From Clostridiales bacterium (lineage in GTDB: Bacteria > Bacillota > Clostridia > Saccharofermentanales > Saccharofermentanaceae): a stretch of DNA of 64,000 nt. Position numbers and translations under genes: made by a program. Below are positions 1 to 64,000 of the stretch, piece after piece. Within the stretch, counting starts at the first letter, position 1. Each line of letters opens with the position of its first letter. The notes under the pieces were generated by a model. That model was not told the DNA's origin. It ran no database searches and saw only the letters and a list, made by a program, of their open reading frames with translations. Location: NCBI GenBank assembly GCA_017940895.1, contig JAGAXM010000022.1, positions 1 through 64,000 on the forward strand, read 5' to 3'.

Positions 1-17
1 CATCTGAAAAAAACGAT

Positions 18-40
18 AGGCAGATATAATCTGCCTGTTT
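18..40. terminator. Hairpin, possible terminator
   Basis: A perfect 8-bp stem (AGGCAGAT at 18-25, ATCTGCCT at 29-36) with a 3-nt loop is followed by GTTTG. It could end a gene lying left of the window. The T tract is poor, so terminator activity is uncertain. Confidence 0.4.
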
Positions 41-63
41 GTGCTGCCTGTAAATTGAAAAGA

Positions 64-100
64 GACTGAAGATTTTTATTCTTCAGTCCCTTTTGCTTTT
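64..100 (+). terminator. Rho-independent terminator
   Basis: The stem GACTGAAGA (64-72) pairs with TCTTCAGTC (80-88) and is followed by a T-rich stretch to about 100. It probably ends a transcript entering from the left edge. No gene end is visible in the window. Confidence 0.6.
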
Positions 101-189
101 GTTTAAGAGGTCTCTTCGAGTCAATGCATTCTTAACTTAATTACATTGCTTTGTTTTGAGACACCCCCTTTTTTGTGGCGAAAATAAAG

Positions 190-262
190 CAATAAAAATC
201 CTCCCCGAGCGGACTTACGCAGACGCAAAGTGTCGAGTACGTAGCGAGGGAGGTTTTTATTG
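190..262. repeat. Long hairpin with A/T-rich arms
   Basis: The arms at 190-205 (CAATAAAAATCCTCCC) and 248-262 (GGGAGGTTTTTATTG) are inverted repeats with one bulged base, around a loop of about 42 nt. Because the arms carry A and T tracts, it could terminate transcription in either direction. It sits just left of the tRNA-derived element at 265-412. I see no coding gene in 1-468. Confidence 0.55.
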
Positions 263-264
263 AT

Positions 265-412
265 TGGAGCGGGTGATGGGAATCGACCGGCAGCGCATAT
301 ACGAGCTCTGCCCGGTTGCTCTGCAAGTTGCGGAGGAGCGAAGCGACGAGCGCACTGTTCGCGGCCAAGAGCAACCGGCGCGAGCGAGTCCCCTCTCGGG
401 TTCGATTCCCAT
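265..412. repeat. tRNA-Gly-derived inverted element
   Basis: Positions 265-286 repeat exactly, in the same orientation, the 3' end of the tRNA-Gly gene at 469-490. An inverted copy of the T-arm sequence (TCGATTCCCAT) lies at 402-412. Between them CCGGTTGCTCT (312-322) pairs perfectly with AGAGCAACCGG (368-378). The stretch can fold into a large imperfect hairpin bounded by tRNA T-arm copies. It may be a decayed tRNA or attachment-site duplication, or a tRNA-associated repeat family. Short reading frames across it look spurious. Confidence 0.55.
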
Positions 413-431
413 TAACACAACATCACATAAC

Positions 432-462
432 AAAAACCCCGAGTAAAAAACTCGGGGTTTTT
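432..462 (-). terminator. Bidirectional terminator after tRNA-Gly
   Basis: The stem AAAAACCCCGAG (432-443) pairs with CTCGGGGTTTTT (451-462). It lies directly downstream of the minus-strand tRNA-Gly gene and has a T tract in both directions. Confidence 0.85.
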
Positions 463-468
463 CTTATC

Positions 469-542
469 TGGAGCGGGTGATGGGAATCGAACCCACGTGG
501 TCAGCTTGGAAGGCTGAAGTTCTACCATTGAACTACACCCGC
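469..542 (-). tRNA. tRNA-Gly(TCC)
   Basis: Read on the minus strand this is a complete 74-nt tRNA with a 7-bp acceptor stem (GCGGGTG/CACCCGC), a D arm, an anticodon loop CTTCCAA (anticodon TCC), a T arm with TTCGATT, and an encoded CCA. A minus-strand -10 box TATACT lies at 569-574. A 22-bp copy of its 3' end occurs at 265-286. Confidence 0.95.
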
Positions 543-646
543 ATCAGGTGCCGCTTCAAAAGCGCTTAAGTATAATACAACACGTTAATTGAATTGTCCA
601 ATGTATTTTTTAAGGAATGTTCATACTCTTATCATCACTAAAATAT

Positions 647-652
647 TATAAT
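647..652 (+). promoter_or_regulatory. Probable -10 box of the formate dehydrogenase/Moco operon
   Basis: A perfect TATAAT lies 42 bases upstream of the ATG at 694. No convincing -35 box is spaced correctly. I saw no molybdenum-cofactor riboswitch in the 150 bases between the tRNA and the operon. Confidence 0.5.
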
Positions 653-693
653 ATAGAAGTTATTGTAAAAATACTTTGACAGGAGCAGGATCT

Positions 694-2538
694 ATGACCA
701 GAAACCTAACAGTCAGAGGCAATATGAACGACCGTATGGACGTTGCCTTGAATAAATTCAGATCACGAATGACATCCTATCCGCCCGGAATGTGTCCTCT
801 CGTAATGTACAGGACTATTCTTCAAATGTCGATGAACCAGTCTTGCGGTAAGTGCATACCTTGCCGTGACGGACTTGTAGAAGCTGAAAGAATACTCAAG
901 AGTATCATCGAGGGTGATGCAGGAATAGAAGCAATAGATAAACTTAAGGAAGTATGCGAGATGATCTCAGAGACCGCTGACTGCGCTGTAGGCGTAGTTG
1001 CTGCGAATACGGTTCTCGACAGCCTTAAGGAATTTCCCGATGAGTATGAGAGCCATATCAAGAACAAGCGCTGCGTCGAGAACGTTAACCAGACTGTTCC
1101 GTGCATAACTTTGTGTCCTGCTCATGTAGATGTTCCCGGTTATGTGGCACTCATCAATAAGGGAGATTACGCGGGAGCGATCAATATCATCAGAGACCGT
1201 AACCCTCTTCCCACGGCATGTGCCATGGTATGTGAGCATCCGTGTGAGAGAAAGTGCAGAAGATCTATTATCGATCATCCGATCAATATCAGGGGCTTGA
1301 AGAAGTTTGCAGTAGATCAGATCACTGCCGATCAGGTCAAGACACCTGAGCCCAATGTGGCAACCGGTAAGAAGATCGCAGTAGTAGGCGGCGGTCCTTC
1401 CGGTCTTACAGCAGCATATTTCCTGTGCCTTATGGGACATACTGTCGAGATCTTCGACGAGCACGAGAAGCTCGGCGGCATGCTGCGTTACGGTATCCCC
1501 GAGTACAGACTGCCCAAGGCAAGACTTGATGAAGATATCGCAGCCATTCTTAATGCAGGCGATATCACCGTTCATACGAATACCAAGATCGGCCGCGATA
1601 TCTCCGTTGAAGAACTCGATGAGAAGTTCGATGCAGTCTACCTGGGACTCGGCGCGCAGCTCGGCAACAGAATGCCGGTTGATAATGCCGATGCGAAGAA
1701 CGTAATTCCCGCAGCAGATTTCCTGCAGGCAGTAGCAAGAGGCGAGGCTCCGGATCTTACGGGTAAGCGCGTTGCACTCATCGGAGGCGGTAACGTCGCG
1801 ATGGATGCGGCACGTACGGCAGTAAGACTTAATGCAGAGTCCGTTAATGTTTTCACAAGAAAGAGAGATGACTATACCGCACTCGAGTCTGAGATCGAGA
1901 GTGCGATGCAGGAGGGTGTATCTTTCACGACATTGCTGTCGTTCATGCATCTTGAAGCAGACAAAGAGAATCCGGGCAATATCTCGGCGGTTTGGCTCCA
2001 GCCCGAGTACGTGGCTGAGTACGATGCAATGGGTCTGGTTACGACCGAGCACTCTATTACCAAGTATCCTTACAGATTCAAGTGTGATTATCTGATCCTC
2101 GGCGTAGGTCAGAGATGCGACGTCGAAGTTTTCGATAAGGCGGGCATTCCCACCAACAGAGGAAGGATCCTTGCGGATACCGCCTGCATGATCGACGGCA
2201 AGGAGAAGTTCTTCTCCGGCGGTGACTGCGTAACAGGGCCTTCCACGGCGATCAATGCGATCGCTGCAGGACAGGTGGCAGCACATAACATCGATGAATT
2301 CTTAGGCTATCACCATAAGATCTACTGCGATTCCAAGGCTCCGACGCCGATGCCGAACAATTGTATCCCGACGGGACGTGCCGAGATCGAGGAGAGACCT
2401 CCTTATGAGCGTAAGAAGGATTTCCTGCACGTAGAGGAGCAGATGACTCCCGAAGAAGCCGTCAGGGAATCCGGCAGATGCTTAAGATGTGACTACTACG
2501 GCTGCGGCTGTATGGAAGGAGGCAGAGCTCCATGGTAA
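694..2538 (+). CDS. NuoF-type Fe-S / GltD-type flavoprotein oxidoreductase (formate dehydrogenase partner)
   Basis: This 614-residue protein probably passes electrons between NAD(P)H and the formate dehydrogenase encoded next. Residues 1-130 match the C-terminal 4Fe-4S region of NuoF, with CGKCIPC and a fourth Cys in ADCAVG, but the NuoF FMN/NADH Rossmann domain is missing. The rest is GltD-like: an N-terminal Cys set (CITLCPAH, then CAMVCEHPCERKC), a FAD motif VVGGGPSG, a second dinucleotide motif LIGGGNVAMDAA, and a Cys-rich tail CLRCDYYGCGC. The ATG at 694 follows AGGAG at 681-685. An upstream TTG at 676 is rejected because it precedes this ribosome site. The stop overlaps the next gene by 7 nt. 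The electron acceptor (NAD or NADP) cannot be told from sequence. Confidence 0.85.
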   Translation: MTRNLTVRGNMNDRMDVALNKFRSRMTSYPPGMCPLVMYRTILQMSMNQSCGKCIPCRDGLVEAERILKSIIEGDAGIEAIDKLKEVCEMISETADCAVGVVAANTVLDSLKEFPDEYESHIKNKRCVENVNQTVPCITLCPAHVDVPGYVALINKGDYAGAINIIRDRNPLPTACAMVCEHPCERKCRRSIIDHPINIRGLKKFAVDQITADQVKTPEPNVATGKKIAVVGGGPSGLTAAYFLCLMGHTVEIFDEHEKLGGMLRYGIPEYRLPKARLDEDIAAILNAGDITVHTNTKIGRDISVEELDEKFDAVYLGLGAQLGNRMPVDNADAKNVIPAADFLQAVARGEAPDLTGKRVALIGGGNVAMDAARTAVRLNAESVNVFTRKRDDYTALESEIESAMQEGVSFTTLLSFMHLEADKENPGNISAVWLQPEYVAEYDAMGLVTTEHSITKYPYRFKCDYLILGVGQRCDVEVFDKAGIPTNRGRILADTACMIDGKEKFFSGGDCVTGPSTAINAIAAGQVAAHNIDEFLGYHHKIYCDSKAPTPMPNNCIPTGRAEIEERPPYERKKDFLHVEEQMTPEEAVRESGRCLRCDYYGCGCMEGGRAPW

Positions 2539-5234
2539 ATATTACTGTTAACGGCAAAGCCTTAAGTGTTAATGAGAACAGTACGATCCTGGAAGCATGT
2601 TCCGCGAACAAGATCAGGATCCCCACACTTTGTTATTTGAAGCAGATCAACGAGATCGGTTCCTGCCGTATCTGCATGGTCGAGATTGAAGGCTATAAGA
2701 ACCTTTTCGCAGCGTGCAGGACGAAGGTCCAGGAGGGCATGGTAATCTCCACCGAGTCCGAGAAGCTTACGTCATACAGAAAGCACATGCTCGAGCTTAT
2801 CCTGTCGAACCACAAGGTCGATTGCCTTAACTGTGCGCGTAACGGCAAGTGTCAGCTCCAGGAGCTGTGCAATGAATACGATATCAGGGACACCGAGATC
2901 AAGGGTTCCAGAAGACACATCGAGAACAAGCTGCCGAGACTCGACAGCAACCCTTATCTGTCTTACGACCCGAGTAAGTGTATCCACTGTATGCGCTGCA
3001 TAAGCATGTGTAACAGAGCTGCTGTAAACGGCGCACTGCAGACGGGAAGAAGCGGTCTGTTCAAGACCATCGAAGCTCCATTCGGCGAGAATTGGAAGTC
3101 TACAATCTGCGAGTCCTGCGGCAACTGCGCGACGGCTTGTCCCACGGGAGCTCTTACTGTTAAGAGAAAGCGCAAGTACAGAAGCTGGGAGACAAAGAAG
3201 GTGCTTACCACATGTCCCCACTGCGCGACAGGATGTCAGTTCTACCTCGTTGTCAGAGACAACAAGATCGTTGACGTCGAGGCTGCAGACGGACCTTCGA
3301 ACCACGGCCTTTTGTGCGTAAAGGGAAGAAACGGAAGCTTTGACTTTGTACACTCCCCCGACCGTATCACGACACCTCTTATCAAGAACAGGGAGACGGG
3401 CAAGTTCGAGCCTGCCACATGGGAAGAGGCTATCTCCTATACGGCAAAGCGTCTGATGGAGATCAAGGAAAAGTACGGCAACGAGTCCCTTGCGGGCTTC
3501 GCGTGCTCAAGATCCGCGAACGAAGACGTTTACATGGTACAGAAGATGGTAAGAACGTGTTTCGGTAACAACAATACCGATAACTGCGCACGTGTCTGCC
3601 ACTCCGCGACGGTCGCAGGCCTTGCGAAAACATTAGGTTCCGGTGCCATGACGAATCCCATCTATGACATCACACACGATGTCGACGCGATCCTCCTAGT
3701 AGGTTCCAACCCCGAGGAAGCGCATCCTGTAGTAGGTATGCAGATTCGTCAGGCTGTTAAGAACGGAACACGTCTTATCGTAGTCGACCCGAGATCGATC
3801 GGACTTACGAAATATGCGGACATCCACCTGAAGCTGCGTCCCGGTACTAACGTTGCATTTGCAAACGGTATGATGCACGTCATCATAAAGGAAGGACTCG
3901 TCGATCAGAAGTACATCGAGGAGAATTCCGAAGGCTTCGAGCAGCTTAAGGAACTCGTTAAGGATTACACTCCCGAGAAGGTAGGCGAGATCTGCCACAT
4001 CGATCCCGAGATGCTTGTAGAGGCAGCACGCATGTATGCGAAGGCGGACAAGGCGCCGATCATCTACTGTCTCGGTGTTACCGAGCACTCAACGGGTACA
4101 GAGGGCGTTATGTCGCTTTCGAACCTCGCGGTAATCACGGGTAAGATCGGAAGATCGGGCTGCGGCGTTAATCCCTTGAGAGGTCAGAATAACGTACAGG
4201 GCGCATGCGATATGGGTGCGCTTCCGACGGATTTCCCCGGATACCAGAAGGTTGATAATGATGAGGTAAGAGCCAAGTTCGAGAAGGCATGGGGCGTATC
4301 ACTTAACCCGAAGCCCGGACTTAAGGCTACGGATGTTTTCCCGGCTGCGATAAAGGGCGATATCAAGGGCCTTTATATCTGCGGTGAGGATCCGGTCGTA
4401 ACCGATCCTGACACGGAGCACATCAAGAAGGCGCTGACGAGTCTCGATTTCTTCGTTATTCAGGAACTGTTCATGACGAAGACCGCAGAGTATGCGGACG
4501 TTATCCTTCCGGGTACGAGCTACACCGAGAAGGAAGGTACGTTTACTAACACCGAGAGACGTGTTCAGCGTATCCGTACGGCAGTTAAGCTCGAAGGTGA
4601 AATGCGTCTTGATACAGACATCATCACGGATCTCATGAATGCCATGGGTTATCCTCAGCCCCGTCTGACGGCAGCGCAGATCATGGATGAGATCGCTTCA
4701 GTTACTCCGAGCTTCGCAGGTATCTCTTTCGAGAGACTTGATAACGGCGAGAGTCTGCAGTGGCCTTGTAAGGACAAGACTACCTGCGGTACGCCGATCA
4801 TGCACGTGGGTCATCCTGCACGCGGCAAGGCTCTGTTGTATCCTGCCGAGTTTAAGCCTGCCAGCGAGCTTCCTGATGAGGAATATCCGTTCATCTTAAC
4901 GACAGGACGAATCCTCTATCAGTACAATGCTGCAGCGATGACTTCAAGGTCCGCGGGACTTATGGAGATCGCAGGTGAGGGCTTTATCGAGGTTAACTTC
5001 AAGGATGCCGAGAGACTCGGTATCAAGAACGGCGAGAAGATCAACGTCGAGAGCAGAAGAGGCAAGATCACCGCTACGGCAAGAGTAGGACGCAAGGTGT
5101 CACAGGGTGAGACATGGATGCCTTTCCATTTCCCCGATTCGCCTGCGAATGTTCTGACGAATGCGGCGCTTGATGATTTCGCGCGTATACCTGAGTATAA
5201 GGTCTGTGCGGTAAATATCAGCAGGATCGATTGA
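2532..5234 (+). CDS. fdhF: Molybdopterin formate dehydrogenase, catalytic subunit, Cys form
   Basis: This 900-residue enzyme oxidises formate or reduces CO2. The N-terminal 2Fe-2S domain (CYLKQINEIGSCRIC) and following Cys clusters resemble NuoG. Two 4Fe-4S motifs follow (CIHCMRCISMC and CESCGNCATACP), then the Mo/W-bis-MGD domain starting at CPHCATGC. The active-site motif is NCARVCHSATVAGL with Cys356 at the position that is selenocysteine in many clostridial enzymes, so no Sec insertion is needed. No signal peptide is present, which suggests a cytoplasmic enzyme. It overlaps the flavoprotein gene upstream, and the following genes make its cofactor. Formate dehydrogenase is the best call; a related CO2-reductase role or another substrate is possible. 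Confidence 0.88.
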   Translation: MVNITVNGKALSVNENSTILEACSANKIRIPTLCYLKQINEIGSCRICMVEIEGYKNLFAACRTKVQEGMVISTESEKLTSYRKHMLELILSNHKVDCLNCARNGKCQLQELCNEYDIRDTEIKGSRRHIENKLPRLDSNPYLSYDPSKCIHCMRCISMCNRAAVNGALQTGRSGLFKTIEAPFGENWKSTICESCGNCATACPTGALTVKRKRKYRSWETKKVLTTCPHCATGCQFYLVVRDNKIVDVEAADGPSNHGLLCVKGRNGSFDFVHSPDRITTPLIKNRETGKFEPATWEEAISYTAKRLMEIKEKYGNESLAGFACSRSANEDVYMVQKMVRTCFGNNNTDNCARVCHSATVAGLAKTLGSGAMTNPIYDITHDVDAILLVGSNPEEAHPVVGMQIRQAVKNGTRLIVVDPRSIGLTKYADIHLKLRPGTNVAFANGMMHVIIKEGLVDQKYIEENSEGFEQLKELVKDYTPEKVGEICHIDPEMLVEAARMYAKADKAPIIYCLGVTEHSTGTEGVMSLSNLAVITGKIGRSGCGVNPLRGQNNVQGACDMGALPTDFPGYQKVDNDEVRAKFEKAWGVSLNPKPGLKATDVFPAAIKGDIKGLYICGEDPVVTDPDTEHIKKALTSLDFFVIQELFMTKTAEYADVILPGTSYTEKEGTFTNTERRVQRIRTAVKLEGEMRLDTDIITDLMNAMGYPQPRLTAAQIMDEIASVTPSFAGISFERLDNGESLQWPCKDKTTCGTPIMHVGHPARGKALLYPAEFKPASELPDEEYPFILTTGRILYQYNAAAMTSRSAGLMEIAGEGFIEVNFKDAERLGIKNGEKINVESRRGKITATARVGRKVSQGETWMPFHFPDSPANVLTNAALDDFARIPEYKVCAVNISRID

Positions 5235-6454
5235 TGCAGATAGAGCAGGCTGTAAGCGCACTTGTTAAGGAGATATCTCCGCTTACTTCGGGCGAGGTAT
5301 GTTCGCTTGTAAATGCAACGGGAAGGATACTCGGCGATGATATAACCGCCGGGATATCCGTCCCGTCTTTTCCGAAGTCTGCGATGGACGGCTATGCCGT
5401 GCTCGCATCGGATATCGAAGGCGCATCTTCGGAGCATCCCGTTAAGCTTCAGGTGCTCGAATGTATATATGCAGGCGATAAAGTGCCGGCTGCTCTTCTG
5501 ACCATGCGTTCGCTCGAAGGTTGTGCCGTACGCATCATGACGGGCGCCGTCGTGCCCGAAGGCTTCGATACTGTCGTTAAGCAGGAAGACACGGATTACG
5601 GAGAAGATGTCGTAAGTATTTATAAGGCTCAGAAGCCATTTGTGAATTACTGTAAGGTCGGAGAGGATATAGCTGAGGGTACGCTTGTCCTTAATAAAGG
5701 CACTCTAATCGGAAGATCGGAGATCGGTGTGCTTGCAAGTCTCGGCGTTTCTGAGGTAAAGGCCGTCAGAAAGCTTCGTGTTGCAGTTATCTCCACAGGC
5801 TCCGAGATCATCGATGTCGGGCAGGAACTTGGTGAGGCGCAGATCTATAACAGCATCGCTTATACGCTTACTTCTGCACTTAGTAAGCCTTCATTCGAAG
5901 TGTGCTTCAGTTCCGTTCCCGATGATGAGAAAGCCATCGTGGAAGCGGTAAAGAAAGCCGAGGAGACATCGGATATCATCATTACCACTGGCGGTGTGTC
6001 TGTAGGTAAGAAAGATCTTTTGCCGCGTGTGCTGGAGACGATCGGTGCGAAAGTTGTTTTCGCCGGGGTTAACGTAAAGCCCGGTTCTCCCACGATCGGT
6101 GCGGTGCTTAACGGCAAGGCGCTGTTGTGTCTGTCGGGTAACCCTTATGCGGCGGTCGCGAACTTCGATCTTTATATGGGACATATCATAGAGGCGAAGA
6201 CCGGATGCAGTGCGTTTGTTCCTGTAAAAGAGCGCGCGGTTCTGGATTCCGAGTTCGGTAAGCCTTCGAATGTCAGAAGACTAGTTAGGGCGCGTGTCGA
6301 TTCGGGCAGGGTAACGATACTTAATAAAAACCAGATGTCGTCGGTTCTCTCAAGCTTTATCGGCGCGAACTGCTATATAGATTTCCCCCAGGGTTCTATG
6401 GTGAATCCCGGCGATGAAGTCGATATCTTAAGGATACCGGAGGCGCTGTTGTGA
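5234..6454 (+). CDS. moeA: Molybdopterin molybdenumtransferase MoeA
   Basis: MoeA inserts molybdate into adenylylated molybdopterin. The 406-residue protein is of normal family length and shows SAMDGYAV near the N-terminus, the MogA-like fold motif TTGGVSVGKKD, and KPGSPTIG then LSGNPYAAV near the C-terminus. The ATG at 5234 shares its first base with the fdhF stop (TGATG), suggesting translational coupling. A second, divergent MoeA-like protein lies at 7500. Confidence 0.92.
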   Translation: MQIEQAVSALVKEISPLTSGEVCSLVNATGRILGDDITAGISVPSFPKSAMDGYAVLASDIEGASSEHPVKLQVLECIYAGDKVPAALLTMRSLEGCAVRIMTGAVVPEGFDTVVKQEDTDYGEDVVSIYKAQKPFVNYCKVGEDIAEGTLVLNKGTLIGRSEIGVLASLGVSEVKAVRKLRVAVISTGSEIIDVGQELGEAQIYNSIAYTLTSALSKPSFEVCFSSVPDDEKAIVEAVKKAEETSDIIITTGGVSVGKKDLLPRVLETIGAKVVFAGVNVKPGSPTIGAVLNGKALLCLSGNPYAAVANFDLYMGHIIEAKTGCSAFVPVKERAVLDSEFGKPSNVRRLVRARVDSGRVTILNKNQMSSVLSSFIGANCYIDFPQGSMVNPGDEVDILRIPEALL

Positions 6455-7485
6455 ACTCCGCGTTAAGACCGTATTCTGTAGGAATCCTTGCGGGTGGTAA
6501 GAGCTCGCGCATGGGTAAGAACAAGGCTCTGCTCGAGTTCGAGTCTGATACTTTTATCGGTCATGCGGTAAAGGAGTTTCAGGGGCACGAGATCATCATA
6601 TCGGCTTCCGGGCAGAATGAGTATGAGAAGCTTCCCGCGAAGATCGTAAACGACGAGAATAATGACATCGGTCCGATCGAAGGTATCAGGCAGATACTTA
6701 AGGCGGCGTCGGAAGATTATGTCTTCATATGTGCATGCGATATGCCTTTCATCACGGGAAAGATCGCGGATTATATCGCGGAGTTCATCTCGTCCGATTA
6801 CGACTGCTATGTCATTACTGACGAAGACAGGATGCATCCTCTGTGTGCGATCTACAGTAAGAGGGTGCTGCCTGTTATCGAGAAGCTGATCGCGAACGGC
6901 GAGTATAAGTTAAGGCTCATACTCGATAATGCAAGAACGAAGTTTATAAGTCTCGAGAATACTGTTTTCGAGAAGAAAATAGTCAGAAACGTAAATACCA
7001 AGGAGGAGTACCGCGAGCTTAAAAAGCCCGTGATCTTTGCCGTATCGGGTTACAAGGACTCAGGCAAGACGTGGCTTATCGCGGAACTTATTAACGAGTT
7101 TATTAAGGACGGTTTTTCTGTCGGTGTTGTTAAGCATGACGGACACGACTGTATCGCTGAAACCGAAGGCACGGATACGTATAAGTATGCCTGTGCAGGT
7201 GCTCGAGTCACGGTGGTATATTCGGATTCGAAGTATGTGATAAGCGGCACGGGAGAGGCTGATCCTGAAGATCTGATCAATCACATGAGAGGTTCTTCCA
7301 ATCCTCCGCAGATCATAATACTGGAAGGCTTCAAGTCTTCTTCCTATCCGAAGATCGTCCTCGGCAAGGACGGAGAGTTTCCGTCCGTGGACGAGTCTAC
7401 TGTCATTCTTAAGATCAACGGCAGATGCGACCGAAGCGAAGTCGCAGGCATCTGCGACGCAGTGAAGAAATACACAGATCTTTAA
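6451..7485 (+). CDS. MobA-MobB fusion, molybdopterin guanine dinucleotide synthesis
   Basis: This 344-residue protein joins two enzymes. Residues 1 to about 185 are MobA-like, with the nucleotidyl-transferase signature GILAGGKSSRMGKNKALL and ACDMPF. Residues from about 190 are MobB-like, with a P-loop GYKDSGKTWL and the motif VVKHDGHD. MobA attaches GMP to Mo-molybdopterin to give the MGD form used by formate dehydrogenases; MobB is a GTP-binding helper. The start is GTG at 6451, after GGAGG at 6439-6443, and it overlaps the moeA stop by 4 nt. Such fusions occur elsewhere. The fit with the bis-MGD enzyme upstream is good. Confidence 0.9.
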   Translation: MNSALRPYSVGILAGGKSSRMGKNKALLEFESDTFIGHAVKEFQGHEIIISASGQNEYEKLPAKIVNDENNDIGPIEGIRQILKAASEDYVFICACDMPFITGKIADYIAEFISSDYDCYVITDEDRMHPLCAIYSKRVLPVIEKLIANGEYKLRLILDNARTKFISLENTVFEKKIVRNVNTKEEYRELKKPVIFAVSGYKDSGKTWLIAELINEFIKDGFSVGVVKHDGHDCIAETEGTDTYKYACAGARVTVVYSDSKYVISGTGEADPEDLINHMRGSSNPPQIIILEGFKSSSYPKIVLGKDGEFPSVDESTVILKINGRCDRSEVAGICDAVKKYTDL

Positions 7486-7499
7486 GAAGCAGGTAATCT

Positions 7500-8537
7500 A
7501 TGAAACTCATAAATACAGTCGATGCTGTCGGGCATGTGCTTTGCCACGACATGACGCGCATAATTCCAGGACAGGAGAAGGGTCCCGTTTTTCGTAAAGG
7601 ACACGTCGTCACGAAGGAAGACATCCCCGTGTTGCTTTCCATCGGCAAAGAGCACCTTTACGTGTGGGAGATGAACGACGATATGCTGCACGAGGATGAG
7701 GCAGCCGCGGTTCTGCGCGACATCTGTACGGGCGGATCCTCCATGTTCGAAGTGACAACCCCGAAGGAAGGCAAGATCGAGATCCTGGCGGCGTGTGACG
7801 GACTTCTTAAGATAGACCGCGAGAAACTTAATGCCATCAATTCGTTGGGCGAGATGATGATCGCGACCGTGCACGGTGATTTCCCCGTAAAGAAGGGAGA
7901 TAAACTTGCAGGAACCCGCGTGATCCCGCTTGTTATCGAGAAGTCCAAGATGAATGAAGCGAAGGCTGCCGCGGGTGAAGCACCTGTGCTCCGTCTGCTT
8001 CCCATAAAGTCTTTAAGTTACGGCATCGTCACGACGGGTTCCGAGGTGTACAAGGGATTGATCGAGGACAAGTTCGGACCTGTGCTCAAGCGCAAGATGG
8101 ATGAGTATCACTGCAAGTTCGTAAAGCAGGTGATCCTCGATGATAACAAGGAGCAGATCACGAATGCGATACTTAAGCTTGCGTGCGAAGACGGATGTGA
8201 CGTCGTGCTCGTGAGCGGCGGAATGAGCGTCGATCCCGATGACAGGACACCTGCTGCGATCAGGGATGCCGGCGCGGATATTGTGACTTACGGAGCTCCG
8301 GTGCTTCCGGGCGCTATGTTCCTGCTGTCGTATCTTACCGTCGGCGGACGCACCGTGCCTGTCATGGGGCTTCCCGGATGCATTATGTATGCTGCAAGGA
8401 CCGTCTTCGATCTCGCGCTTCCCCGTGTACTCGCGGGAGAGAGACTCACTGCTAAAGATATAAGCGCTTACGGCGAGGGAGGTCTGTGTCTTAACTGCGG
8501 CACCTGTCACTTCCCGAACTGCGGCTTCGGTAAATAA
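7500..8537 (+). CDS. MoeA-like molybdopterin-binding protein with Cys-rich tail
   Basis: This 345-residue protein has a molybdopterin-binding (MogA/MoeA-type) domain in its C-terminal half, with GIVTTGSEVYKG, LVSGGMSVDPDDRTP and LPGCIMYAARTVFD. It lacks the MoeA SAMDGYAV signature. It ends in CLNCGTCHFPNCGFGK, a four-Cys tail that could bind an Fe-S cluster or metal. Proteins of this kind occur in clostridial molybdoenzyme clusters, and their exact role is not settled as far as I know. It may load or hold the cofactor for the formate dehydrogenase. The gap to the previous gene is 14 nt and to moaC 12 nt. Confidence 0.75.
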   Translation: MKLINTVDAVGHVLCHDMTRIIPGQEKGPVFRKGHVVTKEDIPVLLSIGKEHLYVWEMNDDMLHEDEAAAVLRDICTGGSSMFEVTTPKEGKIEILAACDGLLKIDREKLNAINSLGEMMIATVHGDFPVKKGDKLAGTRVIPLVIEKSKMNEAKAAAGEAPVLRLLPIKSLSYGIVTTGSEVYKGLIEDKFGPVLKRKMDEYHCKFVKQVILDDNKEQITNAILKLACEDGCDVVLVSGGMSVDPDDRTPAAIRDAGADIVTYGAPVLPGAMFLLSYLTVGGRTVPVMGLPGCIMYAARTVFDLALPRVLAGERLTAKDISAYGEGGLCLNCGTCHFPNCGFGK

Positions 8538-8549
8538 GGAGGAAACCAA

Positions 8550-9032
8550 ATGAACTTATTCAGTCACCTGGACGAGAACGGAGATGCACGCATGGTGGAT
8601 ATCTCGGGCAAGGATGTAACCGCGAGAATGGCGGTCGCCACAGGAAAGATCAAGATGAGTCCCGAGTGTTTTACGATGCTTCTGGGAGGAACGATCCCGA
8701 AGGGCGACGTGTTTTCCACGGCTCGTATCGCAGGCATCATGGCCGCGAAGAAAACTTCGGATCTTATCCCTATGTGTCACACGCTGATGCTCGAGAAGGT
8801 GAAGATATCATTCGAACCCGATGAGGATGCTTATGAAATCAAAGCCGTATGCGAGGTGTGTCTTACGGGTAAGACAGGTGCTGAGATGGAGGCTCTTACG
8901 GGAGTATCCGTTGCATTGCTGACTGTCTATGACATGTGCAAGGCAGTCGACAAGAACATGGTCATTTCCGATATATGTCTTCTCGAGAAGGACGGCGGAA
9001 AGACCGGACATTATGAAAGAAAAGAGAATTGA
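8550..9032 (+). CDS. moaC: Cyclic pyranopterin monophosphate synthase MoaC
   Basis: MoaC converts the MoaA product into cyclic pyranopterin monophosphate. The 160-residue protein shows MVDISGKDVTAR, the metal/substrate loop LIPMCHTL, and GAEMEALTGVSVALLTVYDMCKA, which are diagnostic. AAGGAGG lies directly upstream of the ATG at 8550. MoaA is four genes downstream in the same run. Confidence 0.95.
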   Translation: MNLFSHLDENGDARMVDISGKDVTARMAVATGKIKMSPECFTMLLGGTIPKGDVFSTARIAGIMAAKKTSDLIPMCHTLMLEKVKISFEPDEDAYEIKAVCEVCLTGKTGAEMEALTGVSVALLTVYDMCKAVDKNMVISDICLLEKDGGKTGHYERKEN

Positions 9033-9033
9033 A

Positions 9034-9828
9034 ATGAAGAAAATCACAGCAATATTAATGACGATCTGCATGAGTGCATTCGTATTCGGATGCTCTGCAG
9101 AAACATCAGAAACATCAGCAGCGGCAGCAGGAAACAAGACTATCAACATACTTGCAGCGGCATCGCTTACGGATGTAATGCACGAGCTCGAACTTGATTA
9201 TGAAGCCGATCATCCGGGTATCGATCTCGTGTTCTCTTTCGCAAGTTCAGGTGCGCTTCAGACACAGATCGAGGAAGGTGCTCCTGCCGACGTATTCATC
9301 AGTGCTGCAAGCAAACAGATGGATGCACTTAACGAAGAAGGTCTTATGGACAGTGCGAGCATCAGAGACCTGCTGCTTAACAGAGTAGTGCTTATCGTTC
9401 CTAACGGCAGTGAGTTGGGTCTGACCTCATTCGGGGATGTAATTAACGAAGGCGTCAATATTATCGCTCTCGGCGATGTGGAATCTGTGCCTGCAGGTAA
9501 GTACGCGCAGCAGGTCTTCGAGAGTCTCGGTATATGGGATGAAGTTGAAGCCGGAGCAAACTTCGGTACTGATGTTCGAACGGTTCTTACATGGGTTGAG
9601 ATGGGTGAAGCAGACTGCGGCGTCGTTTATGCCACAGATGCTTATACTTCCGATCAGGTAACGATCGTTGCCGAAGCTCCGGAAGGTTCCTGCGACAGAG
9701 TTGTTTATCCTGCAGGTATTGTTGCAGGTTCCGCTGTAAGCGCAGAGGCAGAAGAATTCCTGCAGTATCTCGAGAGTGCTGATGCTGCTGCGGTATTCGA
9801 ATCCTACGGATTTACAATGGCAGGCTGA
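9034..9828 (+). CDS. modA: Molybdate ABC transporter substrate-binding lipoprotein ModA
   Basis: ModA captures molybdate (or tungstate) outside the cell and hands it to ModBC. The 264-residue protein begins with a lipoprotein signal peptide ending in FVFGC (Cys20). It continues with the family motifs NILAAASLTDVM, FSFASSGALQTQIEEGAPADVF and GEADCGVVYATDA. The ATG at 9034 lies one base after the moaC stop. ATG 9013 would add seven residues within moaC and is less likely. Its stop overlaps modB. Confidence 0.92.
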   Translation: MKKITAILMTICMSAFVFGCSAETSETSAAAAGNKTINILAAASLTDVMHELELDYEADHPGIDLVFSFASSGALQTQIEEGAPADVFISAASKQMDALNEEGLMDSASIRDLLLNRVVLIVPNGSELGLTSFGDVINEGVNIIALGDVESVPAGKYAQQVFESLGIWDEVEAGANFGTDVRTVLTWVEMGEADCGVVYATDAYTSDQVTIVAEAPEGSCDRVVYPAGIVAGSAVSAEAEEFLQYLESADAAAVFESYGFTMAG

Positions 9829-10490
9829 TGATGGATCTGTCTCCTTTGTGGACAACATTTAAGATATCCCTTGCGGCAACAGTCTTCGTCTTCGTGACGG
9901 GGCTGCTGCTCGCATGGGGAGTTACTAACTTGAAGAGGGGCAGGGCATTGATCGATGCCGTTTTGTCGCTTCCTCTTGTTCTGCCGCCGACGGTCATGGG
10001 TTTCCTGATCCTGATATCTGTCGGGGCTAATTCCGCTGTCGGCAAGTTCCTTGATGCTTTCGGTATGAAACTTGTATTCACATGGCAGGGCGCTGCGGTC
10101 GCGGCTGCAGTCGTATCTTTCCCGGTCATGTACCGCGGGATAAGAGGTGCACTCGAGCAGGTAGATCCGACTGTTATTCAGGCGGGACGCACGCTGGGAT
10201 TAAGCGAGTTTAAGATACTTCGTAAGGTCATATTCCCGATGGCTGCTCCGGGAATACTTGCGTCTGTTGTACTGTCTTTCGCAAGGTGTTTGGGTGAGTT
10301 CGGTGCCACATTGATGGTGGCGGGAAATATCCCCGGCAAGACACAGACAATGTCAGTCGCGGTCTATACTGCGATGCAGGGTGGTGACCGTGAACTTGCG
10401 TATAAATGGGTGGCCATTATCGTCGCATATTCATTGATCATTCTGGTGGGCCTTAACTGCCTTCCTTCGTTAAGGAGGAGCAGAAGATGA
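9828..10490 (+). CDS. modB: Molybdate ABC transporter permease ModB
   Basis: This 220-residue integral membrane protein has about five hydrophobic segments and the permease EAA loop (AGRTLGLSEFKILRKVIFP). SLPLVLPPTVMGF and CLGEFGATLMVAGNIPG are typical of ModB. The ATG at 9828 overlaps the modA stop (TGATG); a second ATG at 9831 is equally possible. Its stop overlaps the start of modC. Confidence 0.92.
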   Translation: MMDLSPLWTTFKISLAATVFVFVTGLLLAWGVTNLKRGRALIDAVLSLPLVLPPTVMGFLILISVGANSAVGKFLDAFGMKLVFTWQGAAVAAAVVSFPVMYRGIRGALEQVDPTVIQAGRTLGLSEFKILRKVIFPMAAPGILASVVLSFARCLGEFGATLMVAGNIPGKTQTMSVAVYTAMQGGDRELAYKWVAIIVAYSLIILVGLNCLPSLRRSRR

Positions 10491-11512
10491 AGATCTTAAA
10501 AGTTGATATCAGAAAGAAGTGCGGCGACTTCATGCTGATAAGTAAATTCGAGACCTCGTCTGAACGGTTCGCGCTCCTGGGTGCATCCGGCTCGGGCAAG
10601 TCCATGACATTAAAATGCATCGCGGGAATAGAGAAGCCGGATGAGGGCTTTATCGCTATCGGTGACCGCGTACTGTTTGATTCATCTGCGAAAATTAATA
10701 TTCCGTGCCGTGAACGTAAAGTCGGGTATCTGTTCCAGGATTATGCGCTGTTCCCGCACATGACGGCGTTCGACAATATAAATCTCATCTGCCATGATCC
10801 GGAACGCACGAAGGCGCTTCTTAGAAGATTTAATATCGAGAACTGCGCTTCATTGAGGCCTGCGAAAATGTCGGGCGGGCAGTGCCAGCGTACGGCACTT
10901 GCAAGGATGCTCGCATCTGACCCTGAAGTGATACTTCTCGATGAGCCGTTCTCGGCTCTTGATAACTACATGCATACGATCATCGAGAGGGAGATCATGG
11001 ATATTCTCTCGGGATTCGACGGACCGTCGGTTCTCGTGTCCCACGACCGCAATGAGGTTTACCGTATGTGTGGAATGATAGGAGTAATGGATAACGGCAG
11101 CGTGATCGATGTGCAGGATAAAGAGGGATTCTTCGAGCATCCCGCGACAGTTGTGTCAGCGCGTCTTACGGGATGTAAGAATATAACTGCACTGACAGAT
11201 GAAGGTTTTGCTTCAGACTGGGGCATTCAGCTTGAGCTGCCGTCCGGCTGCCACGCGAAGTTCGCGGGTTACCGTGCTCACTTTTTCGAGCAGGTCGGAG
11301 AAGATCAGAAGGGGGAGCCGAATGTGTTTGAGGTTAAGGTCGAGCGTGTTATCGAGGATACATTCTCGCGCGTGATCTGCTTCAGGCAGAAGGGAAATAC
11401 GAGTGAGTCGCCTGATTCGCTTCTGACATATATTACGGGGAAGGATACGGATGCATGTGACGTGAAGTTTCTGAAGGTGGATCCTTCGCGTCTGATACTG
11501 CTGGAGAGATAA
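10487..11512 (+). CDS. modC: Molybdate ABC transporter ATPase ModC
   Basis: This 341-residue ATPase drives ModB. It has Walker A GASGSGKS, a Q-loop near FQDYALF, the ABC signature MSGGQCQR, Walker B VILLDEPFSALD and the switch His in LVSHDRNE. The region after about residue 220 fits a degenerate regulatory oxyanion-binding (TOBE-like) domain. AAGGAGG at 10472-10478 precedes the ATG, which overlaps the modB stop by 4 nt. Confidence 0.9.
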   Translation: MKILKVDIRKKCGDFMLISKFETSSERFALLGASGSGKSMTLKCIAGIEKPDEGFIAIGDRVLFDSSAKINIPCRERKVGYLFQDYALFPHMTAFDNINLICHDPERTKALLRRFNIENCASLRPAKMSGGQCQRTALARMLASDPEVILLDEPFSALDNYMHTIIEREIMDILSGFDGPSVLVSHDRNEVYRMCGMIGVMDNGSVIDVQDKEGFFEHPATVVSARLTGCKNITALTDEGFASDWGIQLELPSGCHAKFAGYRAHFFEQVGEDQKGEPNVFEVKVERVIEDTFSRVICFRQKGNTSESPDSLLTYITGKDTDACDVKFLKVDPSRLILLER

Positions 11513-11513
11513 G

Positions 11514-12476
11514 ATGATTATTGACGGGTGCGGAAGACATATCACATATCTGCGTGTATCGCTGACGGACAAGTGCAATCTGCGCTGTAAGTACTGCGTG
11601 CCGCCCGAGGGCGTGAAGATGCTTGATCACGCTGATATTCTGACGCATGAGGAGATGCTCAGGATCATAAGTATCCTTGTGTCGCTCGGCGTTAATAAGG
11701 TGCGTTTCACGGGCGGAGAACCTCTTGTAAGAAAAGGCGCGATGAATCTGATACATAATGTATCTTTGCTTCAGGATGCGCCGAAGTTGTGTATTACGAC
11801 CAACGGCGTGATGCTTGCGTCGTATTTGCCTGAACTGCTCGATGCGGGTGTGAGTGATATCAATATAAGTCTCGATACTTTGCGAGGGTTCGTCTATGAG
11901 AAGATTACCGGAAGCGCGGAGCTTGATAATGTGCTGAAGGCAATTGATGCGTGTTATGACGCGGGCGTGAACCTTAAGATAAATGCGGTGCCGCTTAAAG
12001 GGATCAATGAAGAGGATATTCCCGCTCTTGCCGCTCTTGCGCGTGACAGAATGATCGATGTTAGGTTCATAGAACTGATGCCGATCGGATGTGCTTCATG
12101 TTGTGAAGGAATTTCAAATGCTGAAGTGAAGACGATGTTGACTTCGGTTTACGGTGATTGTGTGTCTTCTGAAGACGGTAATGCAGGCGGTCCCGCGGAA
12201 TATGTAAGCTTCGAAGGTTTCAAGGGAAGAGTCGGTTTTATAAGCCCGATGACGCACGCGTTCTGTTCCGGGTGTAACCGTATAAGGCTGACGTGCGACG
12301 GAATGCTTAAGCTGTGTCTCGCGTCGCCCGAGTGTCTTGACGTTAAGACACTGATCCGCTCGGGAAAGACTGATGAGCAGACAGCAGAAGAGATAAAGAA
12401 TGCGGTGTTAAGAAAACCCGCTAAGCACGGCCTCAAGTTTACTGACGGCCGTAATATGATAGGTATCGGAGGCTGA
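11514..12476 (+). CDS. moaA: GTP 3',8-cyclase MoaA (radical SAM)
   Basis: MoaA starts molybdopterin synthesis by rearranging GTP. The 320-residue protein has the radical-SAM motif CNLRCKYC, then FTGGEPLVRKG. A second Fe-S cluster motif near the C-terminus is FCSGCNRIRL with a third Cys in LKLCLAS. It ends in the di-Gly tail GIGG, which the active family needs. It begins one base after the modC stop. Confidence 0.95.
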   Translation: MIIDGCGRHITYLRVSLTDKCNLRCKYCVPPEGVKMLDHADILTHEEMLRIISILVSLGVNKVRFTGGEPLVRKGAMNLIHNVSLLQDAPKLCITTNGVMLASYLPELLDAGVSDINISLDTLRGFVYEKITGSAELDNVLKAIDACYDAGVNLKINAVPLKGINEEDIPALAALARDRMIDVRFIELMPIGCASCCEGISNAEVKTMLTSVYGDCVSSEDGNAGGPAEYVSFEGFKGRVGFISPMTHAFCSGCNRIRLTCDGMLKLCLASPECLDVKTLIRSGKTDEQTAEEIKNAVLRKPAKHGLKFTDGRNMIGIGG

Positions 12477-12477
12477 T

Positions 12478-13395
12478 ATGGGTAAGGTTATCGCTGTTTG
12501 TACAAGTGAGCGTAAGGGCACTGTTAAGATCCAGGTCGACAGTGCGGTTGTTATAAAGGACTTCGGTCTCGAGGGAGATGCGCATGCGGGATCCGAAAGA
12601 CAGGTGAGTCTCCTGTCTTATGAGGCGTTCGAAGAGTTCAGAACACTTAATGAAGGGCGTGTGGATATTGTGCCCGGTGTGTTCGGTGAGAATCTGCTGG
12701 TGTCGGGATTTGATTTTAAGTCAATGTCCTTAGGCACTCGCTTTAAATGCGGCGATGTGGTGCTCGAACTGATGCAGATCGGTAAGAAATGCCACACGGG
12801 GTGCGAGATATCCAAGATCGCCGGCAAGTGCATAATGCCTGTTGAAGGTGTTTTCGCGCGGGCGCTGGAAGGCGGCGTGATAAGTAAGGGAGATGAGTTT
12901 GTTGTTGTGCAGAAGCCTTTTAAGGCGGGGGTGATTACTGCAAGCGACAGGTCTTACCGCGGTGAGCGTGAGGATTTAAGCGGACCCAAGATTATGGAGA
13001 TCCTTGAGGCTCACGGGTACGACGTTATCACATCCGCGCTTCTGCCGGATGATGAGCCGGTATTAGCAGAAGCTCTTGTTAAGATGTGCGATATAGTAAA
13101 GCCGGATGTGATATTTACGACCGGCGGAACGGGATTCTCGCCGCGCGATCATATGCCTGAGGCTACGAAAAAGATCGCACACCGCGACGCTCCGGGTATC
13201 GCAGAAGCGATAAGGGCGTACAGTCTTAAGATCACTCCGAATGCGATGCTTTCAAGGGGCGCGTCAGTTATAAGAAATAAGACTCTGATCATAAATCTGC
13301 CCGGAAGCCCCAAGGCGGTCAGCGAGTGCCTGGAATACATTCTGCCGTCGCTTGAGCACGGGCTCGGGATCTTAAGGGGCGAGCAGACTGATTAA
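12478..13395 (+). CDS. MOSC domain - MogA/MoaB fusion, Moco synthesis
   Basis: This 305-residue protein joins a MOSC domain (residues 1 to about 148, with LEGDAHAG, GENLLVSG and a Cys in IGKKCHTGCEI) to a MogA-like molybdopterin adenylyltransferase (from about 150, with GVITASDR, TTGGTGFSPRDHMPEAT and NLPGSPKAV). MogA activates molybdopterin with AMP before MoeA adds metal. The MOSC part may bind or sulfurate the cofactor. GGAGG lies 5 nt before the ATG. It is the last gene of the run. No moaD, moaE, moeB or fdhD is present in the window. Confidence 0.88.
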   Translation: MGKVIAVCTSERKGTVKIQVDSAVVIKDFGLEGDAHAGSERQVSLLSYEAFEEFRTLNEGRVDIVPGVFGENLLVSGFDFKSMSLGTRFKCGDVVLELMQIGKKCHTGCEISKIAGKCIMPVEGVFARALEGGVISKGDEFVVVQKPFKAGVITASDRSYRGEREDLSGPKIMEILEAHGYDVITSALLPDDEPVLAEALVKMCDIVKPDVIFTTGGTGFSPRDHMPEATKKIAHRDAPGIAEAIRAYSLKITPNAMLSRGASVIRNKTLIINLPGSPKAVSECLEYILPSLEHGLGILRGEQTD

Positions 13396-13406
13396 TCGGC
13401 GTTTGT

Positions 13407-13412
13407 TATAAT
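13407..13412 (+). promoter_or_regulatory. Probable -10 box for the HD hydrolase gene
   Basis: A perfect TATAAT sits 12 bases after the stop of the Moco run and 31 bases before the ATG at 13444. The -35 region is weak. It would start a separate transcript. Confidence 0.5.
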
Positions 13413-13443
13413 AGAATGATCAATCGGATAAAGGATGCGGATA

Positions 13444-14043
13444 ATGAGAACAGATGACATGTCTGAACAGGTAAGGGAAGTGGCAAAGATCCACGGACTG
13501 ACCAATACGTCGGCGGCTCTCGATTATGCGGCAAATGCACACGAGGGGCAGCTCCGCAAGAATTCGGATATCCCTTATATCAATCATCCGCTTAATGTGG
13601 CGTGTCATGCGATAGCGCTCGATGTTATCGATGATGAGATACTTGCTGCCTGCCTTCTTCACGATGTTGTCGAGGACTGCGACAGGACTTACGATGAGCT
13701 TCCCGTCAATGACGATGTAAGAAATATCGTCAGACTGCTTACAAGGGAACATCCCGATAAAGAGCATCGTGACGAATATATGCAGCGCTACTATGCCGGT
13801 ATAGCCAAAGACCCCAGAGCTGCTCTTATCAAGTGTATCGACAGGTGCCACAATATAACCACTATGGCAAAGGGATTAAGTCCCGATAAGGTCAGACGTT
13901 ATATTGTCGAGACAAGAAAGTATTATCCGGCTCTTCTTGACGCTGTGGAGAGCGTTCCCGAATATGAGAATGCGGCGTGGCTTCTGCGTTACCAGATCAA
14001 GAGCATGCTTAGCATATACAGCACTTACTGCAACGGGGACTGA
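13444..14043 (+). CDS. HD-domain phosphohydrolase (RelA/SpoT-hydrolase-like)
   Basis: This 199-residue protein has the HD motif order seen in the (p)ppGpp hydrolase part of RelA/SpoT: ALDYAANAHEGQ, YINHPLNVA, LLHDVVED and KCIDRCHN. The synthetase and TGS domains are absent, so it could be a small alarmone hydrolase (Mesh1-like) or act on another nucleotide. The start at 13444 is preferred because AAAGGA lies 8 nt upstream; ATG 13435 would be too close to it. The stop lies 2 nt from the stop of the opposing AraC gene. Confidence 0.7.
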   Translation: MRTDDMSEQVREVAKIHGLTNTSAALDYAANAHEGQLRKNSDIPYINHPLNVACHAIALDVIDDEILAACLLHDVVEDCDRTYDELPVNDDVRNIVRLLTREHPDKEHRDEYMQRYYAGIAKDPRAALIKCIDRCHNITTMAKGLSPDKVRRYIVETRKYYPALLDAVESVPEYENAAWLLRYQIKSMLSIYSTYCNGD

Positions 14044-14045
14044 TA

Positions 14046-14903
14046 TTACTGATTGTGATTACGCGTGTGGAGCTTCCTGTATTCGCGCGGCGTCATTCCC
14101 GTTATCTCGCGAAAAACTTTATTGAATCTCGTCGTTGACTGGAACCCCGCGAGAAAAGCGCACTCGGTTATGGAGAGCTTATCGTTAACCAGCAGGTTGA
14201 TCGCATTCTGTACACGTATTCCCGATATGTAATCGGGGAAAGACATCTCAGTGTATTCATTAAAAAGCTTAGAAAAGTAGTACGGGGAAAGTCCCGTCTT
14301 CGCGGCTACCTGTGCTTCGGATATATCTTCGTTGGAATGTTCCGCGATATAGCTTAAAGCGGCACGGATATAATCCCATGATTTGTCGGAGAACTTCTCC
14401 GTACCGATCTGCTCGCGAAGTTCGGTCATAACATATTCGCCGATAAGAAGAAGGATCTGATAAACAAGAAGCTTGCAGCGAGTCTCTTTAAAGTGTTCGT
14501 TCTTACGGTACAGTTCCTGAAGTACATATATGAGATCTGTTATCTGCTTAACAAGATCCGGGTTCTTTCTGCGCGAGATAATATGGCATTTGTTAAGAAA
14601 TCTCGAAGCGGCTGCAAGGTCGGTATTGTTCTCAATCAAAGATGATGAGAACTGGAAGAACATGGAACCGTGCTGGGGCATATATATGATCTCGTGAAGC
14701 TCTCTGGGCCATACGAGCATGATGTCCCCGATGCCGGGGGTATATACCGTGTCGCCGATCCTGTACTTGGTGCCTTTTTTCTGGACGATGGTAAACTCCG
14801 CCGCGTTGTGCCAATGGGACGGGAACTCGGTAAGGTATGTGCTGTCAGTGACCGCGATACCGTGAATATTCGTAAAATTTATTATCTCTTTGTCCATAAA
14901 CAT
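14046..14903 (-). CDS. AraC-family transcriptional regulator
   Basis: This 285-residue protein has an N-terminal cupin-like sensor region (HWHNAAEFTIVQ, then WPRELHEIIY) and two helix-turn-helix segments at the C-terminus, ending in GFQSTTRFNKVFREITGMTPREYRK. Such proteins bind a small ligand and control nearby genes. It is divergent from the MATE exporter at 14981, 77 bases away, and may regulate it. The start is uncertain: ATG at 14903 or 14897, neither with a clear ribosome site. Confidence 0.85.
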   Translation of the reverse strand: MFMDKEIINFTNIHGIAVTDSTYLTEFPSHWHNAAEFTIVQKKGTKYRIGDTVYTPGIGDIMLVWPRELHEIIYMPQHGSMFFQFSSSLIENNTDLAAASRFLNKCHIISRRKNPDLVKQITDLIYVLQELYRKNEHFKETRCKLLVYQILLLIGEYVMTELREQIGTEKFSDKSWDYIRAALSYIAEHSNEDISEAQVAAKTGLSPYYFSKLFNEYTEMSFPDYISGIRVQNAINLLVNDKLSITECAFLAGFQSTTRFNKVFREITGMTPREYRKLHTRNHNQ

Positions 14904-14980
14904 ACAATAACAAAAAACGGTCAAAATACAATAAATTAATTCTGTTTTTACTCTGCTCTTAGCGATAATCTGACCTCAAG

Positions 14981-16360
14981 ATGAGTACTAAAGTGACAGA
15001 CTTTACGCGCGGCAATCCCGCCGTGCATATAATGAGGTTCTATTGGCCGCTGCTTCTGACCAGTATGCTGCAGCAGGTCTATAACTTCGTGGACATGATG
15101 ATCGTCGGTCAGGGTCTCGGCGATCAGGCTTTCACGTCTGTCGGCAACATGGGATCGATCTTCTTCCTTATCGTAGGATTCTCGTTCGGTCTTGCGAATG
15201 GCTTCGGTGTCGTTATCGCACAGAGCTTCGGCGCTAAGAGGGAAGACGAGTTAAGACACAGACTTGCGGGAACGATTATTCTTACGGTATTTATCTCAGT
15301 CGTTCTTACGATAGCAAGTATTCTGTTCCTGCCGTTCGCGCTCAAGCTTCTTAACACTGACGCTTCGCTTATGAAGGACTGTCTTACGTACGGCTATATA
15401 ATCTTCGGCGGACTTACGGCTTCGATCTGCTATAACGTCAGCGCCTCTTTGCTTAGGGCTTTGGGCGACAGCAAGACTCCTTTGACGGCGATCATAATAT
15501 CTTCGATCGTTAATCTCGCTCTCGATGCGCTTTTTATCTTCGTGCTTCACACCGGTGTAGGCGGAGCGGCTGCAGCTACTGTCATCTCTCAGGTCGTATC
15601 GACGGTCGTGTGCGTAATAAGACTTACTAAGATCGAGATGCTGCACCTGAGCAAGAGTGACTTTGAGAACGACAGACGCGTATATTTCGATCTGTTCAGA
15701 AACGGTATCCCGATGGCTCTGATGAATTCGATCACGGCGATCGGATGCATGACGGTTCAGCACTTTATCAACAGCCACGGTGTCGACTATACAACTGCGT
15801 ATTCCGCATGTTGCAAGTATCTGAATCTGTTCATGAATCCTGCATCTACGGCGGGTAACGCGATGGGAGCATATACAAGCCAGAACTACGGCGCGGGAAG
15901 GTTCGACCGGATCAGGCAGGGACTTTCAGTCTGTCTTAAGATCTCGTTCGTAACTTATATCTGCCTCGGAAGCCTCATGGTGTTTTTTCCGGAGACTCTG
16001 GTGCGCATACTCATTCAGGGTGATGCTGCCGTTAACCTTGCATGCAGCTTCCTGCCCATATGTGGTCTGTTCATTATCGCTGTCGACTGCCTTTTCGTAG
16101 TGCGTAACGGCGTGCAGGGTATGGGAGACCCGGTGCTGCCGATGTGGTCCGGTGTTATCGAAATGGTGCTTCGCATCGCGGCGATATGCCTTCTTATCGA
16201 CCGTATCGGCTTCAGGGCGGCTGCCGTAGCCGAGGTGTGCGCGTGGTCGGGAGCGCTTCTTGTAAACATTTTCGCTTTCTGCCGCATACTGCTGCCGAAC
16301 TTAAAGTGCGAAAAGCCGGCGCTCAAGTACGCACTGCCTCACAAGCTGAAAGTAAAATAA
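14981..16360 (+). CDS. MATE-family multidrug/Na+ (or H+) antiporter
   Basis: This 459-residue membrane protein has about 12 hydrophobic segments in two related halves. MATE features include the opening PLLLTSMLQQVYNFVDMMIVG, SLLRALGDSKTPL, and GNAMGAYTSQNYGAG in the second half. It would export drugs or other cationic or organic molecules, but the substrate cannot be told. The ATG at 14981 has no strong ribosome binding site. The divergent AraC gene is a likely regulator. Confidence 0.9.
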   Translation: MSTKVTDFTRGNPAVHIMRFYWPLLLTSMLQQVYNFVDMMIVGQGLGDQAFTSVGNMGSIFFLIVGFSFGLANGFGVVIAQSFGAKREDELRHRLAGTIILTVFISVVLTIASILFLPFALKLLNTDASLMKDCLTYGYIIFGGLTASICYNVSASLLRALGDSKTPLTAIIISSIVNLALDALFIFVLHTGVGGAAAATVISQVVSTVVCVIRLTKIEMLHLSKSDFENDRRVYFDLFRNGIPMALMNSITAIGCMTVQHFINSHGVDYTTAYSACCKYLNLFMNPASTAGNAMGAYTSQNYGAGRFDRIRQGLSVCLKISFVTYICLGSLMVFFPETLVRILIQGDAAVNLACSFLPICGLFIIAVDCLFVVRNGVQGMGDPVLPMWSGVIEMVLRIAAICLLIDRIGFRAAAVAEVCAWSGALLVNIFAFCRILLPNLKCEKPALKYALPHKLKVK

Positions 16361-16387
16361 TCCTATCTATTATAAATAATCATGTAT

Positions 16388-16393
16388 TATAAT
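16388..16393 (+). promoter_or_regulatory. Probable -10 box of the hybrid kinase gene
   Basis: A TATAAT lies 33 bases before the ATG at 16427. It falls between that ATG and a possible upstream ATG at 16382, which argues against the longer start. Confidence 0.5.
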
Positions 16394-16426
16394 GTTCCCG
16401 ACTGTGTTGGAGGGGATTATCGCTGC

Positions 16427-19099
16427 ATGAATAATGCCTGGCTTGATAATAATAAATCCGAGTTAAATGAATTGAAGGGTAAAAACCCCCTTGCGATTCC
16501 GCTTATCCTTATATTTTTCCTTATGGTCGTGATGGTCGCTTATACGTCACAGAATGTAAGGTCCGTTACTGTCCGTAACATCCATGAGGTCGGCTACGAT
16601 AAGTTAACTTCCGTATGCGCGCAGATAGAGAATTACCTCGATACGACCAAGGGTATGCTCTGGGTTACTGCTTCGACTGTTGATCACATGGTTCAGAATG
16701 ACCAGCCGACTGAAGCGATCCAACAGTATCTAGTTGATCAGACTAATGCTCAGATCGAGACGTTTAACTTCGACTATACGGGTTTGTATGGTTACGTAGG
16801 CGGTGAATATCTGGACGGACTTAACTGGGTGCCTGATGAAGATTATGAACCTACCGAGCGTGACTGGTATCGTCAGGCTATAGCGGCAAACGGAGATACC
16901 ATAATCGTATCGCCTTATGTGGATGCCCAGACGGGTGAAGTCGTTATTACGATAACAAGAATGCTTACTAACGGCGAAGATGTAGTAGCCGTTGACCTCA
17001 CTCTTGAGAATATCCAGGAGATGGCTAAGTCTCTTAATGTACGTGACGAAGGATACGGATTCATCTTTGACAGCGACGGTCTTGTGATCGCCTCTAAGGA
17101 TGAGTCACTGAAGGGCCTTAATCTTAATGATATTGCAGGCATGCCAGAGCTGATGAGCAGAGCTGTCGAGACCCGGGACGGATACTTCGAGATCGAGATC
17201 GACGGCAGCACGAATACGGTATTCGTCCAGACAGTCCTTGATCAGTGGTATGTAGTAATTATCATCGATAACTCCGAGCTCTATGCAGAGTCCGTTCAAC
17301 AGACCGCGGTCAATATTTTTATCTGCGTAATTATCTTTGCGTTGATTGCATTGTTCTATTTCCTGGGTTACAGGAACGACAGACGCACGTCCAGAAGGAT
17401 CGCCGAGATGCGTGAAGAAGAGCAGAGACGCGAATATGAAGCGAAGGTGCTTAAGTTCGAGAAAGATGCCGCCGATTCGGCCAATCAGGCGAAGTCAGAC
17501 TTCCTTGCCCAGATGAGCCATGAGATCAGAACCCCTATCAATGCGGTCATCGGTATGGATGAGATGATCTTAAGAGAGACGGCGGACCCAGATATCAGGG
17601 AATATGCGCTTGATATTAAGAGCGCAAGTAAGACACTCTTGTCTCTTGTAAACGGTGTTCTTGATTTCTCGAAGATCGAGAGCGGCAAGATGGAGATTAT
17701 TCCCGTTGAATACAATACCGAAGAGCTGATAGACGATCTTGTTAATATGATCGCAGACAGGGCGGAGAAGAAGTACCTTGAGTTTAATCTCGAGATCGAC
17801 GGTAATCTGCCTAAGACACTTCACGGAGATGATGTGCGTATAGAGCAGGTAATAATCAACCTTCTTACCAATGCAGTTAAGTATTCCGAGAAGGGATCCG
17901 TTACCCTTAAGATGAATCTCGAGCATATCGAAGATGATCAGTGTGTTATCTTTGTCGAGGTTAAGGATACCGGTATCGGTATCAGGGAAGAGGATATGGA
18001 CAAGCTTTTCGAGTCGTTCCAGAGACTTGATGAGCGTAAGAACCGTAACATTGAGGGCACGGGTCTAGGCATGGCGATCGTGCAGGGTATTCTCACCATG
18101 ATGGGCAGCCGAATCATAGTCGAGTCCGATTACGGTAAGGGATCGTCATTCTCGTTCCGGTTAAGACAGGGCGTTGTCGACGCGACTCCCATAGGCGAGT
18201 ACGGAAGACACAGGAGCGAGAGCGAGGAAGAATCACAGCCTAAGAATCTTATTATCCATAATGCAGATATCCTGGTAGTCGATGATAACGATATGAACCT
18301 TAAGGTTGCCAAAGGTCTGATGAAGAAGCTCAACGTAGTCCCCGATACCGTTAATTCTGGTAAGAAGGCTGTCGAGATGATCAAGACAAAACATTACGAC
18401 ATCGTTCTTATGGACCACATGATGCCCGTTATGGACGGTATCGAGACACTGAAACTTATAAAAGACAATAATCTGATCGATGATACGACTATCGTCATAG
18501 CGCTTACGGCAAATGCTATAGCGGGTGCCAGGGAGATGTATCTGAAGGAAGGCTTCCGCGATTATCTGTCGAAGCCTATCGTTCCCGTGCAGCTCGAGAA
18601 GATGCTTGCGCAGTATCTGCCCGAGGGCTCGTATAAGTATGAATCCGATGAAAGCGATGCCCAAGAGAAAGAAGGCGGTCTTGTCGGCGCTCTTCGCCTG
18701 AAAGGCTTCAATGTCGATGCTGCGATGACTTACTGCATGGACGACGAGGAATTCTTCCGAGAACTTCTTAATACGTTCATCGGTTCCGAACAGGAGAAGA
18801 CAGAGGCCATTACGGCGTTCTATAAAGACAAGAACTGGGCAGACTATTCCACATATGTTCATGCCCTTAAGAGCTCTGCTCGTACGATTGGTGCCGATAA
18901 GCTGTCAAAGATGGCTCTCGAGCAGGAGAATGCATCCAAGAATGAGAATATACCCGTTGTCATCGCGGGCTTCGATACCATGATGGAAGAATATGCGAAT
19001 GTAACCTCGGCTATCCGCGCTGCGTTGGAGACAGACGGCGGCATAGATCCCGAAGATGACGGCGACGATCCTGAGATAATGGAGTTCCTGCCGGAATAA
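16427..19099 (+). CDS. Hybrid sensor histidine kinase (dCache-HisKA-HATPase-REC-HPt)
   Basis: This 890-residue membrane sensor carries a whole phosphorelay. TM1 is at about 20-42, followed by an extracellular double-Cache-like region (ERDWYRQAI, VSPYVDAQTGEVVITI), TM2 at about 293-315 and a coiled-coil linker. A HisKA domain has His365 in MSHEIRTPINAV. The HATPase follows with a DTGIGI G1 box and GTGLGMAIV. The receiver has phospho-acceptor Asp663 in LMDHMMPVMDG, and the C-terminal HPt domain has His812 in HALKSSARTIGA. GGAGGGG at 16409-16415 supports the ATG at 16427. No DNA-binding output domain is present, so a partner regulator elsewhere is expected. Its stop abuts the stop of the opposing MutS-like gene with no gap. 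Confidence 0.92.
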   Translation: MNNAWLDNNKSELNELKGKNPLAIPLILIFFLMVVMVAYTSQNVRSVTVRNIHEVGYDKLTSVCAQIENYLDTTKGMLWVTASTVDHMVQNDQPTEAIQQYLVDQTNAQIETFNFDYTGLYGYVGGEYLDGLNWVPDEDYEPTERDWYRQAIAANGDTIIVSPYVDAQTGEVVITITRMLTNGEDVVAVDLTLENIQEMAKSLNVRDEGYGFIFDSDGLVIASKDESLKGLNLNDIAGMPELMSRAVETRDGYFEIEIDGSTNTVFVQTVLDQWYVVIIIDNSELYAESVQQTAVNIFICVIIFALIALFYFLGYRNDRRTSRRIAEMREEEQRREYEAKVLKFEKDAADSANQAKSDFLAQMSHEIRTPINAVIGMDEMILRETADPDIREYALDIKSASKTLLSLVNGVLDFSKIESGKMEIIPVEYNTEELIDDLVNMIADRAEKKYLEFNLEIDGNLPKTLHGDDVRIEQVIINLLTNAVKYSEKGSVTLKMNLEHIEDDQCVIFVEVKDTGIGIREEDMDKLFESFQRLDERKNRNIEGTGLGMAIVQGILTMMGSRIIVESDYGKGSSFSFRLRQGVVDATPIGEYGRHRSESEEESQPKNLIIHNADILVVDDNDMNLKVAKGLMKKLNVVPDTVNSGKKAVEMIKTKHYDIVLMDHMMPVMDGIETLKLIKDNNLIDDTTIVIALTANAIAGAREMYLKEGFRDYLSKPIVPVQLEKMLAQYLPEGSYKYESDESDAQEKEGGLVGALRLKGFNVDAAMTYCMDDEEFFRELLNTFIGSEQEKTEAITAFYKDKNWADYSTYVHALKSSARTIGADKLSKMALEQENASKNENIPVVIAGFDTMMEEYANVTSAIRAALETDGGIDPEDDGDDPEIMEFLPE

Positions 19100-20806
19100 T
19101 CAATCCTTCTTAGTCAGCATCTCGTATGTGACGCCGTACTTGGCGGCGATATCGCGTGCATAGGATGAGCCTTCAGGTGCTTTCTCCACGACCTTATACG
19201 AACGCTTTCCTTCTTCGCTTGCCATTACGATGGAAGATACGTTAAATTCGGAGGCATTCTCCGCAAGCTTGTGCATATGAGTGTTGAATATCGTGCGGCT
19301 GCCCTTGAGCCTTAATGCGCGCACGGCATCGACTGCTATGTAGTAGCCTTCTTCGAAAGAAGTGGTCGAGAAGCTCTCATTAAGAAGCACGAGGCTCTCG
19401 GAAGACGCGTCCTTAAAGATCTCCTTGAATCTTACGCATTCCTCTCCCAAGCGGCCCAGATCCATGGTCTTGTCTTCGTCCGCAGGGAAGTGGGTGAAGA
19501 TCATGTCGACGGGAGTATACTCGAATGAATCCGCGGGCACATAGATGCCGCCCTGAGCGAGCGCATAAAGAAGTCCCGCAGCCTGCGTAAGCGTCGTCTT
19601 GCCGCCTCTGTTTGCACCCGTAAGAAGGAAGACAACGTGGTCCCTGTCGAAAACAAGATCGTTATCAACAACTTCATCAGCGCTTGCAAGGGAAGACGCG
19701 AGCTTCAAGTTATAAAATCCTTTCGCATTCATTATGCATACGCAGTCCTCGGCGGGTACGGGCTCCGCTTTACAGAAGTGCATACCCTTTTCTTTTGCTT
19801 TCGCGATGAATACGGCGAAATTGATGTAGTAGGTAAGTTCCGGGATAAGCTTGCTTATAGTAACGATGGAGATGTCTGAATAAGCGGAGAGAACGGAGCG
19901 CAATTTCTTTACGAGGTGGCTCATCATCTTCGAGGCGATGTTGGAAAGATAGAACGTGGAGTTCGAAGTTCCGTCGCCGTCGGGAATCTTGGAAAGAGTG
20001 GACTTATTGCCTATGACGCTCGTGTAATTGATGGCGTCGGTCAAAGTCGAATTGATCTTATCCAGAGCGCCTTCTGCGCCGGGTGTATCAGCAGGTTCGT
20101 ATCGAAGCTCGCCGTCCCATTTTGTGTCCTCGTTGAGCCTGTCTTTGGCTGCTACCGCATCCGCGAAGTTGCTGACGATGCCAGACTTTCTGAAGGGCTT
20201 GGCGTTTACTGAGATAAGACCTAAGCTCTCGGCTTCGAATCTTGAATTAACGTTGATGCCGATGGTGACGCTCTGTATGGAGTTCGCATCGACGCTTATA
20301 TTCTTAATGTCTTTCTTCATCTGCGCGAAGTTGGCATCAGAATAGAGGGTATCAATATAAGCAAGAAGATCCTTAAGTCCCTTGGATCTGATGCCGGGAT
20401 CGGACAGACAGTCGTGAAGTGATTCGACGCAGGTGATGAAGGTCTTAAGTTCATCGAGTCTGTGCATGAGATCCCAAAGCCCGGGCTTCTCCTCGGCGTT
20501 CTTGCGCCAGGTGCCGTAATCCTTGAGGTAATCTATCTGATTCATAAGTCCGAGGAGCTTGTCTCTCATGTCGGGAAGATTATATATATCGTCGAATACA
20601 TCCTGTCTGTACTGCGCGACATTGGGATCCGGATTCATGCCGGACAGTACGCGGATGATCATCTGCTGTTCCTTGGGGTCGCTTGTGATCTGCGAGGTTA
20701 TGGTGTCGATACCGAGATCGTGGACTGTGGTGTCGCTCATAGTCTTGAAAGGTGTTTCAGAGCCGGGATTAAGAAGGCTGATGGCAGTTTTGTTGTCTGA
20801 AGACAT
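19100..20806 (-). CDS. MutS-family ATPase lacking the mismatch-recognition domain
   Basis: This 568-residue protein has the ATPase domain of MutS proteins at its C-terminus. Walker A is LTGANRGGKTTLTQ, the Walker B region is LVLLNESFSTTSFEEG, and the switch motif is NTHMHKLA. The N-terminal half is helical and fits a lever/clamp region, but no mismatch-recognition domain is seen. The usual Walker B Asp is Asn here. It is neither a complete MutS nor MutS2 (no Smr domain), and its role is unknown. ATG 20806 has GAGG 8 nt upstream. Confidence 0.75.
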   Translation of the reverse strand: MSSDNKTAISLLNPGSETPFKTMSDTTVHDLGIDTITSQITSDPKEQQMIIRVLSGMNPDPNVAQYRQDVFDDIYNLPDMRDKLLGLMNQIDYLKDYGTWRKNAEEKPGLWDLMHRLDELKTFITCVESLHDCLSDPGIRSKGLKDLLAYIDTLYSDANFAQMKKDIKNISVDANSIQSVTIGINVNSRFEAESLGLISVNAKPFRKSGIVSNFADAVAAKDRLNEDTKWDGELRYEPADTPGAEGALDKINSTLTDAINYTSVIGNKSTLSKIPDGDGTSNSTFYLSNIASKMMSHLVKKLRSVLSAYSDISIVTISKLIPELTYYINFAVFIAKAKEKGMHFCKAEPVPAEDCVCIMNAKGFYNLKLASSLASADEVVDNDLVFDRDHVVFLLTGANRGGKTTLTQAAGLLYALAQGGIYVPADSFEYTPVDMIFTHFPADEDKTMDLGRLGEECVRFKEIFKDASSESLVLLNESFSTTSFEEGYYIAVDAVRALRLKGSRTIFNTHMHKLAENASEFNVSSIVMASEEGKRSYKVVEKAPEGSSYARDIAAKYGVTYEMLTKKD

Positions 20807-20846
20807 ATGCATTACCTCACAGGGAATTACTATTCAGATTATATAG

Positions 20847-20852
20847 TATAAT
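20847..20852 (+). promoter_or_regulatory. Probable -10 box of the TerB-like gene
   Basis: A perfect TATAAT lies 32 bases before the ATG at 20885, in the divergent region with the MutS-like gene. The -35 is weak. Confidence 0.45.
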
Positions 20853-20884
20853 GATCAAGGAAACTAATAAGGAGATAGAGGATT

Positions 20885-21631
20885 ATGGGATTAGTTACTA
20901 AACTCATGAACAATGTATTGGGAAATCTCGCCGCAGGTGCGGTGAGCTCTCTTATGGAAGCCGATAACAAAGCGGCTGATGCCCGCAAGGCTGAAGCGCA
21001 GGCCAAGATGCAGGCTTATGAACTTCAGAAGAAACAGATGGAGGAAGATGCACGCCGCCGCAAGAAAGCTGAGGAGATCGCCACGATCAAGGCTCAGGCT
21101 GATGCAGATAAGGCTGCGCTTAATGTTAAGCTTCTCGACGATAAGACTTTCAATACCATGAGAGCGGGTATTGTTCTTTCCTGGTATATCGCGGGTATAG
21201 ACGGCAATATCTCCAAGGATGAGGAACGTGCGGTCACGCAGAGAATCAGGAATATCAGACAGACGGGCGATATTCCCGAGAAGTACAGGGATGCATTGGC
21301 AGAACTTGAAGGGTACAGACCGATGACATTCGATGAGGTCAAGGTCTATCTGGACCGCGCCGACAATAAGGCTCTCGTCAGTCTCACATTAAGAGCCGAG
21401 TATATTGTCAAGATGGACGGGCTGTCGGCTGTGGAGAAATCTGCCATAGACGGCGTGAAGCTGTATGTGGAGGAGAAGACGGGCTATCACTTCAAGGATC
21501 TTCATACCATGCCTCTTACGGTCAGCATGATATGTCCGACATGCGGCGGAAAGCTCATTCCCGATGCGTCTTTACGCAAGGCGACATGTGACTACTGCGG
21601 CTTTACGAAACTGGTGGAATACAAATCATAA
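20885..21631 (+). CDS. TerB-like protein with C-terminal zinc ribbon
   Basis: This 248-residue protein has three parts. Residues 15-75 are a charged, Ala/Lys/Glu-rich coiled coil. The middle resembles TerB-type helical domains, with two acidic segments, IAGIDGNISKDEERAV and KMDGLSAVEKSAI. The end has a zinc ribbon with CPTCGGKL and CDYCGF. TerB-like proteins are linked to stress and metal responses, but no function can be given. There is no signal peptide. AAGGAG lies about 10 nt upstream of the ATG. Confidence 0.6.
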   Translation: MGLVTKLMNNVLGNLAAGAVSSLMEADNKAADARKAEAQAKMQAYELQKKQMEEDARRRKKAEEIATIKAQADADKAALNVKLLDDKTFNTMRAGIVLSWYIAGIDGNISKDEERAVTQRIRNIRQTGDIPEKYRDALAELEGYRPMTFDEVKVYLDRADNKALVSLTLRAEYIVKMDGLSAVEKSAIDGVKLYVEEKTGYHFKDLHTMPLTVSMICPTCGGKLIPDASLRKATCDYCGFTKLVEYKS

Positions 21632-21640
21632 AAATATGAT

Positions 21641-21669
21641 TTGCCAACTCGGATAAAATGGTATACAAT
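21641..21669 (+). promoter_or_regulatory. Promoter of tRNA-Arg(TCT)
   Basis: TTGCCA (21641-21646) and TACAAT (21664-21669) are 17 bases apart and end 29 bases before the tRNA. Confidence 0.65.
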
Positions 21670-21698
21670 TCTTTGGTCAAATCGCATTTGACTGATGT

Positions 21699-21775
21699 GG
21701 GTCATTAGCTCAGCTGGATAGAGCAACAGCCTTCTAAGCTGTGGGTCGGAGGTTCGAGTCCCCCATGGCTCACCA
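21699..21775 (+). tRNA. tRNA-Arg(TCT)
   Basis: This is a complete 77-nt tRNA with encoded CCA. The anticodon stem-loop is ACAGC/CTTCTAA/GCTGT (anticodon TCT), the D arm is GCTC..GAGC and the T loop is TTCGAGT. Confidence 0.95.
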
Positions 21776-21778
21776 CAG

Positions 21779-21806
21779 ACACCGGACTGATGTCCGGTGT
21801 TTTTTG
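21779..21806 (+). terminator. Terminator after tRNA-Arg(TCT)
   Basis: The stem ACACCGGAC (21779-21787) pairs with GTCCGGTGT (21792-21800) around a 4-nt loop and is followed by a T tract. Confidence 0.9.
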
Positions 21807-21866
21807 TTGCTTTCGTGTTCTGCCTGGGGGCATTTTTCTTCTGAAAAAGCAGCCTTAAAAAACTGC

Positions 21867-21895
21867 TTGACAGTTTGGACTTGTACAAATATAAT
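21867..21895 (+). promoter_or_regulatory. Consensus promoter of tRNA-Leu(GAG)
   Basis: A perfect TTGACA (21867-21872) and a perfect TATAAT (21890-21895) are separated by 17 bases, 25 bases before the tRNA. Confidence 0.92.
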
Positions 21896-21920
21896 CATTC
21901 ATGCTTGCTCGAAGCAAGAC

Positions 21921-22005
21921 GCGGCCGTGGCGGAACTGGCAGACGCGCACGTTTGAGGGGCGTGTGGTTAACCCCATACGAGTTCAAGTCTCGTCGGCCG
22001 CACCA
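21921..22005 (+). tRNA. tRNA-Leu(GAG)
   Basis: This is an 85-nt tRNA with a 7-bp acceptor stem (GCGGCCG/CGGCCGC), anticodon loop TTTGAGG (anticodon GAG), a long variable arm as expected for leucine, and encoded CCA. Confidence 0.95.
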
Positions 22006-22011
22006 CATACA

Positions 22012-22042
22012 ACCCGGATCTTGAGGATCCGGGTATTTTTTT
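22012..22042 (+). terminator. Terminator after tRNA-Leu
   Basis: The stem ACCCGGATC (22012-22020) pairs with GATCCGGGT (22026-22034) and is followed by seven T residues. Confidence 0.9.
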
Positions 22043-22101
22043 ACCCGTAATGCTTAATTTCCTTACATATTCCTATGCGAATGATGTTATTATATGTGCG
22101 T

Positions 22102-23625
22102 ATGCGTAAATTAATTTTAAGAATATTGGCTTTGACAGCCGCTGTTATAGTTTTTATTCAGGCTCCTTTGACGGGGATTCGCGTTAATGCCGCGACTAAT
22201 CCCGGAGCAGGGGACTTTGTCACCAGACTTTATAATTATGCTTTGTGCAGACAACCGGACGCTGCAGGGTATGAGGACTGGACCAATAAGCTTCTTACAG
22301 GTCAGACGAACGGTGCTGACGTCGCAAGAGGCATAATCACCAGCCAGGAAGCGATCAATATCGGTCTTGATGATTCGTGCTATGTCGATATGCTCTATCA
22401 CGTCTTCTTCAACAGAGCACCTGACGATGCCGGAATGCAGGCTTGGACTGCTGCTTTGGCAGACGGTGCAGACAGGGGAGACGTAATGATGGGATTCGTC
22501 AATTCCGTCGAATGGGCTGATTACTGTGCCAATGCGGGTATCTTCTCCGGAAGTACCGCAGAGCCTTCCGTTCAGCTCGTACCTACCGATGAGTGCTACG
22601 CCTATATCAATAATCTGAACAGAAGTTTCTATAACACGACAATGACGGATATGCAGATCAACACTCTTGCAAATGATCTTACATATCTTCGTACAACGTG
22701 CAGACAGGCGGCTTACGATATTATCTTCAATGAGAATTTCATTGCAGCCGCGAAGACATCTTCTCCGGGTAAGGTCGTAGATATATTCTACCGTGCGTTC
22801 GAGGGAAGAGCTCCTGTCGCAGCTGAGACATATGCGCTCGTTAATGCGATGAACGGCAATATCAATCTTGATTATCTGTTTAATTACTTCGTTAACAGAC
22901 AGTCATTCATGACTTCCTGTGTTAGCAGAGGTCTTATGCCGGGTACTCAGGTTGTAGTTAATACCGCAGGCATAACGGATGAAGCTCTTACTTCTTATTT
23001 CGATGATGCCGCATTTATCGGCAACTCCGTAACGGCGGGTTTCCCGATGTACTTCTCCGCTAACGGCAGAGGTCTTCTCGGTAACGTGCAGGTATATGCG
23101 AGAGTAAGTTACTCATTCCTTACGGATATGAACAGCATGTCCGGATATATGCTTCAGTACAACGATATCGAGATGCAGGCAGCATCGCTCATTAACATGG
23201 CGGGCGTTCAGAAGGTGTTCATCTGCATGGGTACGAATGATCTTGTCGGTACGGAGGCTTCAGTCGTCTATGACAGGTATATCGATTACATCAACGGTAT
23301 TATCTCGTCGAATCCCGGTATCCGTGTTTTTATCGTTTCCACTCCTCCGAGAGTAGATTCGACTCAGACTCCGGGGCTTACGAATGAGAAGATCGATGAG
23401 CTTAACGAGATGATGAGCGAGTACTGCGCGAATAATAACCTCGACTTTATCGATATCAATACGCCTTTGAAGAACAACACTGACAGTCTGTATGCGAATT
23501 ATTCGAGCGACGGCTACGTTCATATGAATAATACCGGCTACGGCGTATGGGCGGGTGCGATCACATCTTATGTAAGATCCATGCTCGCAGCCGAGCGTCA
23601 TATCTACAGATACAGAGGCGCGTAA
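22102..23625 (+). CDS. Secreted DUF4214 - SGNH hydrolase fusion
   Basis: This 507-residue protein starts with a signal peptide (MRKLILRILALTAAV...). Residues about 35-290 hold at least three DUF4214-like repeats, for example FVTRLYNYALCRQPDAAGY, FFNRAPDDAGMQAW and IFYRAFEGRAP. The C-terminal half is an SGNH/GDSL hydrolase with Ser309 in IGNSVTAG, Asn379 in MGTNDL, and the Asp470/His474 pair in DGYVHMNNTG. SGNH enzymes remove acyl groups from sugars or lipids, so the protein may edit cell-surface or dietary glycans. The start is uncertain, with in-frame ATGs at 22075, 22081, 22084 and 22102. The GNAT gene overlaps its stop. Confidence 0.78.
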   Translation: MRKLILRILALTAAVIVFIQAPLTGIRVNAATNPGAGDFVTRLYNYALCRQPDAAGYEDWTNKLLTGQTNGADVARGIITSQEAINIGLDDSCYVDMLYHVFFNRAPDDAGMQAWTAALADGADRGDVMMGFVNSVEWADYCANAGIFSGSTAEPSVQLVPTDECYAYINNLNRSFYNTTMTDMQINTLANDLTYLRTTCRQAAYDIIFNENFIAAAKTSSPGKVVDIFYRAFEGRAPVAAETYALVNAMNGNINLDYLFNYFVNRQSFMTSCVSRGLMPGTQVVVNTAGITDEALTSYFDDAAFIGNSVTAGFPMYFSANGRGLLGNVQVYARVSYSFLTDMNSMSGYMLQYNDIEMQAASLINMAGVQKVFICMGTNDLVGTEASVVYDRYIDYINGIISSNPGIRVFIVSTPPRVDSTQTPGLTNEKIDELNEMMSEYCANNNLDFIDINTPLKNNTDSLYANYSSDGYVHMNNTGYGVWAGAITSYVRSMLAAERHIYRYRGA

Positions 23626-24098
23626 TGTCCCTTATAAGAAGAGCCGAGTCAAAGGATCTGCAAAGAATATCGGACCTTCTGCTGCAGGTGCTTACGGTAC
23701 ATCACGAGATACGTCCCGATATATTCAAAGGAAACTGCCGTAAATATAACGACAGACAGATCCTTGCGCTTATCGAGAATGATTTAAGACCCGTCTTCGT
23801 ATATGAAGATGATGACGGCGTTGTTCAGGGCTACGCTATGTGCGTTCTTGAGCAGCATCCCGGCAACAATATCCTGACTGATATAAAGACTCTGTATATC
23901 GATGACCTCTGTGTGGACGAGAATGCCAGGGGAACGGGGATAGGAAAACAGCTTTTCGAGTATGTGAAAGCATATGCAAAAGAGCAGGGATGCTATAATC
24001 TCACGCTCAATATGTGGGAAGGCAACGACAGAGCCATAAAGTTTTACCGTGACCTCGGACTTGTTCCTTATAAGTACGGCATGGAGACAATTCTCTGA
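23625..24098 (+). CDS. GNAT-family N-acetyltransferase
   Basis: This 157-residue protein has the acetyl-CoA binding motif ENARGTGIGKQL and the following YNLTLNMWEGNDRAIKFYRDLG typical of GNAT enzymes. The substrate is unknown. The ATG shares one base with the stop of the upstream SGNH gene, so the two are probably translated together. Confidence 0.88.
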   Translation: MSLIRRAESKDLQRISDLLLQVLTVHHEIRPDIFKGNCRKYNDRQILALIENDLRPVFVYEDDDGVVQGYAMCVLEQHPGNNILTDIKTLYIDDLCVDENARGTGIGKQLFEYVKAYAKEQGCYNLTLNMWEGNDRAIKFYRDLGLVPYKYGMETIL

Positions 24099-24104
24099 AA
24101 GTGG

Positions 24105-24110
24105 TATAAT
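24105..24110 (+). promoter_or_regulatory. Probable -10 box of iorAB
   Basis: A perfect TATAAT lies 42 bases before the iorA ATG and just after the GNAT stop. The -35 is not clear. Confidence 0.5.
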
Positions 24111-24152
24111 TTAAGTTCGTAATTCAGATTACCGAACTTCAAGGAGAATCAC

Positions 24153-25925
24153 ATGAAGAAGATCATGCTGGGCAACGAGGCAGTTGCCAGAGGAGCTTAC
24201 GAGGCAGGTATCAAGTTTGTCTCATCTTATCCCGGAACACCGAGTACCGAGATTACCGAAGAAATTGCAAAATATCCCGAGGTAGCATGCGAGTGGGCGC
24301 CGAACGAGAAGTGCGGTGCCGAAGCTGCAATAGGCTGCTCGGTCAGAGGCGGCAGGGCAATGACCTGCATGAAGCACGTAGGTATGAATGTATGTGCCGA
24401 TCCTCTTTTTACCGCATCATATACAGGAGTTAACGGCGGACTTGTCTTCTGCGTTGCAGACGACCCCGGCATGCACTCCTCTCAGAATGAGCAGGATTCC
24501 AGAAACTATGCGCGTGCATCCAAGGTTCCGATGCTCGAGCCTTCCGATTCCGAAGAGTGCAGAGTATTCACGAAGTATGCTTTCGAGTTCTCTGAGAAGT
24601 ACGATACTCCCGTTATCATCAGACTTCATACAAGAGTATCCCACTCAAGATCAGTAGTTGAGACAGAAGAGCCTCAGCCCATAACTATCAAGGATTATGA
24701 GAAGAATCCTCCCAAGTATGTCATGATGCCGGCATATGCCATCGGTAAGCATGTAGTAGTAGAGGACAGAACTTCCAAGATCATAAGCGATGTTGAAGTT
24801 GATCCTGAGGGCGTAGGTCTTCATAAGATCGAGATGCGAGACACAAAACTCGGTATCATCACAGACGGCGCGGCATATCAGTATGTAAGAGATGCGCTCC
24901 CTAATGCGAGCGTATTGAAGCTCGGTCTCGTATGGCCTCTTTCCGAGAAGGTTATCAAGGACTTTGCTTCTAAGGTCGACAGACTTGTTATCGTTGAGGA
25001 GCTCGATCCTTTCCTTGAGACAGAGATCAAGGCTATGGGCGTAAAGTGTGAGGGTAAGGATCTTTTCACACTGCAGGGCGAGTATTCCATCAGACTTCTT
25101 AAGGAGAAGCTTACAGATGAAGAGCTTCCTGTGGCTGCTCTTGATCCTGCTAAGCTTCCCGAGATTCCCGGACGTCCTCCGGTACTTTGTGCAGGCTGTC
25201 CTCATAAGGGATTGTTCCTTGCTCTGAAGAGACTTAAGGTAAACGTTACAGGCGATATCGGATGCTATACTTTGGGCGCTCTGCCTCCTATGCAGGCAGT
25301 AGATACAGTAGTTTGTATGGGTGCTTCCGTAGGTATGGCTCACGGCTTTGACAAGGCTACGGACCATGAGGATTCGAAGAAGACCGTAGGTGTTATCGGA
25401 GATTCCACATTCCTGCATTCGGGTATTACGAATCTTATGAATGCCGTTTATAACGGAAGCTGCATCACACTTATCATCCTCGATAATTCCATTACGGGTA
25501 TGACAGGTCACCAGCAGAATCCCTGCACGGGTAAGAATATCAGACTCGAGGCGGCTCCTGCCGTATCTCTTGAGAAGCTCTGCGAGAGCGTAGGCGTAGT
25601 GCCTGAAGCCATCCGCGTCGTCGATCCTGTCGATACATTCGGATGCGAGCAGGTTATCAAGGAAGAACTCGCACGTGATGTTGTATCTGTGGTTATAGCA
25701 AGACGCCCCTGCGCTCTCATCCCGACAGGAAGAGCCAAGAAGGGTATCGAGGCTTCTGTTGATTATGATAAGTGTAAGAAATGCGGCGCTTGTGCAAGGA
25801 TCATGTGTCCTGCATTGACGATCGATGAGAGCGGATTCCCTTCGATCGATCCCGAGTCTTGCAATAACTGCGGACTGTGCGTAAATATGTGCAAGTTCGG
25901 GGCACTCGAGAAGGCGGAGGAGTAA
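24153..25925 (+). CDS. iorA: Indolepyruvate ferredoxin oxidoreductase, alpha subunit
   Basis: IorA, with IorB, oxidatively decarboxylates aryl-pyruvates from aromatic amino acid breakdown to aryl-acetyl-CoA and reduces ferredoxin. The 590-residue protein has the N-terminal pyrimidine-binding region (YPGTPSTEI, EWAPNEKCGAEAA), a thiamine-diphosphate region (GDIGCYTLGALPPM, then GDSTFLHSG and LDNSITGMTGHQ), and two C-terminal 4Fe-4S motifs (CKKCGACARIMCP and CNNCGLCVNMC). AAGGAG lies upstream of the ATG. The ferredoxin dependence fits a strict anaerobe. Confidence 0.94.
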   Translation: MKKIMLGNEAVARGAYEAGIKFVSSYPGTPSTEITEEIAKYPEVACEWAPNEKCGAEAAIGCSVRGGRAMTCMKHVGMNVCADPLFTASYTGVNGGLVFCVADDPGMHSSQNEQDSRNYARASKVPMLEPSDSEECRVFTKYAFEFSEKYDTPVIIRLHTRVSHSRSVVETEEPQPITIKDYEKNPPKYVMMPAYAIGKHVVVEDRTSKIISDVEVDPEGVGLHKIEMRDTKLGIITDGAAYQYVRDALPNASVLKLGLVWPLSEKVIKDFASKVDRLVIVEELDPFLETEIKAMGVKCEGKDLFTLQGEYSIRLLKEKLTDEELPVAALDPAKLPEIPGRPPVLCAGCPHKGLFLALKRLKVNVTGDIGCYTLGALPPMQAVDTVVCMGASVGMAHGFDKATDHEDSKKTVGVIGDSTFLHSGITNLMNAVYNGSCITLIILDNSITGMTGHQQNPCTGKNIRLEAAPAVSLEKLCESVGVVPEAIRVVDPVDTFGCEQVIKEELARDVVSVVIARRPCALIPTGRAKKGIEASVDYDKCKKCGACARIMCPALTIDESGFPSIDPESCNNCGLCVNMCKFGALEKAEE

Positions 25926-25929
25926 GAAT

Positions 25930-26535
25930 ATGAGTAATGAGATCAATGCTTCAATAGTACTTGCCGGTGTAGGCGGTCAGGGAACGCTTATCGCAGGTAA
26001 GCTTCTCGGTATCCTGGCTATGAATCTGGGACTCGATGTAAAGGTATCAGAGGTCCACGGTATGAGCCAGAGAGGCGGTTCGGTTGTTACTTACGTAAAG
26101 ATCGCACCTGAAGTTCATTCGCCTATTATCGAAGAGGGAACTGCTGACTTTGTTCTCTCATTCGAAGAAGTTGAGTCTGTAAGATGGGGCAAGCTTCTTA
26201 AGAAGGGCGGCACCATGATCGTTAATACACAGCAGATCAAGTCTCTGCCCGTACTTATGGGCCAGATGAAGTACCCTGAAGGTATCATCGAGGCTTTGAA
26301 GGATGCGGCGGGAGATGATGCGAAGATCGTTCCCATCGATGCGACGGGTCTTTCACTCGAGACCGGTACGACCAAGGCTACCAATATTGTAATGCTCGGT
26401 GCGTTGTCCAATTACCTCGGCGCTGATGACGAGCAGTGGCGTAAGGCTGTAGAAGAAGCTTTCGCAAGCAAGCCCAAGACTATCCCGGGAAATCTCTCGG
26501 CTTTCGAGAAGGGAAGAACGGCAGGTCAGGCATGA
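25930..26535 (+). CDS. iorB: Indolepyruvate ferredoxin oxidoreductase, beta subunit
   Basis: This 201-residue gamma-type subunit of the 2-oxoacid:ferredoxin oxidoreductase family has GVGGQGTLIAGKLLG and SEVHGMSQRGGSVVTYV. It follows iorA by 4 bases, and its stop overlaps the start of the YhaM-like gene. Confidence 0.93.
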   Translation: MSNEINASIVLAGVGGQGTLIAGKLLGILAMNLGLDVKVSEVHGMSQRGGSVVTYVKIAPEVHSPIIEEGTADFVLSFEEVESVRWGKLLKKGGTMIVNTQQIKSLPVLMGQMKYPEGIIEALKDAAGDDAKIVPIDATGLSLETGTTKATNIVMLGALSNYLGADDEQWRKAVEEAFASKPKTIPGNLSAFEKGRTAGQA

Positions 26536-27521
26536 ATTTAGGCAAGTTTAGCAGCACAGAACTCGGAAGTACATACAACTTCACGGTACTCGTAGTAGAG
26601 ATGACCGAGAAGGTCTCGAAGACGGATAAGCCCTTCGTGACTTTCACTTTTTCTGACGGCACGGATAAGATCAGCGCCAATTATTTCGACAAGACCGAGG
26701 CAGCTATGAAGGCTATCGGCGTCGATGTGGGCAAGGTCGTAGATCTTACTTTCAACGTTAAGCTTTATAACGATAAGAAGAATTTCACCGTCAACAATGT
26801 GATCGTATGTCCCGACCCTGATGCCAAGGTGGAGAAGTTTGTTCCTGCTCCTCCTTATGATATCGATGATATGTATAAGAAGATTATCGACAGTATCAAG
26901 AAGGCTACGGGACGTGAGTATGATTATAATACTTTGGATGTGCCTTCGACAGACTTCAGTGCTGCAGCTCTTGCCATAAGGATTCTTAATAACAACCGTG
27001 AAGCTTTCTGTAAGTCTTCCGCGGCCCACAGCATTCACCACGATATAAGAGGCGGTCTGATCTATCACACGTTCAGAATGGTCTATACCGCATTTTATCT
27101 TGCCAAGGTATATAAGAGCATCAATCTGGAGATCCTTATCTGCGGAACTGCTCTGCATGATATCGGCAAACTCCATGAGCTTGATACCGATGATTTGGGC
27201 TCTGCAGATTATTCTGTCGACGGACGACTCTTCGGTCACGCCGTGATCGGTATGGAGATGGTAGCCGAAGAGGCGAAGAAGGGATCTTATAACGATGAGG
27301 AAGTCCGTCAGATCCGTCATATGATCGCATCCCATCACGGATCTCTCGAATACGGAGCCATCACAACTCCCGCGACTCCCGAGGCTTTCCTGCTTCATGA
27401 GATCGACATGATAGACTCGCGTATGTATATCTTCGAGAAGGAGCTCGGCAAGGTAGATCCCGGTCAGATGACGGACAGGGTTTTCGCTTTGGAGAATTCG
27501 TCTTTATATAAAACCAAGTGA
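26532..27521 (+). CDS. YhaM-like 3'-5' exoribonuclease (OB fold + HD domain)
   Basis: This 329-residue protein pairs an N-terminal OB-fold nucleic-acid binding domain (to about residue 110) with an HD phosphohydrolase domain. The HD motifs are HSIHHDIRGGLIYHT, ALHDIGKL, GHAVIG, MIASHHGSLEYG and LLHEIDMIDSRM, the YhaM pattern. YhaM degrades RNA or DNA from the 3' end. Coupling with iorAB by a 4-nt overlap appears to be transcriptional rather than functional. Confidence 0.87.
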   Translation: MNLGKFSSTELGSTYNFTVLVVEMTEKVSKTDKPFVTFTFSDGTDKISANYFDKTEAAMKAIGVDVGKVVDLTFNVKLYNDKKNFTVNNVIVCPDPDAKVEKFVPAPPYDIDDMYKKIIDSIKKATGREYDYNTLDVPSTDFSAAALAIRILNNNREAFCKSSAAHSIHHDIRGGLIYHTFRMVYTAFYLAKVYKSINLEILICGTALHDIGKLHELDTDDLGSADYSVDGRLFGHAVIGMEMVAEEAKKGSYNDEEVRQIRHMIASHHGSLEYGAITTPATPEAFLLHEIDMIDSRMYIFEKELGKVDPGQMTDRVFALENSSLYKTK

Positions 27522-27628
27522 TTTTCATCTGAAAGCTTAAGTTCAAAAAGAATAATTATTATCTTTCATTTTGATACGCCGGGTTACCTATCTCTAACTT
27601 TCTTGATGATTGAGGAACTTTTTTCCCA

Positions 27629-27634
27629 TATAAT
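27629..27634 (+). promoter_or_regulatory. Probable -10 box of the SDR gene
   Basis: A TATAAT lies 36 bases upstream of the ATG at 27670. The 148-base gap before this gene shows no clear hairpin terminator for the upstream operon. Confidence 0.5.
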
Positions 27635-27669
27635 TGAGATGTCAATAAAAATGTCAGGGGGACAACAAA

Positions 27670-28455
27670 ATGTTCGATTACACAGGAAAAGTAGTTGCAA
27701 TCACAGGCGCATCATCCGGTCTCGGAAAGCAGATGGCTGAAGGATTTGCACAGCAGAATGCAAACCTCGTTCTTCTTGCAAGAAGAGTAGAGAGACTCGA
27801 GGCAAGTGCCAAGGAATGGTCCGAGAAGTACGGAGTAGATGTTCTGCCCGTAGCATGTGACGTAACTGATTCCGAGTCCATTGCAAATGCAGTAAAGGCT
27901 GTTAAGGAGCACTTCGGTCACTGCGAAGTAATCATCAACGATGCAGGCGGAGAGAAGGGTACAGGTACGCCTTTCGTTGATTACAAGAGAGAGGACTGGG
28001 ACTTCACACTTAACCTCGATCTTACTTCCGTATTCACGGTTTCACAGGCTTTCGTTAACTTCATGAAGGAAGCTATGGCTGAGGGCAAGCAGACATACGG
28101 CCGTGTAATCAACATCGCTTCTATCTACGGTATCGTAGGTAATACAGCTATCCCCACAATCGCATATCACACAACAAAGGGTGCGGTAGTTAACTTCTCC
28201 AGAGGTGCAGCTGCAGAGCTTGCTACATCCAACATCACAGTTAACACGATCTGCCCCGGTTACTTCTACACAGAGCTTACAACTGAGACACTGAACTCTG
28301 ATTATTTCCAGGCATTTGCTAATCAGTCCGTTCCTATGAAGAGATACGGTAACGAGGGTGAGCTCAACTCTGTTGCAGTATTCCTCGGCGCTGAGGAGTC
28401 CTCCTATGTAACAGGTCAGACGATCGCTGTTGACGGCGGTTACACCTGCGTCTGA
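27670..28455 (+). CDS. Short-chain dehydrogenase/reductase
   Basis: This 261-residue classical SDR has the cofactor motif TGASSGLG, the NNAG-like NDAG, a catalytic Ser in NIASIYG and the YxxxK pair in AYHTTKG. C-terminal GYFYTELT and GQTIAVDGGY are also typical. It resembles gluconate 5-dehydrogenases and 3-oxoacyl-ACP reductases, but the substrate cannot be decided. It is a single-gene unit with a -10 box upstream and a terminator downstream. Confidence 0.88.
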   Translation: MFDYTGKVVAITGASSGLGKQMAEGFAQQNANLVLLARRVERLEASAKEWSEKYGVDVLPVACDVTDSESIANAVKAVKEHFGHCEVIINDAGGEKGTGTPFVDYKREDWDFTLNLDLTSVFTVSQAFVNFMKEAMAEGKQTYGRVINIASIYGIVGNTAIPTIAYHTTKGAVVNFSRGAAAELATSNITVNTICPGYFYTELTTETLNSDYFQAFANQSVPMKRYGNEGELNSVAVFLGAEESSYVTGQTIAVDGGYTCV

Positions 28456-28481
28456 TAAGACTTTCAAATGACAGAAATGAA

Positions 28482-28510
28482 AACCGCGGCAAAACGCCGC
28501 GGTTTTTTAT
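28482..28510 (+). terminator. Terminator after the SDR gene
   Basis: The stem AACCGCGGC (28482-28490) pairs with GCCGCGGTT (28496-28504) around AAAAC and is followed by a T run. Confidence 0.92.
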
Positions 28511-28522
28511 TATTAAAAATAG

Positions 28523-28528
28523 TATAAT
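28523..28528 (+). promoter_or_regulatory. Probable -10 box of the glycan cluster
   Basis: A TATAAT lies 32 bases before the ATG at 28560, just past the upstream terminator. GAGGTG serves as the ribosome site. Confidence 0.5.
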
Positions 28529-28559
28529 ATTTTTTATTAAACCGCTGTGAGGTGCAGAT

Positions 28560-29765
28560 ATGGCAGTTAATGACTATAAGTATGATGTTTGCGTTGTAGG
28601 AGGATGCGGTCATGTCGGCTTGCCATTGGCAATTATGTTTGCCAATCGCGATAAGAAGGTAAGCATCTATGATATTAATGAGAATAATATTGCTACTGTT
28701 AAGAGCGGAGTTGTCCCTTTTCATGAGGAAGGTGCCCAGCCGCTTCTTAAGAATGCTTTGGCGTCAGGTAATCTGCAATTGTCTTCAGATGCAAGTGTAT
28801 TAGGTGAATCAGAGATAATTATTGTAATTATAGGTACTCCTGTAGATGAGCATCTGAACCCGAGGGTAGATATCCTCAAGAAGACTCTTAAATCCATTTC
28901 GCAGTATATGACAGATGACAAACTGCTGATACTTCGAAGTACAGTATATCCCGGTGTAACTAAGAGAACCAAAGACTGGTTGGAAGAAGACGGTCACCAT
29001 TGTGATATAGCATTTTGTCCAGAAAGGATTCTTGAGGGAAAAGCCGTAGAAGAATTAACGTCATTGCCACAGATCGTATCTTCGTTTACGGAAAGCGGTG
29101 TTAACAGAGCATCAGCACTCTTTAAACTTCTTACGGATGATATTGTTGTAGTAGAACCTATTGAAGCCGAATTGACAAAACTTTGTACGAATGTATGGCG
29201 TTATATAAAATTCGCCGTATCCAATCAGTTCTATACTATTGCCAATGATTATGATGTTGATTTCTATAAGATCCATAATGCTATGACCTATAATTATCCG
29301 AGATGTAAGGATTTCCCGCGTCCGGGCTTTGCTGCGGGACCGTGTCTGTTTAAGGATACGATGCAGCTGGGCGCTTTCAGCGATAATGATTTTAATCTCG
29401 GACATACGGCTATGTTGATCAATGAAGGCCTGCCGAATTATGTATGCAAGACTCTTCGTAAGCAGTATGATCTGTCGAAACTGACCGTGGGGATTCTCGG
29501 AATGGCTTTTAAGGCCGAGAGTGATGATATCAGAGAATCCCTTTCGTATAAGCTTAAGAAGATATTTGATTTTGAAGCTAAAGAAGTTCTTTGTTCTGAT
29601 CCTTATGTTAAAGATGATCGATTTGTTTCTGAAGAAGAATTGATAACCCGATCAGATATTATTATCATTGCTACACCTCATAAGTTATATAAAGAATTAA
29701 CGATACCTTCTGATAAAAAGGCAGTTGATATATGGAATATTCTTGGTAACGGAGGGAAGATCTGA
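28560..29765 (+). CDS. Nucleotide-sugar dehydrogenase (UDP-sugar 6-dehydrogenase family)
   Basis: This 401-residue enzyme would oxidise C6 of a UDP-hexose to a uronic acid. It has an N-terminal NAD site (VVGGCGHVGLPLA), LRSTVYPGVTKR, CPERILEG, and an active-site loop GFAAGPCLFKDTMQL whose Cys would be catalytic. The C-terminal domain starts near GILGMAFKAESDDIRES. It is the first gene of a five-gene glycan cluster and overlaps the epimerase gene by one base. UDP-glucose or UDP-HexNAc could be the substrate. Confidence 0.87.
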   Translation: MAVNDYKYDVCVVGGCGHVGLPLAIMFANRDKKVSIYDINENNIATVKSGVVPFHEEGAQPLLKNALASGNLQLSSDASVLGESEIIIVIIGTPVDEHLNPRVDILKKTLKSISQYMTDDKLLILRSTVYPGVTKRTKDWLEEDGHHCDIAFCPERILEGKAVEELTSLPQIVSSFTESGVNRASALFKLLTDDIVVVEPIEAELTKLCTNVWRYIKFAVSNQFYTIANDYDVDFYKIHNAMTYNYPRCKDFPRPGFAAGPCLFKDTMQLGAFSDNDFNLGHTAMLINEGLPNYVCKTLRKQYDLSKLTVGILGMAFKAESDDIRESLSYKLKKIFDFEAKEVLCSDPYVKDDRFVSEEELITRSDIIIIATPHKLYKELTIPSDKKAVDIWNILGNGGKI

Positions 29766-30784
29766 TGAAGATATTAGTTACAGGTTCAGCCGGCTTTATT
29801 GCAGGATATCTGGTTGATGAATTGCTCAGAAACGGGCATACCGTTGTCGGTATTGATAATTACAGCAAATACGGACATGTTCAGAAAAGTTATGATAACA
29901 ACCCCAATTACAAGTTTGTAGAGGGAGATGTTAAGGATACCGAATTAATGAAATCTCTGATAGAGGATTGCGATCAGGTCGTTGCCATTGCAGCGATGAT
30001 CGGCGGCATTACTTATTTTCACGAGTATGCATACGATCTTTTCGCAGAGAATGAGAGGATAACCGCTTCTACTTTCGATGCGGCGTTGTGGGCACATAAG
30101 AACAGGCACCTGAAGAAGATTAACGTTCTGTCTTCTTCGATGGTTTATGAGTGTGTAAGTCACTATCCCAGTATAGAAGGCGATCAGAAGAACTGTCCTC
30201 CTCCTTTGTCCACATATGGTTTTCAGAAGCTTTCATGTGAATATTTCGCGAAAGGCGCATGGGAGCAGTATAAGCTTCCGTATACCATAATCAGACCGTT
30301 TAACTGTGTCGGTACCGGTGAGCAGCGGGCAAAAGATGAGAAGGAGATTATGTCCGGTAATGTTAAGCTTGCGATGAGCCATGTTGTTCCCGATATTGTT
30401 CAGAAAGTATATAAGGGACAGGATCCTCTCCATATCTTGGGAAGCGGAGATCAGATCCGTCACTATACTTACGGCGGTGATCTTGCACGCGGAATACGAC
30501 TGTGTATCGAGAGCGAGAATGCCGTGAATGAGGATTTCAATCTTTCCACACCGGTATCTACGACAGTAACAGAGTTGGCTACAATGATCTGGCAGAAGAT
30601 CAACGGGGATAAGCCGTTGACATTTGTTCACGATACTCCGTATGTATATGATGTTCAGAAGAGAGTTCCTTCTGTGGAGAAAGCAAAGAGATTATTGGGA
30701 TTCGAGGCTGATACTGATCTGAGTACAACACTGGATGAAGTTATCCCGTGGATCACTCATCAGATCGATATAGGAAATATCTGA
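29765..30784 (+). CDS. NAD-dependent nucleotide-sugar epimerase/dehydratase
   Basis: This 339-residue extended SDR has the NAD motif TGSAGFIAG, a Ser/Ser/Ser stretch before MVYE, the catalytic YGFQK and IRPFNCVG. It likely epimerises or dehydrates the UDP-sugar made by the previous enzyme. The start overlaps the upstream stop (TGATG). Confidence 0.87.
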   Translation: MKILVTGSAGFIAGYLVDELLRNGHTVVGIDNYSKYGHVQKSYDNNPNYKFVEGDVKDTELMKSLIEDCDQVVAIAAMIGGITYFHEYAYDLFAENERITASTFDAALWAHKNRHLKKINVLSSSMVYECVSHYPSIEGDQKNCPPPLSTYGFQKLSCEYFAKGAWEQYKLPYTIIRPFNCVGTGEQRAKDEKEIMSGNVKLAMSHVVPDIVQKVYKGQDPLHILGSGDQIRHYTYGGDLARGIRLCIESENAVNEDFNLSTPVSTTVTELATMIWQKINGDKPLTFVHDTPYVYDVQKRVPSVEKAKRLLGFEADTDLSTTLDEVIPWITHQIDIGNI

Positions 30785-30785
30785 T

Positions 30786-31457
30786 ATGGGAGAAGATCTG
30801 GAGAAGTTATACAGTAATCGATTCAGTCCTGAAGAACAAAGAAGGAAGATTGAGGTTTGGAAGATCCTTTGCGATCATTTCTTCAGTAAATACATACCTG
30901 AAGATGCAGTGGTTCTTGATCCTGCTGCCGGGTATTGTGAATTTATTAATCTGATCACGATAAAGGGCGAAGGCAGAAGGATCGCATGCGATCTGAACTC
31001 GGAGATGCCACAGCATGCTGCAGATAATGTTGAGACTCATGTTTGTTCTGCCGATGATCTGAGTTTTCTGGACGATAGTTCAGTGGATGTTGTTTTTATT
31101 TCCAATTTCCTTGAGCATTTGAAGGATAAGGACAGTGTGATGACTTTTATCAAGGAGATTCACCGTGTTTTGAAGCCCGGCGGTAAGTTTCTTGCTATGC
31201 AGCCCAATATCCGGTTCGCATATGACGTATATTGGGATTTCTTCGATCATCATACAGCATTGTCTGACAGAAGCTATGCCGAGGCTTTGGAGCTTGCAGG
31301 CGGATTTAAGCTTACGACGATGATACCTCGGTTTATGCCTTATACGACCAAAGGGAAACTGCCGGTAAAACCGTTTCTTGTCAGAATGTATCTGTGTTTC
31401 AGACCTGCCTGGAAGATACTCGGAAAACAGTTCTTTGCGGTGGCCCGGAAGACTTGA
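30786..31457 (+). CDS. SAM-dependent methyltransferase (class I)
   Basis: This 223-residue protein has a class I methyltransferase core: VLDPAAGYCEFIN for SAM binding, an acidic strand end in IACDLN, and SNFLEHLKDKDSV followed by HRVLKPGGKFLAMQPN. Its place in a glycan cluster suggests it methylates a sugar or lipid-linked intermediate. The ATG at 30786 is one base after the previous stop. Confidence 0.85.
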   Translation: MGEDLEKLYSNRFSPEEQRRKIEVWKILCDHFFSKYIPEDAVVLDPAAGYCEFINLITIKGEGRRIACDLNSEMPQHAADNVETHVCSADDLSFLDDSSVDVVFISNFLEHLKDKDSVMTFIKEIHRVLKPGGKFLAMQPNIRFAYDVYWDFFDHHTALSDRSYAEALELAGGFKLTTMIPRFMPYTTKGKLPVKPFLVRMYLCFRPAWKILGKQFFAVARKT

Positions 31458-31458
31458 A

Positions 31459-32169
31459 ATGCTTGATATAGTAGTCCCGGTTTATAACGAAGGTAAGAAT
31501 ATCAGAACTCAACTCCTTAAAGTTGAGGAATGCATTAAGTCTGCCAAAAGAGTATTGATCGTATATGACTTTGAAGAGGATGATACGCTTCCCGCATTGA
31601 AGACCGTCGAGCCTGAATTGTCCTATCCGATAATCAGGATCAGAAACAAATACGGGCGCGGGGCTCTTAATGCCATAAAGACCGGGCTCGAAGAAGCCGG
31701 GTCTGAAGCAGTCCTTGTAATGATGGCTGATCTGTCTGACAGTATAGAGATCGTTGACCGTATGCATGAGATGATAGTGACTGGTGAAGCCGATCTTGTA
31801 TGCGGATCCCGTTATATGAAAGGCGGAAAGCAGCACGGCGGTCCTGTCCTTAAGGGATTGTTTTCGCGGATGGCAGGTGTAACGCTTCATCTTTTCTCCG
31901 GAATCCCCACACATGATGTAACTAACAGTTTTAAGATGTACCGCAAGAAAATGCTCGATTCGATCACGATAGAGAGTAACGGCGGATTTGAAATCGGAAT
32001 GGAGATCACGGTAAAAGCGTATTTGTCCGGATATACGATCAAAGAGATCCCGTCAGAGTGGTTTGACCGCTCGGAAGGAAAGTCGAATTTTCATATGTGG
32101 AAATGGATGCCTCATTATCTGCATTGGTATTTTTTGTGTATTTTTTCTCCTAAGGTCAAAAACAGATGA
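31459..32169 (+). CDS. Family 2 glycosyltransferase (polyprenyl-phosphate sugar synthase-like)
   Basis: This 236-residue GT-A enzyme opens with LDIVVPVYNEG, has an acidic metal motif in MADLSDS and GSRYMKGGKQ, and a C-terminal HMWKWMPHYLHWY. It resembles dolichyl/undecaprenyl-phosphate sugar synthases but without extra membrane domains. The ATG at 31459 lies one base after the methyltransferase stop, with GGAAG 7 nt upstream. It probably loads a sugar on a lipid carrier for the GT-C enzyme encoded next. Confidence 0.85.
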   Translation: MLDIVVPVYNEGKNIRTQLLKVEECIKSAKRVLIVYDFEEDDTLPALKTVEPELSYPIIRIRNKYGRGALNAIKTGLEEAGSEAVLVMMADLSDSIEIVDRMHEMIVTGEADLVCGSRYMKGGKQHGGPVLKGLFSRMAGVTLHLFSGIPTHDVTNSFKMYRKKMLDSITIESNGGFEIGMEITVKAYLSGYTIKEIPSEWFDRSEGKSNFHMWKWMPHYLHWYFLCIFSPKVKNR

Positions 32170-33998
32170 TCAAAATACCGGAATCAATAAAAGGCGTCAA
32201 ATTACGCAGAATCATTTATATTCTGGTGCTTATAGCGGCAGTTGTTCTTCGCCTGATCAATATCGATGTTCCTCTTATGAATCAGGCGCATGAATTCAGA
32301 CAGTCTCAAACTGCCATAGCGGTTCAAAGATTCTTCCTCGACGGTTTTGATCCGATTCATTATCAGGTGCCGGTGTTCGGTGAGCCTTGGAGTCTTCCTT
32401 TTGAATTTCCCATATATCAGATCGTTTTGTATCTGATTATGCTTTTGGGCGGGCTTGCCGATATAACTGTATGCGGCAGGATTCTGAGTATTTCTGTTTT
32501 TGTGATCTCAGCGATCATATTGCATGTATTGATAAAAGAGATTGCAAATGAGCGGATTGCTGATGTGACCGCTGTTGTTTATTTGTTTTCTCCGTTCGAT
32601 ATCTATTGGTCGCGTGCAGTTCTGGTAGATTATCTGTCGGTACTGTTCGCCCTTGTGTATGTTCTGCTGTTTGTTAATTACCTTAAGAAAGGTAAGCCTG
32701 TATTTGCCGTTTGCGGTGTTCTTGCAGGTATATTGGCGTATCTTCAAAAGGCATCTACAATGTTTCCGTATGTAGTGTTTTTGGCGTTCGTGATTCTTGA
32801 CGGAGTTGTAACGGCTTATAAAAAGAGCACGCGGAATCACTTTTTCAAATGGCTGATTAATGATATACACACCCGATTGTCCGGATATGTATCTGTTTTT
32901 GTTCTCGCTGTGGTTCCTGTGATTCCGGTTATGATCTGGGACAGATATGCTGACGCGATTAAGTCTGAAGGTAATTGCTTCTACAGAAGTCTGGTAAGTG
33001 ATAATCTTAACGAATGGTTTTACGGGTCACCGGAACAGCGTCTCGATCCGGCGTGTTGGAGCGGTATTTTTCAAAAGCTGACTTCGCTTTGCGGGGGACC
33101 GTTATTATTGTTGTTTTTAGTAGCTATCTACTTTTTGGGTACTAAGAAAGAGTATATAAAATATCTGTTGTTTGCGGCCGTATCTGTTGTCAGTGCCCCT
33201 TTGATATTGTTCAATCTGTATTACCGCCATTCGTACTATTTTATTGCCGTTACTCCCGTATTCGCTTTTTTCATCGGAATTATGATGTATGAGATGTTCA
33301 AGGGGATTTGGAATCGAAAGTTATTAGTAATCATATTTTTATCAACGATTATTTTCTACAATTACCGTTCGCCGTATTTGGATGCGACTTACTTTTTTTA
33401 CAGGGTAGAGGACCCGGGTGTCAATCTCCTCGAACAGCTCACAACTGTTGATGATCAGATTATCTGTGCAGACGGTGATTGGAATCCTATCGTGTTTTAT
33501 ACCATAGAACGAAGAGGTTTGATGTTGTATCACTATGACGGGTACTCATTTGATACTGTGTATGAAGAAGTACTCAGTAATGATCATGATGATTACAGCT
33601 ATTTATACGGGTATATTATGGAAGATATCATTTCCGTAATTAATATGTATCCCGATAATATTCAAATGTTCAGCTATCCTTATTATGGCGCAAAGCTGTA
33701 TTCTGATGAATCATTCCCGGTATCTGATATCGAAGAGAATGCGTGGAGTGTTTTTGATACTGAAGTAAACACAGATGATGAACAGCTGATCAGATTCGAC
33801 AGAAACGGAGACCGAAGCAGTGCCGCGTATGCGGTAAGGATTGAAACTGAAACCCAGATCCTTGATACCGCAATCATATTCGCCGAAGGATCAGACTACG
33901 CCTATTTATCGACAAAAGGTGTCAGCGGAATAATGCATATCGAATTCGAGACCGCTGACATCATAACGATGAGCAGCGTCGAATTTAACATTACATAA
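32166..33998 (+). CDS. GT-C family membrane glycosyltransferase (GT39/ArnT-like)
   Basis: This 610-residue protein has a hydrophobic N-terminal two thirds with about 10-12 membrane segments and a soluble C-terminal domain of about 200 residues. The first external loop has NQAHEFRQSQTA, similar to the loop of PMT/ArnT-like enzymes, and FDIYWSRAVLVDYLS follows. Such enzymes take a sugar from a polyprenyl-phosphate carrier and place it on a surface target. It is the last gene of the cluster, and its stop is 4 nt from the stop of metF. Confidence 0.8.
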   Translation: MIKIPESIKGVKLRRIIYILVLIAAVVLRLINIDVPLMNQAHEFRQSQTAIAVQRFFLDGFDPIHYQVPVFGEPWSLPFEFPIYQIVLYLIMLLGGLADITVCGRILSISVFVISAIILHVLIKEIANERIADVTAVVYLFSPFDIYWSRAVLVDYLSVLFALVYVLLFVNYLKKGKPVFAVCGVLAGILAYLQKASTMFPYVVFLAFVILDGVVTAYKKSTRNHFFKWLINDIHTRLSGYVSVFVLAVVPVIPVMIWDRYADAIKSEGNCFYRSLVSDNLNEWFYGSPEQRLDPACWSGIFQKLTSLCGGPLLLLFLVAIYFLGTKKEYIKYLLFAAVSVVSAPLILFNLYYRHSYYFIAVTPVFAFFIGIMMYEMFKGIWNRKLLVIIFLSTIIFYNYRSPYLDATYFFYRVEDPGVNLLEQLTTVDDQIICADGDWNPIVFYTIERRGLMLYHYDGYSFDTVYEEVLSNDHDDYSYLYGYIMEDIISVINMYPDNIQMFSYPYYGAKLYSDESFPVSDIEENAWSVFDTEVNTDDEQLIRFDRNGDRSSAAYAVRIETETQILDTAIIFAEGSDYAYLSTKGVSGIMHIEFETADIITMSSVEFNIT

Positions 33999-34002
33999 GT
34001 AC

Positions 34003-34863
34003 TCAGATGATGTTCTTGATACCGTCGCAGATTCTCTTTACTGCGGAGGGACGGTTCATCGTGTAAAGATGGATGCCGTCGCAGCCTGTTGTAAGAAGGT
34101 CAATGATCTGGCTGATGGCATACGCAAGACCTGCATCAAGGAATGCATCCGGATTATCGCCGTAGCGGTCTACTATGCGCTGGAAGTTATCGGGCAGCGT
34201 GGCGCCGCATGTGGATACCATTCTCTTAATCGATGCGACAGTAAGGCAGGGCATGATGCCGGGTGTGATCGGTACGTCGATGCCTGCGATCCTGGCGCTC
34301 TCCACCATGTCAAAGAAGTACTTGTTGTCGAAGAAGAGCTGCGACAAAAGCACATCGGCACCCGCGTCAACTTTCTTCTTGAGATTACGGATCTCCGTGA
34401 CTTTGTCGGGAGATTCCGTGTGGCACTCGGGATAGCATGCGCCCGCGATACAGAAGTTTGTCTTGGGCTTAATGTATTCGATAAGCTCGCTTGCGTGTGA
34501 GAATACGCCCTTAGCGGGTGCATTAGGGTTAACGTCGCCTCTTAATGCGAGGATGTTCTCGATGCCTGCATCCGCGAGTTCTTTGCTGAATTCGTCAATC
34601 TCGTGCTTATCGTACGAGAGGCATGTCAGGTGAGCGACAGGCTCAGTATGATACTGCTCCTTGATCTTCTTGCAGATCGCGATCGTCTTGTTGTTGTTCG
34701 AAGATCCGCCTGCACCGAAGGTAACCGAGATGTAGTCGGGATGAAGATCGCACAGCATCTCCAAAGTCTCGTCGATATTATTAAGTTCCGACTCTGCCTT
34801 GGGTGGGAAGATCTCGAAGGAGAGTATGGTCTTGTCCTGCTTGTAGATATCTGTAAGTTTCAT
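34003..34863 (-). CDS. metF: 5,10-methylenetetrahydrofolate reductase
   Basis: MetF makes 5-methyl-THF for methionine synthesis or, in acetogens, for the Wood-Ljungdahl methyl branch. The 286-residue protein shows SFEIFPPKAE, VTFGAGGSSNNN, NILALRGD, QLFFDNKYFF and GIMPCLTVASIKRM. ATG 34863 has GAGGA 5 nt upstream; an in-frame ATG at 34875 is less likely. No zinc-finger or MetV partner gene is adjacent. Confidence 0.94.
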   Translation of the reverse strand: MKLTDIYKQDKTILSFEIFPPKAESELNNIDETLEMLCDLHPDYISVTFGAGGSSNNNKTIAICKKIKEQYHTEPVAHLTCLSYDKHEIDEFSKELADAGIENILALRGDVNPNAPAKGVFSHASELIEYIKPKTNFCIAGACYPECHTESPDKVTEIRNLKKKVDAGADVLLSQLFFDNKYFFDMVESARIAGIDVPITPGIMPCLTVASIKRMVSTCGATLPDNFQRIVDRYGDNPDAFLDAGLAYAISQIIDLLTTGCDGIHLYTMNRPSAVKRICDGIKNII

Positions 34864-35005
34864 ATGATTCCTCATGCAATACTTATTCTGCGAATCATTT
34901 TATCATATGAAACTTTGCTTTATACGACAAAAAGCGATAGAGTACGTAATATGTATTATTTGATTGAGAGTACGTTGCCGTCCTGTCCCCTGAAGAGAAG
35001 AAGAA

Positions 35006-35857
35006 ATGGCTGTAATGCATACCGAACATATCGACTTTTTTGATCCGTTAAAGATCGCGGACAGCGGACAGGCGTTCCGTATTCATCCGATAGATGATAC
35101 CCATACCGAGCTTGTCGCACACGGACAATATCTTCAGATCGCATCTTTGGGTAATAATGACTTCGCTTTCTCGTGTACTGAAAAGGAATTCAAAGATATA
35201 TGGCAGGACTACTTCGATCTTGATACGGACTATGTGAGCGCCGTTAAGCGTATAGATAAGGAAGATGATTTCCTTAATGCCGCTGCCTCGTTCGGATACG
35301 GAATAAGGATCTTACAGCAGGAAGTCTTCGAGACCGTCATCTCTTACATAATCTCACAGAGAAGATCCATCCCTTCGATAACCACATGTGTTGACCGTTT
35401 CTCGGGACTTGCGGGTGACAAGATCAAACTGCCGAAGCTCGATAAGCCTTTCGTGAAGCCTCTGAAGAAAGAGTATTATGCTTTTCCCTCGGTTGGACAG
35501 GCTTCGAAGATCACGGCGGAAGAACTTAACGGTATCGGTGCAGGGTACAGGACGGCATATATAATGTCTGCAGTAAATGATTTCGCAAGCGGCAAGCTTG
35601 TTTCCGACCAGATGAAGAAGCTTGATGACGACGAGCTCTATGAAGTGCTTACCGCTATGCACGGCGTCGGAGTAAAGGTCGCGAACTGCGCTATGCTGTT
35701 CGGCTTTCACAGGACGGGAAGGTTTCCCGTAGACGTATGGATAAAGAGGATAGAGGATAAGTATTATAACGGGCATTTCGATGCGGACCGTTATCCCGGT
35801 ACTGCAGGGATCTTACAGCAGTTTATGTTCTACTATATCCGCAAGGGGATTACTTAA
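35006..35857 (+). CDS. HhH-GPD DNA glycosylase, OGG1-type (8-oxoguanine)
   Basis: This 283-residue protein has the helix-hairpin-helix motif MHGVGVKVANC with the presumed catalytic Lys224, and the catalytic Asp243 in FPVDVWIKR. The N-terminal region (DSGQAFRI) fits the OGG1/AlkA fold. It would excise oxidised guanine and cut the strand. The last 8 bases overlap the opposing RNA methyltransferase gene. Confidence 0.85.
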   Translation: MAVMHTEHIDFFDPLKIADSGQAFRIHPIDDTHTELVAHGQYLQIASLGNNDFAFSCTEKEFKDIWQDYFDLDTDYVSAVKRIDKEDDFLNAAASFGYGIRILQQEVFETVISYIISQRRSIPSITTCVDRFSGLAGDKIKLPKLDKPFVKPLKKEYYAFPSVGQASKITAEELNGIGAGYRTAYIMSAVNDFASGKLVSDQMKKLDDDELYEVLTAMHGVGVKVANCAMLFGFHRTGRFPVDVWIKRIEDKYYNGHFDADRYPGTAGILQQFMFYYIRKGIT

Positions 35858-37046
35858 GCTTAAAGTAGTTATTCAGCTGGCACTTTATGTTGCCGTTATA
35901 AAGCTTGACTCTCTTATCTGCCTTGTGTCCTGTGGCAACCTCGAACGAATCGTCGGGAGTTATTACCGACAGTCTCATTCCGGGACGGCAGAAGCCCTGA
36001 GAAGTAAGATACAGGGAAGAGATCATTTTGTAGATCTCGGCTGCTTCCTCGGGTGTCATGAGACGGCCTCCGTAGGGAGGGTTGGTTATAACCATTGTGC
36101 GTGAGAATCCCGTTATCTTCTCGAATGCCGAAGGCGTTCTTGTCGCTGCATCGGCTACGGTGAACCTGATGTGATCGGCGACACCTGCTGCTTTTGCATT
36201 TCTTATTGAAGACTCGATCGCTTTGGCATCAATATCGGAGCCGAAGTAGAAGCAGTCGTCGGTCGCTTCCGCATCTTCAAGTGAAAGCGCTTCCTCGAGT
36301 GCCTTTTTCTTCGCATATTCACCTATGTAAGGAAGGTTTTCATATGAAAAGGATCTGTTTTTACCCGGTGCGATATTACAAGCCATCATAGCGGCTTCGA
36401 TGAGTATCGTTCCCGATCCGCAGAACGGGTCGGCAAGCGCTTCCGCACCGTAGGGTCTGTATCTTCCGAGTGTGATCATGCCGGAAGCAAGTGTCTCTCT
36501 TATCGGCGCTTCGTGTGTAAGCGGGCGGTAGCCTCTCTTATGAAGACCTTCGCCGGAAGTGTCGATCATGAGGGAAACGACATCGTTTACTATACCGAAC
36601 TGTATACGTACTACACCTTTAGCAGCGTCCTCTGCTATGATGCCGTCTGCACCGAGACCTCTTGCTTTACACAGAGACTTGACCACAGCCTTCTTCACGA
36701 GGCTTTGGCATGCGCTGATACCGAACAGTTTGGACTTTCTTGAATAACCGTTGATTATGAACGCGTACCCGTCGGGGATGAATTCGTCCCACGGCAGCGC
36801 ACATGTACCGTCGAAAAGCTCGGAGAACTCTGCCGCAGGGAAGGAGCCTACTTCGAAAAGGACACGCTCGGCTCGCCTTGTCCACATATTGGCTCTGGCG
36901 ACATCGGATTCCCATGTATCGTCATCCGCATTTAGGACGACCATACCGTCGGAAACGTTGATATTGCTGCGCTCGTAGCCGATCGCAGTGAGGTCGTCGC
37001 GCACGCAGCTTTCGAGACCGAACAGACATGTAAGTACGATTTTCAT
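35850..37046 (-). CDS. THUMP-domain class I RNA methyltransferase (RlmL/YpsC-like)
   Basis: This 398-residue protein has an N-terminal ferredoxin-like/THUMP RNA-binding region (residues 1-160) and a methyltransferase domain with LADPFCGSGTILIEAA, GSDIDAKAI and the N6-adenine/N2-guanine type catalytic motif TNPPYG. It probably makes an m2G or similar mark in 23S rRNA or tRNA. The 3' end overlaps the opposing OGG-type gene by 8 bases. Confidence 0.86.
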   Translation of the reverse strand: MKIVLTCLFGLESCVRDDLTAIGYERSNINVSDGMVVLNADDDTWESDVARANMWTRRAERVLFEVGSFPAAEFSELFDGTCALPWDEFIPDGYAFIINGYSRKSKLFGISACQSLVKKAVVKSLCKARGLGADGIIAEDAAKGVVRIQFGIVNDVVSLMIDTSGEGLHKRGYRPLTHEAPIRETLASGMITLGRYRPYGAEALADPFCGSGTILIEAAMMACNIAPGKNRSFSYENLPYIGEYAKKKALEEALSLEDAEATDDCFYFGSDIDAKAIESSIRNAKAAGVADHIRFTVADAATRTPSAFEKITGFSRTMVITNPPYGGRLMTPEEAAEIYKMISSLYLTSQGFCRPGMRLSVITPDDSFEVATGHKADKRVKLYNGNIKCQLNNYFKLK

Positions 37047-37130
37047 ACGTGCAATTATACCCTATGCGAAAATCGGCGTGTCAATATCTTTTTTTGATTT
37101 TTTTGTGTATTTCTCTCGTGGACACCCCTG

Positions 37131-37321
37131 TGTGAATAATTACACTTTAGTCACTTAAAGCCTTGATTTACCGTGTTTCCATGTTGTGTAAAGTGTTTGT
37201 AATAATTCGGCAACAATCTGGACGCATTCTCCAAAGAGGCGGGTTTTATTGGCCTGACGGGTTGTGAACTTTCGGAACGCTTGTTTTGAGGTTATCGACA
37301 GAGTTATGAACATTATGAACA
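37131..37321. promoter_or_regulatory. Cluster of DnaA-box-like 9-mers in a 413-base gap
   Basis: The gap between the RNA methyltransferase gene and proA (37047-37459) has no gene. It contains one perfect DnaA box on the minus strand (TTATTCACA, 37139-37131) and three plus-strand near-matches: TTATCGACA at 37292-37300, and TTATGAACA at 37304-37312 and again, directly adjoining, at 37313-37321. The rest is AT-rich. DnaA binding is an inference. Confidence 0.4.
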
Positions 37322-37426
37322 CTTTTCGTTTGAAAATGATCAAATATCGGCGGTTTTCAATTTATAAGATAAATATTCTTTGATAACATTTAATCGGATA
37401 TTATTCTTAATTACTTGTAACATGAG

Positions 37427-37435
37427 TGTTATAAT
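37427..37435 (+). promoter_or_regulatory. Extended -10 promoter of proA-rpiB-upp-atp
   Basis: TG at 37427-37428, one base, then TATAAT at 37430-37435 form an extended -10 element 24 bases before the proA ATG. It is the only clear promoter seen before the ATP synthase genes. Confidence 0.65.
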
Positions 37436-37459
37436 CAGTTCGAATTTACGAGGTGGCCT

Positions 37460-38713
37460 ATGTCTGATTTAAAAACAACAGCACAGATGTCCAAGACAGC
37501 ATCTTTCACGATGGCTCTTCTGGACAATGAGACCAAGACGAAAGCTCTCGAAGCTGTAGCTTGTGCACTTCTCGAGAACAGGGACCGTATCTTCGAAGCC
37601 AATCAGAAGGATCTTACAAGATCCGAGGGCGAAGGTCTTGAGGGACCTTTGATGAAGAGACTTCGTTTTGACGAACATAAGCTTAACGATGTAGTAGACG
37701 GTATAAGAAGTCTTCAGAACCTTAATGATCCTGTCGGTGAGATCAAGCTTCATACTACGCTTGATGACGGGCTGGAGCTTTACAGGGTTACATGCCCTAT
37801 CGGCGTTATAGGAGTTATTTTCGAGTCTCGTCCGGATGCACTTGTTCAGATCGCATCCCTTTGTCTTAAGAGCGGCAATTCCGTTTTTCTAAAGGGCGGA
37901 AGGGAAGCTGCCGAGACCAACCGAGTTCTTTATGAGGTTATAAGAGATGCTTCCGTAAGCAACGGCCTGCCTGAAGGATGGATCAATCTTCTTGAGAGCC
38001 GCGAGGAAGTAAATGCCATGCTCTCACTGTCGGATTATATCGATCTGATCATCCCCAGAGGCTCCAATGCTTTTGTTCAGTATATTATGCAGAACACGAC
38101 GATCCCCGTTATGGGACATGCCGACGGTGTATGCCACACATATATCGACAGATATGCTGATGAGGCTACGGCTTTGAAGGTGGTTGTTGATGCGAAGACT
38201 CAGTATGTATCCGTATGCAATGCCACGGAGACTATACTTATCGACAAGACGCTCGAGACTACACTGATGCCTAAGATCATCGCGGCACTCGAGGATAAGG
38301 GCGTTACGGTCCATCTTGAGTCGGAAGTAACCGAGTGGCATCACGAGTATCTTGATTATGAAGTATCGATCAAGCTTACAAGCAGCATCGATGAGGCGAT
38401 CGATCATATCAATAAGTACGGTTCCGGTCATACAGACGCGATCATTACGACAAATAAGGAAAGAGCCGAATACTTTATGAATAAGGTCGATTCGGGAAGC
38501 GTGCTGCTTAACTGCTCCACAAGATTCGCGGACGGTTTCAGATACGGCTTCGGTGCAGAAGTTGGAATCTCCACAAGTAAGCTTCATGCAAGAGGTCCCG
38601 TAGGACTCGAAGGACTCGTTTCTTATAAGTATAAGCTTTACGGCGACGGACATATTGTTGCCGATTACGCAACAGGTGAAAAGAAATTTAAGCATATAAG
38701 GAGAGATATATGA
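37460..38713 (+). CDS. proA: Gamma-glutamyl phosphate reductase
   Basis: ProA makes glutamate semialdehyde in proline synthesis. The 417-residue protein shows GVIGVIFESRPDALVQ, LKGGREAAETN, PRGSNAFV, the catalytic Cys253 in YVSVCNATET and GFGAEVGISTSKLHARGPVGLEGL. GAGGTGG precedes the ATG. The kinase partner proB is not adjacent. The stop overlaps rpiB by 4 nt. Confidence 0.96.
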   Translation: MSDLKTTAQMSKTASFTMALLDNETKTKALEAVACALLENRDRIFEANQKDLTRSEGEGLEGPLMKRLRFDEHKLNDVVDGIRSLQNLNDPVGEIKLHTTLDDGLELYRVTCPIGVIGVIFESRPDALVQIASLCLKSGNSVFLKGGREAAETNRVLYEVIRDASVSNGLPEGWINLLESREEVNAMLSLSDYIDLIIPRGSNAFVQYIMQNTTIPVMGHADGVCHTYIDRYADEATALKVVVDAKTQYVSVCNATETILIDKTLETTLMPKIIAALEDKGVTVHLESEVTEWHHEYLDYEVSIKLTSSIDEAIDHINKYGSGHTDAIITTNKERAEYFMNKVDSGSVLLNCSTRFADGFRYGFGAEVGISTSKLHARGPVGLEGLVSYKYKLYGDGHIVADYATGEKKFKHIRRDI

Positions 38714-39162
38714 CAGTATCAATAGCATCAGATCATGCAGGTTACGACATGAGACAGCTCGTTATCGAGCACCTTAAGTCCAAGGGCTTCGAGGTTATCG
38801 ACGGCGGTGCGGTATCCGCAACGGAGCGTTTCTCTTATGTTGAGGCAGGCAACAAGGTTGCACAGGATGTTCTTTCCGGCAAGGCTGACAGAGGTATCGC
38901 CATCTGCGGAACGGGAATCGGTATTTCGATGGTATGCAACAAGCATAAGGGAATACGTGCAGCTCTTTGCAACAACGAGTACATGGCAAGAATGTGCCGT
39001 CAGCATAACGATGCCAACGTACTTTCTTTCGGTGCGAGAGTCGTAGGTCCCGAGATCGCTTTCGCTATGGTCGACTGCTTCTTTGAAGAGGAGTTCGCAG
39101 GCGGAAGACATGCCGAGAGAGTCGGCCAGATGAAGCAGACAGAAGAAGAAAATTTCAAGTAA
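38710..39162 (+). CDS. rpiB: Ribose-5-phosphate isomerase B
   Basis: RpiB interconverts ribose-5-phosphate and ribulose-5-phosphate. The 150-residue protein has [11 protein letters not shown], the active-site Cys in IAICGTGIG and [17 protein letters not shown]. LacA/LacB galactose-6-phosphate isomerases are similar, but the context with upp favours RpiB. Confidence 0.92.
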
Positions 39163-39184
39163 TCTCATAAGTGAGGTGAAGGTT

Positions 39185-39820
39185 ATGGCGCAGGACAACG
39201 TATTTGTATTCGATCATCCGCTTATCCAGCATAAGGTATCGCTTCTCCGCGATAAGAACACGAGCACCAAGGAGTTCCGTGAGCTCGTCGAGGAGATCGC
39301 TATGCTCATGGCATATGAGGTCACAAGAGATCTTCCTTTGAAGGATGTTGAGATAGAGACTCCCGTTGCCACGGCACATTCAAAGATGCTTGCGGGCAAA
39401 TCCATCGCCGTTGTTCCGATACTTCGTGCGGGACTCGGAATGGTAGACGGTATGGTCAAGCTTATTCCCAACCTTAAGGTAGGTCATATCGGTCTTTACA
39501 GAGATCCTGTTACGATCGAGCCTCATACTTATTACTGCAAGCTTCCCGAGGATATCAATGAAAGAGAAGTCATTATCCTCGATCCGATGCTCGCGACCGG
39601 CGGATCCTCTTCGGCAGCCATCGGCTACCTTAAGGAGAAGGGAATAGACAGCATCAAGTTCATGTGTCTGATTGCCGCTCCCGAAGGTATTGAAAGATTA
39701 ACCAAAGATCATCCTGACGTGAAGATATACTGCGCAGCCAAGGATGAGAGATTGAATGACGATTCTTACATCGTACCCGGACTGGGCGATGCGGGTGACC
39801 GTATATTCGGAACTAATTAA
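39185..39820 (+). CDS. upp: Uracil phosphoribosyltransferase
   Basis: Upp salvages uracil with PRPP to UMP. The 211-residue protein has [13 protein letters not shown] and the PRPP loop [15 protein letters not shown], and ends in [11 protein letters not shown]. The ATG at 39185 is preferred to the in-frame GTG at 39176, which falls in the ribosome binding site GAGGTG. The placement just before the atp genes matches Bacillus. Confidence 0.96.
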
Positions 39821-39837
39821 GAAAGAAGTTATTGTCA

Positions 39838-40689
39838 ATGAATTGGTGGTCAGAGTTCTTTGCTTCATTCTTAGAGCATCTTAAAGAACACATTATTCCG
39901 AGTAATATCGGAGAGAAGATAAATGAGGCTATCCTACAGGTTAAGCATTATCTTATGATCGGCGATTATGAGGTTGTGCTTACGGACGCTGTAATAGTAA
40001 TGTGGATCGCCGTAGGTATATTCGCGGTCCTTTTCGCGGTCATGGCTCATAAGCCGAAGATCAAGCCCGATACCAAACAGACTTTTGTCGAGATGCTCGT
40101 AGGTCTTGTGCTCTCTGTAGCGGCAGGCTTCGGTATCAGGGAAGATGAGGCGCGTCACATCGCTCCCATGATCGGCACTTTCTTTATAATGATCACGGCA
40201 TGTAATACGATCTCCATCTTCGGAGTTGTGCCGCCTGCCAAGAATATCGGCTTCCCGATAGCAATGGCGCTTTGCGCGATCGTATATGTAATCTATATTT
40301 CCATAAGATTTGTAGGGATCAAGGGATTCTGGAATTCCCTTATCCACCCCATGGCATTCATGCTGCCGTTCAAGATCATCGATATTCTCGTAAGACCCGT
40401 ATCACTGTGTCTGAGATTGTTCGGTAACGTATTCGGCGCATTCGTCTTTATGGAATTCCTTCATATCGTATGTCCTTTGATCCTGCCGGCTGCTTTCGGC
40501 TTGTGGTTTGACCTTGCCGACGGCGTGCTTCAGGCGATCATATTCTCATATCTTACGATCTACTATATCGGCGAGAGCATCGAGATAGGACATGAGATGC
40601 AGGAGCATCCCGAGAACTTTGTTAAGAAGAAGAAGGAAAAGAGAAATAAAAAATCCACGGCTGCAGATGTAGCAGCTGTCGATCAATAA
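39838..40689 (+). CDS. atpB: F-type ATP synthase subunit a
   Basis: This 283-residue membrane subunit forms the ion half-channels next to the c ring. It has about five or six hydrophobic segments, and the essential Arg is in SLCLRLFGNVFG. The C-terminal tail from about residue 258 is Lys-rich and cytoplasmic. No atpI gene precedes it; the gap from upp is 17 bases. The ATG at 39838 is used rather than TTG 39832. Confidence 0.94.
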   Translation: MNWWSEFFASFLEHLKEHIIPSNIGEKINEAILQVKHYLMIGDYEVVLTDAVIVMWIAVGIFAVLFAVMAHKPKIKPDTKQTFVEMLVGLVLSVAAGFGIREDEARHIAPMIGTFFIMITACNTISIFGVVPPAKNIGFPIAMALCAIVYVIYISIRFVGIKGFWNSLIHPMAFMLPFKIIDILVRPVSLCLRLFGNVFGAFVFMEFLHIVCPLILPAAFGLWFDLADGVLQAIIFSYLTIYYIGESIEIGHEMQEHPENFVKKKKEKRNKKSTAADVAAVDQ

Positions 40690-40701
40690 CGGAGGTATAT
40701 C

Positions 40702-40983
40702 ATGGATCTTATTACTTTTGCCGGTGCCGCGCTTGACACTACTTCGGCTATCGAGCCCAGGGCTTTTGCCGTACTTGCTGCAGGACTTGCTATCGGATTA
40801 GGCTCACTCGGAGCATCACTTGCTATCGGTATTGCCGCTTCGCGTGCTTTCGATGCAGGTGCCAGACAGCCTGAGGTATTCGCCAAGATACAGACACTGT
40901 TGCTTATCTGTATAGCATTTATCGAGTCACTTGCTATTTATGCGCTCGTTGTCGCACTGCTTTTGATATTCACAGTAAAGTAA
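40702..40983 (+). CDS. atpE: F-type ATP synthase subunit c
   Basis: This 93-residue proteolipid has two membrane helices and the polar loop ARQPE. The ion-binding carboxylate is Glu75 in FIESLAIY. By hand alignment with the Na+ ring of Ilyobacter, the helix-1 Gln that binds Na+ is replaced by Ile (about residue 42), which favours H+ coupling even though the Glu-Ser pair is kept. The N-terminus is about 15 residues longer than in short c subunits. Confidence 0.94.
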   Translation: MDLITFAGAALDTTSAIEPRAFAVLAAGLAIGLGSLGASLAIGIAASRAFDAGARQPEVFAKIQTLLLICIAFIESLAIYALVVALLLIFTVK

Positions 40984-40998
40984 GGGGAGATCAAACCC

Positions 40999-41577
40999 AT
41001 GATTAATATGTATTCGATGATATTAATGGCAGAAGAGTCTGCCGAAGAGTCGTCACTTTTCTCTCCCGATCAGATGGGAGGATATGCAGCGACTATTCTT
41101 CTTACTGTCATCAATGTTCTTCTCGTATTCCTGTTCTTCAAGTTTGTGCTCTTTAAGCCGATCCTCGGGGTCATAAAGAAGAGAGAAGAGCTGATTGCTT
41201 CACAGCTTAAGGATGCCGAGGATTCCAAGGCACAGGCTGCTTTGAACGCGGAAGAGAGCAAGCAGGCTATAGATGATGCCAGAGTCGAGGCTTCCCAGAT
41301 ACTCGAAGATGCAAGGACCGATGCCGAAGAACAGGCCAAGATCATTAAAATGAAAGCCAAAGAAGAGGCTGATGAGATCATCGACAGAGCTCAGTCCGAA
41401 GTTCTTCGCATGAAGAAAGTCTCGATTGAGCAGATGAAGGACGAGATTTCCGATCTTGCCGTTGAGGTTGCAGGAAGGGTTATCGGCGACGTAGTAGAGC
41501 ACGATAAGCTTAAGGATCTTGCCGTAAAGCATACTGAGGAGCTTGTCGGAGAAGAGGTGGACAGCCTTGGCGAGTAA
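40999..41577 (+). CDS. atpF: F-type ATP synthase subunit b
   Basis: This 192-residue stator subunit has one membrane helix (about residues 29-50) followed by a long charged coiled coil and a C-terminal segment ([20 protein letters not shown]) that normally contacts delta. There is no delta-like extension on b, unlike the mycobacterial b-delta fusion. The ATG follows GGGGAGATC. The 3' end overlaps the next gene by 11 bases if that starts at 41567. Confidence 0.93.
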
Positions 41578-43456
41578 ACCGGTTGTTTTGAAAGTTGTGG
41601 CAGCGGGTGATATGACGGCGAATGAGATTGCCCGTATCGCCAACACTTTTGCTGTTAAGAATAATATTGAACAGTATGAGATGCAGTTCGAAGTCGATGA
41701 GTCCCTTATCGGAGGCTTCGTAATCTTCGCACGCGGAACCAGATACGATTATTCCGTTAAAGGTCAGCTTCAAAGGCTCGGAACATTCGTTAAGCGTTCG
41801 AGAAATCTCGAGGAAGCTGATGCAGAAGAAGATATTACTTTCTCTCCCGAGAAGGTCAAGAATGATATTAAGAAAGCTATCGATAAGTTCGAAGAATCAC
41901 CTGCTTCGAGCTTCGACAGTGCCGAGATTGCTAAGCTCACGGGTGAAGATCTGCAGAAGCGAATAGAAGCAGCTTTCGATAATGTCGATAATATCGAAGA
42001 GGTAGGTATCGTCCAGAGCGTAAACGACGGTGTTGCCATGGTATCCGGTCTTGAGCACTGCATGCTCTCTGAGCTCGTTACATTCACGTCCGGCGGCTTC
42101 GGTCTGGCGCTGAATCTCGAGCGAAATGCAGTCGGTGTCGTTTTGCTTTCGGGTGCAGACAATGTCGTTGAAGGCACCGTGTGCATGAGAACGAGAACAA
42201 CGGTTTCCGTTCCCGTGGGAATGGGACTTCTCGGAAGAGTAGTTAATCCTCTGGGACATCCCATAGACGGCAAGGGCATCATAAGATATACGAAGACGAG
42301 GCCGATCGAGTCTCCGGCTCCTTCCATCGTTGACAGGTCGCCCGTTAACAAGCCTATGGCAACGGGTATCACGGCTATAGATGCCATGACCCCTATCGGA
42401 AGAGGTCAGCGTGAGCTTATCATCGGTGACCGTCAGACAGGTAAGACTGCGATCGCGATTGATACGATCATCAACCAGAAGGGTAAAGATACCATCTGTA
42501 TCTATGTAGCGATCGGACAGAAGATGAGTACGATCGTTAATACAGTAAATACGCTTGATAAGCACGGCGCGCTCGATTATACGATCGTAGTCGCGGCAGG
42601 TGCTTCGGATTCCGCATCTTTGCAGTATATTGCTCCTTTCTCGGGCTGTGCCATGGGAGAAGAGTTTATGTATGACGGCAAGGACGTGCTTATCATCTAT
42701 GATGACTTAAGTAAGCACGCCCAGGCATACAGAGCAATCTCGCTGCTCTTAAGAAGACCTCCGGGAAGAGAAGCGTATCCGGGTGATGTATTCTATCTTC
42801 ATTCGAGACTTCTCGAGAGAGCATCCAAGCTGTCAGCAAAGAAGGGCGGCGGTTCAATGACCGCACTTCCCATCATCGAGACTTTGGGTGACGATATCTC
42901 GGCTTATATCCCGACCAATGTCATCTCTATCACTGACGGTCAGATCTATCTGTCGCCGGAGCTGTTCTTCTCGGGTCAGCGTCCTGCAATTAACGTAGGT
43001 CTGTCGGTATCCCGTGTCGGCGGTGCAGCTCAGACGAAGGCTACGAAGAAAGTCGGCGGTCCTGTGCGTATCGCTCTTGCGCAGGCTCGCGAAATGGCTT
43101 CTTTCGCGCAGTTCGGTGCCGATCTTGACGAGAACACTCAGCTTCAGCTTAAGCGAGGCGTGGTTCTTAACGAGGTTCTTAAGCAGGAGCAGTATTCTCC
43201 TCTGTCGATGGAGGAGCAGGTAATAATGCTCTATCTTGCGACTTCCGACAAGCTCACATTCCTTGCCAAGGAAGATATCAGGGAATATCTGTATTCCTTT
43301 ATGGATCAGATCAGACTTGCAAGACAGGATATCCTCATGGATATCAGTTCCTCGGGCAAGTTCGAAGATGAGACCGTTGCAAAGATCGATGAGTATGAGA
43401 CGCAGTTCAGGGAAAGCTATATCTACGATCATCCTGAGTACAAAGAAGAAGACTGA
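41567..43456 (+). CDS. atpA: ATP synthase delta C-terminal domain fused to subunit alpha
   Basis: This 629-residue protein is about 125 residues longer than normal alpha. Residues 5-75 match the C-terminal domain of subunit delta ([17 protein letters not shown], then [10 protein letters not shown]). Residues 76-117 are a charged, probably helical linker. From about 118 onward it is ordinary alpha, with [20 protein letters not shown], the P-loop [13 protein letters not shown], and [11 protein letters not shown]. No other delta gene lies between atpF and atpG, and the delta N-terminal domain is missing from the operon. The start is taken as TTG 41567, with GAGGTGG at 41554-41560; TTG 41543 in the same frame would add eight residues. 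No stop or frameshift breaks the frame. Confidence 0.9.
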
Positions 43457-44385
43457 TGGAGACTCTTAACGACGTAAAGAAAAGGATAAAGAGCGTTCAG
43501 GGCATAGCACAGATGACAGGTGCCATGCAGCTTGTCAGCGCCGCCAAGAAACGCCGTTCCATTGCGCTTCTCGAGACGATCGACTCTTTTGTAAAGAACT
43601 GTCTTAATACGATGAGCGACATCCGTTTCAACAAGAAAGCCATCGACAACCCGTTCTTTACTCTTGAGCAGAAGGTGCCGGGTCAGACATGGAAGATCGC
43701 ATATTTCGTTCTGTGCGGCGATCAGGGACTCGCCGGAGCTTATAACAACAATGTCGTTAAAGCCTGCGAGGAACATGTGCAGGCGAAGATCCTTGAGAAC
43801 TCCCGCAAAGGTATTACGACCGACTATAAGCTTTATGTTTTCGGCAAGGTCGTAAGAGAGAGGCTTCTTCACATGGGTTACAACGTAGATACGGAGTTCT
43901 CCTATCCGCTTACCGAGCCTACCTACTATCAGGCAAGAAGCGTGGCTTCCATACTCAAGCAGAAGTTCCTTATAGAGAACTACGATCTTGTGTATCTGGT
44001 TTATACACAGCTTGAGTCGGCACTTAACATGAAGGTCGAGGTCATAAGACTTGCGCCCGTTGATTTTAAGTCGATCGATAACGTAAGAGCTTTCTACGGG
44101 ACAGGGGATGCACCCGAGAAGAGCGAGATAACATATTATCCGGACGTTAATGAGGTATTCGGATTCCTTATGGATTCGTATCTTAATGCAATGGTATACG
44201 GAACGATGACGCAGGCATATGCGTGCGAACAGACCGCACGGTTTGCCGCTATGGATAATGCAACCAACAGCGCCGAGGACATGATGAAGACTTTGCAGCT
44301 TAAGTTTAACCGCGCAAGACAGGCGAAGATAACCAATGAGCTCACGGAGATCATCAACGGCGCGAACCAGGTAAATAACCTGTAA
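43456..44385 (+). CDS. atpG: F-type ATP synthase subunit gamma
   Basis: This 309-residue central stalk subunit is slightly longer than the usual 285. It begins with VKKRIKSVQGIAQMTGAMQLVSAAK and ends with KFNRARQAKITNELTEIINGA, the two helices of the rotating coiled coil. It also has CGDQGLAGAYNNN. The ATG overlaps the alpha stop by one base. Confidence 0.95.
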   Translation: METLNDVKKRIKSVQGIAQMTGAMQLVSAAKKRRSIALLETIDSFVKNCLNTMSDIRFNKKAIDNPFFTLEQKVPGQTWKIAYFVLCGDQGLAGAYNNNVVKACEEHVQAKILENSRKGITTDYKLYVFGKVVRERLLHMGYNVDTEFSYPLTEPTYYQARSVASILKQKFLIENYDLVYLVYTQLESALNMKVEVIRLAPVDFKSIDNVRAFYGTGDAPEKSEITYYPDVNEVFGFLMDSYLNAMVYGTMTQAYACEQTARFAAMDNATNSAEDMMKTLQLKFNRARQAKITNELTEIINGANQVNNL

Positions 44386-44391
44386 GTATAA

Positions 44392-45825
<1,434 letters not shown>

Positions 45826-45829
45826 TCAT

Positions 45830-46333
45830 ATGGCTCAGAAAGTCGAGAATACCGTAAAACTTGAAATTGTAACGCCTTACAAGAAATTCTTTGAAGGTGA
45901 TGTTACTTCTGTTGTTATTACCACAATAGACGGACAGATGGGCTTTATGGCAGGTCATCCGCCTCTTATTGTTGCATTAAGTCCCGGAATGAGTCATCTT
46001 GTTCAGAACGGAGAGACAAAGTATTTTACGTTGTCAGAAGGCTACTGTGAGGTTACTGGAGACGGTATCAAGATAATCTGCAATGCTGCAGAATATCCTG
46101 AAGACTTAAGTCCGAGAAGGACCTGTAAATCTTATACGGAAGCCTACGAGGAACTTGAGAGGGCAAAGAAGATCGAGGATCGTGCCGCCAGAGAGGTTCT
46201 TGTAAAGGAGTTCGAACAGGCGATGGCGAGAGCCCGCGCGAGACGTCATCTTCTTGAATTGTACGGTTCCGATCATCAGAAGGAGAGGATCGCAATACTC
46301 GTTCAGGAATACGGATGGAAGGATATTGTCTGA
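45830..46333 (+). CDS. atpC: F-type ATP synthase subunit epsilon
   Basis: This 167-residue subunit has the N-terminal beta domain (LEIVTPYKKFFEGDV, DGQMGFMAGHPPL) and a C-terminal helical domain, plus about 25 extra residues at the end compared with typical 133-140-residue forms. Epsilon couples gamma to the c ring and can inhibit ATP hydrolysis. The stop TGA directly abuts the stop of the opposing FHA gene, forming TGATCA. Confidence 0.93.
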   Translation: MAQKVENTVKLEIVTPYKKFFEGDVTSVVITTIDGQMGFMAGHPPLIVALSPGMSHLVQNGETKYFTLSEGYCEVTGDGIKIICNAAEYPEDLSPRRTCKSYTEAYEELERAKKIEDRAAREVLVKEFEQAMARARARRHLLELYGSDHQKERIAILVQEYGWKDIV

Positions 46334-47449
46334 TCAGATTATCTCTATTCTGAATTCTTTGTTGCCGCATATCAGTTTCTGATCGCTTTTGATCTCATAT
46401 TCGCGTCCGGGAAGCAGTCTTACATTGTTAAGGTAAGTGGAATTGTCCGAGGACAGGTCGCTTATATAATATGCTCTGTCATATTTTCTGATCTGAGCAT
46501 GTATCGGCGATATGCTCTTGTCGGGATAAAACAGATCACACAAAAACCGGTCTGATCCGATGGCTGCTTTGTCTGTATAGACAGCTTTTTTGTCTTCTGC
46601 GCCTGTATCGGAGTCGATGTCCGTAAGAATAAGAGCATCGAGACTCCCGGCTTTGGTGCCTTCATCACCGAACAGCATTTGTATCTTAGTGTCGTCAGAA
46701 GAAACGGGAAGTGTGATATTCGGTTTGTTGAACAATTCCTTTCTTATCCTGACTGCAAAGGTTATCTGTAAGATAACGAATATCAAGGCTGCTGTCGGCA
46801 TGTTGAGCAAAGTAAAAATCATGGACAGGAGACTTCCCAATATGATAAATCTGAACTCGTTAAGTCCCAGAAGTTCCGATCTTTTGGATGTTTGAATAAC
46901 AGGCTCTTTAACTTTCCCGGCTTCTTTTTTGAACAGTTCAGGATCATTCTGCTTCGCAGCATACAGCAGTCCGTCGATCTCGTCATTGCTTATTATTCCG
47001 GCAAAGCAATCCGAGGTCAGTAAACCTTTCAGACCTGCTTTGGTTACCGATCCTATACAAAGGTCATGCGGGTCGATTCGGCACGGATTGAAGCATACTT
47101 TTATTTCACTTAAGTCATCGTTTATGAACATGAACTCCGGGTCAAGACACAGTGAAGAAGGTGCCAGTAAGAGATCCGGAAGATCAACGATGGAGAGGAG
47201 AAGGTCCCCGAGCGCATTACGAATACTGTTTACTCCGGACGGATTATCTGGATTTTGCGGAATAAGATTAGACAATCCGGAGCAATCGTATGATGCTTCG
47301 TAAGTGCTTACGGTCGGAATTAAATAAAGCGGAAGCATATGACCCGGAATGTTTTCTGCAATTATCTCACGGGTATAGCTGTGTACAGAGTCTATGTCTT
47401 CTATTTTATTAATTACAAATTGTCCGTAGGGACCTTTCCTTATCTCCAT
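46334..47449 (-). CDS. FHA-domain membrane protein of the Tad locus (DUF6382-like N-terminus)
   Basis: This 371-residue protein has an N-terminal domain (1-190) like that found on clostridial FHA proteins, two hydrophobic segments at about 203-235 (FIILGSLLSMIFTLLN, AALIFVILQITFAV) and a C-terminal FHA domain with IGSDRFLCDL, ISPIHAQIRK and SDLSSDNSTYLNNVRL. FHA domains bind phosphothreonine. It is the last gene of the tad run and may sense or anchor the pilus machine. Confidence 0.75.
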   Translation of the reverse strand: MEIRKGPYGQFVINKIEDIDSVHSYTREIIAENIPGHMLPLYLIPTVSTYEASYDCSGLSNLIPQNPDNPSGVNSIRNALGDLLLSIVDLPDLLLAPSSLCLDPEFMFINDDLSEIKVCFNPCRIDPHDLCIGSVTKAGLKGLLTSDCFAGIISNDEIDGLLYAAKQNDPELFKKEAGKVKEPVIQTSKRSELLGLNEFRFIILGSLLSMIFTLLNMPTAALIFVILQITFAVRIRKELFNKPNITLPVSSDDTKIQMLFGDEGTKAGSLDALILTDIDSDTGAEDKKAVYTDKAAIGSDRFLCDLFYPDKSISPIHAQIRKYDRAYYISDLSSDNSTYLNNVRLLPGREYEIKSDQKLICGNKEFRIEII

Positions 47450-47476
47450 ATTTTTAACCTGTTTCTATTATATTTG

Positions 47477-47650
47477 TCAGCCGAACGCGCCGGTAATTCT
47501 GCCTTCATCGAAGACATATTGCATTACGTTGCTTGCATATCTTGTAAGTCCTTCGCGGAAGATCAGCGCAAGTGCCACGAGCACTGCGATGATAATGACG
47601 ATCTCAACGGTTCCCATACCGCGTTTGTTTCTGACATTTGTATTTGCCAT
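47477..47650 (-). CDS. Flp-type (type IVb) pilin
   Basis: This 57-residue prepilin has a short basic leader ending in NKRG, then MGTVEIVIIIAVLVALALIF. A prepilin peptidase would cut after RG to leave Glu at position 5, as in Flp pilins. AAGGAGG lies upstream of the ATG at 47650. The gene sits 22 bases after tadBC, as expected for the pilin of this Tad system. No prepilin peptidase gene is in the window. Confidence 0.88.
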   Translation of the reverse strand: MANTNVRNKRGMGTVEIVIIIAVLVALALIFREGLTRYASNVMQYVFDEGRITGAFG

Positions 47651-47672
47651 GTAGTATCCTCCTTTGTTTGAT

Positions 47673-49220
47673 CTATATACCAAGTGAGATTATTGCCGGT
47701 GTTGTTGCTACAAGAAGTACGGAGACGAAGTCGAGTGTCATAGGAAGTAAAAGACCCAATGACTCGCGTTCCTGTTTCTTGCGTGCCGCGTTACGGCACA
47801 GATTCCAACAGGCCGATGCCTGCAGTGAAAGAAGCCCCAATACTTCATTTGTTCCTAATCTGCCGTATCTTGCTACGAGCAGTAGCGCTGACTGGGCTTC
47901 GGGGATCTGTATTCGTAAAGAGAGTTTCTCGATTGAATCAGATGCGGTCATTCCGCTTAACATCATCGCCCTAAGATTACGTATCTCCGAAGACAGCCCG
48001 TTGCTGCTTTTAAATGCATATGAACATATCGCTATGGACTTTGGAAGCTGCAGTCCTGCTTCAAGAAGAGTGTGTATAAGACACAGAAAAAGCGGTATAT
48101 CGCTCATAAGATCTTCTCTTCGGATCTGTGCATCTTTTTTGATATCATAAGCTCCGAGTACTGCAACCGCGATGGTCAGCAACGGACTGAAGATGATCTT
48201 TATATCAGCGACGAGAAGAACAGCAGCAGATATGATAAGGACTATCAAACAGATCGTTACCTGTCTGCGTAAATACTTCTCATATGCATATCGCGGATTA
48301 ATCGATATCTCGTTGAACAGTTCGTGCCTTGAGGCTATGAAGCCTGTCGGCATTATCTTCTGAAGAAGATCCGTTAGAGGTGTTTTCTTAGATGACGATG
48401 GTTCGTAAGAAGTATCGTCAAAACTTTTTCTTGCTTTCTGTGAATGTGTCATGAATCTGAAAAGCAGTGAAGAGGCAATGATCGCTGTTGCAAATGCTCC
48501 GATAAGAATGAATGAGCCGAGGCGTGAAGCACGTGCTGTCTCGAGGTATCCTCCGCCCATCTTATCAAGCGCTGCTGTGATCATAAAAGGCATGATGCAC
48601 AGCATGGCGGCTTCGGCATTCTTGCCTGCGTTGTTCGCATTTATCTCATTCTGGACGGCATTCATCTCGGATAACATCTGACAGCTGCTTCGAAGTATAG
48701 CAAGTGAGTTGTTGCCTATGTCGGAAGAGATCGCCAGTGCGTGAAAGATGGGTATGGTCTCGGGGAAATTGATCTCGTTCGAGAAGATCTCCAGAGCCTT
48801 ATCGAGACTCATATGAACTTTGATGTTGTTCTCGAGCGTTATAAGAGGTTTTATCAGTACACTCTTGCTTCCGAATGAATGCTCTATTACGGGTCTTATG
48901 AGCGTGAGGGATTTCTCTATTGAATAACCACTGCTGACACTTGTTGTCAGTACCTGAAGCAGTATCAGAAGCTGGGTTCTCATATGCTTATAGTTGCCCG
49001 AGTATAATTTCTTCATCAATTCTTTCCACGGGAAGAATCCGAGGATGATACTGCCTATTATCCTTGGAAGCTGGGCATCAATGAAGAAAGAAGATATCGA
49101 ATAAATCGCAACAACGAAGAAAGGATATACCCACCAATGTCTGAGCAGATATGATAATGACGCGTCAGCCTTTATATGAACATGTGTCATTAAGTTCTTC
49201 AGTCGAACAGGCTCTTTCAC
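47673..49220 (-). CDS. TadB-TadC fusion, pilus inner-membrane platform
   Basis: This 515-residue protein carries two type II secretion F (T2SSF) modules. The first, TadB-like, covers about 80-265 (SSGYSIEKSLTLIRP, then the hydrophobic FMITAALD and LGSFILIGAFATAI). The second, TadC-like, covers about 335-515 (LHTLLEAGLQLPKSIAI, RYGRLGTNEVLGLLSLQA, ending in FVSVLLVATTPAII). TadB and TadC are normally separate. The start GTG at 49220 is set by AAGGAGG 8 nt upstream and overlaps the tadA 3' end by 56 bases. Confidence 0.8.
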   Translation of the reverse strand: MKEPVRLKNLMTHVHIKADASLSYLLRHWWVYPFFVVAIYSISSFFIDAQLPRIIGSIILGFFPWKELMKKLYSGNYKHMRTQLLILLQVLTTSVSSGYSIEKSLTLIRPVIEHSFGSKSVLIKPLITLENNIKVHMSLDKALEIFSNEINFPETIPIFHALAISSDIGNNSLAILRSSCQMLSEMNAVQNEINANNAGKNAEAAMLCIMPFMITAALDKMGGGYLETARASRLGSFILIGAFATAIIASSLLFRFMTHSQKARKSFDDTSYEPSSSKKTPLTDLLQKIMPTGFIASRHELFNEISINPRYAYEKYLRRQVTICLIVLIISAAVLLVADIKIIFSPLLTIAVAVLGAYDIKKDAQIRREDLMSDIPLFLCLIHTLLEAGLQLPKSIAICSYAFKSSNGLSSEIRNLRAMMLSGMTASDSIEKLSLRIQIPEAQSALLLVARYGRLGTNEVLGLLSLQASACWNLCRNAARKKQERESLGLLLPMTLDFVSVLLVATTPAIISLGI

Positions 49221-50367
49221 AGCAGTTTCCTCCTTCGTTTATGAATAGTTTCTTAAGGTTAAAATCCTTGCCTTTGGCGGGAAGAACAGAACAAATCTCA
49301 TCGACATATCTCTTTCCGCTTCGATCACGTGTGATGTGTATCATGATGTCTATTCCCATAGACAACTGAGTCATAATTGCATCATAGGGAAGAGCGGATC
49401 CTGCCATTACCATACCGGTCAGTCTCTCGAGCATCTCAAGACATGAATTTGCATGTCCTGTGCTGAGACTTCCTCTGTGACCGGTATTAAGTGCGTGCAT
49501 CATATCGGCACTTTCCGAGCCTCTTACTTCGCCTACGATGATCCTGTCAGGTCTCATTCTAAGAGCGGCTCTTATCATCATTCCGATATTAACTTCACCG
49601 CTGCCGTCAGGACCGGGGAGACGCGCTTCCATCCTGACGAGATTATCGATGCCCTGAAGATTGAGCTCAGCCGAATCCTCGATGGTTACGACTCGTTCAT
49701 CCGGAGGAATGAATCCCGATAACGTGTTGAGAAAAGTTGTCTTGCCGCTTCCGGTGCCGCCGCACAAGAATATGGTCTTCTTGTTTCTTACACATTCGCA
49801 TAGAAATCTGGCTGCTTCTTCGCTTATAAAGCCCTGACGTATAAGGGTTACTATGTCATGGGAGATTCCCGTAAACTTTCTTATGGTAACTATCGGTCCG
49901 TCGGGTGCGACAGGCGGCAGAACACAGTTGGCTCGTGATCCGTCCGGCAGTCTTAAGTCCGATATCGGATTGGCTTCATTGAGCGGTCTGTTCCTGTTGG
50001 CAAAGAAGCATGAGATTACGGTCTTGAGTGAATCGGCATCTTTGAACCGTATGTCTGTCTTATACAGCTTGCCTCCGCGTTCATAGAAGACCTTATCCGG
50101 ACCGTTGACCATGATCTCGGTTACGGTCGGATCTTCCATCAAAGGTTCGATGACATCAAGTCTTCGAAGACTGTTAAAGACACTTTGAGCCAACGATCTT
50201 TTCTGTTCAAGCGGCAGTTGTGCCGAGTTCTCATCGATACCGATCACTTCGGATATTATCTCTTTAAGACGTTCGTCTGACGGATCGGATTCCGTCCGGA
50301 GAAAACTCAAAACGTAATAGATCAGTTTTTCTTTGATCTGTGCTGTATCACATGTTGATTGATTCAT
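49165..50367 (-). CDS. tadA: TadA/CpaF secretion ATPase
   Basis: This 400-residue hexameric ATPase powers Flp pilus assembly. It has NGPDKVFYERGG, Walker A CGGTGSGKTTFLN, an Asp box near VVTIEDSAEL, Walker B RMRPDRIIVGEVRG, and a His box in GHRGSLSTGHANS. The ATG at 50367 overlaps the upstream gene by 20 bases. Confidence 0.93.
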   Translation of the reverse strand: MNQSTCDTAQIKEKLIYYVLSFLRTESDPSDERLKEIISEVIGIDENSAQLPLEQKRSLAQSVFNSLRRLDVIEPLMEDPTVTEIMVNGPDKVFYERGGKLYKTDIRFKDADSLKTVISCFFANRNRPLNEANPISDLRLPDGSRANCVLPPVAPDGPIVTIRKFTGISHDIVTLIRQGFISEEAARFLCECVRNKKTIFLCGGTGSGKTTFLNTLSGFIPPDERVVTIEDSAELNLQGIDNLVRMEARLPGPDGSGEVNIGMMIRAALRMRPDRIIVGEVRGSESADMMHALNTGHRGSLSTGHANSCLEMLERLTGMVMAGSALPYDAIMTQLSMGIDIMIHITRDRSGKRYVDEICSVLPAKGKDFNLKKLFINEGGNCCERACSTEELNDTCSYKG

Positions 50368-51256
50368 ACTTCTGTCTGTAATCCTCGCAATAATGCACCG
50401 TCATAAGAGAACCTGACGGTAAAGTTCTTTTGAATAAGTCCAACTCTTTGGTCATCCCGGTGTCTTCCGTGCACATTCTGGCGGGAAGAAGGATATGGAG
50501 TGTGTCGCAATGCTTTATTAATCTGATCAGATCTGCCATGCGCCAGCCCTCGGCTACTACAAGGGCGCCGGTTTGTTCCTGATTGCAAAGCTGCGATAAC
50601 AACTCCATTAATCTGTCACAGGAATCTATACCGATATCGAATACATCGTCTTCGTTTTCCGGTTTACCGCAGGAAAGGAATCCGTTGCTGTCCGGATTAA
50701 GATAATCAAGGATCAGGGCAGGGGCGAACCTTTTGCCTGTACAGGAGCGCAGAAGCCCGGTTAACGATCCTGTCTTCTCGTAAGTGAATGAGGCGGGCAT
50801 TCTTATCCCTGACATGAGATCGATCCGTATCGGATGAATACAATCGAAACTGTCAGGCCCGATAACGTTCTTTATAAACAACTCACGTTCATCAATATAT
50901 GCATATGAGATGAGTAATCTTAATCTGTCCTGGGTACTATCCTGTGTAATATAGGAATCATTATCTGATGACAGGCTTCCGGATATAGCTTTACCTATAA
51001 CACGCATGTCAATGATGCTGTGTTCCTTAAGTTCGCTGAATAAAGGGATAGGTACGGTTCCGTTAAGATCTTCCGGCGCCTTATACTGACGGTTGTCATA
51101 CAGAATAAAGATCTTCTTGATGAGCTTGAGATTCTCCTGTGAACTGTTGTGTCCTGAGCGTTCTATATATGCAGAAGGAAACAGATAAGTAAGTCGTTCA
51201 CGTATAAGAGAATATAGGTAATCATCGTTCTCGTAGACTAAGATTCCGAATGTCAT
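50348..51256 (-). CDS. First gene of the Tad operon, possible TadZ/CpaE-like protein
   Basis: This 302-residue protein is not recognised with certainty. The N-terminus (MTFGILVYENDDYLYSLIRERL) looks like a receiver-type fold without a clear phospho-acceptor. The C-terminal part has MinD-like spacing (ALVVAEGWRMADLIRLIKHC) but no Walker A. Its position before tadA is where TadZ/CpaE localisation proteins lie. ATG 51256 follows a purine-rich AAGGA site. An in-frame longer start would run into the repeated sites at 51311-51350 and is rejected. Confidence 0.5.
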   Translation of the reverse strand: MTFGILVYENDDYLYSLIRERLTYLFPSAYIERSGHNSSQENLKLIKKIFILYDNRQYKAPEDLNGTVPIPLFSELKEHSIIDMRVIGKAISGSLSSDNDSYITQDSTQDRLRLLISYAYIDERELFIKNVIGPDSFDCIHPIRIDLMSGIRMPASFTYEKTGSLTGLLRSCTGKRFAPALILDYLNPDSNGFLSCGKPENEDDVFDIGIDSCDRLMELLSQLCNQEQTGALVVAEGWRMADLIRLIKHCDTLHILLPARMCTEDTGMTKELDLFKRTLPSGSLMTVHYCEDYRQKYESINM

Positions 51257-51310
51257 TTCCTTGTTCCTTTCGAAAAGTTTCCTTAATCGTACAAGAGAAT
51301 GACCCGTTAT

Positions 51311-51350
51311 TTTTCGACAATTCTCGACAATTTTCGACAAAAAACGACAA
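51311..51350 (-). promoter_or_regulatory. Four tandem Spo0A-box-like 10-mers
   Basis: Read on the minus strand the four units are TTGTCGTTTT, TTGTCGAAAA, TTGTCGAGAA and TTGTCGAAAA, exactly 10 bases apart. Two contain a perfect 0A box (TGTCGAA) and two are single- or double-mismatch versions. They end 54 bases before the first tad gene and 9 bases upstream of the metK -35 box. Spo0A is known to bind tandem boxes at 10-bp spacing. Confidence 0.65.
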
Positions 51351-51358
51351 AGGTTTTG

Positions 51359-51387
51359 TTGAGCCGTGATGTCAGTGATGTTATAAT
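51359..51387 (+). promoter_or_regulatory. Promoter of metK
   Basis: TTGAGC (51359-51364) and TATAAT (51382-51387) are 17 bases apart, ending 39 bases before the ATG. No SAM riboswitch fits in the short leader. Confidence 0.8.
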
Positions 51388-51426
51388 GACAAATCAGACT
51401 ATAAATCTGTTGAAGGCGGTATATAT

Positions 51427-52617
51427 ATGAGAAAAAATGAAGGAAAATGGCTGTTTACATCCGAGTCTGTTACCGAGGGACATCCCGATAAGGTTTGTGA
51501 TCAGATCTCTGATGCAGTACTTGATGCCATAATAGAGAATGATCCCGGTGCCAGAGTAGCTTGTGAGACATTTGCTGCTACAGGTATGATCGTAGTTGCA
51601 GGTGAGATCACAACATCTTCTTATGTTGATATTCCCAGTGTCGCAAGAGAGACATTGAAGGAGATCGGATATAACGGCAGCGATGTAAGCTTTGACTACA
51701 AGACATGCGCCGTAATGACTTCCATCGATGAGCAGTCTCCCGATATTGCTCAGGGCGTTAACGATGCCCTAGAGACAAGAGGAGAGGGACAGCTCGATAT
51801 CGGTGCAGGTGACCAGGGTATGATGTTCGGTTATGCGAATGACGATACGCCTGAGTTCATGCCTCTTCCTATATCTCTTGCTCATAAGCTTACATTGAAG
51901 CTTGCAGAAGTAAGAAAGAATGATCCGACAAGCTTCTTAAGCCCTGACGGTAAGTCACAGGTTACGGTTGAATATGACGGTCCTACACCCAAGAGGATCG
52001 ATACGGTAGTTATCTCAACTCAGCACAGAGAGTCAGCTACTGAAGAGCAGGTTAAGGAACTTGTAACCGAGAAGGTTATCAAGGCTGTAATTCCTGCCGA
52101 TCTTATGGATGAGAACACCAAGATCTTTATCAATCCTACAGGCAGATTCGTACTTGGCGGTCCTGCAGGAGATACAGGTCTTACGGGAAGAAAGATCATC
52201 GTTGATACATACGGCGGATTCGGTCGTCACGGCGGCGGATGCTTCTCGGGCAAGGATCCGACGAAGGTTGACAGAAGTGCTGCTTATGCTGCACGTCACA
52301 TTGCCAAGAATGTTGTAGCAGCAGGTCTTGCGAAGGAGTGCGAAGTTCAGATCGCATATGCGATCGGTGTTGCACGCCCCGTATCCGTAATGATCGATAC
52401 CTTCGGAACAGGAACAATCTCTGATACCAAGATCTCCGAGATCGTAAACAAAGTATGTGACCTTCGTCCTGCAGCAATCATCAGAGATCTCGACCTGCGC
52501 CGTCCTATCTATAAGAAGACAGCAGCTTACGGTCACTTCGGAAGAGAAGATGCGGGATTTCCTTGGGAGAAGCTAGATCTTGTCGATGCCTTTAAGGAGG
52601 AAGCGGCTAAGCTTTGA
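51427..52617 (+). CDS. metK: S-adenosylmethionine synthase
   Basis: MetK makes SAM from methionine and ATP. The 396-residue protein has [20 protein letters not shown] near the N-terminus, [25 protein letters not shown] and [19 protein letters not shown]. It is the first gene of the metK-recD2-comF run. Confidence 0.97.
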
Positions 52618-52620
52618 TCA

Positions 52621-54939
52621 ATGAGCGCATCTGAATCCGGAATACTGAAGAAACTCAGTACAGATGATATCGGTAAAGAACTTGACGGCGTTATTGTAAC
52701 GGCCGTCAAGTCTGTTTTTGACAGGAATGGTTTTGTTATCTTTGCCTGCAAGGGCGGATTTACTGTGAAGGGTAATTGCCCTGAAGGACTGATCGAAGGG
52801 ATGAATTACAAGGTCAGCGGCAAGGTCACTTCATATAACAGCAAGCCCCAGATAACAGCGGGCAGCATCGAGTTGATTGAGACTGATGAGAATGATGAAG
52901 TTCTTATCGCGGGATTTCTTAAAGATAACTTCGATGCGGTAGGAGAGAAGCTTGCTCAACGTCTTGCCACGGCTTACGGCAATGAAGTCCTTCAAGCTCT
53001 GCTTAATGACCCTGAGGCCGCTTCTTCCGCCATAACCGGTCTGAGTGTCGAGCTCGCAGCGGATATAGCGCGTAAATATGAAGAAGACACGGTGTTCTAT
53101 GAGACTGTTCTTGAACTTCGTAAGCTTGGCCTTTCAAATAAGAAGGCTGTTAAAGTCTATGATCAGTACGGATCTTCATGCATCGATGTGATAAAGGATA
53201 ATCCGTACATTCTCATGCGTATATCAGGCATAGGATTCGAGACCTGTGAAACGATCGCGAAGAGGCTTAATGCGGAACCTGTGAGCATATCAAGATTCGA
53301 AGGCGCGATAGTAAGTGCCGTCAATGATCTCCATGAGCAGACTAAGGATACATGGTTTGATCCCGACACCGTAAGGAAACACGCGACATCTGTTCTTATG
53401 CGTAAGAGTGAGGTCACGATCCCGCAGGATGTTTTCGACGGGTTGTACCACGATGCCGTGGTAAGAGCCAAAGAAGATAAGTTTATCGTCGTATACAGAT
53501 TTACGGGAGATAAATGCGCAGGATGCGAAGAGACGGATGAAGGCGCGCGTATATCTTCCATGTCCGTGTTCGGAACGGAACATGCGATCAAGAAACAGAT
53601 CGAGGAATTTCTGAAGGCGAAGACACATATACCTGACAAAGACAAGGCAGTGACGAAGATCATCAGTATGGGAAAACAGCGCGATCTTGAGCTCGAACAG
53701 AATCAGATCGAGGCTATATTTATGTGCATGTATTCTCCCATTTCGATCATAACGGGAGGACCCGGCACGGGAAAGACAACCATCACTTCGATACTTGCAC
53801 AGCACTTCCGCGATGCGGGGATAGAGTGCGAATTCTGTGCGCCTACGGGAAGAGCTGCGAAAAGGCTTTCGGAGGCAACCGGAGAGAAGGCCTGCACCAT
53901 ACACCGTCTTCTCGAAATGAGCGCGCCTTCGGATGACGAGGATGAAAGGTCAGACCTGTTCTTCGGAAGGAATAAGAAGAACCCGCTCGAGTGCAGGGTG
54001 GTGGTAGCCGATGAGGCTTCGATGATAGACATCTTTCTTTTCAAGGCTCTTCTTGATGCACTGCGTCCGGGTGCATCTTTAATCCTTGTCGGAGATCCCG
54101 AACAGCTGCCTTCAGTAAGTGAAGGCAATGTGCTCGAAGACCTTCTGTCGTGCGCTTCCATACCCAGGGTAAAACTGCAGTATGTATTCAGACAGGGTGT
54201 CGACAGCTCGATCGCTGCAAACGCCGCCCGTATTCTTAACGGTGAATATCCTGTGGAGGGAGACGACTTCGAGATAATAAAGACCGCTTCGGATGAAGAA
54301 GCAGTTCCATTTATTACGAGACTGTCTGCTGATAACAGGGACAGTGATCACGCGATACTGTGTCCCACCAGACAGAAGATCCTCGGCACCGAGAATCTCA
54401 ATGTGATCCTGCAGGAAGCAAATAACGAAGGTGAAGAAGAACCTGCGGTTATAAGACCGACGCTTAAGCTCTATCGCGGAGACAGTGTGATGCAGGTAAA
54501 GAATAACTATTCGATCGAATACTACGATCCTGCTTCGAGCGAAGTTCAAAGAGGAATCTATAACGGCGAGATGGGCAGATTCCAAGGCTTTGATGTGCTT
54601 ACGGGTAAGTACGATATTCTCTTTGACGGGGACCGCAAGATAGGATTCGACAAGAAGAATATGTCCGATATCGAATTGTCCTATGCGATAACGGTCCACA
54701 AAGCCCAGGGGTGTGAATTCGACCGTGTTACCATTGTGCTGGGATTTATGAATTCGCAGTTGTCGAGCAGGAAGCTTCTTTATACCGCCGTTACGAGAGG
54801 AAAGAACAAAGTGACGATAATCGATTCGGGGGAACGTCTGTCGAAGATGCTTAAGTCGAATGTTAAGTCGTACCGTAATACATCCCTTAAAGATTTTCTT
54901 GCCATAGTACAGACGAGATACAAGGATGGGAATACTTAA
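52621..54939 (+). CDS. recD2: RecD2-type ATP-dependent DNA helicase
   Basis: This 772-residue SF1B helicase has an OB-like N-terminus, HhH-containing middle (RISGIGFETCETIAKRL), Walker A ITGGPGTGKTTITS, Walker B VVADEASMID, GDPEQLPSV and the C-terminal motif VHKAQGCEFDRV with TAVTRGK. It acts on stalled forks or in repair without RecBC. It starts 3 bases after metK. Confidence 0.93.
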   Translation: MSASESGILKKLSTDDIGKELDGVIVTAVKSVFDRNGFVIFACKGGFTVKGNCPEGLIEGMNYKVSGKVTSYNSKPQITAGSIELIETDENDEVLIAGFLKDNFDAVGEKLAQRLATAYGNEVLQALLNDPEAASSAITGLSVELAADIARKYEEDTVFYETVLELRKLGLSNKKAVKVYDQYGSSCIDVIKDNPYILMRISGIGFETCETIAKRLNAEPVSISRFEGAIVSAVNDLHEQTKDTWFDPDTVRKHATSVLMRKSEVTIPQDVFDGLYHDAVVRAKEDKFIVVYRFTGDKCAGCEETDEGARISSMSVFGTEHAIKKQIEEFLKAKTHIPDKDKAVTKIISMGKQRDLELEQNQIEAIFMCMYSPISIITGGPGTGKTTITSILAQHFRDAGIECEFCAPTGRAAKRLSEATGEKACTIHRLLEMSAPSDDEDERSDLFFGRNKKNPLECRVVVADEASMIDIFLFKALLDALRPGASLILVGDPEQLPSVSEGNVLEDLLSCASIPRVKLQYVFRQGVDSSIAANAARILNGEYPVEGDDFEIIKTASDEEAVPFITRLSADNRDSDHAILCPTRQKILGTENLNVILQEANNEGEEEPAVIRPTLKLYRGDSVMQVKNNYSIEYYDPASSEVQRGIYNGEMGRFQGFDVLTGKYDILFDGDRKIGFDKKNMSDIELSYAITVHKAQGCEFDRVTIVLGFMNSQLSSRKLLYTAVTRGKNKVTIIDSGERLSKMLKSNVKSYRNTSLKDFLAIVQTRYKDGNT

Positions 54940-55657
54940 GAAGGCTGTTGATCTGATGCTTCCGCGTAACTGCTGTGTATGCGGACGATTTCCCGATGCC
55001 GACGGCAGGATTCCTTATGATGTGCCTGATGACTTTCACATCTGCTTTGACTGTTTATCCGGACTGATCCCGCAGCCGCCCGACAGGCGTTTCTTTTTGT
55101 GTCTGTCAGAGCCGTATGACGGTGATCCGCATCCGGATCTTCCTTTGTATATGCCGTTCCCGTATAAGGGATTCTTTGAGAAAGCCGTGCCTTCCATGAA
55201 GTTTCATTCTCATCCGGAACTTGCGCAGTTTGCAGGGAGGCTTCTCGGAGGTCTTATGAAGAAGGACAATATCGGTGCGGATCTGATCGTGCCTGTTCCT
55301 CTGGCTCCGTCGAGACTTAAGGAACGCGGGTATAACCAGGCGGGACTGATCGCTTCGGAGGCTTCGAAGATATGCGGTATTCCGTATGCCGGCGACGTTC
55401 TTGTCAGGGTGAGGGAAACGGAAAGGCAGACAGAGATAGTAGACAATGCCTTAAGGAGCATGAATGTACACGGAGCCTTCAAGGTTGATCCGTCATTTGA
55501 TGTTGAAGGAATTGAAGTATTGGTACTGGATGATGTCGCTACGACCGGCAATACGCTTCATGAGGCTGCATGCGCGCTGTATGAGGCCGGAGCCTCGAAA
55601 GTATTATGCTGTGCCGTGTGCGGCAACAGGGCCGTTCTTAACGCCGAGTCGTTATAA
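54926..55657 (+). CDS. comF: ComF-family phosphoribosyltransferase-like protein
   Basis: This 243-residue protein has an N-terminal zinc-binding Cys set (CCVCGR, then CFDC) and a phosphoribosyltransferase fold with VPVPLAPSRLKERGYNQA and the PRPP-like loop VLVLDDVATTGNTL. ComF proteins take part in DNA uptake or processing, and the neighbour recD2 fits a DNA role. The ATG overlaps the recD2 stop by 14 bases. Confidence 0.87.
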   Translation: MGILKKAVDLMLPRNCCVCGRFPDADGRIPYDVPDDFHICFDCLSGLIPQPPDRRFFLCLSEPYDGDPHPDLPLYMPFPYKGFFEKAVPSMKFHSHPELAQFAGRLLGGLMKKDNIGADLIVPVPLAPSRLKERGYNQAGLIASEASKICGIPYAGDVLVRVRETERQTEIVDNALRSMNVHGAFKVDPSFDVEGIEVLVLDDVATTGNTLHEAACALYEAGASKVLCCAVCGNRAVLNAESL

Positions 55658-55701
55658 GCAAGCCTTATAACACGCGGGTAGATTTATTCGCGCACATTAT
55701 A

Positions 55702-55707
55702 TATAAT
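55702..55707 (+). promoter_or_regulatory. -10 box of the cysE leader RNA
   Basis: A perfect TATAAT lies in an AT-rich stretch after comF. TAGATT at 55679-55684 is a weak -35 at 17-base spacing. Transcription would begin near 55714. Confidence 0.6.
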
Positions 55708-55713
55708 ATAAGC

Positions 55714-55882
55714 AACCTGAGGCGGGTGGGCTCTACATTGAACCTACATGACGTTAATTGGAACCCGGAGTCAGTCGGCGTAGGCAAAGCCTTTTAAGTT
55801 GGACTGTTGAAATCGATTGCAGGGTACCGCCCTTGAGAATTCGAGGGGTCAAGCGGGGTTCGTCCAAATCAGGCTTTTTTGT
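55714..55882 (+). ncRNA. Structured leader or small RNA upstream of cysE, class unassigned
   Basis: About 170 nt between a -10 box and a T run can fold strongly. CCTAC (55743-55747) can pair either with GTGGG (55726-55730) or with GTAGG (55780-55784), the second extended by TGAC/GTCA (55749-55752 and 55770-55773). A closing hairpin joins AAAGCC (55786-55791) to GGCTTT (55872-55877) and TTGGAC (55799-55804) to GTCCAA (55862-55867), ending in six T residues. CCTGA near the 5' end can pair with TCAGG at 55869-55873. It could be an attenuator for cysE-cysS or a separate RNA such as a 6S-type RNA. I do not see a proper T-box motif. Confidence 0.5.
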
Positions 55883-55909
55883 GCAAAAAAGAATTGGAAT
55901 TGGTTGTTG

Positions 55910-56590
55910 ATGAGTTTGCTTAATGATGCAAGACAGATCTATATGCGCGATCCTGCCGCGCGTAATGTGGCGAGCGTTATATTTCTGTATTCGGGTTTTC
56001 ACGCACTTGTATATCACCGCGTGAGTCATTTTTTCTACAAACACAAGCTGTATTTCCTCGCAAGATGGAATTCCCAGATCGCAAGACATAAGACGGGTAT
56101 CGAGATCCATCCCGGTGCCACCATCGGCGACGGTCTGTTTATCGATCACGGTATGGGTATCGTTATCGGTGAGACTGCCGTTATCGGTAATAACTGTACT
56201 ATCTACCACGGAGTAACTCTCGGAGGAAGAGGTCATGTTAAGGGTACGAAGCGTCACCCTGAGATCGGTGATAATGTTCTCATTGGTGCAGGCGCGAAGA
56301 TATTGGGACCCGTAACGATCGGCAGCGGTTCAAGTATCGGTGCCAATGCGGTTATCCTTCATGATGTACCCGCTAATTCCACCGTAGTAGGTGTACCCGG
56401 CAAGATCGTTAAGATCGAGAGTGCAGGTGAGTCTCATGCCGTTGCACTCGACCACTATATTACTGATGATCCGACTGAGGCGGAAGTAAGAGAACTTGCT
56501 AAGGTCGTAACAGAACTTCAGGAAAGAATATATCACCTGCAGATGCAGGGTAAAGAGAAAATAGAAGGAACAGAAGGAGAAGGCATTTAA
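55910..56590 (+). CDS. cysE: Serine O-acetyltransferase
   Basis: CysE makes O-acetylserine for cysteine synthesis. The 226-residue protein has the left-handed beta-helix hexapeptide repeats with IHPGATIGDGLFIDHGMG, the catalytic His/Asp region and GVTLGGRGHVKGTKRHP. The ATG at 55910 has only a weak ribosome site (GGAATTGG). Upstream in-frame codons lie within the structured RNA and are rejected. Its stop overlaps cysS. Confidence 0.93.
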   Translation: MSLLNDARQIYMRDPAARNVASVIFLYSGFHALVYHRVSHFFYKHKLYFLARWNSQIARHKTGIEIHPGATIGDGLFIDHGMGIVIGETAVIGNNCTIYHGVTLGGRGHVKGTKRHPEIGDNVLIGAGAKILGPVTIGSGSSIGANAVILHDVPANSTVVGVPGKIVKIESAGESHAVALDHYITDDPTEAEVRELAKVVTELQERIYHLQMQGKEKIEGTEGEGI

Positions 56591-57996
56591 TGAAGCTTTT
56601 CAACACACTCACAAGATACAAGGAAGAGTTCAAGCCCATCACTGAAGGACACGTAAAGATGTATGCTTGCGGTCCTACGGTCTATAACTATTTCCATCTC
56701 GGTAATGCAAGACCGTTCGTAACTTTCGATACACTGAGAAGATATCTCGAGTACAGAGGCTACGAGGTCGAGTTCTGTCAGAACTTTACCGATATCGATG
56801 ACAAGATGATCAACCGTGCCAAGGAAGAGGGCGTAACGGTTAAGGACATCGCCGAGAAGTATATCGCAGAGTATTACGTAGATGCTGACGGACTTAATTG
56901 TAAGAGACCTACATATCAGCCCCGTGCTACGGAGTCCATCGATGCCATCATCGGTATCGTTCAGGCTCTTTACGACAAGGGCATCGCGTACGTCATCGAA
57001 GGCGACGGAGTTTATTATGACGTTTCCAAGGATGAGCACTACGGCAAGCTTTCGCACTACAAGCTCGATGAGCTCGTAGCAGGAGGCGGAGAGAGAGGAG
57101 CTTCCTACGAAGGTAAGAAGAACCCCGGTGATTTCGCTATCTGGAAGTTCAAGAAGGAAGGCGAGCCCTCATGGGATTCCCCCTGGGGTGAGGGCAGACC
57201 CGGATGGCACATCGAGTGCTCCGCTATGATCAAGAAGCACCTTGGTGACACCATCGACATTCACGGCGGCGGACAGGATCTTATCTTCCCGCATCACGAG
57301 AATGAAATCGCACAGTCCGAGTGTGCCAACGGATGCACGCTTGCCAATTACTGGGTTCATAATGCTTTCGTAAATGTTGACGGAGAGAAGATGAGTAAGT
57401 CCCTCGGAAACTTCTTCACGATCAGGGATATCGTTGCTCATTTCCCGTATCCTGTCATCAGATTCTTCATCCTGACAGGCCACTACCGTATGCCCATCAA
57501 TTTCTCTGATGAGCTTTTAAGATCCGCTCAGACATCTTTGCAGAGGATCTCCACATGCGCGTCTAACCTCAAGTTCAATCTCGATAACGGAATGAACGGT
57601 GACGGAAGTGCGGACGCCGATCTTAACAAGGCTTGCGAGGAGCAGAAGAACAGCTTCATCGCACATATGGACGATGACCTTAATACAGCTGATGCGATCA
57701 CCGATATCTTTGGCCTCGTAAAGGCTGCCAACACTGCAGTTTCTTCAGGCGCAGCTTCGAAGGAAGCTCTGCAGAATGCATACGACACACTTATGGAGAT
57801 CACGGGTGTTCTCGGTATCGACTTAAGCGATCAGGAGGAGGGTATTCCTTCCGAGATCACAGAGCTCGTTGAGCAGCGTGCCGCAGCCAAGAAGGCTAAG
57901 GACTTTGCCGAGGCTGACCGTATCAGAGATCTGATCACATCCAAGGGTTATTCCGTCAAGGATACTCCTCAGGGACCGCAGGTGGAAAAGCTGTGA
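56590..57996 (+). CDS. cysS: Cysteinyl-tRNA synthetase
   Basis: This 468-residue class I synthetase has zinc ligands including Cys27 in ACGPTVY, the HIGH-like motif FHLGNARPF, HGGGQDLIFPHHENE and the KMSKS motif EKMSKSLGNF. It charges tRNA-Cys. The operon order cysE-cysS-mrnC-rlmB is common in Bacillota. Confidence 0.97.
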   Translation: MKLFNTLTRYKEEFKPITEGHVKMYACGPTVYNYFHLGNARPFVTFDTLRRYLEYRGYEVEFCQNFTDIDDKMINRAKEEGVTVKDIAEKYIAEYYVDADGLNCKRPTYQPRATESIDAIIGIVQALYDKGIAYVIEGDGVYYDVSKDEHYGKLSHYKLDELVAGGGERGASYEGKKNPGDFAIWKFKKEGEPSWDSPWGEGRPGWHIECSAMIKKHLGDTIDIHGGGQDLIFPHHENEIAQSECANGCTLANYWVHNAFVNVDGEKMSKSLGNFFTIRDIVAHFPYPVIRFFILTGHYRMPINFSDELLRSAQTSLQRISTCASNLKFNLDNGMNGDGSADADLNKACEEQKNSFIAHMDDDLNTADAITDIFGLVKAANTAVSSGAASKEALQNAYDTLMEITGVLGIDLSDQEEGIPSEITELVEQRAAAKKAKDFAEADRIRDLITSKGYSVKDTPQGPQVEKL

Positions 57997-58400
57997 TTAT
58001 CCCGTTCATTGCAGCAGATCTGCGGGAGATCAATCCTTCCGTTCTCGCATATATAGGTGATTCGGTGTATGAGTTATACGCCCGATGTCACGTCAGTGAG
58101 AAGACAGCATCTAACTCAGGTAAGATGCATAAGCTTAATGTGCATTATGTATCTGCTGCTTCACAGGCGAAGGCTGCAACGGCGCTTGCCGATGAGCTTA
58201 CCGAAGAGGAAACAGAATACTTCAAGAGGGGAAGAAATTCCAATTCCCCGACCATGTCAAAGAATGCGAGCCCGATGGACTATATGAATGCCACCGGGTT
58301 CGAGGCTTTATTGGGATTCCTTTTCCTGGACAACCAGGGAGACAGGCTTGATTACATAATTCAGCGATCATTCGAGGTGATAGACAGTGAGCAGGGATAA
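57993..58400 (+). CDS. mrnC: Mini-ribonuclease 3
   Basis: This 135-residue protein is an RNase III catalytic domain without a dsRNA-binding domain. It has VLAYIGDSVYELYAR with the metal-binding Asp, and TGFEALLGFLFL with the second acidic residue. Mini-III matures 23S rRNA. The start is GTG at 57993, overlapping the cysS stop by 4 nt. Confidence 0.93.
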   Translation: MIIPFIAADLREINPSVLAYIGDSVYELYARCHVSEKTASNSGKMHKLNVHYVSAASQAKAATALADELTEEETEYFKRGRNSNSPTMSKNASPMDYMNATGFEALLGFLFLDNQGDRLDYIIQRSFEVIDSEQG

Positions 58401-59193
58401 CAGAGAGAACAGGATCAGGAAAGACAATTCAGCCGAGAAGACTCCCTCTGCCGACAGACTTGAAGGAAGAAATTCCGTTCTCGAGGCTTTGAAGGCGGGA
58501 CGAGAGATCAATAAGCTCTGGGTACTTGATACTGCAGGAAAGAAGCCTGATCCGATTCTTATCAGGATCCTCGACGCTGCACAGAAAAAGAAGATCCCGG
58601 TTGTAAGAACAAAGAGGGAAGCGCTCGACAGAATGAGCGAAACTCATAATCATCAGGGCGTCATCGCCGCAGTCGCAAGTCACGAATATGTAAGTATTGA
58701 CGACATGATCGCGAAGGCTGAGGATGAAGGCAGAAAGCCGTTCTTCGTTGTTCTTGATGAGTTGAAGGACGCATATAACTTAGGTTCCGTGTTAAGGATT
58801 GCCGATGCTGCAGGAGTAGACGGCGTCATTATCCCGAAGCACAGATCCATAGGACTCGACAGCGTGGTTGCCAAGGCTTCTGCAGGAGCTATCGAATATG
58901 TACCCGTAGCGCGTGTTACAAATATTGCGGCGACTCTGCGTGACCTTAAGGAAAAGCACGGTTTCTGGGTGTTTGGCACGGCTGCTGAAGGACAGACTCC
59001 TTACGATAATGCGGACTATAAGGGAGCAATCGCCATTGTCATCGGAAGCGAAGGCGAAGGCATGAGAGACGTAGTTCAGAAAGAATGTGATTTCCTGTTG
59101 TCCATACCGATGGCAGGTAATGTTAACAGTCTTAATGCGGCAGTTGCTGCGGGAATAGTAATTTACGAAGCGGTGAAGGGCAGAAGAGCTTAG
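58387..59193 (+). CDS. rlmB: 23S rRNA 2'-O-methyltransferase RlmB (SpoU family)
   Basis: This 268-residue SPOUT enzyme has an N-terminal L30e-like substrate domain (EGRNSVLEALKAGR) and a knot domain with LDELKDAYNLGSVLRIADAAG, VIGSEGEGM and SIPMAGNVNSLNAAVA. It methylates guanosine 2251 in 23S rRNA or a related site. The GTG at 58387 overlaps mrnC by 14 bases. Confidence 0.92.
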   Translation: MSRDNRENRIRKDNSAEKTPSADRLEGRNSVLEALKAGREINKLWVLDTAGKKPDPILIRILDAAQKKKIPVVRTKREALDRMSETHNHQGVIAAVASHEYVSIDDMIAKAEDEGRKPFFVVLDELKDAYNLGSVLRIADAAGVDGVIIPKHRSIGLDSVVAKASAGAIEYVPVARVTNIAATLRDLKEKHGFWVFGTAAEGQTPYDNADYKGAIAIVIGSEGEGMRDVVQKECDFLLSIPMAGNVNSLNAAVAAGIVIYEAVKGRRA

Positions 59194-59195
59194 TA

Positions 59196-61586
59196 ATGAA
59201 CAGGCTGAGAAGGGGCGTCGCGGCGATATCGGCCGCCATCATATTTGCAGGTATGATCGGGTGTTCTTCCGTTAAGGGAGCGGCACGCGAGACTTCCGAT
59301 GCATATATCAATGCTCTTCTGTCACTTAATACTGCTGCTGCCGATACTCTCTGTTATGACGGCAATTCCTGCCTGGCGGACTATATGAAGCTTGATTACA
59401 AGGACAGAGCGGTAAGCTATATCCTTGAGGCTACACATTACAGATTCGAAGCCGGACAGTCAGGCTCCGGCGAGGACGGTACACTCGAAGCTGTCTATAC
59501 ACTCGTAATGCCCAATATCAATGCCGCTCTTGCTGCTAACCCCGGGGATTATGAAGAGTTTGTCAATTGCCTGAATACAATGGGCAAGAGCGATGTCAGC
59601 GTTACAGTCGTCATTAAGAAGATTGACGGACAGTGGAGAGTCATGAATTCTGCTCAGATCGCTCAGGATCTTTACGGTTCTTTGTATTATCCGGGATATG
59701 AATTCGTTCTTGACGGATACTCCATTCTTCTTAACGGAACATGGACGAGTGAGAATGAAGACGGCAGTTACCTCGATACGACGGGGATCAATTGTCATTA
59801 TGACTTTGCAGATGAATTCGTTTCTTCAGGAGTGGAACTTAATCTGACATATCAGTACCTCCGTAATGATGAGGTCATTTATGAGGGCGAGCCTGTCTTT
59901 GATGAGGACGGCAACGGATTATCATTCCCGCTTAATATCGAAGACACAAGTCTTAATTTCGACGTGCTTCCTGAGTTTAATTACAGGCTCGTAATCTTTA
60001 ATGACGGCAATCATTTCTATGAGGATCATCAGCAGTGTACTCTGAGTGCGTTGTCATTCCCCGACGGCACTGCTGTTGATGATATTGTATGGCAGTATAC
60101 CGACAGATCAGGTATCTATTTCAACTGTACGGATATCGTTGCAAAGGTTTGGCTTGATCCCAGATATATCGATTCCGGAAGACCTCTTAATCTTACTTAT
60201 GACATCTTCTGTAACGGTGAGATCATACTTGATGATGCTCAGGCGGAAGTGTATGACAGTGTCGCTATCTGTTCTTACGGGGACGAATTGCTTGATACCG
60301 GTGATTATTCCATCAGTGTTTACAACAACGGAACCTTCGCGGGAAGCTGTATCGCGAATGTTATCCTCAATCTTGATCCCGATGATTATACCGAGCTTGA
60401 TGTTCCCGATACAGTCGAGAATACCAATACAGAGACCAATGCGGAGCTTGAGATAAGCACCGGAAGCCGTAATGCTATGGATCTCGTAAATGAGTATACG
60501 GACGTCGATTATGATTACACTGCGGTAAGCATGAATACCTTCCGTGACAGGATGGATCAGGTTCTTGCTTCAGGTGAGGATGCTCCGGATATCATCATAT
60601 GCGACAGCGACTATGCAAGGTATTATGCCTTGAGTGAGTATACGATCCCTCTTAATGATATCGGAATAGCTTATTCCGAACTTCAGTATATGTACGAGTA
60701 TACTTTCTCACTCGCGACGGATGAGGAATCCGTTATTAAGGGCGTAACATGGGAGATTACTCCGGGTGCCGTCTTCTACTGCAGAAGTGCCATGGCATCC
60801 GAACTCGGCGTAAGCGAGCCCGGTGAAGTTACACCGTACTTTGAGTCGTGGGATGCAGTTCTTGATACGGCAAGAGCCGTCAATGAGTCTTCCGGCGGTA
60901 CAAGAAATCTTTTCGCGTGTCCTGCCGACATACAGAACGCATATATCTACGGACGCGAAGACAGTTGGCTTGATGACGACGGCGATCTTAATGTGCCTGA
61001 TTACATGTCTGATTATCTGCCGCTTATGGATTCACTTATCAATGAAGAACTGACATTCGACTGTTCCAGATGGAGCACTCAGTGGAACTCGAGAATATCT
61101 AACAGAACTGCGCTCGCGTACTTCGGTACCATGAGATTCGGTGAATTGTTCTTAAAGACATATCATCCGGGTGACTGGGGACTCGTTATGCCTCCATATA
61201 ACTACTACGACGGAGGCAACTACATATTTGTTACCTCATACTGTGATATGGAAGCAGATGCCGCACGCTTCATAAGAGATATGACTGTCAGTGAGACCAA
61301 TCTCTATGATATGGCCGAAGACGGAATTACGGTTAATAACATTAGCGTAATGATGACCTGTGCGGGAGACGATGCTTACTGTGAGACATGGCTTAACGGA
61401 CAGAATCCGTTCCGTGTATTCTCGCAGGTCGCATGGAATATTGACGCATCTGATATCACGCCTTACGATGATGTAATAAATGCTGAATTCGTAACTGTTG
61501 TTAATGAATACGTTAACGGCGATTACGGTGATGCAGATGAAGCTATGGAAGCTTTCGCTTCTGCGGTGCAGGAGGCACTCGGATGA
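59196..61586 (+). CDS. Large lipoprotein with C-terminal extracellular solute-binding-like domain
   Basis: This 796-residue protein has a lipoprotein signal ending in GMIGC (Cys23). Residues about 25-155 resemble small export-associated domains found on clostridial lipoproteins. The middle (160-400) has repeated beta-type segments. From about 410 on it resembles an ABC sugar-binding protein (SBP_bac type), with GSRNAMDLVNEY, DAPDIIICDSDYARYYAL and ITPGAVFYCRSAM. No permease or ATPase gene is adjacent, so it may be a surface receptor or adhesin rather than a transporter part. It overlaps the next gene by 4 nt. Confidence 0.6.
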   Translation: MNRLRRGVAAISAAIIFAGMIGCSSVKGAARETSDAYINALLSLNTAAADTLCYDGNSCLADYMKLDYKDRAVSYILEATHYRFEAGQSGSGEDGTLEAVYTLVMPNINAALAANPGDYEEFVNCLNTMGKSDVSVTVVIKKIDGQWRVMNSAQIAQDLYGSLYYPGYEFVLDGYSILLNGTWTSENEDGSYLDTTGINCHYDFADEFVSSGVELNLTYQYLRNDEVIYEGEPVFDEDGNGLSFPLNIEDTSLNFDVLPEFNYRLVIFNDGNHFYEDHQQCTLSALSFPDGTAVDDIVWQYTDRSGIYFNCTDIVAKVWLDPRYIDSGRPLNLTYDIFCNGEIILDDAQAEVYDSVAICSYGDELLDTGDYSISVYNNGTFAGSCIANVILNLDPDDYTELDVPDTVENTNTETNAELEISTGSRNAMDLVNEYTDVDYDYTAVSMNTFRDRMDQVLASGEDAPDIIICDSDYARYYALSEYTIPLNDIGIAYSELQYMYEYTFSLATDEESVIKGVTWEITPGAVFYCRSAMASELGVSEPGEVTPYFESWDAVLDTARAVNESSGGTRNLFACPADIQNAYIYGREDSWLDDDGDLNVPDYMSDYLPLMDSLINEELTFDCSRWSTQWNSRISNRTALAYFGTMRFGELFLKTYHPGDWGLVMPPYNYYDGGNYIFVTSYCDMEADAARFIRDMTVSETNLYDMAEDGITVNNISVMMTCAGDDAYCETWLNGQNPFRVFSQVAWNIDASDITPYDDVINAEFVTVVNEYVNGDYGDADEAMEAFASAVQEALG

Positions 61587-62836
61587 GAAAAAGTGTATTG
61601 AAGAAGACAGCCGCACTTTTGATGTGTATTATGATGCTGTTTTCTTCGAGCGCCTGTAATCTTGCCGAGCAGATCCGTAACAGCCTTCATGTCAGAATAA
61701 CTATCCAGCATGACATCTCGGTTCAGGAGATGACGAGACTGATCGTCAGTGCGATCAATGATAAGAGAAATACCGCCGATGTCTATTCGCAGATACCTTC
61801 GGATCAGAATGACGGATTATCTTATTCTTACTTCTATGAGTATATGAATATACTGCGTACCGTATCGACCCAGGACAATAACGGCAAAGTTGTCTCGTTC
61901 CGTATCATGAGTGATGACGAATGCCTTAATCTTCTTGGCGGTGATCTGATAAACAGATACGGTCAGATTAAAGGCGCCGAGCTTATGTATTCATCAGATG
62001 TAGAGTATCCTCTTTATATCTTCTTTTCGGTGAAGGAGAACGGAGAGGTAACACTGTCGAAGGACTGGGTTACTTCGATCATTAATATCTATAACTACAG
62101 CAATCACTATTTCACTTTGCTTGACGAGAGCAATGCGGATGCAGTAAAGGCTCTTCTTATGCCGGGCTTTAACGGGGAAGAGTATACGGATGAAGTTGTT
62201 TATGCCAAGGCGCAGATGCTTTGTGAATTCTACCGCTTAAGGGTAATGTCGAATATCAACGAATACGAGATCACAAGACTTGTACCGGGGCAGATGACAG
62301 TAAGGATCCCGGAGACTATCGCAGCTGAAGGAGATCTGTTCGAAGATCATATCGTATCGTTTACTTATCAGAACGGAGTCTACAATATCGATGACAAGAT
62401 CAACGCGGCTAATGACATAAATCTTGTCTATCTTGTAAGGGGAGATGAGAGGCTTATACGCGCAGGTAACGAGTATTCCTACAGTCAGCTCAACTCCGTT
62501 ATCGGAAGCGTTCCTTCGACTTTCTCGTATGATCCCGATAACAACATGATTATCGTTATCTATTCCGATCTTGTATTGAGATTTGACGATGTTGTTATGA
62601 CAGGGGAAGACTGGGAAGGCTCGCTTACTTCGATACATCTTATCAGCAGTTCCATCTACAGTCTCGGTTATAATCTGTACCCCGGAATGACCAGATCGCA
62701 GGTTCTGATGGCATATCCTTTCGCAGATGAGACGGGTTATACGATAACGGTCAATTCGGGCGCGAATGAATATGAGGTCACTATCCTGTTCTCGGAAGAC
62801 GGTACGGTTGAGTCTGTTAAAGTGATGAATAATTAA
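61583..62836 (+). CDS. Lipoprotein of unknown function
   Basis: This 417-residue protein has a lipoprotein signal ending in SSSAC (Cys25). The rest is soluble and acidic with no motif I can name. The last 70 residues (LYPGMTRSQVLMAYPFADE...) resemble small domains that repeat in secreted clostridial proteins. It is translated with the preceding lipoprotein. Its stop shares the TTAA palindrome with the stop of the opposing phosphatase gene. Confidence 0.6.
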   Translation: MRKSVLKKTAALLMCIMMLFSSSACNLAEQIRNSLHVRITIQHDISVQEMTRLIVSAINDKRNTADVYSQIPSDQNDGLSYSYFYEYMNILRTVSTQDNNGKVVSFRIMSDDECLNLLGGDLINRYGQIKGAELMYSSDVEYPLYIFFSVKENGEVTLSKDWVTSIINIYNYSNHYFTLLDESNADAVKALLMPGFNGEEYTDEVVYAKAQMLCEFYRLRVMSNINEYEITRLVPGQMTVRIPETIAAEGDLFEDHIVSFTYQNGVYNIDDKINAANDINLVYLVRGDERLIRAGNEYSYSQLNSVIGSVPSTFSYDPDNNMIIVIYSDLVLRFDDVVMTGEDWEGSLTSIHLISSSIYSLGYNLYPGMTRSQVLMAYPFADETGYTITVNSGANEYEVTILFSEDGTVESVKVMNN

Positions 62837-63576
62837 GAGCTTATTCTGTTTATAAGCTCGGTTACTTCGGAAGAAGACATTCCGTGGTGTTCCAGGAATG
62901 CGCGAGCACTGGAATCATACTCATCATCAAAGAACTTAAGAAGAGTTACCATGTTGTCGGCATCGGATCTTAAAGTGTGCTTCATGTTGTCGACTCTTGC
63001 CTCGATAAGAGGGTCGAGGAAATGCTTCGCATATTCATAAGATACTTTATAGTTAAGAACAATATCCTCGTGTGAAGCTCCGATGAGCATGTACAGCAGT
63101 GCCGCGATGACGCCTGTTCTGTCCTTGCCGTGAGCACAGTGGAAAAGGGTATACCCGTCAGTCTCTTTGATAAACACCCTCATTACCTCGACGATGCGCG
63201 GACCCAGTTCCTGCACCATAAGCACATAGAAATCACCCATGGTATGAGTTTCGAGGAACTTCATCGTGGGATCCGTCTTCGCATCCGGGTCTCCTAGAAA
63301 CAAGGGAATGTTATAGAAATTGGAATCCTTATCATCTCGAAAAGGGTTTCCGTAGTTACAAAGTTCTGCTTCTGATCTTAAATCGATGACAGTCTTTACG
63401 CCGAATTCTTTAAGTTCTTTAAATGCTTTGTCAGAAGCAAGTTGTGGTGAGCCGGAACGCAGAAGAATGCCTTTCCTGAAAACAACACCATTCGCACCCG
63501 GCATGCCGCCGAGCTCTCTGCAGTTTATAAGATCGTCAAAAAACAGACGCTGATCATCAGGATTGTAGTTATTCAT
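62833..63576 (-). CDS. Tyrosine/dual-specificity protein phosphatase
   Basis: This 247-residue protein has the CX5R active site HCAHGKDRTG, an upstream acidic loop, and the N-terminal NCRELGGMPG typical of bacterial PTP-like phosphatases (Y_phosphatase3 type). The substrate may be phosphotyrosine or phosphoinositides. No signal peptide is present. Confidence 0.88.
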   Translation of the reverse strand: MNNYNPDDQRLFFDDLINCRELGGMPGANGVVFRKGILLRSGSPQLASDKAFKELKEFGVKTVIDLRSEAELCNYGNPFRDDKDSNFYNIPLFLGDPDAKTDPTMKFLETHTMGDFYVLMVQELGPRIVEVMRVFIKETDGYTLFHCAHGKDRTGVIAALLYMLIGASHEDIVLNYKVSYEYAKHFLDPLIEARVDNMKHTLRSDADNMVTLLKFFDDEYDSSARAFLEHHGMSSSEVTELINRISS

Positions 63577-63603
63577 CGGCTGTTATTCTACAACATGTCG
63601 TTG

Positions 63604-63632
63604 TTGACATTCAACCGGTCGTGTACTAATAT
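63604..63632 (+). promoter_or_regulatory. Promoter of tRNA-Arg(ACG)
   Basis: A perfect TTGACA (63604-63609) and TAATAT (63627-63632) are 17 bases apart, 13 bases before the tRNA. Confidence 0.75.
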
Positions 63633-63645
63633 TAATAAGCTTTAC

Positions 63646-63722
63646 GCGCCCGTAGCTCAACTGGATAGAGTGTCTGACTACGGATCAGAAGGCTGCGGAT
63701 TCGAATTCTGCCGGGCGCGCCA
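63646..63722 (+). tRNA. tRNA-Arg(ACG)
   Basis: This is a complete 77-nt tRNA with acceptor stem GCGCCCG/CGGGCGC, anticodon loop CTACGGA (anticodon ACG, read as ICG after deamination), T loop TTCGAAT and encoded CCA. Confidence 0.95.
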
Positions 63723-63725
63723 TAT

Positions 63726-63755
63726 AATCGACCGTCGTTCGGCGGTCGATTTTTA
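63726..63755 (+). terminator. Terminator after tRNA-Arg(ACG)
   Basis: The stem AATCGACCG (63726-63734) pairs with CGGTCGATT (63743-63751) and is followed by T residues. Confidence 0.85.
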
Positions 63756-63782
63756 CTATCTGTTGATGTCAGGAGGCACGAT

Positions 63783-64000
63783 ATGGGCAGACTTTTAGTA
63801 GTGGTAGACATGCAGAATGACTTCGTTGACGGCGCTCTCGGGTTCGGGGGAGCGGACGGGATCATCGACGGTATCGCCCGTAAGATTGCTGATTATAAAA
63901 ATTCCGGCGATGAAGTTGTTTATACTCTGGATACTCATCACGAGAACTATTCCGAGACTCAGGAGGGTAGAAATCTTCCCGTTCCTCATTGCATCAAGGG
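63783..64000 (+). CDS. Isochorismatase/nicotinamidase-family cysteine hydrolase, 5' part
   Basis: The first 72 codons of a gene run off the window. The start reads MGRLLVVVDMQNDFVDG, with the family's catalytic Asp in VVDMQNDF, and later YTLDTHHENY with metal-ligand candidates, as in nicotinamidases (PncA). AGGAGG at about 63771 supports the ATG. The catalytic Lys and Cys lie beyond the window, so the exact substrate cannot be fixed. Confidence 0.8.
   Translation, partial: MGRLLVVVDMQNDFVDGALGFGGADGIIDGIARKIADYKNSGDEVVYTLDTHHENYSETQEGRNLPVPHCIK

Follow-up and report, generated by a model that had tools for sequence, protein, structure and literature searches.

The window, that is, the whole stretch of 64,000 nucleotides that was analysed, carries a tad pilus operon on the minus strand and metK in divergent orientation on the plus strand, with an array of short tandem repeats in the gap between them. 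The features in order of position are:

46334–47449, minus strand: FHA/DUF6382 protein, last in the tad operon
47477–47683, minus strand: Flp1-like pilin (PF16982, E = 1.8e-13)
47673–49220, minus strand: tad-operon membrane protein, TadB/TadC-like by position and size (weak DUF4022 match alone)
49165–50367, minus strand: TadA/CpaF-type ATPase of the T2SSE family (PF00437, E = 3.5e-52)
50348–51256, minus strand: first gene of the tad operon, about 302 amino acids, no Pfam match, 52–72% identical in relatives
51286–51291, minus strand: tad -10-like element TACGAT, 23 bp past the last box
51311–51350, minus strand: four tandem TTGTCG boxes (0A-like), found by pattern, profile match E = 1.0e-15, kept in relatives L050–L058
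51311–51320, minus strand: box unit TTGTCGAAAA (second copy)
51321–51330, minus strand: box unit TTGTCGAGAA
51331–51340, minus strand: box unit TTGTCGAAAA
51341–51350, minus strand: box unit TTGTCGTTTT
51359–51387, plus strand: metK promoter, sigma-70-like (TTGAGC-17-TATAAT)
51427–52617, plus strand: metK, divergent from tad
52621–54939, plus strand: recD2 helicase, downstream of metK (TIGR01448, 530.6 bits, above cut-off; synteny in relatives)
54926–55657, plus strand: ComF/GntX-type phosphoribosyltransferase, downstream of recD2 (TIGR00201, E = 7.6e-22, below the curated cut-off)

The position of the first tad gene suggests a TadZ/CpaE-like role.

The box array and its assignment to tad

On the minus strand the four TTGTCG units follow one another head-to-tail with an exact step of 10 bp, and the most promoter-proximal core begins at 51315 (51315–51320). 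The edge of the array at 51311 lies 54 bases above the start codon of the first tad gene (51256–51254). On the other side, the -35-like TTGAGC of metK (51359) lies 8 bases past the array end at 51350, and its TATAAT ends at 51387. When the window was searched for TTGTCG-N4-TTGTCG with at most one mismatch, three matches were observed, all inside the array, against 0.40 expected. Spo0A specifically contacts G2, C4 and G5 of TGTCGAA (PMC3485338), and the TTGTCG cores of the array hold all three of these bases. Thus, the preliminary description of four Spo0A-box-like repeats at 10 bp spacing, 54 bases from the first tad gene, was borne out in position, non-chance counts and core sequence; it had missed the -10-like TACGAT of tad and the recurrence of the array across the genome. 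An RNA element in the tad/metK gap was rejected, as an Rfam search of the window gave tRNAs only.

All nine relatives retrieved (L050–L058) also have the array, with three or four boxes each, in front of the first tad gene. They were found via that gene and are metagenome bins, sampled from the rumen and elsewhere; two carry the label Saccharofermentans. In one of them (L052) the array lies 135 bp from metK, about 60 bp more than the 69–77 bp of the other relatives. Its distance to tad is 89 bp in L052 and 89–101 bp in the others. Since the distance to tad is near constant and the distance to metK is not, we assign the array to tad, with a possible effect on metK that there is no need to assume. 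The same spacing data make it unlikely that the array primarily serves metK. The earlier proposal that a Spo0A-type factor controls both Flp pili and S-adenosylmethionine synthesis therefore gained support for its tad part, for which conservation in relatives had been named as a check, and was weakened for metK. In the relatives metK is followed by recD2, and a ComF-type gene comes next in the six whose contigs reach far enough.

Recurrence, promoter geometry and genes behind the boxes

The exact TTGTCG-N4-TTGTCG pattern occurs 33 times in the organism's own genome (2.65 Mb, 99.8% complete), with a count of 0 for the reversed control. Across 35 genomes of the genus there are 368 exact tandem matches versus 21 for the reversed pattern. 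These control counts rule out a chance or low-complexity repeat. Four tandems with one mismatch in unrelated surroundings (L044, L045, L047, L048) were discounted as chance, as was one (L018) that has no mismatch and an odd spacer. The own genome was examined by pattern and profile searches and in selected stretches. A promoter profile built from 22 promoters gave 16 clear sites there, with E-values from 1.6e-17 to 3.8e-6 and the next match at 0.01. Most copies have no obvious common flanking sequence outside the promoter.

The last box lies 23 bp from a -10-like TAnnnT hexamer in all 23 promoters compared, comprising 14 from the own genome and the 9 tad promoters of relatives. The promoter exists in two versions, one ending with TTGTCG after a 10 bp step and the other with the degenerate TNGTAG after 11 bp, and the 23 bp are kept in both. 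The recA site of the own genome is irregular, and at many TTGTCGG-type arrays of other species the spacing between box and -10 is 24 bp or was not detected. Box promoters contain no good -35 hexamer; the last box sits at about -41 to -36 and the others are one turn apart. The TGTCG core, the 10 bp tandem arrangement and the position near -35, all features of 0A-box promoters, are present. The positions of the boxes and the absent -35 are what an activator touching RNA polymerase would need, and we infer activation rather than repression. Four promoters (L033, L040, L042, L187) form a subclass in which an extra inverted box, TTGTCGAAAATTGTCGTCATTTCGTAGGTGTTTTCGACAAA, overlaps the spacer; such a layout may allow both activation and repression. 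One of these, L187 (C27:5276–5339 of the own genome, minus strand), is a strong box promoter that has no evident gene of at least 70 amino acids directly downstream, and may drive a small ORF or RNA.

In the own genome the boxes precede comEC (TIGR00361, above cut-off), yifB/comM followed by dprA (TIGR00732, above cut-off), recA-recX, the tad operon of the window and a second tad-type pseudopilin operon, which was named by resemblance and conservation and has no Pfam match. Further targets are six PD-(D/E)XK-like proteins, one Rpn-type nuclease, HicAB, a Gp49/HTH pair and one small protein without an assigned family, and one site has no evident gene. Arrays in eight other genomes of the genus stand before comM, comEC, comEA, recA, tad, the pseudopilin operon and the nuclease family, in subsets that vary. 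The comEA genes behind boxes encode SLBB and helix-hairpin-helix (HHH) domains in G002, G007, G019 and G037, and tblastn placed comEA behind boxes also in G005, G006 and G031. Among 91 array loci fetched from 11 genomes, 65 precede one of nine protein families, a conservative assignment in that the script misses one recA site. Two further families of the order have boxes at comM (G037 and G042). The profile search of the own genome found no box at any comEA gene or at the gene of the candidate regulator described below.

Natural uptake and processing of DNA have dedicated genes, among them comEC, comEA and dprA. For this reason we read the genes behind the boxes as a predicted competence (DNA uptake) regulon, and the tad operon and comEC fall within it together. 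Tad is not the sole candidate uptake machine of the own genome: it has PilB-type pilus ATPases at C22:14516 and C19:79387 and a second tad-type ATPase at C7:33704. None of the 16 profile sites adjoins these loci, and the box-less ATPases may serve other functions.

Several of the companions belong to a family of about 260 amino acids that resembles PD-(D/E)XK nucleases and has several copies per genome, each with its own box array. Pfam gave no name to this family. Its members are found at these loci:

Own genome: L032:592–1377, L033:676–1518, L036, L037, L038, L040
Further loci: L122, L123, L140–L142, L146, L151, L158, L164, L166, L169, L171

The own-genome copies L032 and L038 share both promoter and gene. 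A structure model of the protein (pLDDT 90.9) gave weak matches, the more plausible of which were restriction-endonuclease-like, and E137, K152, D167 and E182 are invariant. The family also matches the C-terminal part of the PADLOC candidate defence family PDC-S68 (E = 6e-6 to 1.5e-23). We hypothesize that these proteins cut or process incoming DNA. Rpn-type/PDDEXK_2 nucleases stand behind box promoters in two species (L039:3553–3885, minus strand, and L145:430–1269), with matches just under the curated cut-off. Two toxin-antitoxin pairs, HicAB (L043:1283–1938) and a HigBA-like Gp49/HTH pair (L034:887–1529), lie behind competence-type promoters. A conserved small protein with no assigned function follows a box promoter in three species (L042:6278–6730, minus strand; L213; L226), and boxes also stand before an NAD-kinase-like gene (L225) in G042, which belongs to another family of the order.

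A candidate regulator with a Spo0A-type DNA-binding domain

A search of the own genome with Pfam Spo0A_C (PF08769) gave no match. Most relatives gave weak matches, and these pointed to a gene in conserved synteny across the genus, which follows a DNA-ligase region, a 5-formyl-THF cyclo-ligase-like gene and a membrane protein of about 145 amino acids and precedes HU (names read from the sequences). The own-genome counterpart was found by protein search at C37:51454–51927 (E = 9.9e-24) inside a frame of 188 amino acids (near 51420–52000). It scores 16.6 bits against the Spo0A_C cut-off of 25, and the relatives tested score 22–56 bits. The sole convincing matches of the family profile were the Spo0A structures 1fc3/1lq1 (E about 3e-5). 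In an AlphaFold model the C-terminal domain is helical, with most pLDDT values over 90. The top seven Foldseek matches were all 1fc3/1lq1, with probabilities of 0.99–1.00 and weak E-values (0.035), and hhalign against canonical Spo0A DNA-binding domains gave 98.7% (E = 1.9e-16). In Spo0A, residues of the recognition-helix motif E-R-x-x-R contact the box. Both arginines are invariant in the 16 sequences compared, and the glutamate is kept in 15 and replaced by aspartate in one. On this sequence and model evidence, the C-terminal domain is a divergent Spo0A DNA-binding domain, and we infer that the protein reads the boxes.

The N-terminal 60–70 residues gave no Response_reg match at E up to 1, and profile comparison with canonical receivers gave 1.3% and no alignment. 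The profile comparison thus gave no link between this module and an eroded receiver. A canonical Spo0A used as control gave strong Response_reg and Spo0A_C matches and 384.7 bits with TIGR02875. The own regulator matched 0 NCBIfam families, TIGR02875 included. SpoIVA, the one spore gene tested, was found in the B. subtilis control and in none of the 59 genomes sampled from the order. We therefore discarded a canonical Spo0A. The preliminary description had tied the array to the sporulation switch and had named lack of spo0A as grounds for giving up its reading. The plain Pfam search indeed finds no spo0A, because the homologue has diverged; a protein with a Spo0A-type DNA-binding domain is encoded. 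The sporulation switch is the wrong frame, since SpoIVA is missing from all the genomes sampled.

Searches combined, the regulator is present in 33 of the 35 genus genomes. In 196 genomes from across the class, the listed matches that run the full length came from the organism's own order only; matches outside it covered the DNA-binding domain, usually in proteins of canonical length. Autoregulation is suggested by G037, from another family, where the gene of the regulator has two boxes immediately in front of it. No regulator match was obtained in G006, which has 18 tandem matches; the syntenic neighbour gene was also not found, which suggests an assembly gap. The regulator is present and the exact tandem box absent in four fragmentary genus genomes (G003, G010, G030, G033), and exact boxes are also few in most other families of the order, which do have the regulator. 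In nearly all genomes examined (L063–L076, L077) a membrane protein of 133–151 amino acids is encoded directly upstream of the regulator and could be its sensor or partner. A search of the open-access literature found no description of this regulator or regulon.

Proposed mechanism, alternatives and significance

We propose that the array at 51311–51350 would be the activator-binding part of a competence-type promoter. The 188-amino-acid protein encoded on C37 would bind head-to-tail along one helix face on the 0A-like tandem boxes, and from the box nearest the promoter would recruit RNA polymerase to promoters with a poor -35 and a fixed -10. It would turn on the Tad operon together with comEC, comM-dprA, recA-recX and further Tad pseudopilins, and comEA in relatives. 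The Tad filament would then capture DNA, ComEA/ComEC would import it, and DprA, RecA and ComM would recombine it. This asporogenous order would have lost the phospho-receiver and the spore programme and retained the DNA-binding domain of the ancestral Spo0A for DNA uptake. The proposed roles of the regulator and of Tad as an uptake pilus in a competence state are supported by two published observations: the isolated DNA-binding domain of Spo0A binds without phosphorylation (PMC3485338), and tad genes are required for transformation in Micrococcus luteus (PMC4322843). Overall, a receiver-less protein of the Spo0A family probably activates competence-type promoters, including that of Tad as a putative uptake pilus, through 0A-like boxes. 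With less assurance, we also favour the broader reading that in this order a Spo0A DNA-binding domain, its receiver replaced by another short N-terminal module, is the master activator of competence, with a regulon that joins the Tad uptake pilus to toxin-antitoxin pairs and a diversifying family of PD-(D/E)XK nucleases, acting on, or guarding against, incoming DNA.

Head-to-tail repeats of about one turn also serve other regulator families, such as OmpR- and LytTR-type response regulators. The regulon could then be real and be read by a factor of this kind, with the Spo0A-like protein controlling something else; the boxes without a detectable regulator in G006, and the genomes with a regulator and no exact boxes, would fit. 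However, the boxes share the Spo0A core, the candidate regulator keeps a recognition helix of the Spo0A type and its gene has boxes in front of it in G037, and no other candidate factor recurs among the box-controlled genes, so we consider such a factor unlikely. We judge it about equally unlikely, or marginally more so, that the boxes define, in line with the preliminary description, a surface-attachment or stationary-phase regulon, with Tad for adhesion and the recombination genes for repair. Tad pili are adhesive in many bacteria, recA and comM can serve repair, and toxin-antitoxin pairs use the same promoter, but the conserved members include the uptake and processing genes comEC and dprA, and comEA in relatives.

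Several of the arrays stand before HicAB, Gp49/HTH and Rpn genes or members of a variable nuclease family, and L032 and L038 have promoter and gene in common. This could point to repressor or operator sites spread with mobile genes, a selfish element and not a cellular regulon. Against this, the core chromosomal genes comEC, comM-dprA, recA and tad carry sites at conserved positions in many species, and obvious likeness around most copies ends at the promoter, which makes such an origin improbable. Least credible of all is control by a canonical Spo0A within an intact sporulation pathway, which box sequence and spacing would fit and which the Spo0A and SpoIVA searches contradict.

The preferred reading, a Spo0A-family activator of competence, can be set beside known systems. 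Spo0A of Bacillus and Clostridium (TIGR02875, PDB 1lq1/1fc3) has the same helical C-terminal DNA-binding domain with its E-R-x-x-R helix, and the same TGTCG core in tandem boxes 10 bp apart near -35. In contrast, the regulator described here has no detected receiver, is about 190 instead of about 270 amino acids long and leaves the canonical C-terminal tail unmatched; its host is asporogenous and its predicted targets are competence genes. Tad/Flp-dependent transformation in M. luteus (PMC4322843, PMC8467076) likewise involves a tad operon and comEA/comEC, whereas here, in a clostridial order, tad shares a dedicated promoter element with comEC, dprA and recA, and a regulator is predicted. The late-competence regulons of ComK in Bacillus and ComX/SigX in Streptococcus also place comEC, dprA, recA and pilus genes under one factor. 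They differ from the predicted regulon in factor and DNA site; here Tad would replace the ComG pilus genes, and nucleases and toxin-antitoxin pairs are carried along.

Apparently, then, judging from sequence comparison, a receiver-less protein of the Spo0A family and its 0A-like boxes have been re-used for natural competence. If true, this would advise caution in taking spo0A matches to mark metagenome bins as potential spore formers, a use made of them before (PMC11536998), and the competence-linked nuclease family would offer a new lead on the handling of incoming DNA. It would provide a Firmicute case of Tad-based DNA uptake and predict natural transformation in mostly uncultured gut bacteria, with regulator and promoter code named, and it would show what may become of Spo0A once spores are lost.
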